Of a stretch of 41,608 bases of DNA, positions 1 through 41,608 are shown one piece after another; the first letter of the stretch is position 1, and every line of letters starts with the position of its first letter. Location: NCBI GenBank assembly GCA_017448685.1, contig JAFSKY010000160.1, positions 1-41,608 on the forward strand, in the 5' to 3' direction. Origin of the DNA: Synergistaceae bacterium. GTDB lineage: Bacteria > Synergistota > Synergistia > Synergistales > Aminobacteriaceae. A program made the position numbers and the translations under genes. The notes below the pieces were generated by a model. The model made no database searches, had not been told where the DNA came from, and saw only the letters and a list, made by a program, of their open reading frames with translations.

Positions 1-446
1 ACGCGCAAATGTTTCACGCCGAGTCCTTCCGTAACAAGCCTGTACTGCCCAAGCACCATGTCATCATAGTTGTAGTTGGGGAATTTGGCTCTGAGTCCGT
101 CGGAGGGCTTTGAGGATTTTCCCGTGCCGATTGCGTCAGTGAGTATGATGTAGTACTTGTGCGCGTCAAGGGGCTGGCCTTCAAGGAATAATTGACCGCC
201 GAAATTGGGATTGAGCATTCCCGCGCCAGAGCCTGTTGTGCCGTGAAGGATGAGGACTGCGGGGTTCTTGGGGTCTCCGAGAGTAACATAGCCGAGCTTG
301 ATTTCCGGGAATGTCTCGCCTGTGTGGAACGTGAAATCTTTTGCCGTCCAAACGTCATCTTTGCGCATGTAGAAATCCTCAGCAAGGGCAGGAATGCACA
401 TGCAAAGTATGAGAACGGACACGACAATAAACGCTTTTGCCTTCAT
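1..446 (-). CDS. Exported alpha/beta hydrolase, MetX-like, truncated by window edge
   Basis: This partial gene starts at the ATG at 446 and runs off the window. A good CTGGAGG site lies just upstream. The first ~22 residues form a signal peptide (basic start, hydrophobic core, ending PALA before ED), so the product is probably exported. The mature part shows the alpha/beta-hydrolase strand VLILHG followed by HGTTGSG, which would supply the oxyanion hole, and then DAIGTGKSSKPSDG and FPNYNYDDMV, segments typical of the homoserine-acetyltransferase-like (MetX) branch. The nucleophile elbow, acid and histidine lie outside the window, so activity cannot be judged. An exported MetX-type protein is more likely a hydrolase than a methionine biosynthetic enzyme (inference). 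It is transcribed divergently from the ubiA-like gene. Confidence 0.8.
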   Translation of the reverse strand, partial: MKAKAFIVVSVLILCMCIPALAEDFYMRKDDVWTAKDFTFHTGETFPEIKLGYVTLGDPKNPAVLILHGTTGSGAGMLNPNFGGQLFLEGQPLDAHKYYIILTDAIGTGKSSKPSDGLRAKFPNYNYDDMVLGQYRLVTEGLGVKHLR

Positions 447-591
447 GGTGAACGCCTCCAGTTGTGATTTTGGGATTGGGGATATTGTATGTTATTGAGG
501 ATGAGAAATGCAGGGGATATATACGCATAAAACGTAAAACGGGGATGAAATTTCCTGTGATATAATTGCTGAAATCCATTCAAGAAAGGGC

Positions 592-620
592 TTGACATCA
601 TGGTTTTGCGGCTGTACACT
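592..620 (+). promoter_or_regulatory. Sigma-70-type promoter of the ubiA-like gene
   Basis: TTGACA at 592-597 and TACACT at 615-620 are separated by exactly 17 nt. The expected start is near 627, inside the CACAG repeat that follows directly. The leader to the ATG at 707 would be about 80 nt. Confidence 0.7.
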
Positions 621-643
621 CACAGCACAGCACAGCACAGCAC
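621..643 (+). repeat. CACAG tandem repeat at the transcription start
   Basis: Four perfect copies of CACAG plus CAC follow the -10 hexamer without a gap, so transcription should begin inside the array. Copy-number change would alter the start region and leader but not the reading frame. The same arrangement with heptamers is seen at 8959-9028 and 10135-10176. Confidence 0.85.
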
Positions 644-660
644 TAGCCTAATATACTGTC
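640..660 (+). promoter_or_regulatory. Conserved leader box (ubiA copy)
   Basis: GCACTAGCCTAATATACT begins at the end of the repeat. It matches the boxes that follow the heptamer arrays of the radical SAM leader (10119-10136, minus) and the methyltransferase leader (8943-8960, minus); consensus GCASTAGCYTARTHT. Its role is unknown: RNA processing, a protein site or an initial-transcript element are all possible. Confidence 0.5.
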
Positions 661-706
661 AGAATTTTCCGCAGAATACAATACCTACCTACCCGGAGTC
701 CCGGCC

Positions 707-1570
707 ATGAAGAGAAAACTCACTCTCATGTTGTCGGAAATGCGCGTTAAGCAATGGACAAAGAATCTTCTTGTGTATTCCGCCCCCCTGTTCAACGGAA
801 GCCTGCTCACCCTTTCAGATTTTCTCATATCGTCAGCTGTGTTCGCGTCATTCTGCATGGCCTCAAGCGGGATCTACATCATCAATGACATATTCGACAT
901 GGACAAAGACCGCCTTAACCCGGAAAAACGTTCAAGGCCGTTAGCCTCCGGGAAACTTAGCGCGGGATATGCCCTTACTGTTTCTGCGATTTTGCTTGCG
1001 TTCTCGCTTGTGTCTGCGTTCGCATTGAGCCGTGAATATTTCTGCCTGCTATTGTCGTATGTGGTGCTGAATGTTCTTTACGCGGCGAGGCTGAAGAATA
1101 TCGTTATAGTTGACGTTATGACAGTGGCATATGGATTCGTGGCGAGGGCTGTAGCTGGGGCTGTGTCATGCGGCGTGAAGATGACAGCTTGGTTTTTGCT
1201 GTGCGTAATGTTCCTGTCATTGTTCCTTGCGCTTGGGAAAAGACGTTATGAGCTTTCAGGGGAAAAACTCCGGGAGGGGCGCGAAGTCCTGAAGGATTAC
1301 AGCATTGACCTTATAGACAGGATGATGAACATAACCACTTCAGCCCTAATCATGAGTTATGCCCTATTCACGATGGATAGCACAACGAAAAACAGCCGAG
1401 CAATGTCGCTGACAGTTCCGCTTGTGCTTTATGGGGTGTTCTATTACCTATATGTTGTTCACGTCAAGCGCGGAGGAGGAAGCCCTGATGAAGCACTCTA
1501 CAAGGAGAAGCCAATTCTGATTACGGTTACGGTTTATGTGCTGTATGTAATCGCCGTGAGAAATTTCTGA
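707..1570 (+). CDS. UbiA-family prenyltransferase, decaprenyl-phosphate phosphoribosyltransferase-like
   Basis: This 287-residue polytopic membrane protein belongs to the UbiA superfamily. The first aspartate motif NDIFDMDKD is at residues 60-68 (N60, D61, D64, D68), followed by the RSRPLASG segment. The second conserved region, around DVMTVAYGFVARAVAGA, is the form typical of DPPR synthases (Rv3806c type), which move 5-phosphoribose from PRPP onto a polyprenyl phosphate at the inner membrane. The expected product is a lipid-linked phosphopentose used as a glycosyl donor precursor. The GT-C-like protein 15 bp downstream could be the enzyme that uses such a donor. No DprE1/E2 epimerase is in the window, so whether ribose or arabinose is the final sugar is open. 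A UbiA enzyme with another acceptor cannot be excluded. Confidence 0.8.
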   Translation: MKRKLTLMLSEMRVKQWTKNLLVYSAPLFNGSLLTLSDFLISSAVFASFCMASSGIYIINDIFDMDKDRLNPEKRSRPLASGKLSAGYALTVSAILLAFSLVSAFALSREYFCLLLSYVVLNVLYAARLKNIVIVDVMTVAYGFVARAVAGAVSCGVKMTAWFLLCVMFLSLFLALGKRRYELSGEKLREGREVLKDYSIDLIDRMMNITTSALIMSYALFTMDSTTKNSRAMSLTVPLVLYGVFYYLYVVHVKRGGGSPDEALYKEKPILITVTVYVLYVIAVRNF

Positions 1571-1585
1571 TAGGAGGAACGAATC

Positions 1586-3043
1586 TTGAAGCGCGTGAAA
1601 TTCCGTTATATTTTCGCGGTATATGCTGCTGTTGTGGCGTATGTGTGTATGTTCATGATTTATCCGGCTCATGATGATTTTTATTATGCTGCCCCGAAGC
1701 CGGGAATGAATCTGCTTGAGAGCCTTAAGCCTACTGCATCATTCTGGCGACCGTTCGATAGGCTAATCGAATACGGATTAGGGTATGCGCCGTATTTGTT
1801 CCCGTATGTGAATCATTTTGTCATCCTAATGGGGCATTTTCTGCTTTGTGCGTTACTGTATGCTGTCCTGAAAAAGCTGACTGGCAACAAAAATTGTTCG
1901 CTCGTGGGTGCGTTGTATTTCTGTGTGTCCCCCTGCATTGTATGCACCGTAACCAATTCAGACTTCATCAATCAAGTATGGGCAATCCTAACCGGGATGG
2001 CAGCGACATTCTTTTTCTTCAGGGCACGCATGACTGGCAAAAGCGGATTCCTTATGCTATGGCTTCTGCTGGCTTTAGTTGCGACATTGGTCAAAGAGAA
2101 CGGCATAGTATGGTTCATAGCTCCTGTTATGCTTCACGCTACATATTCAATCATGAGCGGCGAGAGTCTTTCTTCTACACTGAAACATAACTTTGTGTAT
2201 TTCCTTGTGGGCATAGCTGGAATGATTCTGTATTTCGGCATAAGATTCTATTTCATGGGAGGCTTTGTGCTTGGTGCTGAAACTGATGACGGTACAGGAA
2301 GGTATACTCTAAATTTTTCTCCTCTACACATAATCCGCAACTACTCAATCATAATAGGCGGAGCTTCCACTGCTCTTGACAGCCTCGCGATTTTCCTGAA
2401 GCCCCGCAACATTCCCATAATCATAATCACGGGGATAATCAGTGCTGTGTTTCTTGGGTTCGTGGCTATGAAAATATGCTATATTTTCAGGCATGACAGG
2501 CAACTTTTCACGGGGCTTGTGATGCTGTTCGTGAGTGCCGGGTATATCTCATCACCTTATGCTGTCATGGGGTACAATTCGGAAGCAACAGCGTATGAGA
2601 TGACATTCATGATAGGGCTTATGCTGGGCGTGATATTACATTCAGGAGGGCGGAGCAGGTTCGGAAGGTCAATACTTGTGGCAATGTTCGCATGTATGAT
2701 TCTATCATCGGGGCATAAGATTTGCGTCATGCATGAATACACGCTAGGAGTACATAACTTCATTGTGGAACACGCGCAGGATTTTCGCAGAACTCCGGCA
2801 AAAGCATATGTGTATTTCATTGAGGATATTCCGCGCTACGGTTACGCAACGTACAAATACACTATGGGGCATGGCCTCGCTAACGGTATTGGGTTCAAGT
2901 CCGTATGGGGCTGGAGGACAAAAATCACAATAAACCATGTGAGCGATGATGCACATATTGATTTCACGCCTGATTCGCTGCCAGAATATGACACAGTATT
3001 TTCCCTTTCAGAATCAGGAAAACTAAATGTGCTGAGGAATTGA
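1586..3043 (+). CDS. Polytopic membrane protein, GT-C glycosyltransferase-like
   Basis: The start is the TTG at 1586, eight bases after AGGAGG. The 485-residue product has about ten hydrophobic segments and a loop after the first one with adjacent acidic residues (YPAHDDFYY, D30-D31). In GT-C enzymes that use lipid-phosphate sugar donors, an acidic pair in this loop is catalytic. A WRP...D segment and an N-x3-L/M-H-like stretch after the second segment recall the TMTC/PMT-like architecture. A soluble tail of about 100 residues follows the last membrane segment. Co-transcription with the phosphoribosyltransferase suggests pentose transfer to a surface glycan or protein. The family assignment rests on topology and the DD loop only, so the activity is inference. 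Confidence 0.6.
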   Translation: MKRVKFRYIFAVYAAVVAYVCMFMIYPAHDDFYYAAPKPGMNLLESLKPTASFWRPFDRLIEYGLGYAPYLFPYVNHFVILMGHFLLCALLYAVLKKLTGNKNCSLVGALYFCVSPCIVCTVTNSDFINQVWAILTGMAATFFFFRARMTGKSGFLMLWLLLALVATLVKENGIVWFIAPVMLHATYSIMSGESLSSTLKHNFVYFLVGIAGMILYFGIRFYFMGGFVLGAETDDGTGRYTLNFSPLHIIRNYSIIIGGASTALDSLAIFLKPRNIPIIIITGIISAVFLGFVAMKICYIFRHDRQLFTGLVMLFVSAGYISSPYAVMGYNSEATAYEMTFMIGLMLGVILHSGGRSRFGRSILVAMFACMILSSGHKICVMHEYTLGVHNFIVEHAQDFRRTPAKAYVYFIEDIPRYGYATYKYTMGHGLANGIGFKSVWGWRTKITINHVSDDAHIDFTPDSLPEYDTVFSLSESGKLNVLRN

Positions 3044-3049
3044 GCGCAT

Positions 3050-3080
3050 AAAAAAATCCCCTGGCCTTTTCACCAGGGGA
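3050..3080 (-). terminator. Rho-independent terminator of hrcA-grpE-dnaK
   Basis: An 8-bp perfect stem (3057-3064 with 3073-3080, TCCCCTGG/CCAGGGGA) with an 8-nt loop is followed on the minus strand by seven U. There is no U-tract in the plus direction, so it serves the dnaK side. No dnaJ follows dnaK before it. Confidence 0.85.
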
Positions 3081-4952
<1,872 letters not shown>

Positions 4953-4968
4953 TTAATGTTTATGCCTG

Positions 4969-4996
4969 CTACCCACTACCCACTACCCACTACTCA
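4969..4996. repeat. Heptamer array (CTACCCA x4) between grpE and dnaK
   Basis: Three perfect copies of CTACCCA (AGTGGGT-phase on the minus strand) are followed by a fourth with one mismatch that contains the grpE stop codon. It occupies about half of the 56-bp grpE-dnaK gap, ahead of the dnaK ribosome-binding site, and may be a variable spacer within the mRNA. Confidence 0.85.
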
Positions 4997-5503
4997 CTGT
5001 ATTTTCCCTACTATGACTTTTGCAGGGCGTAAGACTCTATCATTTGTCCTGTACCCTTTGAGGATTTCCCGAATGATTACGCCGTCAAGTTCCGGGTCAT
5101 TCGTTTTTTCTGTCCCGGTAGCATCATGAATAGACGGGTCAAACTTTTCGCCCTCAGACTTTATGACGCTCACGCCGAGTCCCTCAAGCACTCCCATGAA
5201 TTGACGCTGAACCATCTCAACGCCTTTCAGGATGCTCATTGCGTCCTCAGTTCCTGCTGTCAACGCCCTGTCCAAGTTATCGAGTACAGGCAATATTGCG
5301 GTGATAGTTTCTTCTTGGGCGCGTTTTCTGGTTTCGGAGCGTTCTTTGATTGTGCGCTGCCTGAAGTTGTAGAAATCCGCTGTCTTAGTCTTGAGCTGGC
5401 GTTTGAGGTCGTCTATTTCTTTCTGCTTTTCATCCTCTTCAATTTCCGGCTGTGATTCTGATTCTTCCTGCGTCGCCTCTAATTTCTCGTCATCATCATT
5501 CAC
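4994..5503 (-). CDS. grpE: Nucleotide exchange factor GrpE
   Basis: The 169-residue product has an acidic, disordered N-terminus, a long coiled-coil helix rich in Lys/Glu (DDLKRQLKTKTADFYNFRQR), the NLDRAL segment, and a C-terminal beta domain with the family signature around GVEMVQRQFMGVLEGLGV and FDPSIHDA. It dimerises and releases ADP from DnaK. The start is the GTG at 5503, nine bases after GGAGGTG. That site overlaps the end of hrcA, with only three bases between the genes, so translation is probably coupled. Length and order are standard for the heat-shock operon. Confidence 0.95.
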   Translation of the reverse strand: MNDDDEKLEATQEESESQPEIEEDEKQKEIDDLKRQLKTKTADFYNFRQRTIKERSETRKRAQEETITAILPVLDNLDRALTAGTEDAMSILKGVEMVQRQFMGVLEGLGVSVIKSEGEKFDPSIHDATGTEKTNDPELDGVIIREILKGYRTNDRVLRPAKVIVGKIQ

Positions 5504-5506
5504 TTT

Positions 5507-6526
5507 TCATTTCACCTCCCTCGTTGAATCTTCGTCTAGCACGTCCGCAACACTCTCCAGAACGCTGATAGACCTCTCGTAATCCATCCTCAATGGCCCG
5601 ATTAACCCTAACACAGCCTTTTGCTGTCTTGGCCTCGCTGGAATGAGTATCATTGCGCTATCTTCCATGCCCTCGGTTTCGTTTTCCTCGCCGAGAGAGA
5701 TATTCATGGCTTTGCTTTCACGGCATTTCTCAATCATTCGGGCGAGGGGCTTCTCCTGTTCCAAGAGATTCAACACTGCCTGAATCCGTGATAACGTCTG
5801 AAAATGCGGGAGTCCTAAAATCTGCCTTGCGCCTGAGCTGAAAAACCTGTAATTCTGCTCCGTAAGAAACCTGTCAAGCTCCCTTATAGCGTCCCTGCAT
5901 GAGGCTTCAGCGTCCTCAAGCCCTGATAGCGCGTACTGATACAGAATCTCGCGGACATCGCTCCAAGAATGCCCCCCCGCTACTGTGTTGATGCGCCTGC
6001 TCAATTCCTCAAGCGTTTTAGCGTCAACGTCATAAGGTAGCGTGAACTGCGAATGATGAACCAATCCCCCTTTAAGCACGATGAGCGCAAGTACGTTATT
6101 GCCCCCCATGAGCATCAAATCAATGTGGCGTATTTCAGCGTCCTCAAGCCCTGGAACAGCCGCAACAGCAACGCAATTCGTCAATCTGGCCATGAGGTGA
6201 GTTACGTGGTTGAGGAGGTCTTCAATTCCGCTACGACTGCCGAGAATTTCGCGCTTTATGTCCTCAATGTGAAGATGATTACGCGCCCTTGATGTTACGG
6301 AGTCAACATACACACGGTAAGCTCTTGCTGTTGGAAGCCTTCCTGATGATGAGTGTGGCTGATAGAAGTACCCCATCTCTTCAAGGTCGGCCATCTCATT
6401 GCGGATTGTGGCGGGACTGAAACCGCGTATGTATTTCTTGACGATTGTACGCGATCCGGCTGGCTCACCTGTCTTGATGTACTCATAGACTACCGCGAGG
6501 ATTATGCTTAACTGTCTTTCTGTCAT
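5507..6526 (-). CDS. hrcA: Heat-inducible transcription repressor HrcA
   Basis: The 339-residue protein has the winged-helix N-terminus of HrcA (MTERQLSIILAVVYEYIKTG, then GSRTIVKKY and SPATIRNEMADLEEMGY), a central dimerisation/GAF-like region and a C-terminal segment with LIGPLRMDYERSISVLE. HrcA binds CIRCE elements and represses hrcA-grpE-dnaK and often groESL; its activity depends on GroEL. AGGAGGTGAG lies before the ATG. As the first gene behind its own CIRCE-like site it should be autoregulated. Confidence 0.96.
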   Translation of the reverse strand: MTERQLSIILAVVYEYIKTGEPAGSRTIVKKYIRGFSPATIRNEMADLEEMGYFYQPHSSSGRLPTARAYRVYVDSVTSRARNHLHIEDIKREILGSRSGIEDLLNHVTHLMARLTNCVAVAAVPGLEDAEIRHIDLMLMGGNNVLALIVLKGGLVHHSQFTLPYDVDAKTLEELSRRINTVAGGHSWSDVREILYQYALSGLEDAEASCRDAIRELDRFLTEQNYRFFSSGARQILGLPHFQTLSRIQAVLNLLEQEKPLARMIEKCRESKAMNISLGEENETEGMEDSAMILIPARPRQQKAVLGLIGPLRMDYERSISVLESVADVLDEDSTREVK

Positions 6527-6550
6527 ATAAACTCACCTCCTGTTATGGTC

Positions 6551-6577
6551 TTAGCACTCACATATAATGACTGCCAT
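6551..6577 (-). promoter_or_regulatory. Degenerate CIRCE operator upstream of hrcA
   Basis: TTAGCACTC at 6551-6559 is a perfect CIRCE half site. After the expected 9-nt spacer, GACTGCCAT at 6569-6577 matches 6 of 9 positions of GAGTGCTAA. It lies in the predicted hrcA leader, just downstream of the start site. The weak half may lower HrcA affinity. Confidence 0.75.
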
Positions 6578-6595
6578 TAGAATTTAGCGCGGATA

Positions 6596-6624
6596 AGATT
6601 AGCAGAGGGTCATGAAAAAGTCAA
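6596..6624 (-). promoter_or_regulatory. Promoter of hrcA-grpE-dnaK
   Basis: On the minus strand TTGACT (6619-6624) and TAATCT (6596-6601) are 17 nt apart. The expected start near 6589 places the CIRCE just downstream, the usual geometry for HrcA repression. Confidence 0.6.
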
Positions 6625-6643
6625 CAGTCCAAAGAAGCCGCAA

Positions 6644-6652
6644 TGTTATAAT
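6644..6652 (+). promoter_or_regulatory. Extended -10 promoter for the GT2 pair
   Basis: TGTTATAAT is a perfect extended -10 (TGnTATAAT). No good -35 is visible. The start would be near 6659, giving a leader of about 17 nt that includes the AAGAGGTGA-type ribosome site. It is back to back with the hrcA promoter. Confidence 0.5.
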
Positions 6653-6675
6653 CACGCCCAAGAGGTGAAAAGCGA

Positions 6676-7419
6676 ATGATACCTGTTACAGTGCTTACGG
6701 TCTCACTAAACGCTGAGGCGACAATATCACGAGCGATTGAGAGCATGATTGCGCAGACATATGAAGGCGATATTGAGTACATAGTGATAGACGGAGCGTC
6801 AAAGGACAATACAGCCAGAATAGCGGAGTCATACGTTGAAAGGTTTAACTCACGGCCTCGAAGGTCAATGCGTGTAATCTCTGAGCCAGATAAAGGAATG
6901 TATGACGCTCTCAACAAGGGCGCAAAGTTGGCTAATGGCGTGATTGTTGGGCAGATAAACGCTGATGACTGGTATGAACCTGACGCGATTCAGATTATGG
7001 CGGAATTATATGAGCGTGAGAAATACAATGTTGGCTGGGGAACTGTGAATCTTCATACGAGTTGGAGCAGCATAAAGAAAAGTGCTAGGCTTCCGGGAAT
7101 GTTATGGACAACAACACATTGGCATCACACAACACAGTTTGCGGAGAAACAAACTCTGCTTGAGCATCCTTATGCCTGTGAGTGTTTTGCGGATGACTTC
7201 GAGTTTCTGACGTGGTGCTACGTGAATGGCAAGAAATTTTCCGTAACCGACAAGCTAATCACAAATTTTTCCTTCGGTGGAATGAGTACGAAAAAGAGCT
7301 TTAAGGCGGCTATGTACAGGCTGAAATGCATATCCATGATTTATAGGCGTTACGGGTTCAGCAGGCTTTATTGGATTCAGCGTTTTACCTACGAGATGGC
7401 CAAATATATTATGGCGTGA
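6676..7419 (+). CDS. Family 2 glycosyltransferase (copy 1)
   Basis: The 247-residue protein has a GT-A fold start (PVTVLTVSLNAEATI), the nucleotide-sugar loop DGASKDNT, EPDKGMYDALNKG and a DxD-type metal motif in NADDW (about residues 95-99). This arrangement is common in small GT2 enzymes of O-antigen, capsule and lipooligosaccharide clusters that work at the cytoplasmic membrane face. The acceptor half has HWHH and FGGMSTKKS. It is followed after 10 bp by a paralogue with about 80% identity over the first 125 residues but a much more diverged second half. The sugar and acceptor cannot be read from sequence. Confidence 0.88.
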   Translation: MIPVTVLTVSLNAEATISRAIESMIAQTYEGDIEYIVIDGASKDNTARIAESYVERFNSRPRRSMRVISEPDKGMYDALNKGAKLANGVIVGQINADDWYEPDAIQIMAELYEREKYNVGWGTVNLHTSWSSIKKSARLPGMLWTTTHWHHTTQFAEKQTLLEHPYACECFADDFEFLTWCYVNGKKFSVTDKLITNFSFGGMSTKKSFKAAMYRLKCISMIYRRYGFSRLYWIQRFTYEMAKYIMA

Positions 7420-7429
7420 GGCGAGGAAT

Positions 7430-8167
7430 ATGATACCTATTACGGTGCTTACAGTCTCATTCAATGCGGAGTCAACAATATCCCGGACAATCGAGAGCGT
7501 AATCAATCAGACATACAGCGACATAGAGTATATAGTGCTTGACGGAGCGTCAAAGGACAACACAGCCGATATAGCAAGGTCATATGTTGAAGGCTTCAAT
7601 TCGCGGCCGGGAAGGTCAATGCGTGTAATCTCTGAGCCTGACAAAGGAATGTATGACGCTCTCAACAAGGGCGCGAGGTTGGCTAATGGCGTAATAGTCG
7701 GGCAGATAAATGCGGATGACTGGTACGAGCCTGATGCGGTTCAGACTATGGCGGAATTGTACGAGCGTGAACATTACGCGCTTGCGTGGGGAAGCCTGAA
7801 TGTGATTACGGGGGCAGGGAACTTCATCAAACATGCCAGACGTGGACTCCTCTGGACGACTTCGCATTGGTGCCACCCGGCTGCTTTTGCCTCACGTGAG
7901 ACGTTGCTGGAATATCCTTATCCCCTAACGAACTCGCATGATGATTTTGACTTCGCGACGCATGTATATCTTGACGGGAAGAAAATTATCCCCCTCGACA
8001 AAGTGATAAGCAACTTCACATTCGGGGGGATGAGTACGCAGAAAAGTTTGCGTGAGGCGAAAAAGAGAGTCGATGAGATTTACGGGATCTACAAGAAATA
8101 CGGCATGAGCAAGTTATATTACCTGCACAGGCTTATATTTGAGGCTGTGAAGTATATTCTGACATAG
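7430..8167 (+). CDS. Family 2 glycosyltransferase (copy 2)
   Basis: This is a tandem paralogue of the preceding gene, 245 residues. It has the same GT-A landmarks: DGASKDNT, EPDKGMYDALNKG and NADDW. It is one residue shorter near position 30 (QTYSD against QTYEGD). Long stretches of DNA are identical in the 5' half, for example around 7610-7670, while the 3' half diverges, as expected if donor specificity is kept and acceptor specificity differs. It is probably co-transcribed with copy 1. Its last 35 bp overlap the 3' end of the convergent methyltransferase gene. Confidence 0.88.
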   Translation: MIPITVLTVSFNAESTISRTIESVINQTYSDIEYIVLDGASKDNTADIARSYVEGFNSRPGRSMRVISEPDKGMYDALNKGARLANGVIVGQINADDWYEPDAVQTMAELYEREHYALAWGSLNVITGAGNFIKHARRGLLWTTSHWCHPAAFASRETLLEYPYPLTNSHDDFDFATHVYLDGKKIIPLDKVISNFTFGGMSTQKSLREAKKRVDEIYGIYKKYGMSKLYYLHRLIFEAVKYILT

Positions 8168-8921
8168 CCTTCTCCGCAGTGAAGCATACATATGAGCTTA
8201 GAGTCTTTGCGCGGAAAATATACATCAGGAAGTCCCACAGCATGACAATTAGCGCGAACGGCACGAAAAACGAGAAATACCCAGCTTGGCCATAACTGAA
8301 CCTGAAATCCACATGAGTGAATCCGTGTTTTGACAGCAAATTTTTCAGCGCGGGATAATAGCAACGGTCATAATACGCTTTGAAGCCCTGAAAGCCTTTT
8401 ACTTCCGGGAAAATCGAGAACAGAATTTTGCGAGCTAGCCAGTTAGGGAGCATCTGATTTATCACAGAGAAAAGCGCAAACTTGCAGGGAAGCTCACTGA
8501 TGAATTTTCCGCCGGGTTTGAGTATCCTGCTTACCTCCTTAACCGCGCTGTCAAGATCATGCAGATGTTCCAGCACTGAAGATGACGTTACGAGGTCTGC
8601 TGAAGCGTCATCAAGCGGGACTCTTGCACCGGAAGCTATATCCGCCACGATTTTTTCGTCCGCGTCATGATTGTATTCAAGCTCCTCAGATGACACATCA
8701 AGCGCAATAATTTTTACGCCATCGAATTTTCTGCATTCCTCCGCAAAGGCGCAATGCTTTCCCCCGCCGATGTCAAGAATCACAATTTCGTCACGGAGGT
8801 TTGCTTTCACTTGCTCACGGTAATAAGTGTATATGCTGAATTTTGTGTTGGGAAAAAATTTCAGGAGGGCAAAATAACATTTCTTGTTGAAGTTGATGAA
8901 CGCTCTGACAGGGTTAGGCAT
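8133..8921 (-). CDS. Class I SAM-dependent methyltransferase
   Basis: I place the start at the ATG at 8921 (MPNPVRAF), five bases after GGGGAGG, rather than at the ATG six codons upstream. The 262-residue protein has motif I ILDIGGG at residues 48-54, an acidic post-I residue (ALDVSSEE), DASADLVTSSSVLEHLHD (motif IV region) and RILKPGGKF, typical of the Methyltransf_11/UbiE-like fold. Two hydrophobic segments near the C-terminus suggest membrane association. Together with neighbouring GT2 and radical SAM genes it probably modifies a glycan or lipid intermediate; the substrate is unknown. It is driven by the repeat-containing promoter at 9030-9059, with a leader of about 100 nt. Confidence 0.85.
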   Translation of the reverse strand: MPNPVRAFINFNKKCYFALLKFFPNTKFSIYTYYREQVKANLRDEIVILDIGGGKHCAFAEECRKFDGVKIIALDVSSEELEYNHDADEKIVADIASGARVPLDDASADLVTSSSVLEHLHDLDSAVKEVSRILKPGGKFISELPCKFALFSVINQMLPNWLARKILFSIFPEVKGFQGFKAYYDRCYYPALKNLLSKHGFTHVDFRFSYGQAGYFSFFVPFALIVMLWDFLMYIFRAKTLSSYVCFTAEKAMSEYTSQPQI

Positions 8922-8942
8922 TGAAACCTCCCCTGACATCGA

Positions 8943-8960
8943 GACAAACTAAGCTACTGC
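8943..8960 (-). promoter_or_regulatory. Conserved leader box (methyltransferase copy)
   Basis: Read on the minus strand, GCAGTAGCTTAGTTTGTC follows the last heptamer. It differs from the radical SAM copy at three of 18 positions and shares the core TAGCYTARTHT with the ubiA copy. Confidence 0.55.
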
Positions 8961-9028
8961 GGAATGCGGAATGCGGAATGCGGAATGCGGAATGCGGAAT
9001 GCGGAATGCGGAATGCGGAATGCGGAAT
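8959..9028. repeat. Heptamer array GCGGAAT x10
   Basis: There are exactly ten perfect copies of GCGGAAT (ATTCCGC in the transcribed direction) over 70 bp, with no variant unit, which suggests recent expansion. The array starts two bases after the minus-strand -10 hexamer, so transcription should start within it and the first ~65 nt of RNA would be repeat. Both strands are open in all frames and give false ORFs with NAECGMR-type repeats. Confidence 0.97.
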
Positions 9029-9029
9029 C

Positions 9030-9059
9030 ATTATACGCACACATTTTCGCTTATGTCAA
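9030..9059 (-). promoter_or_regulatory. Consensus promoter of the methyltransferase gene
   Basis: On the minus strand TTGACA (9054-9059) and TATAAT (9030-9035) are both perfect, with an 18-nt spacer. The expected start is near 9023, in the first heptamer. AAGGAGG lies directly upstream of the -35, as in the sister promoter at 10178-10207. Confidence 0.8.
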
Positions 9060-9106
9060 CCTCCTTTTTATTGATTTATGCGATATTTATTTTACCATAT
9101 AGCGAC

Positions 9107-9139
9107 GAAAAAAGCCGGACTCACTGTTTCAAGTCCGGC
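9107..9139 (-). terminator. Terminator of the radical SAM gene
   Basis: The 8-bp stem GCCGGACT/AGTCCGGC (9114-9121 with 9132-9139) has a 10-nt loop and is followed on the minus strand by six U. It sits six bases after the stop codon and separates the radical SAM gene from the methyltransferase promoter. Confidence 0.85.
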
Positions 9140-9145
9140 CTTGTC

Positions 9146-10051
9146 TTACGCCCACTCGCTTATGTCTTTCTCCGTTATGCCCCACTGTATTATTTTCGCG
9201 TCCAAGTTGCAATACCTACAGGCGGGTATAGGTTCTGCCATTCTCTGAAGAATCATGTCTGCTGTAACGTTATCGTCATAGATATTCACGGAATCGGCTT
9301 CAGTTATGGCTACGTTCTGGCCGAAATATCTGTTGAAGTGCCTCACATGGGGGGCAAATGTGCATGTGTAGAGGCGACCTTTGCGCAAGGTGATGCAGTT
9401 GTTGGCCCTTACACATAGAGCGAAGTTGTGTTTGATTCTGCTATTCCCCTTCAAGTTTATTGGCTCAACCGCGAATTTGTCATGCTGGCTTTCATCTTCA
9501 CCCCATGCCCATTTGAAGCTCACGCCGAATTTCACTGCTGTCTCCCGTACAGCTTCGACATTTATATTGATGGGGTAAGCGGAGGCAATTATATTCACCC
9601 TGCTGTCGTGGCAGGCTTTCCAGAAGCTATCATCCTGCTGTGAAAGAAGAATGCCGTTTGTGAACACTGAGATATCGCTGTCCGGGAAATTCTCGCGCGC
9701 AATTTTCATTATGGCTTTGATTTCCGGGTGTAAGAGCGGCTCTCCTCCTGAAAGGTAAATATATTCGCATTTATGCCCGAAAATCTCGCTCAGCCTCGCA
9801 AGATCCCGCTTCAATTCGACGACATCAACAAACTCAGGCTCGGCCAGTGGGGAAAAGTTGTTGCATCCCTTGCAATTGAGGTTGCAGTGTTCCGACACAT
9901 GAAACCTGAAGCCAAGCATGTCGCGCTTTTTCTTCAATGGCAGGTGGAACAGTATTTTTGTCTCTGCTATGAGAACTCTGCACAACCTTTTAGTGGCCTT
10001 GAGGAGATTCCAGATGGGGGAGGGAATTATCTTGCGGAGAAACTTTTTCAT
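9146..10051 (-). CDS. Radical SAM protein in a glycan region
   Basis: The 301-residue protein carries the radical SAM cluster motif C56-x3-C60-x2-C63 (CNLNCKGC), the SAM-binding GGE motif in YLSGGEPLLHPE, and later cysteines (CVRANNC, YTC, CRYC) that resemble an auxiliary-cluster region but do not form a full SPASM domain. It has no signal peptide. Similar stand-alone enzymes are common in polysaccharide clusters, where substrates are mostly unproven. GGGAGG lies seven bases before the ATG. The leader is about 120 nt and starts in the GCGAAAT array. The gene has its own promoter and terminator, a single-gene unit next to the methyltransferase, which has a sister promoter. Confidence 0.85.
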   Translation of the reverse strand: MKKFLRKIIPSPIWNLLKATKRLCRVLIAETKILFHLPLKKKRDMLGFRFHVSEHCNLNCKGCNNFSPLAEPEFVDVVELKRDLARLSEIFGHKCEYIYLSGGEPLLHPEIKAIMKIARENFPDSDISVFTNGILLSQQDDSFWKACHDSRVNIIASAYPININVEAVRETAVKFGVSFKWAWGEDESQHDKFAVEPINLKGNSRIKHNFALCVRANNCITLRKGRLYTCTFAPHVRHFNRYFGQNVAITEADSVNIYDDNVTADMILQRMAEPIPACRYCNLDAKIIQWGITEKDISEWA

Positions 10052-10118
10052 GCCGCCGACCTCCCTGCTTCTTGAGCATAGCCAACGGTAGAAACGGTAC
10101 TTAATGAAAGGATGAAAG

Positions 10119-10136
10119 GATAGACTAAGCTAGTGC
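10119..10136 (-). promoter_or_regulatory. Conserved leader box (radical SAM copy)
   Basis: GCACTAGCTTAGTCTATC on the minus strand follows the heptamer array. It shares GCACTAGC and the following TA-T-TA pattern with the ubiA leader and most of its length with the methyltransferase leader. Confidence 0.55.
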
Positions 10137-10176
10137 GAAATGCGAAATGCGAAATGCGAAATGCGAAATGCGAAAT
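10135..10176. repeat. Heptamer array GCGAAAT x6
   Basis: Six perfect copies of GCGAAAT (ATTTCGC in the transcribed direction) fill 42 bp. The unit differs by one base from that at 8959-9028, and the change is present in every copy, so each array was made uniform separately. It begins one base after the -10 hexamer of the radical SAM promoter. Confidence 0.97.
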
Positions 10177-10177
10177 C

Positions 10178-10207
10178 ATTATACGCACACATTTTTATTT
10201 CCGTCAA
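10178..10207 (-). promoter_or_regulatory. Promoter of the radical SAM gene
   Basis: On the minus strand TTGACG (10202-10207), an 18-nt spacer and a perfect TATAAT (10178-10183). The spacer half next to the -10 (ATGTGTGCG) and the upstream AAGGAGG are identical to the methyltransferase promoter. The expected start near 10171 is in the first heptamer. Confidence 0.8.
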
Positions 10208-10290
10208 CCTCCTTATTGCTGAGATTTGTGCATTATATCACAAAAATACGTAGCCCTGAAACTATCTAATGCCACAAGCCGCAAGCGAGA

Positions 10291-10319
10291 TTGAAATATA
10301 GTTTTGCGTGTATAATAAT
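10291..10319 (+). promoter_or_regulatory. Probable promoter of the glyoxalase gene
   Basis: TTGAAA (10291-10296) and AATAAT (10314-10319) are 17 nt apart. A perfect TATAAT overlaps at 10311-10316 but at a short 14-nt spacing. The leader would be about 27 nt. Confidence 0.5.
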
Positions 10320-10352
10320 ATAATTCGCAAAAATGAACAGGAGGGTTGCACC

Positions 10353-10715
10353 ATGAAATTTAAGATGATTCACGAGAATTATAACGTTCAGGATATTGAC
10401 AGGTCGCTTGAGTTCTACAAGGAGGCACTCGGTCTCACTGAGAAAAGGCGCAAGGAAGCCCCAGACGGCTCATTCATCATAGTGTACGTTGGGAATGATG
10501 AGTCAGATTTCGAGCTTGAATTGACGTGGCTCAATGATCATCCGCAGAAATACGACATTGGCGAGGAGGAATTTCACCTTGCATTCAGGGCTGATGATTT
10601 CGATTCCGCGCAAAAGCTACACAGCGAAATGGGCTGCATATGCTTTGAGAATCACGACATGGGGATATACTTCATACAAGATCCGGATGGTTATTGGCTG
10701 GAGATTTTGCCGTAA
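10353..10715 (+). CDS. gloA: Glyoxalase I-like VOC metalloenzyme
   Basis: The start is the ATG at 10353, nine bases after AGGAGG; an upstream in-frame ATG at 10308 has no ribosome site. The 120-residue protein has the two-module VOC fold of lactoylglutathione lyase. All four metal ligands line up with those of E. coli GloA: H7, E56 (in FELELTW), H75 (EEFHLAF) and E117 (YWLEILP). It would isomerise the hemithioacetal of methylglyoxal and a thiol. Since many anaerobes lack glutathione, the natural thiol may differ (inference). It is a single-gene unit with its own promoter and a strong terminator. Confidence 0.88.
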   Translation: MKFKMIHENYNVQDIDRSLEFYKEALGLTEKRRKEAPDGSFIIVYVGNDESDFELELTWLNDHPQKYDIGEEEFHLAFRADDFDSAQKLHSEMGCICFENHDMGIYFIQDPDGYWLEILP

Positions 10716-10737
10716 GGTTATTGCGTGAAAATTCCTG

Positions 10738-10769
10738 TCCTCCCGTGAAAGAGCGGGGGGATATTTTTT
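10738..10769 (+). terminator. Terminator of the glyoxalase gene
   Basis: The stem TCCTCCCG/CGGGGGGA (10738-10745 with 10754-10761, one G-U pair) has an 8-nt loop and is followed by TATTTTTTT. Confidence 0.88.
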
Positions 10770-10770
10770 T

Positions 10771-10905
10771 GCCTTCACGCTGAATTTGCCGCACTGACTC
10801 AGATTCTCTATTTACGTCGATATTTTGACCTTCGCGCTTAACTTGTCGCTTTGATTCCGATTTCCCATTTATGCCGACGTTCTCACATTCACGCAACAAT
10901 TTTCC
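10771..10905. repeat. Imperfect 57-bp tandem repeats
   Basis: Units begin at 10771, 10828 and 10885 (the third is partial). The first two match at about 39 of 56 aligned bases, and most differences are transitions. The period is 19 codons. On the minus strand an open frame reads through it (GTG at 10911) with related 19-residue units ending RQVKREG and RQIQREG. That frame crosses the glyoxalase terminator and has no convincing start, so I do not call it a gene. It fills most of the gap between gloA and tRNA-Leu. Confidence 0.7.
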
Positions 10906-10918
10906 CCACACACAACGA

Positions 10919-10948
10919 AAATCCCTCCGGCGGGGAACCAGAGGGATT
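10919..10948 (-). terminator. Probable terminator of tRNA-Leu
   Basis: The stem AATCCCTC/GAGGGATT (10920-10927 with 10941-10948) is followed on the minus strand by UUUUCGUUGU, a modest U-tract. It lies 12 bp after the tRNA 3' end. Confidence 0.6.
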
Positions 10949-10960
10949 ATTGTAATCTAA

Positions 10961-11050
10961 TGGTGCGGAGGGGGAGAATCGAACTCCCACAGCACTTAAT
11001 TGGCCACAAGATCCTTAGTCTTGCGCGTCTACCAATTCCGCCACCCCCGC
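10961..11050 (-). tRNA. tRNA-Leu (UAA)
   Basis: The 90-nt gene folds as a class II tRNA. The acceptor stem GCGGGGG/CCTCCGC has one G-U pair, followed by A73 and an encoded CCA. The D arm contains GGTAGACGC, the anticodon loop CTAAGGA gives UAA, a long variable arm follows, and the T loop is TTCGATT. The UAA anticodon with A73 and a long variable arm identifies leucine. Confidence 0.96.
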
Positions 11051-11079
11051 ACTGAAAGGGTGAGGCATGACGAGAAGAA

Positions 11080-11107
11080 ATTATACTATTTTTTTTCCCT
11101 GCGTCAA
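11080..11107 (-). promoter_or_regulatory. Promoter of tRNA-Leu
   Basis: On the minus strand TTGACG (11102-11107), a 16-nt spacer containing an A8 run, and a perfect TATAAT (11080-11085). The start near 11073 is about 23 nt before the mature tRNA. It lies two bases from the stop codon of the upstream hydrolase gene. Confidence 0.7.
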
Positions 11108-11108
11108 G

Positions 11109-12050
11109 TTATTTTGCCCGGAGGAAATTCATCACCTTACTACGGAATGTCCTGTAATACGGCTTCTCCATCATCATGGCATGTGCTGCACCGTCAATGA
11201 TTTCGAGGCGCGATTTGTTCTTGTTGGGAAGGGAGTCAAACGCCTCCTTGCACAGCTTTGGTGAGACGTAATCATCCTTTGAACCCGCAATAATCATCAC
11301 TGGCATCGTGAGCTTGTCCGTGGGGATTAACCTTTTCTCCGGCGACACAAGCAAGTCTCTGCGTCCTCCGTTAGGGCTTGAGTCCTTGTCGTAACGCCAG
11401 CAGTTTGACTGAAACGCATTCACCACTTCAGGCTCTGTTATGCTGTAATTTATGCTCTTATCCGCGTTGACCTGGAAATCTCCTGCCGCATGAAGCCACG
11501 TGTTATGGTTGAAAGGTGCAGTAACTTCCACTTCAGCCAGTCCCGCAACTATTGGAGCGTAAAGCACGAGCCTGCGCACAAGCTCAGGATATTTTGCCGC
11601 AAACCTTCCCGCCGTAACAGTTCCCCAGCTCCAGCCGAGAACATCAAGCTGTTTTGCCCCGCATGACTCAAGAATCACTTTCACCGCCGAAGCAATATCT
11701 TCAGCCGCGTAATCTGAGTTGGGCATGAAACCGTCTTCAACTTCCTGCGACTGTCCATAGCCCGCAATGTCAAGAAGCCACACATCGAATCCCCTGCGAG
11801 CAAAGAATCTTGCTAGGCTGTAATCCCGATAATTCACGTCGAACTCGTGCGAAGAATACGTTAGTCCGTGAACCATAAGCAATGGCCTGTGATCCCCTGA
11901 AGAAACGCTCATACGTTCAAGGTGAAGTTTGATTCCGTTGCGCTCAAGGGGAAATGTCTGGCGAGTGATTTGTGATGCTGCGAATGATGCTGACGAAATG
12001 AGAACGACGAGGATTAACGCCGAGAAAAGTCTTGCGCTTAATTTCCGCAA
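11109..12050 (-). CDS. Secreted alpha/beta hydrolase
   Basis: The start is the TTG at 12050 after GGGAGGAA. The 313-residue protein begins with a signal peptide ending SFAA around residue 25. The fold is a classic serine hydrolase: oxyanion segment MVHGLTYSS (59-67), nucleophile elbow GWSWG with S141, a probable acid in AGSKDDYV, and the catalytic histidine in DGAAHAMM. A cap region lies between the elbow and the acid. The triad looks complete, so it should be an active esterase, lipase or peptidase outside the cytoplasm; the substrate cannot be told. It is transcribed divergently from the MBL-fold gene, and an ATTATAAT palindrome between them (about 12091-12098) could give -10 elements for both. 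Confidence 0.87.
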   Translation of the reverse strand: MRKLSARLFSALILVVLISSASFAASQITRQTFPLERNGIKLHLERMSVSSGDHRPLLMVHGLTYSSHEFDVNYRDYSLARFFARRGFDVWLLDIAGYGQSQEVEDGFMPNSDYAAEDIASAVKVILESCGAKQLDVLGWSWGTVTAGRFAAKYPELVRRLVLYAPIVAGLAEVEVTAPFNHNTWLHAAGDFQVNADKSINYSITEPEVVNAFQSNCWRYDKDSSPNGGRRDLLVSPEKRLIPTDKLTMPVMIIAGSKDDYVSPKLCKEAFDSLPNKNKSRLEIIDGAAHAMMMEKPYYRTFRSKVMNFLRAK

Positions 12051-12129
12051 AATAAATTCCTCCCTAAAAAGTTTGCTGGCTATTATAATTCATCGCATGA
12101 AAATTTTTATCGCAGGAGGAAATATCACC

Positions 12130-12930
12130 ATGACCAAGATAATTTGCGCACTCATAATTTCCATCCTCATGGCCTCGTCAGCTTTTGCAGGAGTGATTGA
12201 GGTCATATCCCTCGTTGACACACGTGGCCAAAGTGATACGGATTTGCTCATTGACGCGCCGGAAGCCCTCAAGAATCAGTACTACCCCGGCGGGAAAATG
12301 CCCAGTCAGATTCTTGCGTTCTACGTGAAATTTGCCGGGCAAGGAGTCCTTTTTGACGCGGGACTCAGAGATGGCCACATAGCCGGGCAACTCAGGGTAA
12401 ACGGAATCAATCCCGAAGACGTGAATACGATTCTCATCACACATCTTCACCCTGACCATTTCGGCGGACTCGTTGACGCTGACGGCAAACCAACCTTCCC
12501 GAATGCTGAAGTGTACGTGTCAGAATATGAGACTGATTACTGGTTCAATGTCGCGAGGAATGAGCCAGTGATTTCTGCGATGGGGCTTTACGGCAAAAGG
12601 GTACACCTTTTCCGCTGGGGCGATGAGGTTATTCCGGGAGTGAGGGCGATTGACACGGCTGGACATACTCCCGGGCATACGGCGTTCCTCATTGAATGCG
12701 AGGGCGAGAAGCTCATAATCGCCGGGGATATTATGCACTTCCCAGAGATTCAGCTCCCTCACCCTGAAATCGCCGTAAGGTATGACGTTGACCCTGTGAA
12801 GGCTGTGCAGTCGAGGAAATTCCTGCTTGATTTCGCGGCGTGGAAAAACATACCCATTGCCGGAATGCACATAACACCTCCCGGAATAATCAGCGTGAGC
12901 AAATCAGGAGAAGGCTACGTTAAGCAATGA
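12130..12930 (+). CDS. Exported MBL-fold metallohydrolase
   Basis: The start is the ATG at 12130 behind AGGAGGA; a longer frame upstream lacks a site. The 266-residue product has a signal peptide cut near residue 20 (SSAFA-G), then the metallo-beta-lactamase fold: THLHPDH with H105, H107, D109 and H110, a later metal histidine in DTAGHTPGH, and GD in IAGDIMH. The overall pattern resembles N-acyl homoserine lactonase/quorum-quenching-like MBL proteins, but substrates vary widely in this superfamily. The C-terminus stops soon after GEGY, where relatives usually go on a few residues. A TnpB-element-like end begins right after the stop, so the last residues may have been replaced. Confidence 0.85.
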   Translation: MTKIICALIISILMASSAFAGVIEVISLVDTRGQSDTDLLIDAPEALKNQYYPGGKMPSQILAFYVKFAGQGVLFDAGLRDGHIAGQLRVNGINPEDVNTILITHLHPDHFGGLVDADGKPTFPNAEVYVSEYETDYWFNVARNEPVISAMGLYGKRVHLFRWGDEVIPGVRAIDTAGHTPGHTAFLIECEGEKLIIAGDIMHFPEIQLPHPEIAVRYDVDPVKAVQSRKFLLDFAAWKNIPIAGMHITPPGIISVSKSGEGYVKQ

Positions 12931-13200
12931 GCTATCGCTCCTTGCGGATTTAGTGGCTTCCTAATTCAACGAGGTTGCTTCGCGATGTTATGCCAAAGTC
13001 TTACGTCCTCTCCAAAGGCGTTTATGGCTCGAAACCAAGGTTTCCTACGCACCGTAGGTACCAAGTTAAACTACATATTGTTGTCGGAATTTATTTTTAT
13101 TCCAGTTATTCAACAATGAAAATTATAACACTCTTAATTTTACTTAGCGCAATTCATCTCACACTTAAAGAAGTGGTAGCCTTCTTGCGCACTACGGTAA
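12931..13200 (-). mobile_element. Probable remnant of a TnpB-type (IS605/IS1341-like) element end
   Basis: This 345-bp gap before the Sel1 gene has no credible gene. On the minus strand 12960-13060 can be read as a decayed TnpB-like tail (VRRKPWFRA, INAFGEDVRLWH, then KQPR and a stop). It is followed by GAAGC...TTAGGAAGCC and a GATAGCTC end next to the MBL stop codon, which recalls the 3' ends of TnpB elements. A second hairpin of the same flavour (CACTT-AAAG-AAGTG, about 13162-13174) lies further in. No catalytic part remains. The call rests on my recognition of style and needs a database search. Confidence 0.35.
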
Positions 13201-13275
13201 ATCACAGAACGAACACGGTAGCTTCGGGGCGCAAATAGCTTCGGAGCTGTTATTGTTATGGAAGGAGATTTTGAC

Positions 13276-13905
13276 ATGAGCAGAAATTTCAAGGCGTTTA
13301 TTGCGGTGATTGTGTGCGCGGCTGTAATGTCGCAGGGAGTTCAGGCGTTTGCATTTGGAGGGGCGTTTTTGTTCGGGCTTGCGGAGAATTACAGGTTGCA
13401 GAAGAAAGCTGAGAATGGCGACTCCGAATCACAATTTAAGCTGGGGAATATGTACCGCACAGGTAAAGGCGTAAATCTGAACATGAGAGAGGCTGTGAAA
13501 TGGTACACGATTGCGGCGGATAACGGCCATGTAAGAGCGCAATACAACTTGGCGCAAATGTACAGGCTTGGCGATGGAGTGAGTCAGGATAAGGCTAAAG
13601 CGGCAGAACTTTACACAATGGCGGCTAAACATGGCAACTCTGACGCACAATATAACCTCGCTTTGATGTACTACAACGGGGACGGAGTAGAGCGTGATTT
13701 ACGGCGGGCGTTTGACTGGTACATGAAAGCGGCTATTAGTGGAGATGCCAATGCGCAATACAATTTGGCGATAATGTACGGACGCGGTGAAGGAGTCCCG
13801 GAGAATCGCAAGGAGGCTGTAATCTGGCTGAGGATGGCGGCTCGTCAGGGGCATAAAGATGCGCAAGAGGGCTTGAAGATGCTCGGTGAATCGTGGCGGC
13901 GTTAA
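13276..13905 (+). CDS. Exported Sel1-repeat protein
   Basis: The start is the ATG at 13276, seven bases after GGAAGGAGA; an ATG six codons earlier overlaps that site. The 209-residue protein has a signal peptide (cut near QAFA) and four 36-residue Sel1-like repeats of the type A-x2-G-x3-AQYNLA-x-MY-x2-G-x-GV, plus a partial fifth at the end. Sel1 repeats fold as TPR-like helix pairs and bind other proteins; bacterial members occur in cell-envelope, signalling and host-interaction roles. A second, non-secreted Sel1 gene begins 16 bp downstream, so the two form a pair. Confidence 0.88.
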   Translation: MSRNFKAFIAVIVCAAVMSQGVQAFAFGGAFLFGLAENYRLQKKAENGDSESQFKLGNMYRTGKGVNLNMREAVKWYTIAADNGHVRAQYNLAQMYRLGDGVSQDKAKAAELYTMAAKHGNSDAQYNLALMYYNGDGVERDLRRAFDWYMKAAISGDANAQYNLAIMYGRGEGVPENRKEAVIWLRMAARQGHKDAQEGLKMLGESWRR

Positions 13906-13921
13906 GGAGGCGCGTATCATC

Positions 13922-14656
13922 ATGTTATTGTTAGACGCAGGCCAGGCAACTCTTGAATCGGGCATAAGCAAGCTACTTGATGCGACATGGAGTTACATTA
14001 CACACACTCCAATTGACGAAATGAGGAAGAGCGCGGAAAAAGGCAATGCGGAAGCTCAATACTCTTTGGGGCTGATGTGTTACAGCGGTGAAAAAGTCCC
14101 AAGGGATTACGCTGAAGCTCTGAAATGGATTCGCCGTGCTGCTGAAGAGAATGGACACATTGACGCGCAGTTTGTGCTTGGATGTATGTATGATGAAGGT
14201 ATAGGGACTCCGCAGAATAAATCTGAGGCTGCCATGTGGTATCTCAAAGCTGCCGAACAGGGACATGCTATAGCGCAAAACAACCTTGGAGTCCTATATG
14301 AAATCGGTCAAGGCGTTACAGAAGATGAAGAAGAAGCAATGAAGTGGTACAGATTGTCCGCTGAACAGGGAAATGTATTCGGACAATTTAACCTAGGCTA
14401 TATGTATGAGTTAGGCCAAAATGTGAAGCATGATTACGAAGAGGCCGCAAAATGGTATCGCAAAGCCGCTGAGCAAGGGCATGTTTACGCGCAAAACAAT
14501 CTTGGAGTCATGTATGAGTTCGGTCAAGGCGTGGAGCAGGATGACAAAGAAGCATTGAAATGGTACAGATTGTCTGCTGAGCAAGGAAATCCCACAGCGC
14601 AACATAATCTGGAAGTCTATGTGCCTGTATCATCAAAAACGCTCAATCATTGCTGA
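13922..14656 (+). CDS. Sel1-repeat protein (second of pair)
   Basis: I choose the ATG at 13922, 11 bases after AAGGAGG, over an upstream GTG that lies inside the previous gene. The 244-residue protein has no clear signal peptide. It contains five full Sel1 repeats of 36-37 residues (for example AEQGHVYAQNNLGVMYEFGQGV) and a broken sixth that ends EVYVPVSSKTLNHC instead of continuing the pattern. The later repeats are so alike (AEQG-x3-AQ-NNLGV-YE-GQGV) that unit duplication is likely recent. Being next to a secreted paralogue, it may be the cytoplasmic partner, but no function can be assigned. Confidence 0.85.
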   Translation: MLLLDAGQATLESGISKLLDATWSYITHTPIDEMRKSAEKGNAEAQYSLGLMCYSGEKVPRDYAEALKWIRRAAEENGHIDAQFVLGCMYDEGIGTPQNKSEAAMWYLKAAEQGHAIAQNNLGVLYEIGQGVTEDEEEAMKWYRLSAEQGNVFGQFNLGYMYELGQNVKHDYEEAAKWYRKAAEQGHVYAQNNLGVMYEFGQGVEQDDKEALKWYRLSAEQGNPTAQHNLEVYVPVSSKTLNHC

Positions 14657-14689
14657 CTCAGCTCGTAATCCCTCACCAAAACCCGCAAT

Positions 14690-14720
14690 CCCCCTGTATG
14701 TGTCAAGAACATGCGGGGGG
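14690..14720 (+). other. Strong hairpin without U-tract, between the Sel1 and dapF genes
   Basis: CCCCCTGTATGT can pair with ACATGCGGGGG (two G-U pairs) around a 7-nt loop. It is followed by ATAATCTT rather than a U-run, so it is a weak terminator, an mRNA 3' stabiliser or a leader element of dapF. The dapF ribosome site AAAGGAGA lies 24 bp beyond it. Confidence 0.5.
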
Positions 14721-14757
14721 ATAATCTTATCCCATCACACACAAAGGAGAATACGCA

Positions 14758-15588
14758 ATGAAATTCACGAAAATGCACGGTTGCGGAAATGATTACGTCT
14801 ACGTCAACTGCTTCGAGGAAAAAGTGAATGACCCCGAAAAACTCGCCCCAATAATCTCAGACCGCCACAAGGGAATCGGTGCTGACGGCTTAATACTCAT
14901 CCTCCCAACCCCAAAAGCTGACGCGTTCATGCAACTCTACAACGCTGACGGAAGCTCCGACACAATGTGCGGCAACGGGATTCGCTGTGTCGCAAAATAC
15001 GTCTACGATCACGGCCTAATCCCCGCCAACAGAAGAACCCTCACGATTGATACGCCTGTAGGAATGCGCGAGCTTGAACTCACAGTTGAGGGCGGCAAAG
15101 TGCAGTCAGTCCGCGTGAACATGGGCAAAGGCACAGCAACGACTCCTATTCCCGACAATATCACCGTTCACGGAATGGAGCTGAAATTCATCGGTATCAA
15201 CGTAGGTAATGACCACGCTGTATATTTCACGGACGAGAATCCCGCGATAAGCGATATACATTCATGGCCGGACTCGAAATTCGCGGCTGAAGGAGTGTAC
15301 TTTGAGACTCACGAGAGATTCCCCAAGCGCATAAACAGCGAGTTCATAGAGGTAATTTCGCGGCGGGAAATCAATATGCGGGTGTATGAGCGCGGTTCAG
15401 GTGAGACTATGGCATGTGGAACGGGGTCAACGGCTTCTGCGTTTGCTGGCTATGTCTCCGGGAGGCTGGACAATGAAGTGCTTGTGCATTTGCGCGGCGG
15501 TGATTTGGTGATAAACGTTGACGGTGATAATACGTGCTGGATGACTGGCCCGGCTGTTGAGGTGTTCACGGGGGAATATCCGCTGTAA
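14758..15588 (+). CDS. dapF: Diaminopimelate epimerase
   Basis: This 276-residue protein is a clear DapF. It starts KFTKMHGCGNDYVYV and has both catalytic cysteines: C71 in NADGSSDTMCGNGIRC and C220 in GSGETMACGTGSTAS, the pair that abstracts and returns the alpha proton without a cofactor. It converts LL- to meso-diaminopimelate for lysine and peptidoglycan. A good AAAGGAGA site precedes the ATG. No other lysine-pathway gene is near it. It converges on gdhA, with a shared hairpin terminator between them. Confidence 0.97.
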   Translation: MKFTKMHGCGNDYVYVNCFEEKVNDPEKLAPIISDRHKGIGADGLILILPTPKADAFMQLYNADGSSDTMCGNGIRCVAKYVYDHGLIPANRRTLTIDTPVGMRELELTVEGGKVQSVRVNMGKGTATTPIPDNITVHGMELKFIGINVGNDHAVYFTDENPAISDIHSWPDSKFAAEGVYFETHERFPKRINSEFIEVISRREINMRVYERGSGETMACGTGSTASAFAGYVSGRLDNEVLVHLRGGDLVINVDGDNTCWMTGPAVEVFTGEYPL

Positions 15589-15600
15589 AGCATAATGAAA

Positions 15601-15626
15601 GCCCCCCTCTTTTTGTGGAGGGAGGC
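15601..15626. terminator. Bidirectional terminator between dapF and gdhA
   Basis: GCCCCCCTC pairs with GAGGGAGGC with one mismatch (15601-15609 with 15618-15626). U-rich but imperfect tracts lie on both sides (UCUUUG in the plus direction, UUUCAUU in the minus). Its position 12 bp after dapF and 37 bp after gdhA fits shared use. Confidence 0.65.
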
Positions 15627-15663
15627 TCTTTGCGAATGGAAAATTATCTTTGCGGGATGATTT

Positions 15664-16956
15664 CTACAGGTAAACTCCGCGAAGCTCTACAATATCCGCG
15701 ACTCTCTTTATCGCCGCCGTATATGCCGAACGCCTCATAGTAACGCCGTGATCCTCAGCGTAGCTCCAAACGCGCCCGAAATTGTCCGTCATGAGCTTCA
15801 CGAGCCTCTGATTGTACTCATCCTCAGTCCACGTGAACCCCTGCAAGTTTTGCGCCCACTCGAAATATGAGCCGACAACGCCGCCAGCGTTCGCGAGGAA
15901 GTCAGGAACAACGATTACTCCCTTGTCATTCAGTATCTCTTCACCCTCAGGCGTGGTAGGGCTGTTCGCGCCCTCAAAGACGTATTTCGCCTTGAGTTTC
16001 CCGGCTGTATCCTGATTCAAAACTCCCTGAGCCGCGCACGGTATGAACATGTCGCAGTCAAGCCCGATGATGTCATCTCCTGGGAGCTTCTCGCAGCCTT
16101 CCTTCTCGAAACCTGTCAGCTTGCGCCCTCTTTGGCCGGGATTCGTGTTCATGTACTCGAATGCTTTGGCAATGTTGATGCCCTTGGGGTTGTAGTATGT
16201 TCCAGTCGTGTCGCTTATCGCAACGATTGTTACGCCAGCCTCGTTGAGGATTTTCGCCGCATAGCTTCCGACGTTGCCGAAGCCCTGAACCGCCGCCGTA
16301 ATCTTTGAGGGGTCAAGACCTTTCAGCCTCATCATCTCAAATGCACATGCCGCGAGTCCTCTACCTGTTGCTTCAGTTCTTCCGGGAGCCCCCCAATAAT
16401 CTATGGGCTTTCCTGTGAGCATTGCAGGCTCAAAATGTCCCAACATCTTGCATATCGTATCCATGATCCAGACCATTTCTTGACCGCCCGTATACATATC
16501 AGGCGCGGGAACGTCAGACCATCTGCCTATAATGGGAGCGATTCTTGCGCCGAAAGTGCGGGACATGCGTTCTTTTTCGCTTCTTGACATGTGGGTAGGG
16601 TCGCAACAAATTCCGCCTTTACCGCCGCCGTAAGGAATCCCGGCAAGCGAGCATTTCCACGTCATGAGCATTGCGAGTCCTTCGCATTCTTGCCCGCTTA
16701 CGTCAAGCGCGTAACGTATACCGCCCTTTGACGGCCCTAACGCTGTCGAGTGCTGTACCCTAAAGCCCTGAAACACCTTCACGCTTCCGTCATCAAGCGT
16801 AACAGGCACTGAAACGTCAACTCTTCTCTCAGGGTAGCTCAGTATCTGGATCAAGCCTTCGCTGAGGTGCATCGCATCTGCCGCCGCGTAGAAATCGCGT
16901 AAAGCCGTGTCGAGTATGAGATTGTTCGCTCTTCTTCTTCCGTTCTCGTCAACCAT
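15664..16956 (-). CDS. gdhA: Glutamate dehydrogenase (Glu/Leu/Phe/Val dehydrogenase family)
   Basis: The start is the ATG at 16956 (MVDENG), five bases after GAAGGTG; an in-frame start 11 codons upstream lacks a site. The 430-residue protein has the dimerisation domain with GPSKGGIR, K101 in TWKCSLAGIPYGGGKGGI (catalytic lysine region, with K113) and a Rossmann domain with VQGFGNVGSYAA. It interconverts glutamate and 2-oxoglutarate. In amino-acid-fermenting anaerobes this is a central catabolic step, and its 430-residue form is like the small hexameric NAD-type enzymes. It stands alone behind a near-consensus promoter that puts a C7 run at its start. Confidence 0.94.
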   Translation of the reverse strand: MVDENGRRRANNLILDTALRDFYAAADAMHLSEGLIQILSYPERRVDVSVPVTLDDGSVKVFQGFRVQHSTALGPSKGGIRYALDVSGQECEGLAMLMTWKCSLAGIPYGGGKGGICCDPTHMSRSEKERMSRTFGARIAPIIGRWSDVPAPDMYTGGQEMVWIMDTICKMLGHFEPAMLTGKPIDYWGAPGRTEATGRGLAACAFEMMRLKGLDPSKITAAVQGFGNVGSYAAKILNEAGVTIVAISDTTGTYYNPKGINIAKAFEYMNTNPGQRGRKLTGFEKEGCEKLPGDDIIGLDCDMFIPCAAQGVLNQDTAGKLKAKYVFEGANSPTTPEGEEILNDKGVIVVPDFLANAGGVVGSYFEWAQNLQGFTWTEDEYNQRLVKLMTDNFGRVWSYAEDHGVTMRRSAYTAAIKRVADIVELRGVYL

Positions 16957-17010
16957 ATTAACACCTTCAAAATATTCTGTATATTTCAAACTTTCTAACT
17001 TTGCGCCAAC

Positions 17011-17017
17011 GGGGGGG
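17011..17017 (-). repeat. C7 homopolymer at the gdhA transcription start
   Basis: Seven G on the plus strand give CCCCCCC in the transcript, one base after the -10 hexamer. The predicted start at about 17012 lies in the run. Such runs permit slippage during initiation or length variation by replication. Confidence 0.7.
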
Positions 17018-17018
17018 A

Positions 17019-17047
17019 ATTGTACAGGGAAATTCTTTTTTTGTCAA
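17019..17047 (-). promoter_or_regulatory. Promoter of gdhA
   Basis: On the minus strand TTGACA (17042-17047), a 17-nt spacer with an A7 run, and TACAAT (17019-17024). The leader is about 56 nt. On the plus strand TATAAT at 17057-17062 may serve the divergent thioesterase, with no good -35. Confidence 0.75.
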
Positions 17048-17184
17048 ATCTGGCTGTATAATACCTGCTGTGTTACATGCCTGAAACATTCCGTGCCATG
17101 TTGATTTTTCGCAGAGTAAAGCGGCGTTTTAGGCAACGTAGGAGCATTAACCGAATATTTCACATCAAGGAGAATTTATCCCCA

Positions 17185-17613
17185 ATGTCAGACGACATAA
17201 AGATTAACCAAGAGGCTTTGCACAAGCTAAGGAGCGATATTGAGAATAAGACGGGCTTCCAGTTCGTGAAAGTTGAGGATGGAGTCGCTGTGAGTGAGCT
17301 TGAGCTTCAAGAGTACCACTTCAACCCGTACGGAATACCTTACGGCGGAGTCCTCTTCACGATGGCTGATGACACAGCCGGAGTCGCTTTCATCAGCGCG
17401 GGGGGTTATGGCGTTACGGTCAATGGGCATGTGGATTACCTGAGAGGCTCAAGGAATGCCGAGAAGCTCATATGCACGGCAAAAGTCAGGAAGGCCGGAA
17501 GACGGATATTCTACATTGACGCTGATATTGTGAACGAGAAGGATGAGGATTTGTGCAGGTTCAAGTTTGTGTTCTTCAACATGGAGGACAGAGGCCCGGA
17601 AGCTGTGAAGTGA
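17185..17613 (+). CDS. PaaI-type hotdog-fold thioesterase
   Basis: I start at the ATG at 17185 (MSDDIKIN), 11 bases after AAGGAGA; the longer open frame from 17077 has a basic, non-conserved extension. The 142-residue product has the hotdog landmarks of the PaaI/YbdB group: FNPYGIPYGGVLFTMADDTAGVAF with the G-x-x-x-G helix and the catalytic acidic residue in ADDTAG, then VDYLRGSRN. Such enzymes hydrolyse acyl- or aryl-CoA thioesters; the substrate is unknown here. A hairpin TCCCGG...CCGGGA at 17618-17641 between it and the convergent ankyrin gene may end transcription, although its U-tract is poor. Confidence 0.85.
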   Translation: MSDDIKINQEALHKLRSDIENKTGFQFVKVEDGVAVSELELQEYHFNPYGIPYGGVLFTMADDTAGVAFISAGGYGVTVNGHVDYLRGSRNAEKLICTAKVRKAGRRIFYIDADIVNEKDEDLCRFKFVFFNMEDRGPEAVK

Positions 17614-17645
17614 GATTTCCCGGCCATGCTGTTGACCGGGATGGG

Positions 17646-18002
17646 TTATTTTGCGCCACAATAACGCAGGAGGTCTTCTATGTCCGGGTAACCATGCGCA
17701 CAATCAAGAGCCGTAAAGCCTCTGTTATCCCTCATGTTGACATCCGCGCCGCCACCTATGAGAATTTCTGCGATTTCCGAGTCGCCCGCCATCATCAAAG
17801 CTGTTCTGCCGTCATTGTCCCTTGCGTTTACGTCAGCACCGTGTTCAATGAGGATTCTTGTTGTCTCAGAGTCAAGCGCGAGCATTACAGCTGTATAGCC
17901 GTCATTGTTCCTTGCGTTTGAGTTTGCGCCATTCCTCAAAGCCTCTTCAACTTTCTCGGCCTCGCCATATTCACACAGCGCGAGAAATTCATCGTCATTC
18001 AA
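17646..18002 (-). CDS. Small ankyrin-repeat protein
   Basis: The 118-residue protein is made almost wholly of ankyrin repeats. After an N-terminal helix pair (EFLALCEYGEAEKVEEAL) come repeats beginning NARNNDGYTAVMLAL, NARDNDGRTALMMAG and NMRDNRGFTALDCAH, and a cap ending LLRYCGAK. The repeats are shortened (about 30 residues), but the TPL/TAL and GADVN motifs are clear. It has no signal peptide, so it is probably a cytoplasmic protein-binding adaptor. A decayed ankyrin C-terminus ending LLRKYGAK lies just upstream (18041-18124), so the gene seems to come from a former tandem set. The start lacks a strong ribosome site (GGAG at 12 bases). Confidence 0.82.
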   Translation of the reverse strand: MNDDEFLALCEYGEAEKVEEALRNGANSNARNNDGYTAVMLALDSETTRILIEHGADVNARDNDGRTALMMAGDSEIAEILIGGGADVNMRDNRGFTALDCAHGYPDIEDLLRYCGAK

Positions 18003-18040
18003 TTTTGCATCTCCGTTTCATTTGGGATTGAGGCGGGAAG

Positions 18041-18124
18041 TTACTTTGCGCCGTATTTGCGGAGAAGACTGGCTATTTCTGTGCGTTGAAAGTCTCAAGG
18101 CTTCGGCGGGAATGTAGTTATTCT
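18041..18124 (-). pseudogene. Remnant of an ankyrin-repeat gene 3' end
   Basis: Reading minus from about 18124, one frame gives NNYIPAEALRLS and the neighbouring frame gives TEIASLLRKYGAK followed by TAA at 18041. Together these resemble one ankyrin repeat and the same cap as the intact gene (LLRYCGAK), joined by a frameshift. No start or upstream part remains before thiN. Confidence 0.5.
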
Positions 18125-18134
18125 CGTGAATGTC

Positions 18135-18758
18135 TCACCTTACGCACACAAGCAACAAGCACCCTTCCTCAAGTGAGATTACTGCGTCATTATCCCGGCT
18201 CAAAACCTCATTGCTTATGCCGTATTGAAACTCAGGGGATATTTCTCCCCCGTCAAGGTTGTATTTCGCGCCCGTGATTGTGATTCCCTTTGCGACTCCC
18301 GAAATATTCAGCAGTGAGAAGCATCGCCAGCCATATTTTACCCTCATAGTTTCGCCAGCCGTGATTATGCTCATCTCTGAATAGTCGCTCGCAATGACTC
18401 CTCGCCCGCCGTTTTCCGCAATCATCATGAGGGCATAAATATTCCCCAGAGTCATATCCTCACGCCCGCCAGTTACGCCCGCCATCAAAAACTCATCATA
18501 TCCACGCCGGAGTCCTTCCTTCACAGCAAATATCGTGTCAGTGTCATCCTTCACGCATGGAAGCGTGATTACGTTACGCGAGTCTTGTGGCTTTGGATGT
18601 GAGTCGAAATCGCCTATAATGAGTGAGGGAGAAACTTTGAGTTCCTTGACGTGTTTCAATCCGCAATCGCAGTACACGAAGAAATCATCTGCCCTGAAGT
18701 ATGAGCGTATGAGGGAGTAATTCCGTATTTCCGCGCCGCCAATGATTACCCAGCGCAT
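18135..18758 (-). CDS. thiN: Thiamine pyrophosphokinase
   Basis: The 207-residue protein matches the ThiN/TPK family. GDFDS at residues 49-53 and DDTDT at 71-75 hold Mg-ATP, and TGGREDMTLGN at 96-106 completes the catalytic domain; a C-terminal beta domain binds thiamine. It transfers pyrophosphate from ATP to free thiamine to give TPP. It is the last gene of the thi operon; its ATG overlaps the stop of thiD/tenA (TAATG). Because ThiE makes thiamine monophosphate, a phosphatase is needed before ThiN can act; the HAD gene of this operon is a candidate. No thiL is visible. Confidence 0.93.
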   Translation of the reverse strand: MRWVIIGGAEIRNYSLIRSYFRADDFFVYCDCGLKHVKELKVSPSLIIGDFDSHPKPQDSRNVITLPCVKDDTDTIFAVKEGLRRGYDEFLMAGVTGGREDMTLGNIYALMMIAENGGRGVIASDYSEMSIITAGETMRVKYGWRCFSLLNISGVAKGITITGAKYNLDGGEISPEFQYGISNEVLSRDNDAVISLEEGCLLLVCVR

Positions 18759-20215
18759 TACTCAGCCCAGCCCATATCCCAGAATCCCATCTCATAGAGC
18801 GAGCATTCCCGGAAAATCTCCGCGAGATGATTCACCTGTGAGGCCGTGTAATTCTCCGCTGAACGTTCAAGGAATGAGGTTAGAATGTCATTCAGCCCGC
18901 AATATTCCTCGCCTGAATATGTGCGTACCCATGCGCCGTATAAGTCATGCTTCACGGAGTCGGGATTGTTGCTGACGATTTTTTTCGCGATGTCCTCATA
19001 GCTTAACGCACACGACAGAATAGCCGCTAAAACTTCCGGCTCGCCCTCATCATATGCAACTCTCATCATGTAGGAGGTGTACGAGAGATTCGCCAGCTCC
19101 CTTGAGGCTGAGTCTAATTCCTCCTGAGTTACTCCAAGCCGGGACATGTAGCCTTTATGCACGTTCATTTCAACGTTTGCGATTGCCTCAATGACTGATG
19201 AGAACAGGCGCATTGTATCGAGGCTTTTTGCCTTTGCGATTCCGAGCGCGAAGACTTTTGCATACTCGTTGAGGTACAAATAATCCTGAATGATGTACCG
19301 CCTGAATTTTTGAGGGTCAAGAGTGCCTGTTTCAATGCCCTTCACAAACGGGTGATTGTTGTATTCCGGCCAAATGTCAGCAACTGAGGCCATGAGGATT
19401 CCGCGAATGTTCTTTTTGTCCGCGAATTTCCCCGCCAAATCAAACGCATGATTCATCGGCCCGCAACCCTGCCCAAGATCCAGCATTGCCCCTAATGCGC
19501 CGGAAATGTATTCTTTTGCCAGCCTCACAGAGTCAGCAAGCTCATAGCCTTTTGCCAGATTCGCCGCAATTGCGCTTGAGAGTGTGCAGCCTGTTCCGTG
19601 AGTGTTGTGTGTGTCAATACGCCTGCCATGAAACCACGTGAACGCCCCAGACTTATCGCACAACAAATCATCAGCGTCATTCACATTGTGGCCTCCCTTG
19701 ACGAGAACCGCGCAACCGTAATCAGCGCAGATTTTCGCACCAGCTTTTTCCATGTCATCACGTCCGCTAATCTTCATGCCTGAGAGTATTTCTGCCTCCG
19801 GGATATTCGGAGTCGTGATTGTTGCGAGTGGCAATAATTCTTCAGCGAGGGTTTTCACTGCGTCATCGGTGATGAGCTTTGCGCCGCTTGTCGAGACCAT
19901 TACGGGATCTGCAACGATATTCCGTGCGTTGTAGTGCCTCAATGCCTCAGATATTGCGCGTATAAGGCCGGAGCTTGACACCATTCCGATTTTGACCGCA
20001 TCGGGGTATATGTCGGTGAATACAGCATCAATCTGCGCCCGCAAAAATTCCGGCGTAACCTCCATTATTCCCGAAACGCCAAGAGTGTTTTGCGCCGTCA
20101 ACGCTGTAATCGCGCTCATCGCGTAAACGCCGTTCATCGTCATGGCTTTAATGTCCGCCTGAATCCCAGCTCCCCCGGAAGAATCTGAACCCGCTATAGT
20201 CAGTGCCACTTTCAT
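18758..20215 (-). CDS. thiD/tenA: Fused HMP(-P) kinase ThiD and thiaminase II TenA
   Basis: The 485-residue protein joins two enzymes. Residues 1-~265 are ThiD: TIAGSDSSGGAGIQAD at the start, VADPVMVSTSG, VLVKGGH and the anion-hole motif NTHGTGCTLSSAIAA. It phosphorylates hydroxymethylpyrimidine twice. Residues ~270-485 are TenA: a helical domain with the active-site cysteine in ILSCALSYEDI and the late glutamate region SLYEMGFWDMGW. TenA hydrolyses thiamine breakdown products such as aminomethyl-pyrimidine to HMP, so the fusion feeds its own kinase. The same domain pair occurs in yeast THI20-type proteins. The start overlaps the HAD gene by ATGA. Both halves look complete. Confidence 0.94.
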   Translation of the reverse strand: MKVALTIAGSDSSGGAGIQADIKAMTMNGVYAMSAITALTAQNTLGVSGIMEVTPEFLRAQIDAVFTDIYPDAVKIGMVSSSGLIRAISEALRHYNARNIVADPVMVSTSGAKLITDDAVKTLAEELLPLATITTPNIPEAEILSGMKISGRDDMEKAGAKICADYGCAVLVKGGHNVNDADDLLCDKSGAFTWFHGRRIDTHNTHGTGCTLSSAIAANLAKGYELADSVRLAKEYISGALGAMLDLGQGCGPMNHAFDLAGKFADKKNIRGILMASVADIWPEYNNHPFVKGIETGTLDPQKFRRYIIQDYLYLNEYAKVFALGIAKAKSLDTMRLFSSVIEAIANVEMNVHKGYMSRLGVTQEELDSASRELANLSYTSYMMRVAYDEGEPEVLAAILSCALSYEDIAKKIVSNNPDSVKHDLYGAWVRTYSGEEYCGLNDILTSFLERSAENYTASQVNHLAEIFRECSLYEMGFWDMGWAE

Positions 20216-20856
20216 TGTGTAATGCCTCCTGTGAAATTTTCGATGAAGTAATCTGCTGTTGCCCGTATCATTTCGCGCTCATGGATATTTGAATCGTCTG
20301 CTACACCGATAACGACAAATCCAGCACGTTTAGCCGCCTCAACCGCAAATAACGCATCCTCAAACACTCCGACATTTTCCGGCCTCATGTGCAAATATTC
20401 AGCGCAGGCCATGAATATATCCGGCTCATGTTTTGTCGTGGCAAGCTCAGAGCATGTGAATATCTCATCGAAATACCCGGCTATGTCGTTGCGTTCCAAT
20501 GCTGACGATAAAAGCTCCCTATTTCCTGACGTGGCAATCACCATATGGATATTCTTGCGCCTCAATCCCTCAAGGAATCCTTGAACGCCGTCTTTCAGGA
20601 TGACTTCATCACGGTAAAAGCCCTCAATGATTCCGAGAATGCCCGATTGTATTTCGCCCTCAGAATCTCTAAGGCTGTAATGTTCCCTCAAATATTTGCA
20701 TGATTGCTCCAAGCTCATGGGGTAAAGCCTGCGTGATAACCCTTCCTCCGGCGTGATATTGAGGCTCTGAAGGTAACGCGTTCCCAATTCGCGCCATATG
20801 TGCATGGAGTCTAGCAATGTCCCGTCAGCGTCAAATATTGCCCCTTCAAGCGTCAT
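20212..20856 (-). CDS. HAD-superfamily phosphatase in the thi operon
   Basis: I start at the ATG at 20856 (MTLEGAIFDADGT), which overlaps the end of thiE; the open frame upstream lies in thiE. The 214-residue protein has the HAD motifs: D9 and D11 in FDADGT, the motif II serine in ATSGN, a lysine in the TTKHEPD region, and ED in GVFEDALFAV. A helical cap follows motif I, as in beta-phosphoglucomutase-like enzymes. Locked between thiE and thiD/tenA by overlaps, it probably acts in thiamine metabolism. The operon needs TMP dephosphorylated to thiamine for ThiN, so TMP phosphatase is the best guess. Plant TH2, a TenA-HAD fusion with this activity, is a precedent. Confidence 0.82.
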   Translation of the reverse strand: MTLEGAIFDADGTLLDSMHIWRELGTRYLQSLNITPEEGLSRRLYPMSLEQSCKYLREHYSLRDSEGEIQSGILGIIEGFYRDEVILKDGVQGFLEGLRRKNIHMVIATSGNRELLSSALERNDIAGYFDEIFTCSELATTKHEPDIFMACAEYLHMRPENVGVFEDALFAVEAAKRAGFVVIGVADDSNIHEREMIRATADYFIENFTGGITQ

Positions 20857-21493
20857 GGCCGGAATATTTCTCTGACAGCCCACGCAATTCACTCGCCGCA
20901 GCCCGAATATCATTTGCCGCAAAAATCGCGCTTATCACGGCGACACCTTCAATGCCACTCCCCGCAAGCATGTGTATATTCCCCGCGTTAATCCCGCCTA
21001 TAGCAACAACAGGAATCTTCACGGAAGCGCATATCTCCCTTAATGCCTCGTGCGTAATGTCTACAGCGTCATCCTTTGATCCAGTGTGAAAGACAGCCCC
21101 TGCTCCGAGATAATCCGCGCCGTTACGTTCAGCGAGTATTGCCTCTTCAGCCGTCCTCACAGAGACTCCGAGAATTTTCCCCGCGCCAATAAGCTCACGG
21201 ACTTTTTCCGCGCTCATATCCTCCTGGCCTGTGTGGACTCCGTCCGCGTTAATGTCGATTGCGAGATTCACATTGTCATTCACGATGAAGGGTACGTGAT
21301 TTTCCCGGCAAATTCTCTGTATTTCGAGTGCCTGATACTTGAACGCCTCATAGCCGAGGTTTTTCTCGCGAATCTGAATCATTGTTGCCCCGCCGGAAAT
21401 GGCCTCCCTTACGCATTCACCGAGAGTCCGACCGTTAAGCCACGTCCTGTCGGTTACAGCGTAAAGCCTCAGAGTTTCAGCCGATAATTTCAT
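20846..21493 (-). CDS. thiE: Thiamine-phosphate synthase
   Basis: The 215-residue TIM-barrel protein has the ThiE hallmarks: LYAVTDR at the start, IQIREKN, VNDNVNLAIDINADGVHTGQED, LGAGAVFHTGSK and VVAIGGINAGN. It joins HMP-pyrophosphate and thiazole phosphate to thiamine monophosphate. Its start lies within the end of thiM (17-bp overlap) and its end overlaps the HAD gene (11 bp), so the operon is tightly coupled. All phosphate- and pyrophosphate-binding loops appear intact. Confidence 0.96.
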   Translation of the reverse strand: MKLSAETLRLYAVTDRTWLNGRTLGECVREAISGGATMIQIREKNLGYEAFKYQALEIQRICRENHVPFIVNDNVNLAIDINADGVHTGQEDMSAEKVRELIGAGKILGVSVRTAEEAILAERNGADYLGAGAVFHTGSKDDAVDITHEALREICASVKIPVVAIGGINAGNIHMLAGSGIEGVAVISAIFAANDIRAAASELRGLSEKYSGHDA

Positions 21494-22301
21494 ATTTCGC
21501 GCCCCTCTCTAAGATTTCGCCCGTCATGTTATATATCGCGTCAATGATTCTGTTGCGGTATGTCGAGTTGCCTTCATGAGCCTGCAAATTCGAGTAACCT
21601 ATTTCCCCCGCAAGGCCCATCATGCACACAGAAGCAGCAGCGGCCTCAAGGACATTGCCCGGATTAGCGGCGATGAAAGCGGCCATGATTCCCGACAACA
21701 TGCAGCCCGTTCCTGTAATGCGTCCCATTTCAGCGCGTCCATTTCGGATTGCATAGCAGCGTTCAGAATCCGCAACGAGATCTATTGCGCCTGTGAGAGC
21801 CACAACAGCCCCTGACGATTTCGCGAAATCACGAACGAATCCGGCCATGAATGCGAGGTTTGAGTCGTTCACGGAGTCTGCTTTGTCCGCGTCAACACCG
21901 CGAGTTTTCCCCGACCCTAGCGCGAGTGTCTTAATCTCTGAGGCATTCCCGCGTATAACGTCAAATTTGATTCCGCGCATGAGATTGACGGCTGTGTTTG
22001 TCCTGAGTGAGCTTGCTCCTGCGCCAACTGGGTCAAGGAGTGTTGCGTGTCCTAATTCCGCTGCTCTTTTGCCCGCCCTGAACATTGACTCAATCGTACG
22101 TGAATTGAGTGTGCCTATGTTGATGTTGATGGCGTTGCATATCGCGGTGATTTCGTATGCGTCATCGGGTTCATCGGCCATGATTGGACTTGCGCCACAA
22201 GCTAATATCGCGTTGGCGACATCGTTGACGGTAACATAGTTCGTTATGTTGTGGACGAGGGGAGATTTGTCCCTTACGTTTTCGAGGCATGTGGATAACA
22301 T
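21477..22301 (-). CDS. thiM: Hydroxyethylthiazole kinase
   Basis: The 274-residue protein fits ThiM: PLVHNITNYVTVNDVAN near the start, GASPIMADEPDD, LLDPVGAGAS and the catalytic TGTGCMLSGIMAAF. It phosphorylates salvaged hydroxyethylthiazole. It is the first gene after the TPP riboswitch. The ribosome site AAAAGGAG is paired in a possible short hairpin with CTCC just upstream, so control may be at translation initiation. There is no ThiG, ThiS, ThiH or ThiC in the window, so this operon works on salvaged precursors. Confidence 0.96.
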   Translation of the reverse strand: MLSTCLENVRDKSPLVHNITNYVTVNDVANAILACGASPIMADEPDDAYEITAICNAININIGTLNSRTIESMFRAGKRAAELGHATLLDPVGAGASSLRTNTAVNLMRGIKFDVIRGNASEIKTLALGSGKTRGVDADKADSVNDSNLAFMAGFVRDFAKSSGAVVALTGAIDLVADSERCYAIRNGRAEMGRITGTGCMLSGIMAAFIAANPGNVLEAAAASVCMMGLAGEIGYSNLQAHEGNSTYRNRIIDAIYNMTGEILERGAKYEIIG

Positions 22302-22313
22302 TGCGTGTGATTT

Positions 22314-22327
22314 CTCCTTTTGGGGAG
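22314..22327 (-). promoter_or_regulatory. Ribosome-site hairpin of thiM
   Basis: CTCC, then CCAAAA, then GGAG would form a small hairpin that hides the thiM Shine-Dalgarno sequence, 24 nt beyond the riboswitch. No terminator with a U-run is visible between the riboswitch and the ATG, which favours translational control. Confidence 0.45.
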
Positions 22328-22350
22328 TCTGCGCGTGAAAAGCTCTGTGA

Positions 22351-22439
22351 AGTTCCCTACGCCGGCATTATCCGGATCAGGTTATGATGGTCGGAATACG
22401 GTTATTCCCTCTCAGCCTGTCATGCAAGCTCCGCTACGA
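22351..22439 (-). promoter_or_regulatory. TPP riboswitch (THI box)
   Basis: The minus strand shows the strongly conserved core of the thiamine-pyrophosphate riboswitch: CTGAGAGGG in the pyrimidine-binding arm, ACCTGATCCGGATAATGCCGG and CGTAGGGAA in the pyrophosphate arm. It sits about 50 nt before thiM, so high TPP should turn the thi operon off. A TnpB element ends immediately upstream. Confidence 0.96.
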
Positions 22440-22640
22440 TAAATATGTACAATTTTATACTATTTATACTGTGGCACTCTCGCGATATGCCTTCCTGTTT
22501 CATCGAACCCGATTTTGCCGATATTGCTAGCTACTTTCGTTTGGTGTAGCTCTCCACAGGCTTTAATTCCCTAGTAGCGATAGGTACATGTTTAAGTGTT
22601 CTTGATTGTGAACTGTCTTAAACTCTATAATTTGCTAAGT
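22440..22640 (-). ncRNA. Putative omega-RNA / right end of the TnpB element
   Basis: DNA after the tnpB stop contains blocks typical of TnpB-associated RNA scaffolds on the minus strand: CTACTAGGGAATTAAAGCC, GTGGAGAGC, GGTTCGATGAAACAGGAAGGC and a hairpin GGCA...TGCC at 22473-22491, then an AT-rich end (AGTATAAATAGTATAAAAT). In such systems the guide is the DNA just past the right end, here the start of the TPP riboswitch. The exact boundary is not determined; 22440 is an estimate. Confidence 0.5.
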
Positions 22641-23808
22641 TGATTGCCGCGTTCAAATCCCGGTCTATCACTAACCCACATTCAGGACATATATACGTAC
22701 GGTCTTTCAGCTTTAAATCGCTCTTGATATGCCCACACCGTGAACATGTCTTTGAACTTGGATAAAATCTGTCGGCTTCTACAAGTTCGATGTCTAATGC
22801 CTCACACTTGTACTGCATTTGACGCTTGAACTCATAGAATTTCTGTGATGCTATTGCTCTGGACAAATGACGGTTCTTCATCATACCTTTTACATTCAGC
22901 GTTTCCATGACTATACGCGATAGCTTGGTTTTCACTATCGCTCTTGTCGTTTGATGTAAATAGTGGGTTCGTATGTCATTTATCCGTTTATGGAGCAACC
23001 TTATCTTCCTGTTTTGGCGTTCTAAGTTCCGGCATTCTTTCAACGGACGCTTCCATATCGGACGGCGGTTTTGGTCATACCCTCTAATATTCTGCCTGAT
23101 ACGGCGAGACGCTTTTCTCTGTTCACGTTTGAGTTTTTTCTCTAATCTGCGAACTTCATGAGTCTTGTTGATATTTTTGAAGACTCTCCCGTCTGAAAGT
23201 ATCGCCAAATCCTTAACGCCTAAATCAATCCCGATGGTTACATCACTTAATTCTGGCTTGGCTTCTTCTTGGGCTTCATATGCAACTGACAAATACCAAT
23301 ATTTGCCGTCATATGAAATTCTGGGATTGGAATATTTCTGCCCTTTACGGGTTTTAGGCAAGGGCTTTGAGGTTCTGACAAAACCAAGTTTTTCACTGCG
23401 AAATCCGCCCGGCATTCGTTGCAAAGTCTCATAGTTCACGTAGAAACTAATTTTGCTTCTGCGTCTTGTCTTGAAACGTGGCTTACCTGACAATCCCTTG
23501 AAATATCGCTGGTACGCTTCCTCAGCATCACGAACTCCCTGCTTCATGACATTGCTCCCGACTTCGGATAACCATTTGTGTGTTGTCCGTTTCAGTACGT
23601 TGTTGATATACTTCCTGACTTCACTCCCTGTAATATCCTTCTTACCACTCATGCCATTGCTCAGGTAGTCATGATAGACGCGCTCTTTTTCAGAAAGATA
23701 AAAGTTATATGCCCATCTTGCTGTTCCTGCGCTTTTCCAGAATAATATCTCCTGTTCAGGTGTGGGATGTAATCTAATTTTCACTGCCCTTAGCAATTTT
23801 CCTAACAC
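22618..23808 (-). CDS. tnpB: TnpB RNA-guided nuclease of an IS605/IS1341-type element
   Basis: The protein (396 residues from the GTG at 23808; the true start could be the later GTG before KIRLHPTPEQ) is a full TnpB. It has an N-terminal helix-turn-helix-like region, RuvC acid one in GIDLGVKD, acid two in IVMETLNVKGM, a zinc finger CSRCG...CPECG and acid three in IDRDLNAAINLANY. All three catalytic acids and the four cysteines are present, so it should be active. No Y1 transposase (tnpA) is next to it, so it is a solo element that needs a transposase in trans. It lies between the csp and thi promoter regions. Confidence 0.93.
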   Translation of the reverse strand: MLGKLLRAVKIRLHPTPEQEILFWKSAGTARWAYNFYLSEKERVYHDYLSNGMSGKKDITGSEVRKYINNVLKRTTHKWLSEVGSNVMKQGVRDAEEAYQRYFKGLSGKPRFKTRRRSKISFYVNYETLQRMPGGFRSEKLGFVRTSKPLPKTRKGQKYSNPRISYDGKYWYLSVAYEAQEEAKPELSDVTIGIDLGVKDLAILSDGRVFKNINKTHEVRRLEKKLKREQRKASRRIRQNIRGYDQNRRPIWKRPLKECRNLERQNRKIRLLHKRINDIRTHYLHQTTRAIVKTKLSRIVMETLNVKGMMKNRHLSRAIASQKFYEFKRQMQYKCEALDIELVEADRFYPSSKTCSRCGHIKSDLKLKDRTYICPECGLVIDRDLNAAINLANYRV

Positions 23809-23927
23809 CTACTTAGCTGTTTTTTCTGTTTTTGCTCCATTCAGCTATGTTATGTGTGTAAAAAGCATTATACCCTGAAATTTATTTTATTGTGCAAAAA
23901 ATACCATGAGTTAGAATCTTTTTGCGC

Positions 23928-23956
23928 TTGACCTTACGCAAACAAGCGGGTAAACT
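23928..23956 (+). promoter_or_regulatory. Promoter of the cold-shock gene
   Basis: TTGACC (23928-23933), a 17-nt spacer and TAAACT (23951-23956). The start near 23963 gives a leader of about 70 nt with repeated GCGCGTTA segments, short for a CspA-type thermosensor leader. Confidence 0.6.
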
Positions 23957-24032
23957 TATCAACATTGCGCGTTACACATTGCTTTAGCGCGTTATTCAAT
24001 ACATTAACATTTACTCAGGAGGCTTTTTTTTC

Positions 24033-24233
24033 ATGGCACAGGGTACCGTAAAGTGGTTCAACGAAAGCAAAGGGTACGGATTCATCACCGTAGACGACGG
24101 CAAGGACGTATTCGTCCACTTCAGCGCGATTCAGGGCGAGGGGTTCAAGACGCTCAGCGAGGGGCAGAAGGTATCATTCGACATCGTCAACGGCGAGAAG
24201 GGCCCGCAGGCTGCCAACGTCGTAAAGGAGTAG
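24033..24233 (+). CDS. csp: Cold-shock protein, CspA family
   Basis: The 66-residue OB-fold protein has the family signature at once: [15 protein letters not shown] (RNP1) and DVFVHFSAI (RNP2), followed by [20 protein letters not shown]. It binds single-stranded RNA and DNA and melts mRNA structure, acting as an RNA chaperone in the cytoplasm. AGGAGG lies 11 bases before the ATG, separated by a T8 run. It is a single-gene unit with its own promoter and a very strong terminator, so it is probably highly expressed. Confidence 0.96.
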
Positions 24234-24297
24234 TATCAGAAGGTCTCCTGCAACAAACTACGTAACTTCATACAACTAGCAAGAGAACACAACCAGT

Positions 24298-24333
24298 GAG
24301 AATCCTGAAACCTTTTCGGGGTTCTCATTTTTT
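24298..24333 (+). terminator. Terminator of the cold-shock gene
   Basis: A 13-bp stem (GAGAATCCTGAAA with TTTCGGGGTTCTC, two G-U pairs) and a CCTT loop are followed by ATTTTTT. Confidence 0.93.
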
Positions 24334-24348
24334 ATGGGGAGATATGTT

Positions 24349-25116
24349 ATGACACAGAATGAGATGAATATCCTTGCGCCGGAAAAACTCTCAGAGATTG
24401 AGCGCGAAAAGGGAGTAACAGTACTTTACGCCGCCGAATCTGGAAGCCGGGCATGGGGATTTGAGTCACCTGACAGCGATTTTGACGTGAGATTCATATA
24501 CATGCGCCAAGAGTCAGAATATCTCAGGCTTGACTCATTTCGGGACGTTATAGAATTGCCGGTAAATGATACATGGGACGTTAGCGGCTGGGATTTGCCC
24601 AAAGCGTTGCGTCTCCTACACAAGTCGAATCCTACATTGTTTGAGTGGCTAGCCTCGCCGATATGTTACCGGGATAACGGTTTTTCCGCCAGGATTCAGC
24701 CACTTCTAGCGGAATATTTCTCGCCGTCAAGAATGCTCCACCACTATTTGAGCATGGCCGACAGCAACACACGCAATTACCTTCAGGGCGAATCCGTCAG
24801 AATGAAACGTTATCTATATATATTGCGTCCTGTGCTGGCGTGTTTGTGGGTGATGGAACATGACTCTCCGCCTCCTGTGCTTTTCGCCAGCCTCATGGAA
24901 AAATTCCTGCCTCAAAATCTCATGCCCTCTGTGAAAAACATTCTCGCCGAAAAAATGAAGTCCTCCGAGAAATCAGACATTCCCCGAATGCACGACATTG
25001 AAGCCTTCGTGAATGAGTCTGTGAGCAGGATTCATGCACATATTGACACGCTCAACGAATCCCCAAAAACTTGGAACTCCCTCAACGAATTTTTCATCCG
25101 CGAAATATCATCATGA
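24349..25116 (+). CDS. DNA polymerase beta-like nucleotidyltransferase (PF10127/RlaP-like)
   Basis: I use the ATG at 24349 (MTQNEMN), ten bases after GGGGAG; an ATG five codons earlier sits against the terminator. The 255-residue protein has the minimal nucleotidyltransferase motif GSRAWGFESPDSDFDVRF, with G32-S33 and D44/D46, and a long helical C-terminal domain with YLQGESVRMKRYLYILRP. This is the form of the YcgL/RlaP family. RlaP members are linked to RNA repair, but most are uncharacterised. Here the stop overlaps the start of the CCA-adding enzyme (ATGA), which suggests an RNA 3'-end or tRNA-repair role. Confidence 0.85.
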   Translation: MTQNEMNILAPEKLSEIEREKGVTVLYAAESGSRAWGFESPDSDFDVRFIYMRQESEYLRLDSFRDVIELPVNDTWDVSGWDLPKALRLLHKSNPTLFEWLASPICYRDNGFSARIQPLLAEYFSPSRMLHHYLSMADSNTRNYLQGESVRMKRYLYILRPVLACLWVMEHDSPPPVLFASLMEKFLPQNLMPSVKNILAEKMKSSEKSDIPRMHDIEAFVNESVSRIHAHIDTLNESPKTWNSLNEFFIREISS

Positions 25117-26288
25117 ACGCAACATCCAATGACCTCGCAATCTCCGCACGAATCGCAAAGGCTGTAAGTGATGCCGGGGGGCGGGCGTTCTTTGTTGGGG
25201 GCTATGTGAGGGACAAAATATTAGGCCGTCCAAGCAAAGACATAGACATAGAGATTCACGGCGTAACAGAATCACGGCTCATTGAGATTCTTGGCGGCAT
25301 TGGTGAACCTCTCAGCATGGGCGCGAGCTTTGGCGTATTGGGATTGCGTCATTACGATGCTGATATTGTCCTTCCTCGCTCACTCACAACGGGCGAAATT
25401 GACCCCTTCACGGGATATTTGAACGCGGCAAAACGCAGAGACTTCACCATGAATGCGCTAATGCAGGATGTTTTGACGGGGGAAATACTTGACTTTTTCG
25501 GCGGGATTGACGACATTCGCGACCACATTATACGGCGTGTTGACGACTCAACATTCCTCATTGACCCTTTGAGGGTTATACGTGCTGCGAGATTTTCGGC
25601 CTCATTGGGATTCACGGTTGACGCTGACACTATGCGGATATGTTCATCTGTTGACACATCACGGATTGCCCCTGAACGTGTATATGCTGAGCTTGAGAGC
25701 GCAATCACGAAGACTGAATCCCCCTCGCGATTTTTCGCCGTGCTTGGGGAAATGCAACAGTTATCCGGGTGGTTTGCTGAGGCCGTGAACGCTGACATTG
25801 ACATTCTCGACATGGCCGCAAGAGTCCGCGATAAGTCATCATACCCTTCTGGATTCATGCTTGCTATTCTCTGTCATGGCTGGCCGGATGATGATATTGC
25901 GCGATTCCTCTCACGCCTCACGAACGATATTCACCTCACACGCTACGTGATGAACATGGCCGGACTCGGTCATACCCTCGCCACAATGCCGCAAGATTCG
26001 CCGGAACTGTCATACATGCAGATATTTGACGCGTCAGAATGCCCCGAAGATTTGCCGCTAATGTCTGAGATTCTCGCAGGTGATTCGCATTCCGACATGC
26101 TGAGGCTGTATCATGAGCGTATGAGACTGCCACATGTTACGGGCGGTGATATTCTGAAGCATGGAGTCCAGCAAGGACGGCTTGTAGGGGAGGCATTGAG
26201 GGTTGCGCACACATTGAGGCTCTCAGGACTCCCGAAGGCTGAACAGTTGCGCGAGGCCATGAAATATATTGCGGAGGCGGAATCATGA
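25113..26288 (+). CDS. cca: CCA-adding enzyme / poly(A) polymerase-type tRNA nucleotidyltransferase
   Basis: The 391-residue class II enzyme starts at the ATG overlapping the previous stop. Motif A is FVGGYVRDKILGRPSKDIDIEI, with the GG pair at residues 29-30 and the metal acids D43 and D45. RRDFTMNALMQDVLTGEILDFFGG and DPLRVIRAARFSASLGF give motifs B-D, and the EPR-like region APERVYAEL follows. It adds or repairs CCA at tRNA 3' ends; in some bacteria the work is split between CC- and A-adding proteins, which cannot be excluded. The tRNA-Leu in this window already encodes CCA, so repair may be a main task. RNase Z follows with an ATGA overlap. Confidence 0.9.
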   Translation: MNATSNDLAISARIAKAVSDAGGRAFFVGGYVRDKILGRPSKDIDIEIHGVTESRLIEILGGIGEPLSMGASFGVLGLRHYDADIVLPRSLTTGEIDPFTGYLNAAKRRDFTMNALMQDVLTGEILDFFGGIDDIRDHIIRRVDDSTFLIDPLRVIRAARFSASLGFTVDADTMRICSSVDTSRIAPERVYAELESAITKTESPSRFFAVLGEMQQLSGWFAEAVNADIDILDMAARVRDKSSYPSGFMLAILCHGWPDDDIARFLSRLTNDIHLTRYVMNMAGLGHTLATMPQDSPELSYMQIFDASECPEDLPLMSEILAGDSHSDMLRLYHERMRLPHVTGGDILKHGVQQGRLVGEALRVAHTLRLSGLPKAEQLREAMKYIAEAES

Positions 26289-27211
26289 TAGGTATAACGT
26301 TAATCGGTACAGGGGCGCTTTTGCCTATACCCAACCGGGCTTTGTCGTCAATGTTCCTCACATGCGGGGGGCATTCAATCCTCTTTGATTGCGGTGAAGG
26401 CACTCAAACAGCCGCGAGGAAGGCAGGTATTAGCCTCATGAAAACGGACATGATAGCGACGACTCACTATCACGGAGATCACATTTTCGGCATACCTGGA
26501 CTCTTGCAGACAATGTACAGTGCTGGACGTGTTGAGCCTATATACATTGCCGGGCCAGAAGGGTTGAATGACATATTGCGGCCAATGATGGAGCTTATCG
26601 GGGGGCTTGGGTTCGAGGTATTGCCCGTAGAAATTCCGCATGAGGGAGTGAGGTTACGCGAGATTATTCCGGGCTGGCCTAATGGGGCTATGTTGTCGTC
26701 ATTCCCGGCTCAACATAGGTGCATAGCTCAAGGGTATTCATTCACTCTGAGGCGGGCGGGAAAATTTGACCCCGTGAAAGCGCAAGAGCTCGGAGTCCCT
26801 GTGCATATGTGGAAGGTGTTGCAGAGGGGTGAAAGCGTTTTTGTGGGAGGAAGAGAGGTTTTGCCCGCAGAGGTTATCGGGGATGAAAGGCGCGGGCTTA
26901 AAGTTGCGTTCACAGGGGATTCGGCCATGTGCGACTCAGTTGTTGACGGCGCAAAGGGAGCTGACTTACTCATATGCGAGGCTACATACGGGAAGGATTC
27001 TGAGGCGGGGAAGGCAATTGCGCGTGGGCATATGACGTTCTCACACGCTGCTGAAACAGCAAAACTTGCGGGCGTGAAAACTTTGTGGCTGACTCATTAC
27101 TCCCAATCCGTAACAGACCCGGCTGAATACCTCCCTAACGCACAAGCTATATTCCCTGAGACTGTATGCGGCTATGATGGGATGTCGGCAGAATTGTGCT
27201 TTGAGTCGTGA
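26285..27211 (+). CDS. rnz: Ribonuclease Z
   Basis: The 308-residue protein is an MBL-fold endonuclease of the RNase Z type. HYHGDH at residues 61-66 is the metal motif, FDCGEGTQ precedes it, GDSAMCDS supplies the bridging acid, and RGHMTFSHAAETA and LTHYSQ follow. It cuts tRNA precursors 3' of the discriminator base when CCA is not encoded. Overlap with the CCA gene makes a co-translated pair for tRNA 3' maturation. The final 40 bp overlap the convergent DUF1810 gene. The exosite arm appears to be the short bacterial form. Confidence 0.94.
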   Translation: MIGITLIGTGALLPIPNRALSSMFLTCGGHSILFDCGEGTQTAARKAGISLMKTDMIATTHYHGDHIFGIPGLLQTMYSAGRVEPIYIAGPEGLNDILRPMMELIGGLGFEVLPVEIPHEGVRLREIIPGWPNGAMLSSFPAQHRCIAQGYSFTLRRAGKFDPVKAQELGVPVHMWKVLQRGESVFVGGREVLPAEVIGDERRGLKVAFTGDSAMCDSVVDGAKGADLLICEATYGKDSEAGKAIARGHMTFSHAAETAKLAGVKTLWLTHYSQSVTDPAEYLPNAQAIFPETVCGYDGMSAELCFES

Positions 27212-27639
27212 TTTTTCCCTGCAAGAAGCCTGAGAGTCTCGCTATCTTTTTTCCCGCCGAAATATTTATCCAACACCCTATGAAACACAGAACCTTCCGG
27301 CGAAATTTCCGCGAAAAGTGTCATTGATGATCTCAGCTTCATAGCGTCAATTTTTCCGTTCATGAGGTAAACGGGATCATCGCCATCACCATTCAATATG
27401 ACCTGCGTAATGTCAATCAGTCTTGGCCCCAGCACGGGATGAGCGAGATATTCTCTTGCCTCGTTGATGTCCTGAATCCCGAAAGTTTTTGACATGTGGC
27501 TTGTACCCAGTCCCCTCAGTTGCGGAAATATGTACCATATCCAATGGCTTTGTTTGTGGCCTGCTTCCATTTCCCTGAAAGCTGTGAGGTAATCATATTC
27601 CTGTTCCGGCAAAAAGCGTTCAATGTTGTATTTGCTCAT
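27172..27639 (-). CDS. DUF1810 family protein
   Basis: I start at the ATG at 27639 (MSKYNIERFLPEQ), behind AGGAGGC; the longer open frame crosses the divergent promoter region. The 155-residue protein matches the DUF1810 pattern: YDYLTAFREMEAGHKQSHWIWYIFPQLRGLG, then FGIQDINEAREYLAHPVLGPRL and DAMKLRSSMTLFAE. The family is small, cytoplasmic and of unknown biochemistry. It is divergent from a NADAR gene with only 61 bp between the two ATGs, so the two probably share regulation. The 3' end overlaps that of rnz. Confidence 0.9.
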   Translation of the reverse strand: MSKYNIERFLPEQEYDYLTAFREMEAGHKQSHWIWYIFPQLRGLGTSHMSKTFGIQDINEAREYLAHPVLGPRLIDITQVILNGDGDDPVYLMNGKIDAMKLRSSMTLFAEISPEGSVFHRVLDKYFGGKKDSETLRLLAGKNHDSKHNSADIPS

Positions 27640-27700
27640 TCGTGAAAGCCTCCTTTCATGGCATAATATATCATACGCAAAAATCAAAGGAGCTGTTATC

Positions 27701-28141
27701 ATGTCGGAAGCAATAACGCGTTTTCGTGGTGAGTATGAATTTCTGAGCAACTTCTACGAAGCTCCCGTAACATTCGGAGGGTTGACCTACGGAAGCTCGG
27801 AGGCGGCATTTCAGGCGCAAAAGTGCATGACCGATGAAGACCGCATAGCCTTCACGGAATATCGATCCGCAGACAGCAAGAAAGCCGGAAAGAAAATAAA
27901 GCTCCGTCCAGATTGGGACGCGGTGAAGCTCGGAGTCATGGAGGGGATAATCCGCGCCAAGTTCACGCAGAATCCCGAACTCGCAACCAGACTAATCGCT
28001 ACTGGCGACTGTGAGCTTGTCGAGGGAAATCACTGGCACGACAAATTTTGGGGCGTTGACAGCAAAACAGGCGAGGGCGAGAATCATTTGGGGCGCATAC
28101 TCATGAAGATTCGCGATGAGCTGAGGCAGTCTCAATCGTAG
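27701..28141 (+). CDS. NADAR domain protein (YbiA/RibX-like)
   Basis: The start is the ATG at 27701 after AAAGGAG; the longer frame overlaps the DUF1810 start. The 146-residue protein has the NADAR signature: YEFLSNFYEAPV, SSEAAFQAQKC, KLRPDWDAVKLGVMEGIIRAKF and the late NHWHDKFWGVD with GENHLGRILMKIR. NADAR members are N-glycosidases; reported substrates include riboflavin-pathway intermediates and ADP-ribosylated guanine in DNA. No DarT-type transferase is near it, so which applies here is unknown. The 3' end overlaps truA by 10 bp. The pairing with DUF1810 is worth testing. Confidence 0.92.
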   Translation: MSEAITRFRGEYEFLSNFYEAPVTFGGLTYGSSEAAFQAQKCMTDEDRIAFTEYRSADSKKAGKKIKLRPDWDAVKLGVMEGIIRAKFTQNPELATRLIATGDCELVEGNHWHDKFWGVDSKTGEGENHLGRILMKIRDELRQSQS

Positions 28142-28872
28142 TTGACCCTCCAGAACCACAGCCCGCAGGCCGGGACGGTCATGGCCGACTCAGTTCTTCC
28201 TTTCCCGGCCAATAACCCATCAAGCCACGCAAGACTCTTTTTCCCTGTTGCAACCGCGTCAATATTCCCCACGATTATGCGCACCATATTTGTCAGGAAG
28301 GATTGCGCCTTCACGGTGATGATTGAGATATTGCCCTTGTTGCGTATTCTGAGAGCGTCAATCGTCCTGTGAGGGTCATCAGGGCATTCACCAGCCCGAC
28401 AAAACGCGGTGAAGTCATGCCTCCCCTGAATCATTCTGCAAGCCTCACGCGCAAGATTCATGTCCCATGCAACCCCGCTTTTTCTGTGCCACACAAAATT
28501 ATGCAGCATTGGCGGACATACACGGCCATGATACACGAAGTACCTATATTCCCGTGATACCGCCGAATATCTTGCGTTGAATCCTTCAGGGACATAACGA
28601 GCTGTCATTATGCGAATGTCGTCAGGAAGGTAGAAATTCACGGCGAGGCGTAATTTGTCCGGGGCAATATCCTTCCTCATGCTGAAAGATGCGACCTGCC
28701 CCCAAGCGTTTACCCCTTTATCCGTTCTCCCTGCACCTGTAATCCTCACTGGGCAACCTTCGATTTTGGCCAGCGCAGACTCTATGACCTGCTGAACGCT
28801 CACAGAATCGGGCTGAACCTGCCAGCCTGAATAGTTTTTGCCGATATAGCTTAATGTTGCGGAGTAATTCAT
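28132..28872 (-). CDS. truA: tRNA pseudouridine synthase A
   Basis: The start is the ATG at 28872, overlapping the ecfT stop (ATGA). The 246-residue protein has the TruA catalytic loop AGRTDKGVNAWGQ with D51, an N-terminal SYIGKNYSGWQVQP and the C-terminal SFLTNMVRIIVGN. It converts uridines 38-40 of the tRNA anticodon arm. Its place after ecfT at the end of the ribosomal operon is as in Bacillus and Clostridia. No clear terminator follows; the NADAR gene converges on it. Confidence 0.96.
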   Translation of the reverse strand: MNYSATLSYIGKNYSGWQVQPDSVSVQQVIESALAKIEGCPVRITGAGRTDKGVNAWGQVASFSMRKDIAPDKLRLAVNFYLPDDIRIMTARYVPEGFNARYSAVSREYRYFVYHGRVCPPMLHNFVWHRKSGVAWDMNLAREACRMIQGRHDFTAFCRAGECPDDPHRTIDALRIRNKGNISIITVKAQSFLTNMVRIIVGNIDAVATGKKSLAWLDGLLAGKGRTESAMTVPACGLWFWRVNYD

Positions 28873-29639
28873 GACATGAAGAATATCCCTGCGATAATTG
28901 CGCCCAAACACACGGCGAGGGTATCAGACTTTTTCCAGACTAGTGGCTTTCTTCTTGTGCGTCCTGATTTGCCGTCATAACCGCGAGCCTCCATAGCTGT
29001 AGCGACTTCATCAGCGCGCCGGAAAATTATCACCATTAGCGGAATCAGCACGGGGAAGAATGCTTTTGCCCTCTGGAATATATTTCCCTGATCCAATCTT
29101 GCGCCCCGTGAGAGTTGCGCCCGCATGATTTTGTCTGTTTCCTGCATAAGTAGCGGGATGAATCGTAATGCCATTCCAATCATCATTGCGCATTCATGAG
29201 CCGGGAATCTGAATCTCTCAAGCGGACTCAACAATGCGTCAATCCCGTCAGCGAGTTCAAGCGGTGCTGTTGTCAGTGGCAACATTACGGCAAATAGCAT
29301 GAGTATGAGCAGCCTTGAAGCTGTGAATATGGCTGTGTTAATCGCGCTGAGAAAATCACCTTTGCTGAAATATCCGGCTATTATGTTGAATATGAACGTG
29401 AATATGACGAGGAACAATATCGGTCTTGCGGACATGGCAACTATCTTGAAGGGTATTTTTGACGCGGCTATGAGGAGGATTAAAGCTACAGCCCACATGA
29501 CAGCACCGGGTATTGATTGTGTTGGGAATACGGCGGATATTATCATGAGCAGAGAGAATAGCTTTGCTCTTGGGTCAAGCCTGTGAATGAATGAGCCTGT
29601 GGGAATATACTGCCCCAGGTTTATGTTTGTGAGGTACAT
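28869..29639 (-). CDS. ecfT: ECF transporter transmembrane subunit EcfT
   Basis: The 256-residue membrane protein shows the EcfT landmarks. The N-terminal cytoplasmic GQYIPTGSFIHRLDPRAKL is followed by five or six hydrophobic segments. A coupling-helix region near the end (MRAQLSRGARLDQGN, then RADEVATAMEARGYDG) carries the two A-R-G motifs that dock on the ATPases. It is the shared scaffold of group II vitamin importers and works with various S subunits, none of which is in the window. AGGAG precedes the ATG. About 100 bp containing a GCCGGGG/CCCCGGC hairpin (29672-29701) separate it from ecfA. Confidence 0.94.
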   Translation of the reverse strand: MYLTNINLGQYIPTGSFIHRLDPRAKLFSLLMIISAVFPTQSIPGAVMWAVALILLIAASKIPFKIVAMSARPILFLVIFTFIFNIIAGYFSKGDFLSAINTAIFTASRLLILMLFAVMLPLTTAPLELADGIDALLSPLERFRFPAHECAMMIGMALRFIPLLMQETDKIMRAQLSRGARLDQGNIFQRAKAFFPVLIPLMVIIFRRADEVATAMEARGYDGKSGRTRRKPLVWKKSDTLAVCLGAIIAGIFFMS

Positions 29640-29738
29640 TGTGATTGCTCCTGTGTGAGGGATGAAATTTTGCCGGGGTGAATTTGTTTTTGCGCCCCGG
29701 CCTGTGAGGAAATTATATACTGTGAGTGGTTGAATGTG

Positions 29739-31421
29739 TTATGCCCCGCATAAGGCTATGAGTTCGTCATAGTCATACACGAGTGGGAAATTTGGGTTGA
29801 CCGTGCGAATTTCCGCCGATAATCTCAACGCTTCCGGCCATGCTTCTTGGGGTAATGACTCTGTGATTGGGTGAATGACCTCACGCGGACTTCCTTCGCA
29901 GATTTTTTCCCCCGCCCTGAGTATCAATATTCTGTCGCTGTATTTCAGAGCTGTGTTCAAGTCATGAGTGATTGTGATGATGGTTTTCCCCTCATTGCGG
30001 AGTCGCCCTAACATTTCGAGGATTATCCGCTGATAGTGAGCGTCAAGCCCGGCTAAAGGCTCATCAAGCACGACACATTCCGGCCTAGCTGACAGCACAG
30101 ACGCAATAGCAACGAGCCTTCTTTCACCGCCAGAGAGCGCGACGGGATTACGTTCCAGAAAATCACGTCCGAGTCCGGCGCATTCGAGTCCGTAAATTAT
30201 TGCCTCGTCAAGCTCATTCCCTTTGAAGCCTGCGTTTTTTGGCGCAAACGCTAATTCCTCCTTGACAGTTGGCGAAAACAGCTGGTCTTCTGGGTGCTGA
30301 AACACGAGTCCTGTTTTGCGTCTCAACTCGGTTAATCCTTCACCCTTTTGCGGAAGTGGATTGCCGTCAAGCGAAATCTGCCCTTCCTGAATCTTGTACA
30401 GTGCGTTAAGGTGCTGAACGAGCGTTGATTTCCCTGAACCTGTCCTGCCTATAATCGAGAGCCATTCCCCCGCGTAAATTTCTGCTGATATGTCTGTGAG
30501 GGCTTTATTTTTCTCGTCATGCTTGAATGAGAGGTGCTGAATGATATATTTTTCTGCGCCTGTATTTTTCCCGCTTGAATGATTTTGTGGTGTAGGAATA
30601 ATTCCTGCGAGGCTGTCAGGAAAATTCATGCCGTGAACGTCAAGCCACTTCCTGAATCGTATGCTGTCAGGCAACTCGAATCCCAAATCCCCGGCCATGT
30701 TCCAGAAATCGCCGGTATTGCCTTCCCATTTCACAGCCCCATGCGACAACACTATGATTTTGTCTATGTCGCTGAAACTTTCTGCTTCAAGCTGGTGTGT
30801 GATCTGCAAAATCGTCATGCCATCCTCATGGAGTGAACGTAGGACTTTTTCGACAGTGAGTCTTCCTTGTGGGTCAAGCATTGCTGTAGGCTCGTCAAGT
30901 ATGAGGCATTCGACATCAGCGGCCAAAGCTCCAGCGAGTGCGAGTCTTTGTTTTTCGCCACCCGATAACGCCGAGACGGGAGAGTCTTTTTTGTGCATCA
31001 TGTCAGCTTCAGCAAGAGCAAGCTCAACACGTGCTTGAATGTCATCGGGGGGAAGCCCTTGGTTTTCCGGCGCAAACGCAGCGTCATCTTCAACCATAGC
31101 CGCAACAATTTGGTTCTCTGGGTCTTGAAACACCATGCCGACAGTCCCGCGTAATTCCCTGAATGGCATATCCTGAATGTTTTTGCCGTTAATCTCGCAG
31201 ACTCCTTCGTCAGGGTCTAAGAGTCCGCCCATAATTCTCGTAAGTGTTGATTTACCGCTCCCATTGTGGCCTAAAATCGCAACCCGTTCACCTCTGGTAA
31301 CAAAAAACGAGACGCGGTTTAAAGCACGTCCCGTATTTTTTGCGTTGTATGAGAATGAAACAGACTGCAACCGGATTAACGGCGCGTCATTATTTCTTCT
31401 CTTCGCGTTCAACAAGTTCAA
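29739..31421 (-). CDS. ecfA: Fused double-ATPase subunit of an ECF transporter
   Basis: The 560-residue protein holds two complete ABC domains where most relatives have separate ecfA1 and ecfA2 genes. Domain 1: Walker A GHNGSGKST at 51-59, Q-loop FQDPENQ, signature LSGGE at 152-156, Walker B LILDEP. Domain 2: Walker A GRTGSGKST at 325-333, FQHPEDQ, LSGGE at 429-433, VVLDEP. A linker of about 50 residues joins them. All ATP-binding motifs are intact, so both sites can work. The start is uncertain: the TTG at 31421 lies in rplQ, and a later TTG before QSVSFSY is possible. It powers vitamin uptake with EcfT. Confidence 0.93.
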   Translation of the reverse strand: MNLLNAKRRNNDAPLIRLQSVSFSYNAKNTGRALNRVSFFVTRGERVAILGHNGSGKSTLTRIMGGLLDPDEGVCEINGKNIQDMPFRELRGTVGMVFQDPENQIVAAMVEDDAAFAPENQGLPPDDIQARVELALAEADMMHKKDSPVSALSGGEKQRLALAGALAADVECLILDEPTAMLDPQGRLTVEKVLRSLHEDGMTILQITHQLEAESFSDIDKIIVLSHGAVKWEGNTGDFWNMAGDLGFELPDSIRFRKWLDVHGMNFPDSLAGIIPTPQNHSSGKNTGAEKYIIQHLSFKHDEKNKALTDISAEIYAGEWLSIIGRTGSGKSTLVQHLNALYKIQEGQISLDGNPLPQKGEGLTELRRKTGLVFQHPEDQLFSPTVKEELAFAPKNAGFKGNELDEAIIYGLECAGLGRDFLERNPVALSGGERRLVAIASVLSARPECVVLDEPLAGLDAHYQRIILEMLGRLRNEGKTIITITHDLNTALKYSDRILILRAGEKICEGSPREVIHPITESLPQEAWPEALRLSAEIRTVNPNFPLVYDYDELIALCGA

Positions 31422-31761
31422 TCACTGCCATGGGTGAGCCGTCGCCTTTGCGCGCTCCTAGTTTGATGATGCGTGTATAGCCGCCTTTGTCGAAGCTCTG
31501 ATACTTGGGGGCTATTTCCTGGAACAGCTTAGTTGCTGCTTTCTTGTGTGGCATTTTCGCGAACACTACGCGTATGTCATGGACGCTTCCGCCTCTAGCG
31601 CGAGTGATGAGTTTTTCGGCGACTCTGCGGAGTTCCTTTGCGCGAGTTACGGTTGTTGTGATGCTGCCGTTAAGGAAGAGGCTTGCGGCCATGTTTCCGA
31701 GCATTAATCTTCTGTGGCTTCCGTAGCGTCCGAGTGTCCTGTGGTCAACATGGTGTCTCAA
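31390..31761 (-). CDS. rplQ: 50S ribosomal protein L17
   Basis: The 123-residue protein starts at a TTG after GGAGGTG and has the L17 core: LGRYGSHRRLMLGNMAASLF, TVTRAKELRRVAEKLIT and YTRIIKLGARKGDGSPMAVIELV. It sits at the peptide exit region of the 50S subunit. It follows rpoA as usual. The 3' end overlaps the proposed start of ecfA, which suggests coupling of the ribosomal operon to the transporter genes. Confidence 0.97.
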   Translation of the reverse strand: MRHHVDHRTLGRYGSHRRLMLGNMAASLFLNGSITTTVTRAKELRRVAEKLITRARGGSVHDIRVVFAKMPHKKAATKLFQEIAPKYQSFDKGGYTRIIKLGARKGDGSPMAVIELVEREEKK

Positions 31762-31782
31762 TTTGAATTTTCACCTCCTGAA

Positions 31783-32967
31783 TTATTCTGCTTCCTGTGT
31801 ATCTGTTTCTTCGTCCTGCTCTGGCTCATTCGCTGAATCCTGTTCGTTTTCCCCTTCCTGTGATTCTGATGGGGCTTCAGTATTTCCCTCAGCAGGTTCA
31901 GTTGAAGGACTCAGCTCATATCCTAGTACTGTGAGTCTGTCTTCAATTTCTTTGAGCGATTTTTTGCCGAGGTTGCGAATTTTCAGCAGGTCATCGCGTG
32001 ATTTGCGGAGTAGGTCTCCTATTGTCTGAATGCCTCCTCTGAGAAGGCAATTCTCGCTCCTGATTGAGAGTTCAAGCTCATGTATCGGATGCTCTGAATA
32101 TTCTTCAGACTCTTGTGTCTGTGGCGGAATTACTCCTGTTGTTGTTGTGGTTGTTGTCGTAGTTGTCGGAGTTGTTCCTGTTATGACTGGCTGCTGTATT
32201 GGTGCTGGGATTTCCGGCGCATTTCCTACAGTCTGAGCTATTTGTCCGAAATATTCCTCTGCGATTTCAGCGGCCTTACGCACAGCGTCTTCAGGTGATA
32301 CAGCTCCATTTGTCCACACCTCAAGGATCAGGCGTTCGTAGTCAATGCTCTGCCCTACTCTGGCTTGGTCAATGGTGTAGTTCACGCGCTTGACTGGCGA
32401 GAAAATAGCATCCGCGAGCATAGCGTCAACAGGTAACGGGGGCTGTGAGGGTCTTTCACGTTCAGCGGACAAATAGCCGACTCCCTGCTCAACGTAAATT
32501 TCCATGAGCAAATGAGCTTTCGGCTCAAGAGTGCATAAAACGCCATCCCCGAAAAACTCGAAGTCATTATCCCACGGCATATCTTTTGCGGTTATGACTC
32601 CAGGGTTTTCCGCCCTCGTGAAGAAATCCGGCTTGTCTCTGAGAAGGTCATCAGTATCAAGCGTGATAATCTTGAAGCCGTCAGCGTTCACTTCAGCTTT
32701 GTCAGTTTTCGCCCTTATGGGAATGCGCTTAAGGTTCATGAGAATCTCTATAACGTCTTCGCGTATACCCTTTATCGTGCTGAACTCGTGAAGAACCCCG
32801 TCAATTTTCACGGCTGTAACAGCTGCCCCGCTTATTGATGAGAGCAGAAGCCTCCTCAGCGCGTTACCGAGAGTATCACCGTACCCGCGTTCAAGAGGCT
32901 CAAGGCACAATCTGCCGTAATCCTGTGTTTTTTCCTCGAAATAAACTTTAAATCTGGTATTCTCCAA
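31783..32967 (-). CDS. rpoA: RNA polymerase alpha subunit with unusual linker and tail
   Basis: The start is a TTG nine bases after AAGGAG. The alpha NTD (about 1-235) has LGNALRRLLLSSISG and the assembly regions. The CTD (about 293-350) has SIRSENCLLRGGIQTIGDLL and LLKIRNLGKKSLKEIEDRL, so UP-element and activator contacts are kept. Two features are odd. The linker contains G-T-T-P followed by ten Thr (268-277), coded largely by ACA. A 44-residue Glu-rich tail (351-394) follows the CTD. Total length is 394 residues against about 315-330 in most bacteria. Both additions look disordered. The order rpsM-rpsK-rpoA without rpsD is Firmicutes-like. Confidence 0.97.
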   Translation of the reverse strand: MENTRFKVYFEEKTQDYGRLCLEPLERGYGDTLGNALRRLLLSSISGAAVTAVKIDGVLHEFSTIKGIREDVIEILMNLKRIPIRAKTDKAEVNADGFKIITLDTDDLLRDKPDFFTRAENPGVITAKDMPWDNDFEFFGDGVLCTLEPKAHLLMEIYVEQGVGYLSAERERPSQPPLPVDAMLADAIFSPVKRVNYTIDQARVGQSIDYERLILEVWTNGAVSPEDAVRKAAEIAEEYFGQIAQTVGNAPEIPAPIQQPVITGTTPTTTTTTTTTTGVIPPQTQESEEYSEHPIHELELSIRSENCLLRGGIQTIGDLLRKSRDDLLKIRNLGKKSLKEIEDRLTVLGYELSPSTEPAEGNTEAPSESQEGENEQDSANEPEQDEETDTQEAE

Positions 32968-32997
32968 ACCAAAGCTCTCCTTGCTGGAAAAATTTGA

Positions 32998-33396
32998 TTA
33001 TACGCGTCTTCTTTTGGGAGGTCTGCAACCGTTATGAGGGATGGGAGTAGCGTCCTTGATGAGGTTGACCTGAAGTCCGGCACTCTGCAAGGCTCTTATT
33101 GCGCTCTCACGGCCTGGCCCCGGTCCTTTGACGACAACGTCAATTTCCGTAACGCCCTGGTCTTGCGCTCCCTTTGCGACCTGCCCCGCGGCCATCTGTG
33201 CTGCGAAAGGAGTTGACTTCCTCGCACCCTTAAAGCCCACGTTGCCGCCCGAAGCCCACGTGATTATGTTCCCGGCTCTGTCGCTTATGCACATTATTGT
33301 GTTGTTGAACGTGGAATATATGTGCGCGACCCCGTAGCTGATATTCTTCTTTTCTTTCCTCTTGCCTTTTCTGGCCTGAGCTGTTTTTCTGGGCAC
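32998..33396 (-). CDS. rpsK: 30S ribosomal protein S11
   Basis: The start is a GTG (33394-33396) nine bases after GGAGGT. The 132-residue protein has the S11 core: [55 protein letters not shown] and the C-terminal [13 protein letters not shown]. It lies on the 30S platform near the Shine-Dalgarno helix. Confidence 0.97.
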
Positions 33397-33423
33397 TTTT
33401 GATTTACCTCCTGTTATGCTGCC

Positions 33424-33801
33424 TTACTTGGTGGCCATTTTCTTGTTGGCTACAGTTCTTCTTGGTCCTTTGCGCGTCCTTGCGTTAGTTTTAGTGCGCT
33501 GGCCTCTTACGGGAAGTCCGAGCCTGTGCCGCTGTCCTCTGTAGCATCCTATGTCGATGAGCCTCTTGATGTTCATCGAGATTTCGCGCCGCAAATCGCC
33601 TTCGACTTTGTGGTTGTCTTCGATTTCACGGCGGAGCTTCTGAGTGTCTTCCTCGCTGAGATCTTTTACCCGTGTGTTAGGGTTTACGCCTGTGGCCGCG
33701 AGAATCTTCTGCGATGTCTTGAGGCCGATTCCAAAAATGTACGTCAGACCGATTTCTACCCTTTTATCTCTGGGGAGGTCTACTCCTGCTATACGTGCCA
33801 T
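33424..33801 (-). CDS. rpsM: 30S ribosomal protein S13
   Basis: The ATG at 33801 ([13 protein letters not shown]) follows AGGAGG at seven bases; the frame runs six codons further up but lacks sense there. The 125-residue protein has the helix-hairpin region [11 protein letters not shown] and the basic tail [21 protein letters not shown] of S13, which contacts tRNA and L5 in the bridge. The ribosome site lies inside the extended end of rpmJ. Confidence 0.97.
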
Positions 33802-33805
33802 ATGA

Positions 33806-33931
33806 TTACCTCCTGACACCCTGGCGCTGTTTGTGCCTTGGGTTGCGTGAGCAGATTACGCGCACGACTCCATGGCGACGGATTACCCTGCAAAATTCGC
33901 ATATAGGCTTTACTGAAGGCCCTACTTTCAT
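33806..33931 (-). CDS. rpmJ: 50S ribosomal protein L36
   Basis: This 41-residue gene reads [14 protein letters not shown] and later [10 protein letters not shown]. The zinc ligands of the C+ form are present: C11, C14, C27 and H33. Most L36 proteins end at about 37-38 residues; here QGVRR extends it so that its final codons carry the AGGAGG site for rpsM and its stop lies four bases before the rpsM ATG. It lies between infA and rpsM, the standard place. Confidence 0.95.
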
Positions 33932-33947
33932 TTGTCTATCACCTGTG

Positions 33948-34178
33948 TTATTTGTATCTGTATATGATTCTGCCCCTTGTGAGATCGTAAGGGGAGATTT
34001 CTACAAGCACTTTGTCGCCGGGAAGAATCCTGATGAAGTGCATTCTCATTTTTCCGCTGACATGAGCCAGAACCTTATGACCGTTCTCAAGCTCAACCCT
34101 GAACATCGCGTTAGGCAATGGCTCAGTTATAACGCCTTTTACCTCGATTACGTCCTCTTTGCCGGAGTTATTCGCCAT
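33948..34178 (-). CDS. infA: Translation initiation factor IF-1
   Basis: The 76-residue OB-fold protein has the IF-1 core: [34 protein letters not shown], then [28 protein letters not shown]. It fills the A site of the 30S subunit during initiation. AGGAG lies eight bases before the ATG, which overlaps the end of the KOW-domain gene by 11 bp. Near the N-terminus it has a few extra residues (NNSGKED). Confidence 0.97.
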
Positions 34179-34431
34179 CCGTTAGACTCCTGTGAAAATA
34201 TCCCGCGTCAATGTTTTTACCTGCCTTTATGTATTCTGCCAAATTACCCGCGTGCTTTGATGTTCGCTGAAGATGCCGGGGGTTTTTCTTCTTTGGGTTG
34301 GAGACGTTGAACCTTGGCGGCCTTATGAGCCAAATTCGTCCGTCAGAGCCTAACCCTGACACAACGTATTCGAGTCCCACGTCTTTGCCCTGCCGTGAAA
34401 TGACTACCTGCCCTACAGAAAACTCTTCCAC
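34168..34431 (-). CDS. KOW-domain RNA-binding protein (L14e/L6e-like)
   Basis: The 87-residue product starts at a GTG within the end of map (19-bp overlap). The N-terminal half is a KOW-like barrel ([30 protein letters not shown]), and the C-terminal half is basic ([16 protein letters not shown]). Proteins of this type, annotated as KOW or ribosomal protein L14E/L6E/L27E-like, sit between map and infA in many Clostridia and relatives. A ribosome- or RNA-associated role is probable but unproven. Confidence 0.85.
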
Positions 34432-35192
34432 GGTGTCAAAATCTCCGGCCCGCTCTCAAGGACAGCTATTGACCTCTCAAAATGCGCCGCGTCAGATCTG
34501 TCAACTGTTGAGACTGTCCAGCCGTTAGAGCCTGTTTTGACTTTCTCGCGCCCTGCCATAATCATAGGCTCAATAGCTATGGTCATTCCGGCTTTGAGGG
34601 TCATTCCCTGGCCTGCTCTGCCGTAATTCGGTATCTGCGGAGCTTCATGCATTTTCCTGCCGATGCCGTGTCCTGTGTAATCACGGACGACTCCGAAACC
34701 GAGCGGCTTAACATAGCCTTCAACAGCGTGTCCGATGTCGCCCAGCGTATTGCCTGCGAGAGCTTGAGCTATTGCTCTATTGAGAGCTTCTTCTGTTGCC
34801 TTGAGGAGCTTCATACGTTCGGGGCTGATTTCGCCTACAGGGTAAGTGCAAGCTGCGTCCCCGCAATAACCGTTCACATACGCTCCAACGTCAACGCTGA
34901 TAATGTCGCCTTCCTGCAATATTCGTGAAAAGGCCGGGATTCCATGCACGACTTCTTCATTCACTGAAGCGCATATAGTGCCGGGAAAAGGTGTCATGTT
35001 TGCGGCGGGCTTGTAGTTCTTGAATGCGGGAATGCCGTTGTTCTTGCGTATGTGTTCCTCCGCGATCCTGTCAAGCTCCCCTGTTGAGATGCCTGGGCGG
35101 ACGGCCTCGCGCATGATGTCAAGCACTTCAGCGGTAACGCGCCCGGCAATTCTCATCAGCTGGATTTCTTCAGGAGTTTTCAGCTTAATCAT
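34413..35192 (-). CDS. map: Methionine aminopeptidase type I
   Basis: The 259-residue pita-bread-fold enzyme has the family pattern: AFKNYKPAANMTPFPGTICASVNEEVVHGIP, the metal aspartates in DIISVDVGAYVNGYCGDAACTYPVG, GHGIGRKMHEAPQIPNYG with the metal histidine, then IEPMIMAG. It removes initiator methionine from new proteins. The start overlaps the end of adk by 8 bp. The order secY-adk-map-infA is standard in Gram-positive-like operons. Confidence 0.97.
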   Translation of the reverse strand: MIKLKTPEEIQLMRIAGRVTAEVLDIMREAVRPGISTGELDRIAEEHIRKNNGIPAFKNYKPAANMTPFPGTICASVNEEVVHGIPAFSRILQEGDIISVDVGAYVNGYCGDAACTYPVGEISPERMKLLKATEEALNRAIAQALAGNTLGDIGHAVEGYVKPLGFGVVRDYTGHGIGRKMHEAPQIPNYGRAGQGMTLKAGMTIAIEPMIMAGREKVKTGSNGWTVSTVDRSDAAHFERSIAVLESGPEILTPWKSFL

Positions 35193-35802
35193 GATTCAGC
35201 GTCTCGACTACCCGTGCAAAAACTTCTTCAGGCATCCCGGTAGCGTCAATCTCAAGCAGGAGACCTTTTGCCCTGTAGAAATCTTCAAGGGCTTCCGTCT
35301 GGTCATGAAACACTTTGAGGCGGTTTCTCACGGTTTCTTCGTTGTCGTCATCGCGCCTGTAAAGCTCTCCACCGCAGGACGGGCATTTGTCATGCTCATG
35401 AATGTTCGTAACGTTCCCGCATTCTTTGCACACAGCGCGACTTGTGAGTCTTTTCACGATAGCTTCATCGGGGACTGCGAACAGTATTACGCCGTCAATC
35501 TTCGTGATGCCTTCAAGAAATTCTGCCTGAGCAACCGTACGCGGGAATCCATCAAGCATGAAGCCTTCACCCGCGCCGAATCCCGCGAGTGTGTCAGCTA
35601 CCATCTTCATGACTATATCGTCAGGGACGAGCTGCCCGGCATCCATATATTTTTTGGCCTCAAGTCCGAGGGGAGTTTTATCTTTGAGATTCCGCCGGAA
35701 TATGTCTCCTGTTGAGATGTGAGCGAGGTTATGATGTTCTTTGAGGAAAACTGCCTGAGTACCTTTTCCGGCCCCAGGCGCGCCCAATAATACGAGCCTC
35801 AT
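35185..35802 (-). CDS. adk: Adenylate kinase (zinc-binding lid)
   Basis: The 205-residue kinase has the P-loop GAPGAGKGTQ at residues 7-16, STGDIFR in the AMP site and GFPRTVAQAEFL. The long-form LID carries four cysteines (CKECG and CPSCGG) that hold a structural zinc, as in Bacillus. It keeps AMP, ADP and ATP in balance. It lies three bases after secY. Confidence 0.97.
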   Translation of the reverse strand: MRLVLLGAPGAGKGTQAVFLKEHHNLAHISTGDIFRRNLKDKTPLGLEAKKYMDAGQLVPDDIVMKMVADTLAGFGAGEGFMLDGFPRTVAQAEFLEGITKIDGVILFAVPDEAIVKRLTSRAVCKECGNVTNIHEHDKCPSCGGELYRRDDDNEETVRNRLKVFHDQTEALEDFYRAKGLLLEIDATGMPEEVFARVVETLNHD

Positions 35803-35805
35803 AGC

Positions 35806-37104
35806 TTAACCCCTCAGAAATCCCTTGCGCCCGCCTGACTTCTTGAGTATTCCGTCATAATGGCGCATGAGCAGTTGCGCTTCTATCTGATTCACCGTGT
35901 CCATAGCGACTCCGACAACAATCAATACTGCTGTCCCTCCGAAATAGAAGCTACGAATGTTGAGGACTGACGACATCAGGTTAGGGATGAGGGCGATAAC
36001 AGCGAGGAACACAGCTCCGCCAAGAGTTATGCGCTCCATAACCCGCGTGATGTAGTCTGAAGTCGGTTGACCTGGACGGATTCCGAGAATGAAGCCGCCG
36101 TATTTCTTCATGTTGTTGGCAATGTCTGTAGGATTGAAGACGACCGCCGTATAGAAATACGAGAAGAATATAATCAGCACTACATAGCACAGGATGTAGA
36201 AAAAGCTATTTGGCGTGAACAATGCGCTGAAGAACCTTCCCACAGAACTCTCAGTGAAATAATTTGCGATTGTGTAGGGGAAAATCAGCAGTGAGCTAGC
36301 GAAAATTATCGGTATGACTCCTGACTGGTTGACCTTCAGTGGAATAAATGTGCTTTGTCCTCCGTAAATCTTATTGCCGACAACCCTCTTTGCGTACTGA
36401 ACTGGGAGTCTCCGCTGGCCTTCCTGCAAAAGTATGCACCCAGCCACAACCACAACCATCAACACGATTCCGACGATCAGCGCGATAACGCTCAATGACC
36501 CTAAGCGCACCATGCTCCAAGTCTGGAGGATAGCCTCCGGGATTCTTGCGACGATGCCCGCGAAAATGAGCAAGGATATTCCGTTGCCTATGCCGTGATC
36601 TGTCAGCTCTTCACCGAGCCACATAACAGCGACTGACCCCGTAACAAGCGTAACCACAACAAGCACCCAGTCCAAGAATCCGCCCTGCATAATGCCCAGA
36701 CTGCCAAGCCACGCCGTCATTCCAATAGCCTGAACGATAGCGAACACAACAGCCCCATAGCGAGTCCACTGAGTTATTTTCTTGTGGCCGTCAGTGGAAT
36801 CTTTCTGCAATTTCTCCAAATACGGGAAAATCACCACGAGCAATTGCATGACGATGCTTGAGTTGATGTACGGAGCAACGCCAAGCGAGAATATCCCGAA
36901 ACGGCTCAAAGCCCCTCCAGAGAACAGGTTGAGGAAGTCCATGACTCCCCCGCCTGTGTTGAAGAGGCTTGCCATTGCGGCGCGGTCAACGCCGGGACTT
37001 GGGATATATGCTCCGAGCCTGAATATGAACAGAATGAAGAGAGTGAAGAATATTCTGCGCTTGAGGTCGGGAAGCCTGAAAATATCACCCAGAGACCCGA
37101 ACAT
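35806..37104 (-). CDS. secY: Preprotein translocase subunit SecY
   Basis: The 432-residue channel protein has ten membrane segments, the N-terminal FIFRLGAYIPSPGVDRAA, a plug region, GIFSLGVAPYINSSIVMQLL, and the cytoplasmic QEGQRRLPVQYAKRVVG loop that binds SecA and ribosomes. It forms the SecYEG pore for export and membrane insertion. The ATG overlaps the rplO stop by one base (TAATG). Confidence 0.98.
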   Translation of the reverse strand: MFGSLGDIFRLPDLKRRIFFTLFILFIFRLGAYIPSPGVDRAAMASLFNTGGGVMDFLNLFSGGALSRFGIFSLGVAPYINSSIVMQLLVVIFPYLEKLQKDSTDGHKKITQWTRYGAVVFAIVQAIGMTAWLGSLGIMQGGFLDWVLVVVTLVTGSVAVMWLGEELTDHGIGNGISLLIFAGIVARIPEAILQTWSMVRLGSLSVIALIVGIVLMVVVVAGCILLQEGQRRLPVQYAKRVVGNKIYGGQSTFIPLKVNQSGVIPIIFASSLLIFPYTIANYFTESSVGRFFSALFTPNSFFYILCYVVLIIFFSYFYTAVVFNPTDIANNMKKYGGFILGIRPGQPTSDYITRVMERITLGGAVFLAVIALIPNLMSSVLNIRSFYFGGTAVLIVVGVAMDTVNQIEAQLLMRHYDGILKKSGGRKGFLRG

Positions 37105-37553
37105 TACACTACCTCATGAGTTCCGCCGGAAGCCTCGATTTTTTTTACAGCCTCCGCGCTGAATGCCCCCGCTTTGATTTTGAGAGCCTTTGTGAGTTCA
37201 CCATCAGCGAGAATTTTCACGGGGATTCCCTTTTTGCGGATGACCCTTGCCGTGTACATGGCCTCAGCGTCAATTTCCGCGCCCGCGTCAAATTTCTTGT
37301 CGAGCGTTCCGAGATTCACGACCTGAAACACCTTCGCGAATCTTGCATTGTTGAAGCCGCGCTTGGGTGTTCTTCTGGTGAGGGGCATCTGTCCTCCCTT
37401 AAAGCCCGGACGAACTCCGCCGCCTGTCCTTGATTTGTCGCCCTTATTGCCTTTGCCGGAAGTTTTGCCCGTTCCGCTCCCAATGCCCTGACCGAGACGC
37501 TTGGCCTTATGCGTTGAGCCTTTTACGGGGTGCAGATCCTGTAACGTTATCAT
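37104..37553 (-). CDS. rplO: 50S ribosomal protein L15
   Basis: I start at the ATG at 37553 (MITLQDLHPVKGS), which overlaps the rpmD stop as ATGA. The 149-residue protein has the Gly/Lys-rich N-terminal arm (KRLGQGIGSGTGKTSGKGNKGDKSR, broken here by family rule) and the globular part ending AGAFSAEAVKKIEASGG. It is an early assembly protein of the 50S subunit. Confidence 0.96.
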   Translation of the reverse strand: MITLQDLHPVKGSTHKAKRLGQGIGSGTGKTSGKGNKGDKSRTGGGVRPGFKGGQMPLTRRTPKRGFNNARFAKVFQVVNLGTLDKKFDAGAEIDAEAMYTARVIRKKGIPVKILADGELTKALKIKAGAFSAEAVKKIEASGGTHEVV

Positions 37554-37732
37554 TCGACAACCTCCCATTTCACCAGGTGGCGCACATGCTCAATCATTCC
37601 GCGAACCTGCGGGGTGTCGTCATGCTCCACTTCAGAGTTCAGCTTCTTGAATCCGAGGGCTTTTATCGTGCGCTTCTGCCTCTCAGGGAAGCCGATAGCA
37701 CTTTTGACCCATTTAGCTTTGATTTTCGCCAT
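37550..37732 (-). CDS. rpmD: 50S ribosomal protein L30
   Basis: The 60-residue protein AKIKAKWVKSAIGFPERQK with LGFKKLNSEVEHDD and MIEHVRHLVKWE matches bacterial L30. It lies between rpsE and rplO as in most spc operons. Confidence 0.95.
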   Translation of the reverse strand: MAKIKAKWVKSAIGFPERQKRTIKALGFKKLNSEVEHDDTPQVRGMIEHVRHLVKWEVVE

Positions 37733-37738
37733 CGTGAA

Positions 37739-38284
37739 TCACTCCCCTACCGTAACAACCGCTTCTCCAGCGAATGACTCATCTGATGAGCCATCTCCGG
37801 CAAGACCTCTGAGTTTCATGATTTCGTCCTCAGTCCTTGTGATTCTTATGGCCTCAAGTGTGGCGTGGGCTACGTTGATTGCGTTTGACGTTCTGCCAGT
37901 TACTTTGGTTACAACGTCTTTCACTCCGCCAAGCTCCATAATTGCACGGACAACGCCGCCCGCTATGACTCCAGTACCTTCAGGGCAGGGCTTGAGCAAA
38001 ACTCTTGCTGCTCCGAACTCACCCACAACAGGATGGGGAATCGTATTGCCCGCGTGTTTCACCGATACCATATTCTTTTTGGCTTTTTCGATTCCTTTGC
38101 GGACAGCCTCGGCGATTTCTTTTGCCTTGCCGATTCCTGTTCCAACCTGGGTAGCTCCGTCCCCCACGACAACAAGAACTGCGAAGCGGAAGCGTTTTCC
38201 GCCTTTAACGACCTTGCTGACGCGGTTGATGGCTACTACGCGCTCCTGAAATTCTTGGGCTTCTGTCTCATTTCTTCTGGGCAT
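37739..38284 (-). CDS. rpsE: 30S ribosomal protein S5
   Basis: The 181-residue protein has the S5 double-stranded-RNA-binding domain (ERVVAINRVSKVVKGGKRFRFAVLVVVGD) and the C-terminal domain (VLLKPCPEGTGVIAGGVVRAIMELGGVKDV). It helps set decoding accuracy and mRNA entry. The ATG overlaps the rplR stop by one base. Confidence 0.97.
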   Translation of the reverse strand: MPRRNETEAQEFQERVVAINRVSKVVKGGKRFRFAVLVVVGDGATQVGTGIGKAKEIAEAVRKGIEKAKKNMVSVKHAGNTIPHPVVGEFGAARVLLKPCPEGTGVIAGGVVRAIMELGGVKDVVTKVTGRTSNAINVAHATLEAIRITRTEDEIMKLRGLAGDGSSDESFAGEAVVTVGE

Positions 38285-38649
38285 TAGAATACAAGCCCTC
38301 CTTCTCTGGCGGCCTCAGCTACCGCCATAACTTTACCGATATAGGCATGTCCGCCTCTGTCAAACACTACGGAGCTTATGCCTTTAGCCTTTGCGCGTTC
38401 GGCGATGGCTTTCCCGATTACTTTTGCGGCCTCAACGTTGCAATGCCCCTTCAATTCAGGCTGCAATGATTTGTCCAGAGTTGACGCTGACACGAGGGTA
38501 TGACCTTTGTCATCATCTATGACTTGGACATAAATATTCTTGAGGCTTCTGAAAACGCAAAGGCGGGGTTTCTCTGCTGTGCCTGAAAGTGTACGGCGCA
38601 ATCTCTCATGCCTTATGACGCGCATATCATTTCTGCTTTTCTTCTTCAT
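38284..38649 (-). CDS. rplR: 50S ribosomal protein L18
   Basis: The 121-residue protein has [37 protein letters not shown] and [26 protein letters not shown], typical of L18, which binds 5S rRNA. Confidence 0.97.
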
Positions 38650-38655
38650 GGCTGA

Positions 38656-39195
38656 TTATTTCGCCCCCGTCTTGCCGGCCTTGCGGATTATGTACTCATT
38701 CTCGAACCTGATTCCTTTTCCGTGATAAGGCTCAGGCGGCCTGAACTTTTTGATGAGAGCGCATGTCTGTCCTACAAGTTCTTTGTCAATCCCGCGAACG
38801 TGGAACTTTATGGGGTTCTCTACAACAATCTCTATTCCTTCGGGAGGAGTGAACTCTATGGGGTGTGAATAGCCCAAGTTGAGAACGAGCTTTTTGCCCT
38901 GAAGAGCTGCCCTCCAGCCGACTCCGACTATTTCCATTGTCTTGGAGAATCCTGCTGTAACGCCCGTTACCATGTTAGCGATGAGCGCACGTGTCATTCC
39001 GTGCCAAGCTCTTGTCTGCTTCTCCTCGTTTGAGCGCGACACCTTCACGAGTCCGCCGTCAATGTCAACGGCGATTCCGGGCATCAATTGCGCGTGAAGC
39101 TCTCCCTTGGGGCCTTTCACAATAATGTCCGTGCCTTTGACCTCAACGCTTGCGCCTTTTGCGATTTCTACTGCCTTGCGTCCGATACGAGACAT
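38656..39195 (-). CDS. rplF: 50S ribosomal protein L6
   Basis: The 179-residue two-domain protein starts SRIGRKAVEIAKGASV, has WHGMTRALIANMVTGVTAGF in the middle and ends PEPYHGKGIRFENEYIIRKAGKTGAK. It lies near the factor-binding site of the 50S subunit. Confidence 0.97.
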   Translation of the reverse strand: MSRIGRKAVEIAKGASVEVKGTDIIVKGPKGELHAQLMPGIAVDIDGGLVKVSRSNEEKQTRAWHGMTRALIANMVTGVTAGFSKTMEIVGVGWRAALQGKKLVLNLGYSHPIEFTPPEGIEIVVENPIKFHVRGIDKELVGQTCALIKKFRPPEPYHGKGIRFENEYIIRKAGKTGAK

Positions 39196-39207
39196 GATTC
39201 TTACCTC

Positions 39208-39612
39208 CTACCAGACATAGCAGAGAACTTCTCCGCCGAGTCCCAGCTTGTGAGCTTCATTGCTGGTCTTGAGTCCCTTTGACGTTGAGAGAATAGCGAG
39301 ACCTAATCCGCCCATTACTACGGGAATCTTGTCATGTCCGACATAGATTCTTCTTCCGGGCTTGCTGATTCTGCGCAGTCCCTGAATGACGCGCTCCCTT
39401 CCGTTACCGTATGACAGGTAGATCCTGATTTCGGCGTAAGGCTTGGCGGGATCGGTTATCATTCTGAAATTGCGGATATATCCCTCGTCTTTCAGTATGC
39501 GGGCGAGTGCCAGCTTCATTTTGCTTGATGGAACGTCAACGCTTTCCGCGTATGTCATGTTGGCGTTGCGTATCCTCGTGAGCATGTCCGCGACCGGGTC
39601 ATTTACGTACAA
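39208..39612 (-). CDS. rpsH: 30S ribosomal protein S8
   Basis: The start is a TTG (39610-39612) after AAGGGGG; the product begins [18 protein letters not shown]. The 134-residue protein ends with [32 protein letters not shown], the S8 16S-binding region. S8 also represses the spc operon by mRNA binding in E. coli; whether that holds here is unknown. Confidence 0.96.
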
Positions 39613-39627
39613 TCTAACCCGCCCCCT

Positions 39628-39813
39628 TTACCAGCTCGACTTGACCACGCCGGGGAACAGCCCCTCGCGTGCCATCTTCCTGAAGCAGCAGCGGCACATG
39701 TCAAACATCCTGATATAGCCGTGAATCCTTCCGCATAACGGGCATCTGTTGTGCTTCCTCGTGCTGAACTTCGGAGGGAGCTGCGCTTTCAGCTTCAATG
39801 CTTTTCTTGCCAT
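39628..39813 (-). CDS. rpsN: 30S ribosomal protein S14, zinc form (type Z)
   Basis: The 61-residue protein has the four zinc cysteines C24, C27, C40 and C43 (RCPLCGR, MCRCCFR) and ends [11 protein letters not shown]. This is the short zinc-dependent form found in the spc operon of Firmicutes and many others. Confidence 0.97.
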
Positions 39814-39820
39814 TTGTTAT

Positions 39821-40378
39821 TTATGCCCCCTGGTTTCCTGTCCTGAACGGCATTCCGAGTCCCTTCAAAAGTGCGAAGGCTTCCTCGTCAGTCTTTGCTG
39901 TCGTTACTATTGAAACGTTCATGCCGCGTGAACGTATTACTTTGTCATAGCTTATCTCAGGGAAGATTAACTGCTCGCGTAATCCCAAGTTGAAATTTCC
40001 GCGACCGTCAAAGCCCTTGCGCGATATTCCCTGAAAGTCTTTGATGCTCGGCAGGGCAAGCGATATGAGTCTGTCAAGGAACTCCCACATTTTCGCGCCC
40101 CTGAGAGTCACGCAACAGGCTACTGGCATGTTCTGCCTTACCTTGAAGCCTGCGATTGACTTCTTCGCCCTCTTCAGCAATGGTTGCTGGCCTGTGATAG
40201 CGCGGAGTTCAGCTATTGCCGCGTCCATAAACTTTATGTCGAGTTTTGCATCGCCGACTCCGATGTTGACGACAACCTTCTCGATTTTGGGCATTTGCAT
40301 GGCGTTCTTATAGCTGAAATCGCGAGACATGGCCGGGACGACTTCATTCTTGTACTTCTCAAGCATTCTCGGTGTCAT
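39821..40378 (-). CDS. rplE: 50S ribosomal protein L5
   Basis: The 185-residue protein has [41 protein letters not shown] and [29 protein letters not shown], all standard L5 segments. It binds 5S rRNA in the central protuberance. Confidence 0.97.
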
Positions 40379-40381
40379 GGC

Positions 40382-40711
40382 TTAAAGTCCTCCGCGATCT
40401 ATAATTTCTCCGCACTTTTTGCACACGCGGACTTTCTTCCCGTTCTCAAGGAATGAGGCTCCTACCCTTGTGGCTTTTCCGCACTGTGGGCAAACAAGCA
40501 TAACTTTGCTCGCGTATATGGGAGCTTCCTGCTTGATGATGCCGGACTGCGGGTTATTCTGGGACGGCCTAACGTGGCGGGAGACCATGTTCACGCCCTC
40601 GACAACTACGAGATCCCTCTCAGGAATGCGGCGAATGATTTTGCCTTCCTTGCCCTTGTCCTTACCGGTGATTACTTTCACGCGGTCATTCTTCTTCAGT
40701 CTTACTGTCAT
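40382..40711 (-). CDS. rplX: 50S ribosomal protein L24
   Basis: The ATG at 40711 (MTVRLKKND) lies nine bases after GGAG; a TTG two codons earlier is less likely. The 109-residue protein has the KOW motif [17 protein letters not shown] and a C-terminal CPQCGK...CKKCGE zinc-ribbon-like pair. It starts 50S assembly. Confidence 0.96.
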
Positions 40712-40725
40712 TGTCAAAATCTCCG

Positions 40726-41094
40726 TTATACGACTTCAGGAGCAAGCGACAATATGCGCATGTATTTCTTTGCTCTGAGTTCACGCCCGACAGGCCCAAA
40801 AATACGTGTTCCCCTCGGTTCGCCGTTCGCGTCAATCAACACTGCTGCGTTGTCGTCAAAGCGCACATATGTTCCATCCCTGCGCCTGACTTCTTTCTTT
40901 GTCCTGACGATTACGGCCTTGACCACGCTGCCTTTGGCTATGTTGCTGTTCGGTATGGCTTCGCGGACTGAGGCGACAATCACATCACCTATTGTGCCGT
41001 AGCGTCTTTTGCTTCCGCCCATTACCTGAATGCAGAACAGCTTTCTCGCCCCGGAATTGTCAGCGACGTTCAGAACGCTCGTAAGCTGTATCAT
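40726..41094 (-). CDS. rplN: 50S ribosomal protein L14
   Basis: The 122-residue barrel protein starts [19 protein letters not shown] and ends [21 protein letters not shown], matching L14 throughout. Its ATG follows directly on the rpsQ stop. Confidence 0.98.
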
Positions 41095-41382
41095 TTACTC
41101 CTGAACCTCCTCTGATTCTTCCGCCTCGTTACCGAAAACAGGAGCTTTCCTCATTATCTCGACAAGCTCCCAACGTTTTGTCTTGCTGAGTGGCCTTGTC
41201 TCGCGGATACGTACCTCATCGCCCATCCCGCAAGCGTTTTCAGCGTCATGGGCAACATATTTCTTTGCGCGCTTGATCCTCTTTCCATAAAGCGGGTGTT
41301 CTGCCATCCTCTCAACGCGGACTACAATTGTCTTGTCCATCTTGTTGCTGACGACTATACCCGTTCTTACTTTACTCGGCAT
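41095..41382 (-). CDS. rpsQ: 30S ribosomal protein S17
   Basis: I use the ATG at 41382 (MPSKVRTG), behind AAGGAAG and overlapping the last codons of rpmC. The 95-residue protein has [18 protein letters not shown] and [18 protein letters not shown] of S17 and adds an acidic tail ([10 protein letters not shown]). Confidence 0.96.
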
Positions 41383-41599
41383 TGTCTGCTTCCTTTTCTG
41401 CAACCGCTTTCTCTGTTGCTATCGTCATGAGCCTTGCTATTGTCTTCCTGACTTCGCGTATGCGGCTTGTATTTTTCAGATGCCCGACAGCATTCTGGAA
41501 ACGCAGGTTGAATAACTCTGTCTTATATTCCTTGATTTTTCCGGCTATTTCTTCGCCCGTCAATTCTCTGAGCTTCTCCGGCTTCACGCTCGCGTCCAT
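41372..41599 (-). CDS. rpmC: 50S ribosomal protein L29
   Basis: The 75-residue coiled-coil protein has [48 protein letters not shown] (family core, split over residues 9-56) and ends with an Ala/Glu-rich tail. It lies at the peptide exit with L23. The ATG at 41599 overlaps a TGA that could be the stop of rplP in another frame (TGATG), but too little is in the window to call that gene. Confidence 0.94.
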
Positions 41600-41608
41600 C
41601 AGGCTAAT

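Follow-up and report, generated by a model that had tools for sequence, protein, structure and literature searches.

Tandem-repeat arrays in short upstream reading frames as a probable translational phase switch of surface-glycan genes in a genus of Synergistaceae

Phase variation driven by short repeats is known mainly from pathogens, where it acts through frameshifts in the gene itself or through changes in its promoter, and surface-glycan enzymes occur among the known phase-variable gene sets. The closest precedent for the arrays described here is, by analogy, pil1 of Streptococcus gallolyticus, where GCAGA repeats within a leader peptide control a terminator before the pilus operon, an arrangement found at two loci, pil1 and pil3 (PMC3894217). 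At neuO of Escherichia coli K1, heptanucleotide repeats lie at the 5' end of a polysaccharide-modifying gene and act by copy number modulo 3 (PMC13001214), while hmw1A and hmw2A of Haemophilus influenzae carry 7-bp repeats in their promoters (PMC8262952, PMC2424069). Heptamers are also known from Beggiatoaceae, where TAACTGA direct repeats occupy intergenic regions and have been proposed as a binding site (PMC4679880). In the openly accessible literature that was searched, no report was found that joins the features as they occur in the locus described below.

The window analysed here is a 41,608-nucleotide stretch of a Synergistaceae genome, in which the initial annotation had recorded ten perfect GCGGAAT heptamers at one site and six perfect GCGAAAT heptamers at another, between flanks that were said to be duplicates. 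Both arrays are exactly as described, and the flanks are indeed duplicated, with AAGGAGGTTGAC...GTGTGCGTATAAT on one side and the TAGCTTAGTYTRTC box on the other. Runs of three consecutive units gave 12 matches against 0.00 expected from shuffles of the window. Because both downstream genes lie on the minus strand, the units on the coding strand are ATTCCGC (array A) and ATTTCGC (array B; Table 1). The third copy of the element, again with ATTCCGC x10 on the coding strand, is unlinked and lies on contig 43, upstream of a putative glycosyltransferase gene that was named from its sequence and has no Pfam match. Just upstream of site A, between it and the radical SAM gene, there is a terminator-like hairpin.

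Table 1. Positions of the repeat arrays, their predicted control elements and the genes behind them in the window (n, number of repeat units; third phase, the reading phase in which the leader is open to the gene)
Feature	Position	Strand	Sequence or remark
Class-2 array, within uORF	621..643	+	CACAG x4.6
Predicted switched gene of class-2 site, UbiA-family prenyltransferase	707..1570	+	
Predicted switched gene A, class I methyltransferase	8133..8921	-	ATG 8919-8921
TAA ending third-phase uORF, site A	8914..8916	-	n = 8, 11, 14
Box, site A	8944..8958	-	GTAGCTTAGTTTGTC; TAG stops in two of three frames
Array A, within uORF	8959..9028	-	ATTCCGC x10 on coding strand (GCGGAAT x10 on +)
-10-like element of P2, site A	9030..9035	-	TATAAT, directly before array A
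uORF start codon, site A	9042..9044	-	ATG
TTGACA, site A	9054..9059	-	part of near-invariant block GGAGGTTGAC; also -35-like element of P2
uORF Shine-Dalgarno, site A	9060..9064	-	GGAGG
P1 -10, site A	9089..9094	-	TAAAAT, weak candidate
Terminator-like hairpin and T run	9108..9139	-	GCCGGACTT...AAGTCCGGC; read in the sequence
Predicted switched gene B, radical SAM protein	9146..10051	-	
TGA ending third-phase uORF, site B	10048..10050	-	n = 5, 8; overlaps radical SAM start codon (ATGA)
Box, site B	10120..10134	-	CTAGCTTAGTCTATC; stops in two frames
Array B, within second uORF	10135..10176	-	ATTTCGC x6 on coding strand
-10-like element of P2, site B	10178..10183	-	TATAAT
uORF start codon, site B	10190..10192	-	ATG
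uORF Shine-Dalgarno, site B	10208..10212	-	GGAGG
P1 -10, site B	10232..10237	-	TGATATAAT

On the minus strand, a GGAGG Shine-Dalgarno sequence and a start codon stand before each array, which places the repeats inside a short upstream open reading frame (uORF) that reads on through the TATAAT and the array. Among the related loci described below, ATG, GTG or TTG lies exactly 9 nt after GGAGG in 35 of 41; in three more (sites A and B and the contig 43 copy) the start is instead an in-frame ATG six nt downstream of that point, the usual position at site A (9048-9050) being GCG. With the present ten units the uORF of site A stops at 8949-8951, and with six units that of site B stops at 10130-10132, in both cases within the box. 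The third-phase stop of site A lies 5 nt inside the methyltransferase gene (ATGCCTAA). From these frames we predict that the methyltransferase gene would be ON with 8, 11 or 14 copies and the radical SAM gene with 5, 8 or 11, and that both arrays are at present in the OFF phase. At both sites the box closes off the gene frame and the gene begins at a start codon of its own, so neither array is N-terminal coding sequence.

The same window holds a further site, which did not feature in the initial annotation. This class-2 element carries a variant of the motif, TTGACATCATGG...TACACT together with the SD-like AAAGGG (585-590), a P1 TATAAT at 561-566 and a uORF ATG at 600-602, and its pentamer array leads to a uORF stop (TGA 708-710) that overlaps the ATG of the UbiA-family gene as ATGA; it is predicted to be in the coupled, ON phase. 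Other repeats occur in the window as well. Two adjacent GT2 glycosyltransferase genes (6676-7419 and 7430-8167), 82% identical over 293 nt, are a recent tandem duplication, and 216-nt internal DNA repeats of two families run through consecutive ORFs at 13258-14656, suggestive of Sel1-like repeat proteins. Between grpE and dnaK, on the minus strand, lies TGGGTAG x4.3 (4969-4998), which was rejected as a member of the switch because it contains TAG stops and is without the motif.

A strict search with the window's own promoter and unit matched only the source genome. A 71% identical relative of the radical SAM protein, from the goat-rumen Synergistaceae bacterium RGIG3433, shares the flanks but carries a different array, TTCGCAG x9. 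Searching 43 genomes of the window's genus by pattern and then with a 44-nt profile of the upstream flank gave 79 places in 27 genomes, nearly all with a tandem array 0-3 nt after TATAAT; at least 80 predicted switch sites are carried by the genus. The arrays are built from 30 distinct units (22 heptamers, seven pentamers and one octamer), never a multiple of three in length and all stop-free in the three sense frames (30/30; P=0.013 against permuted units), while 10 of them have stops on the antisense strand. Within 557 kb the 10-mer GGAGGTTGAC occurs 59 times, 53 of them before an array, and the one-base variants that were tested occur once or not at all. The strict signature is present in 19 of the 43 genomes and absent from all 140 genomes searched in 58 other genera of the order. 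A lone match beyond the genus, in G047, was rejected as a switch site since there is no array there, and neither motif nor box was found in the viral contigs searched. The Beggiatoaceae repeats are likewise heptamers in direct repetition that immediately precede many genes of a single lineage, but they are one fixed heptamer genome-wide, contain stops (TAA, TGA) and have no functional theme, whereas the units here vary and are always stop-free.

Variant members of the family also occur. L119, on contig 78 of the source genome (8922-8957), with a mutated Shine-Dalgarno sequence (AAGTAGG), a mutated TATAAT and a single ATTCCGC unit, reads as a decayed switch. The elements L120, L121 and L107 (G025, G041 and G040) carry a GGGATTAATTCCC palindrome in the spacer and have no NTG start at the usual place; their ATG overlaps the -10 as CATAATG or CACAATG.

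All three frames leaving the array were followed at 43 loci whose gene has its own Shine-Dalgarno sequence and start. In 42 of these loci, which share ancestry, exactly one frame reaches the gene start, with its stop between -4 and +11 nt, so that in one phase the uORF stop overlaps or adjoins the downstream start as in termination-reinitiation pairs; in 25 of the 42 the overlap is ATGA. The other two frames end soon after the array, in most loci often within the TAGCTTAG box. As a comparison, 89 other genes in the same DNA were followed over matching leader lengths; a single frame reaches the start in 44% of them, and a single frame with its stop near the start is seen in 19%. When similar leaders are collapsed, 17 of 18 clusters obey the rule (P about 1e-11). 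These counts follow a refinement of the start-site rules made after a first pass, in which stricter rules gave 27/31, with no start reached at the remaining four. A later set adds nine non-fused loci; each has a frame whose stop falls between -7 and +11 nt, and the exactly-one rule holds for seven, one start having been picked by eye. At the gene, the Shine-Dalgarno sequence is less accessible than in controls (0.31 against 0.44, P=7e-5). At present 14 of 52 loci are in the ON phase, near the one third expected for free switching.

Another group of loci probably lacks the separate gene start. No start codon is seen after the array at 12 loci of the main set and probably at five of those fetched later, so probably seventeen in all, and at such loci the repeats would encode the N terminus of the protein. 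In 11 of the 12 the array opens directly into the gene frame; the twelfth, on contig 92 of G003, lacks a real array and has its own start. When translation is taken to begin at the uORF start, three of the 11 testable main-set loci are now in frame and eight are not, and the same fused gene has about 2 copies (ON) in G005 and 9 copies (OFF) in G012. The source genome has a GT2 glycosyltransferase of the fused kind on contig 23, in the OFF phase.

The reading that best accounts for these observations as a whole, and which we consider probable, is that the array is the counter of a phase-variation switch acting at translation. An mRNA begun at an upstream promoter, P1, would carry the Shine-Dalgarno sequence and start codon of the uORF, and ribosomes would translate the stop-free array; the gain or loss of one 7-nt unit would then shift the frame in which they leave it. 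Two frames would lead to a stop soon after the array and release the ribosome before the gene (OFF). The third would leave the leader open, so that termination falls on the gene start or no more than about 11 nt from it, typically at ATGA, where reinitiation or the opening of the base-paired gene Shine-Dalgarno by translational coupling would turn the gene ON. At the loci without their own start codon the third frame would instead give a direct N-terminal fusion. Since only a single frame arrives at the gene start, coupling, or fusion, should be switched on and off by copy number modulo 3. The motif, the start codons, the stop-free units, the one-phase rule, the fused loci, the distribution in the genus and the gene content are read from the sequences themselves; the use of P1, translation of the uORF, the rate of slippage and the coupling step are what we infer from this arrangement, and the transcription start and the rates of switching are its predictions. 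Two details at the window sites speak against the model, namely the weak P1 -10 of site A and the displacement of the uORF start by two codons at both A and B. As the downstream genes have good Shine-Dalgarno sequences, OFF may also mean low rather than none.

Placement of the arrays, as far as it can be read from sequence, is that of a contingency locus: the array lies in the uORF, its unit is not a multiple of three, and one of the three phases reaches the gene. The fused loci resemble neuO, where ON and OFF are likewise set by copy number modulo 3. However, neuO is one prophage gene with the repeat in the enzyme's own coding sequence, while arrays A and B are parted from the gene by stops and would act through a separate short ORF.

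Upstream of the uORF, most sites have an extended -10 (TGTGCTATAAT-like) 23-26 nt before the TTGAC, here called P1. Its -10 is an exact TATAAT at 31 of 52 sites, against 2 of 152 control windows and about 6% of shuffles, and P1, if used as we suppose, would place the Shine-Dalgarno sequence and start codon within the mRNA. The promoter recognized in the initial annotation, P2 (TTGACA-18-TATAAT; 9030-9059 and 10178-10207), overlaps the uORF. Its TTGACA-(17/18)-TATAAT pair is kept in varying codon frames, class-2 sites included, with arrays starting 0-3 nt after it, which suggests a real second promoter; a protein-level reason for the TATAAT (codons Tyr-Asn) was rejected because the frames differ in 17-spacer and class-2 sites. 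The coupling model does not account for the role of this pair, and transcripts from P2 would begin within the array, without the uORF start codon, so that the switch would leak.

The near-consensus P2 directly before the array is also what favours a tuning of transcript level, as at hmw1A, where more 7-bp repeats downstream of the promoter give lower expression (PMC8262952). The number of units would then grade transcripts begun at P2, with the frame irrelevant. The hmw1A and hmw2A arrays are, like those of the window, uninterrupted 7-bp arrays between promoter and surface gene at two related loci, but their effect on transcript level is gradual and no translated repeat has been reported, evidence for a frame being found only here. 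Such tuning would leave unexplained why Shine-Dalgarno and start codon keep their spacing, why the sense frames lack stops, why 42 of 43 loci follow the one-phase rule and why there are fused loci, and we regard it as improbable. The initial annotation had likewise seen an array of variable length in the leader, with copy number to be related to transcript level. That the array is no more than an untranslated leader tuning transcript level by its length is not supported, as the frame, the start codon, the stop box and the gene-start overlap all speak for a translational switch. Readings by promoter or leader length alone were given up because coding continues past the array at the fused loci.

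Attenuation of the pil1 type would have a longer uORF let the ribosome block a leader terminator, and it has some affinity with the present arrays. The pil1 repeats lie in a translated leader whose frame sets the length of the peptide (PMC3894217), and the gene Shine-Dalgarno region is structured here. Both systems have short repeats, not multiples of three, inside a leader ORF with its own Shine-Dalgarno sequence and start codon, and in both the gain or loss of units shifts the frame so that the leader peptide ends near to or far from the control element. In contrast to pil1 and pil3, the long frame here ends on the gene start codon and not at a hairpin, no attenuator-like terminator (hairpin and U-run) was found between leader ORF and gene in any of 43 leaders, and the arrays belong to a family that spans the genus, varies widely in its units and precedes glycan genes. 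We give attenuation very little weight; Rho-dependent polarity may be considered beside it. A further reading, in which the repeats control nothing and merely result from neutral slippage in promoter segments that were copied, is hardly credible. Flanks have been copied from locus to locus, and instability of short tandem arrays is known from many genomes, but 47 of the 55 perfect heptamer arrays in 557 kb adjoin the GGTTGAC motif, of the eight that do not, four or more belong to sites of this kind, the units are never multiples of three, and the overlap with gene starts is far above control.

The quick expansion and contraction proposed in the initial annotation agrees with the differences in copy number and unit between related species, but its placing of this turnover after the duplication of the two window sites is too narrow, as a whole family of such elements is scattered over at least 27 genomes. 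Before methyltransferase genes with matching protein starts there are 10 x ATTCCGC in the window, 6 x GTTCGCA in G022, 8 x in G041 and about 4 x GCAGTCA in G040. Contigs 95 and 124 of G008 share an overlap of exactly 141 nt and separate at the base from which alleles of 4 and 5 copies would differ; at 10 sites, against 0.66 expected, a contig end falls no more than 110 nt downstream; and in the 30-contig assembly of G040 the end of one contig and the beginning of another both lie within such an array (L178/L179, contigs 11 and 7), contig 11 then entering an epimerase-like gene. These are indirect signs of length heterogeneity, and long arrays or shared k-mers could also cause such assembly breaks. 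The source genome is a 249-contig assembly, about 90% complete, in which longer arrays may be collapsed. Going further, the cassette might make its own counters, new arrays of unrelated units arising repeatedly at one point, immediately behind the internal TATAAT, possibly because transcription that starts at this point favours the duplication of about 7 nt in tandem, with coupling turning them into heritable on/off states at many glycan loci; we consider this unlikely.

Pfam matches of 55 downstream proteins are dominated by GT2 (11), radical SAM (8), methyltransferases, GT1 (5) and DUF1919 (4), with further matches to MBOAT, cytidylyltransferase, GDP-mannose dehydratase, TupA-like ATP-grasp and UbiA. 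The genes behind the predicted switches thus appear to be glycan enzymes, the usual content of surface-polysaccharide loci, and this content is compatible with phase variation under phage or immune pressure. What sets the proposed switch apart is that the counter lies in a separate short ORF, with the output set by ribosomes that finish on the gene's start codon, and that apparently one homologous module stands before many surface-glycan genes in a gut commensal genus. As the module leaves the enzyme sequence untouched, it could precede almost any gene, and since the phase of each locus can be read from sequence, combinatorial surface states of these bacteria could be called from long metagenomic reads.
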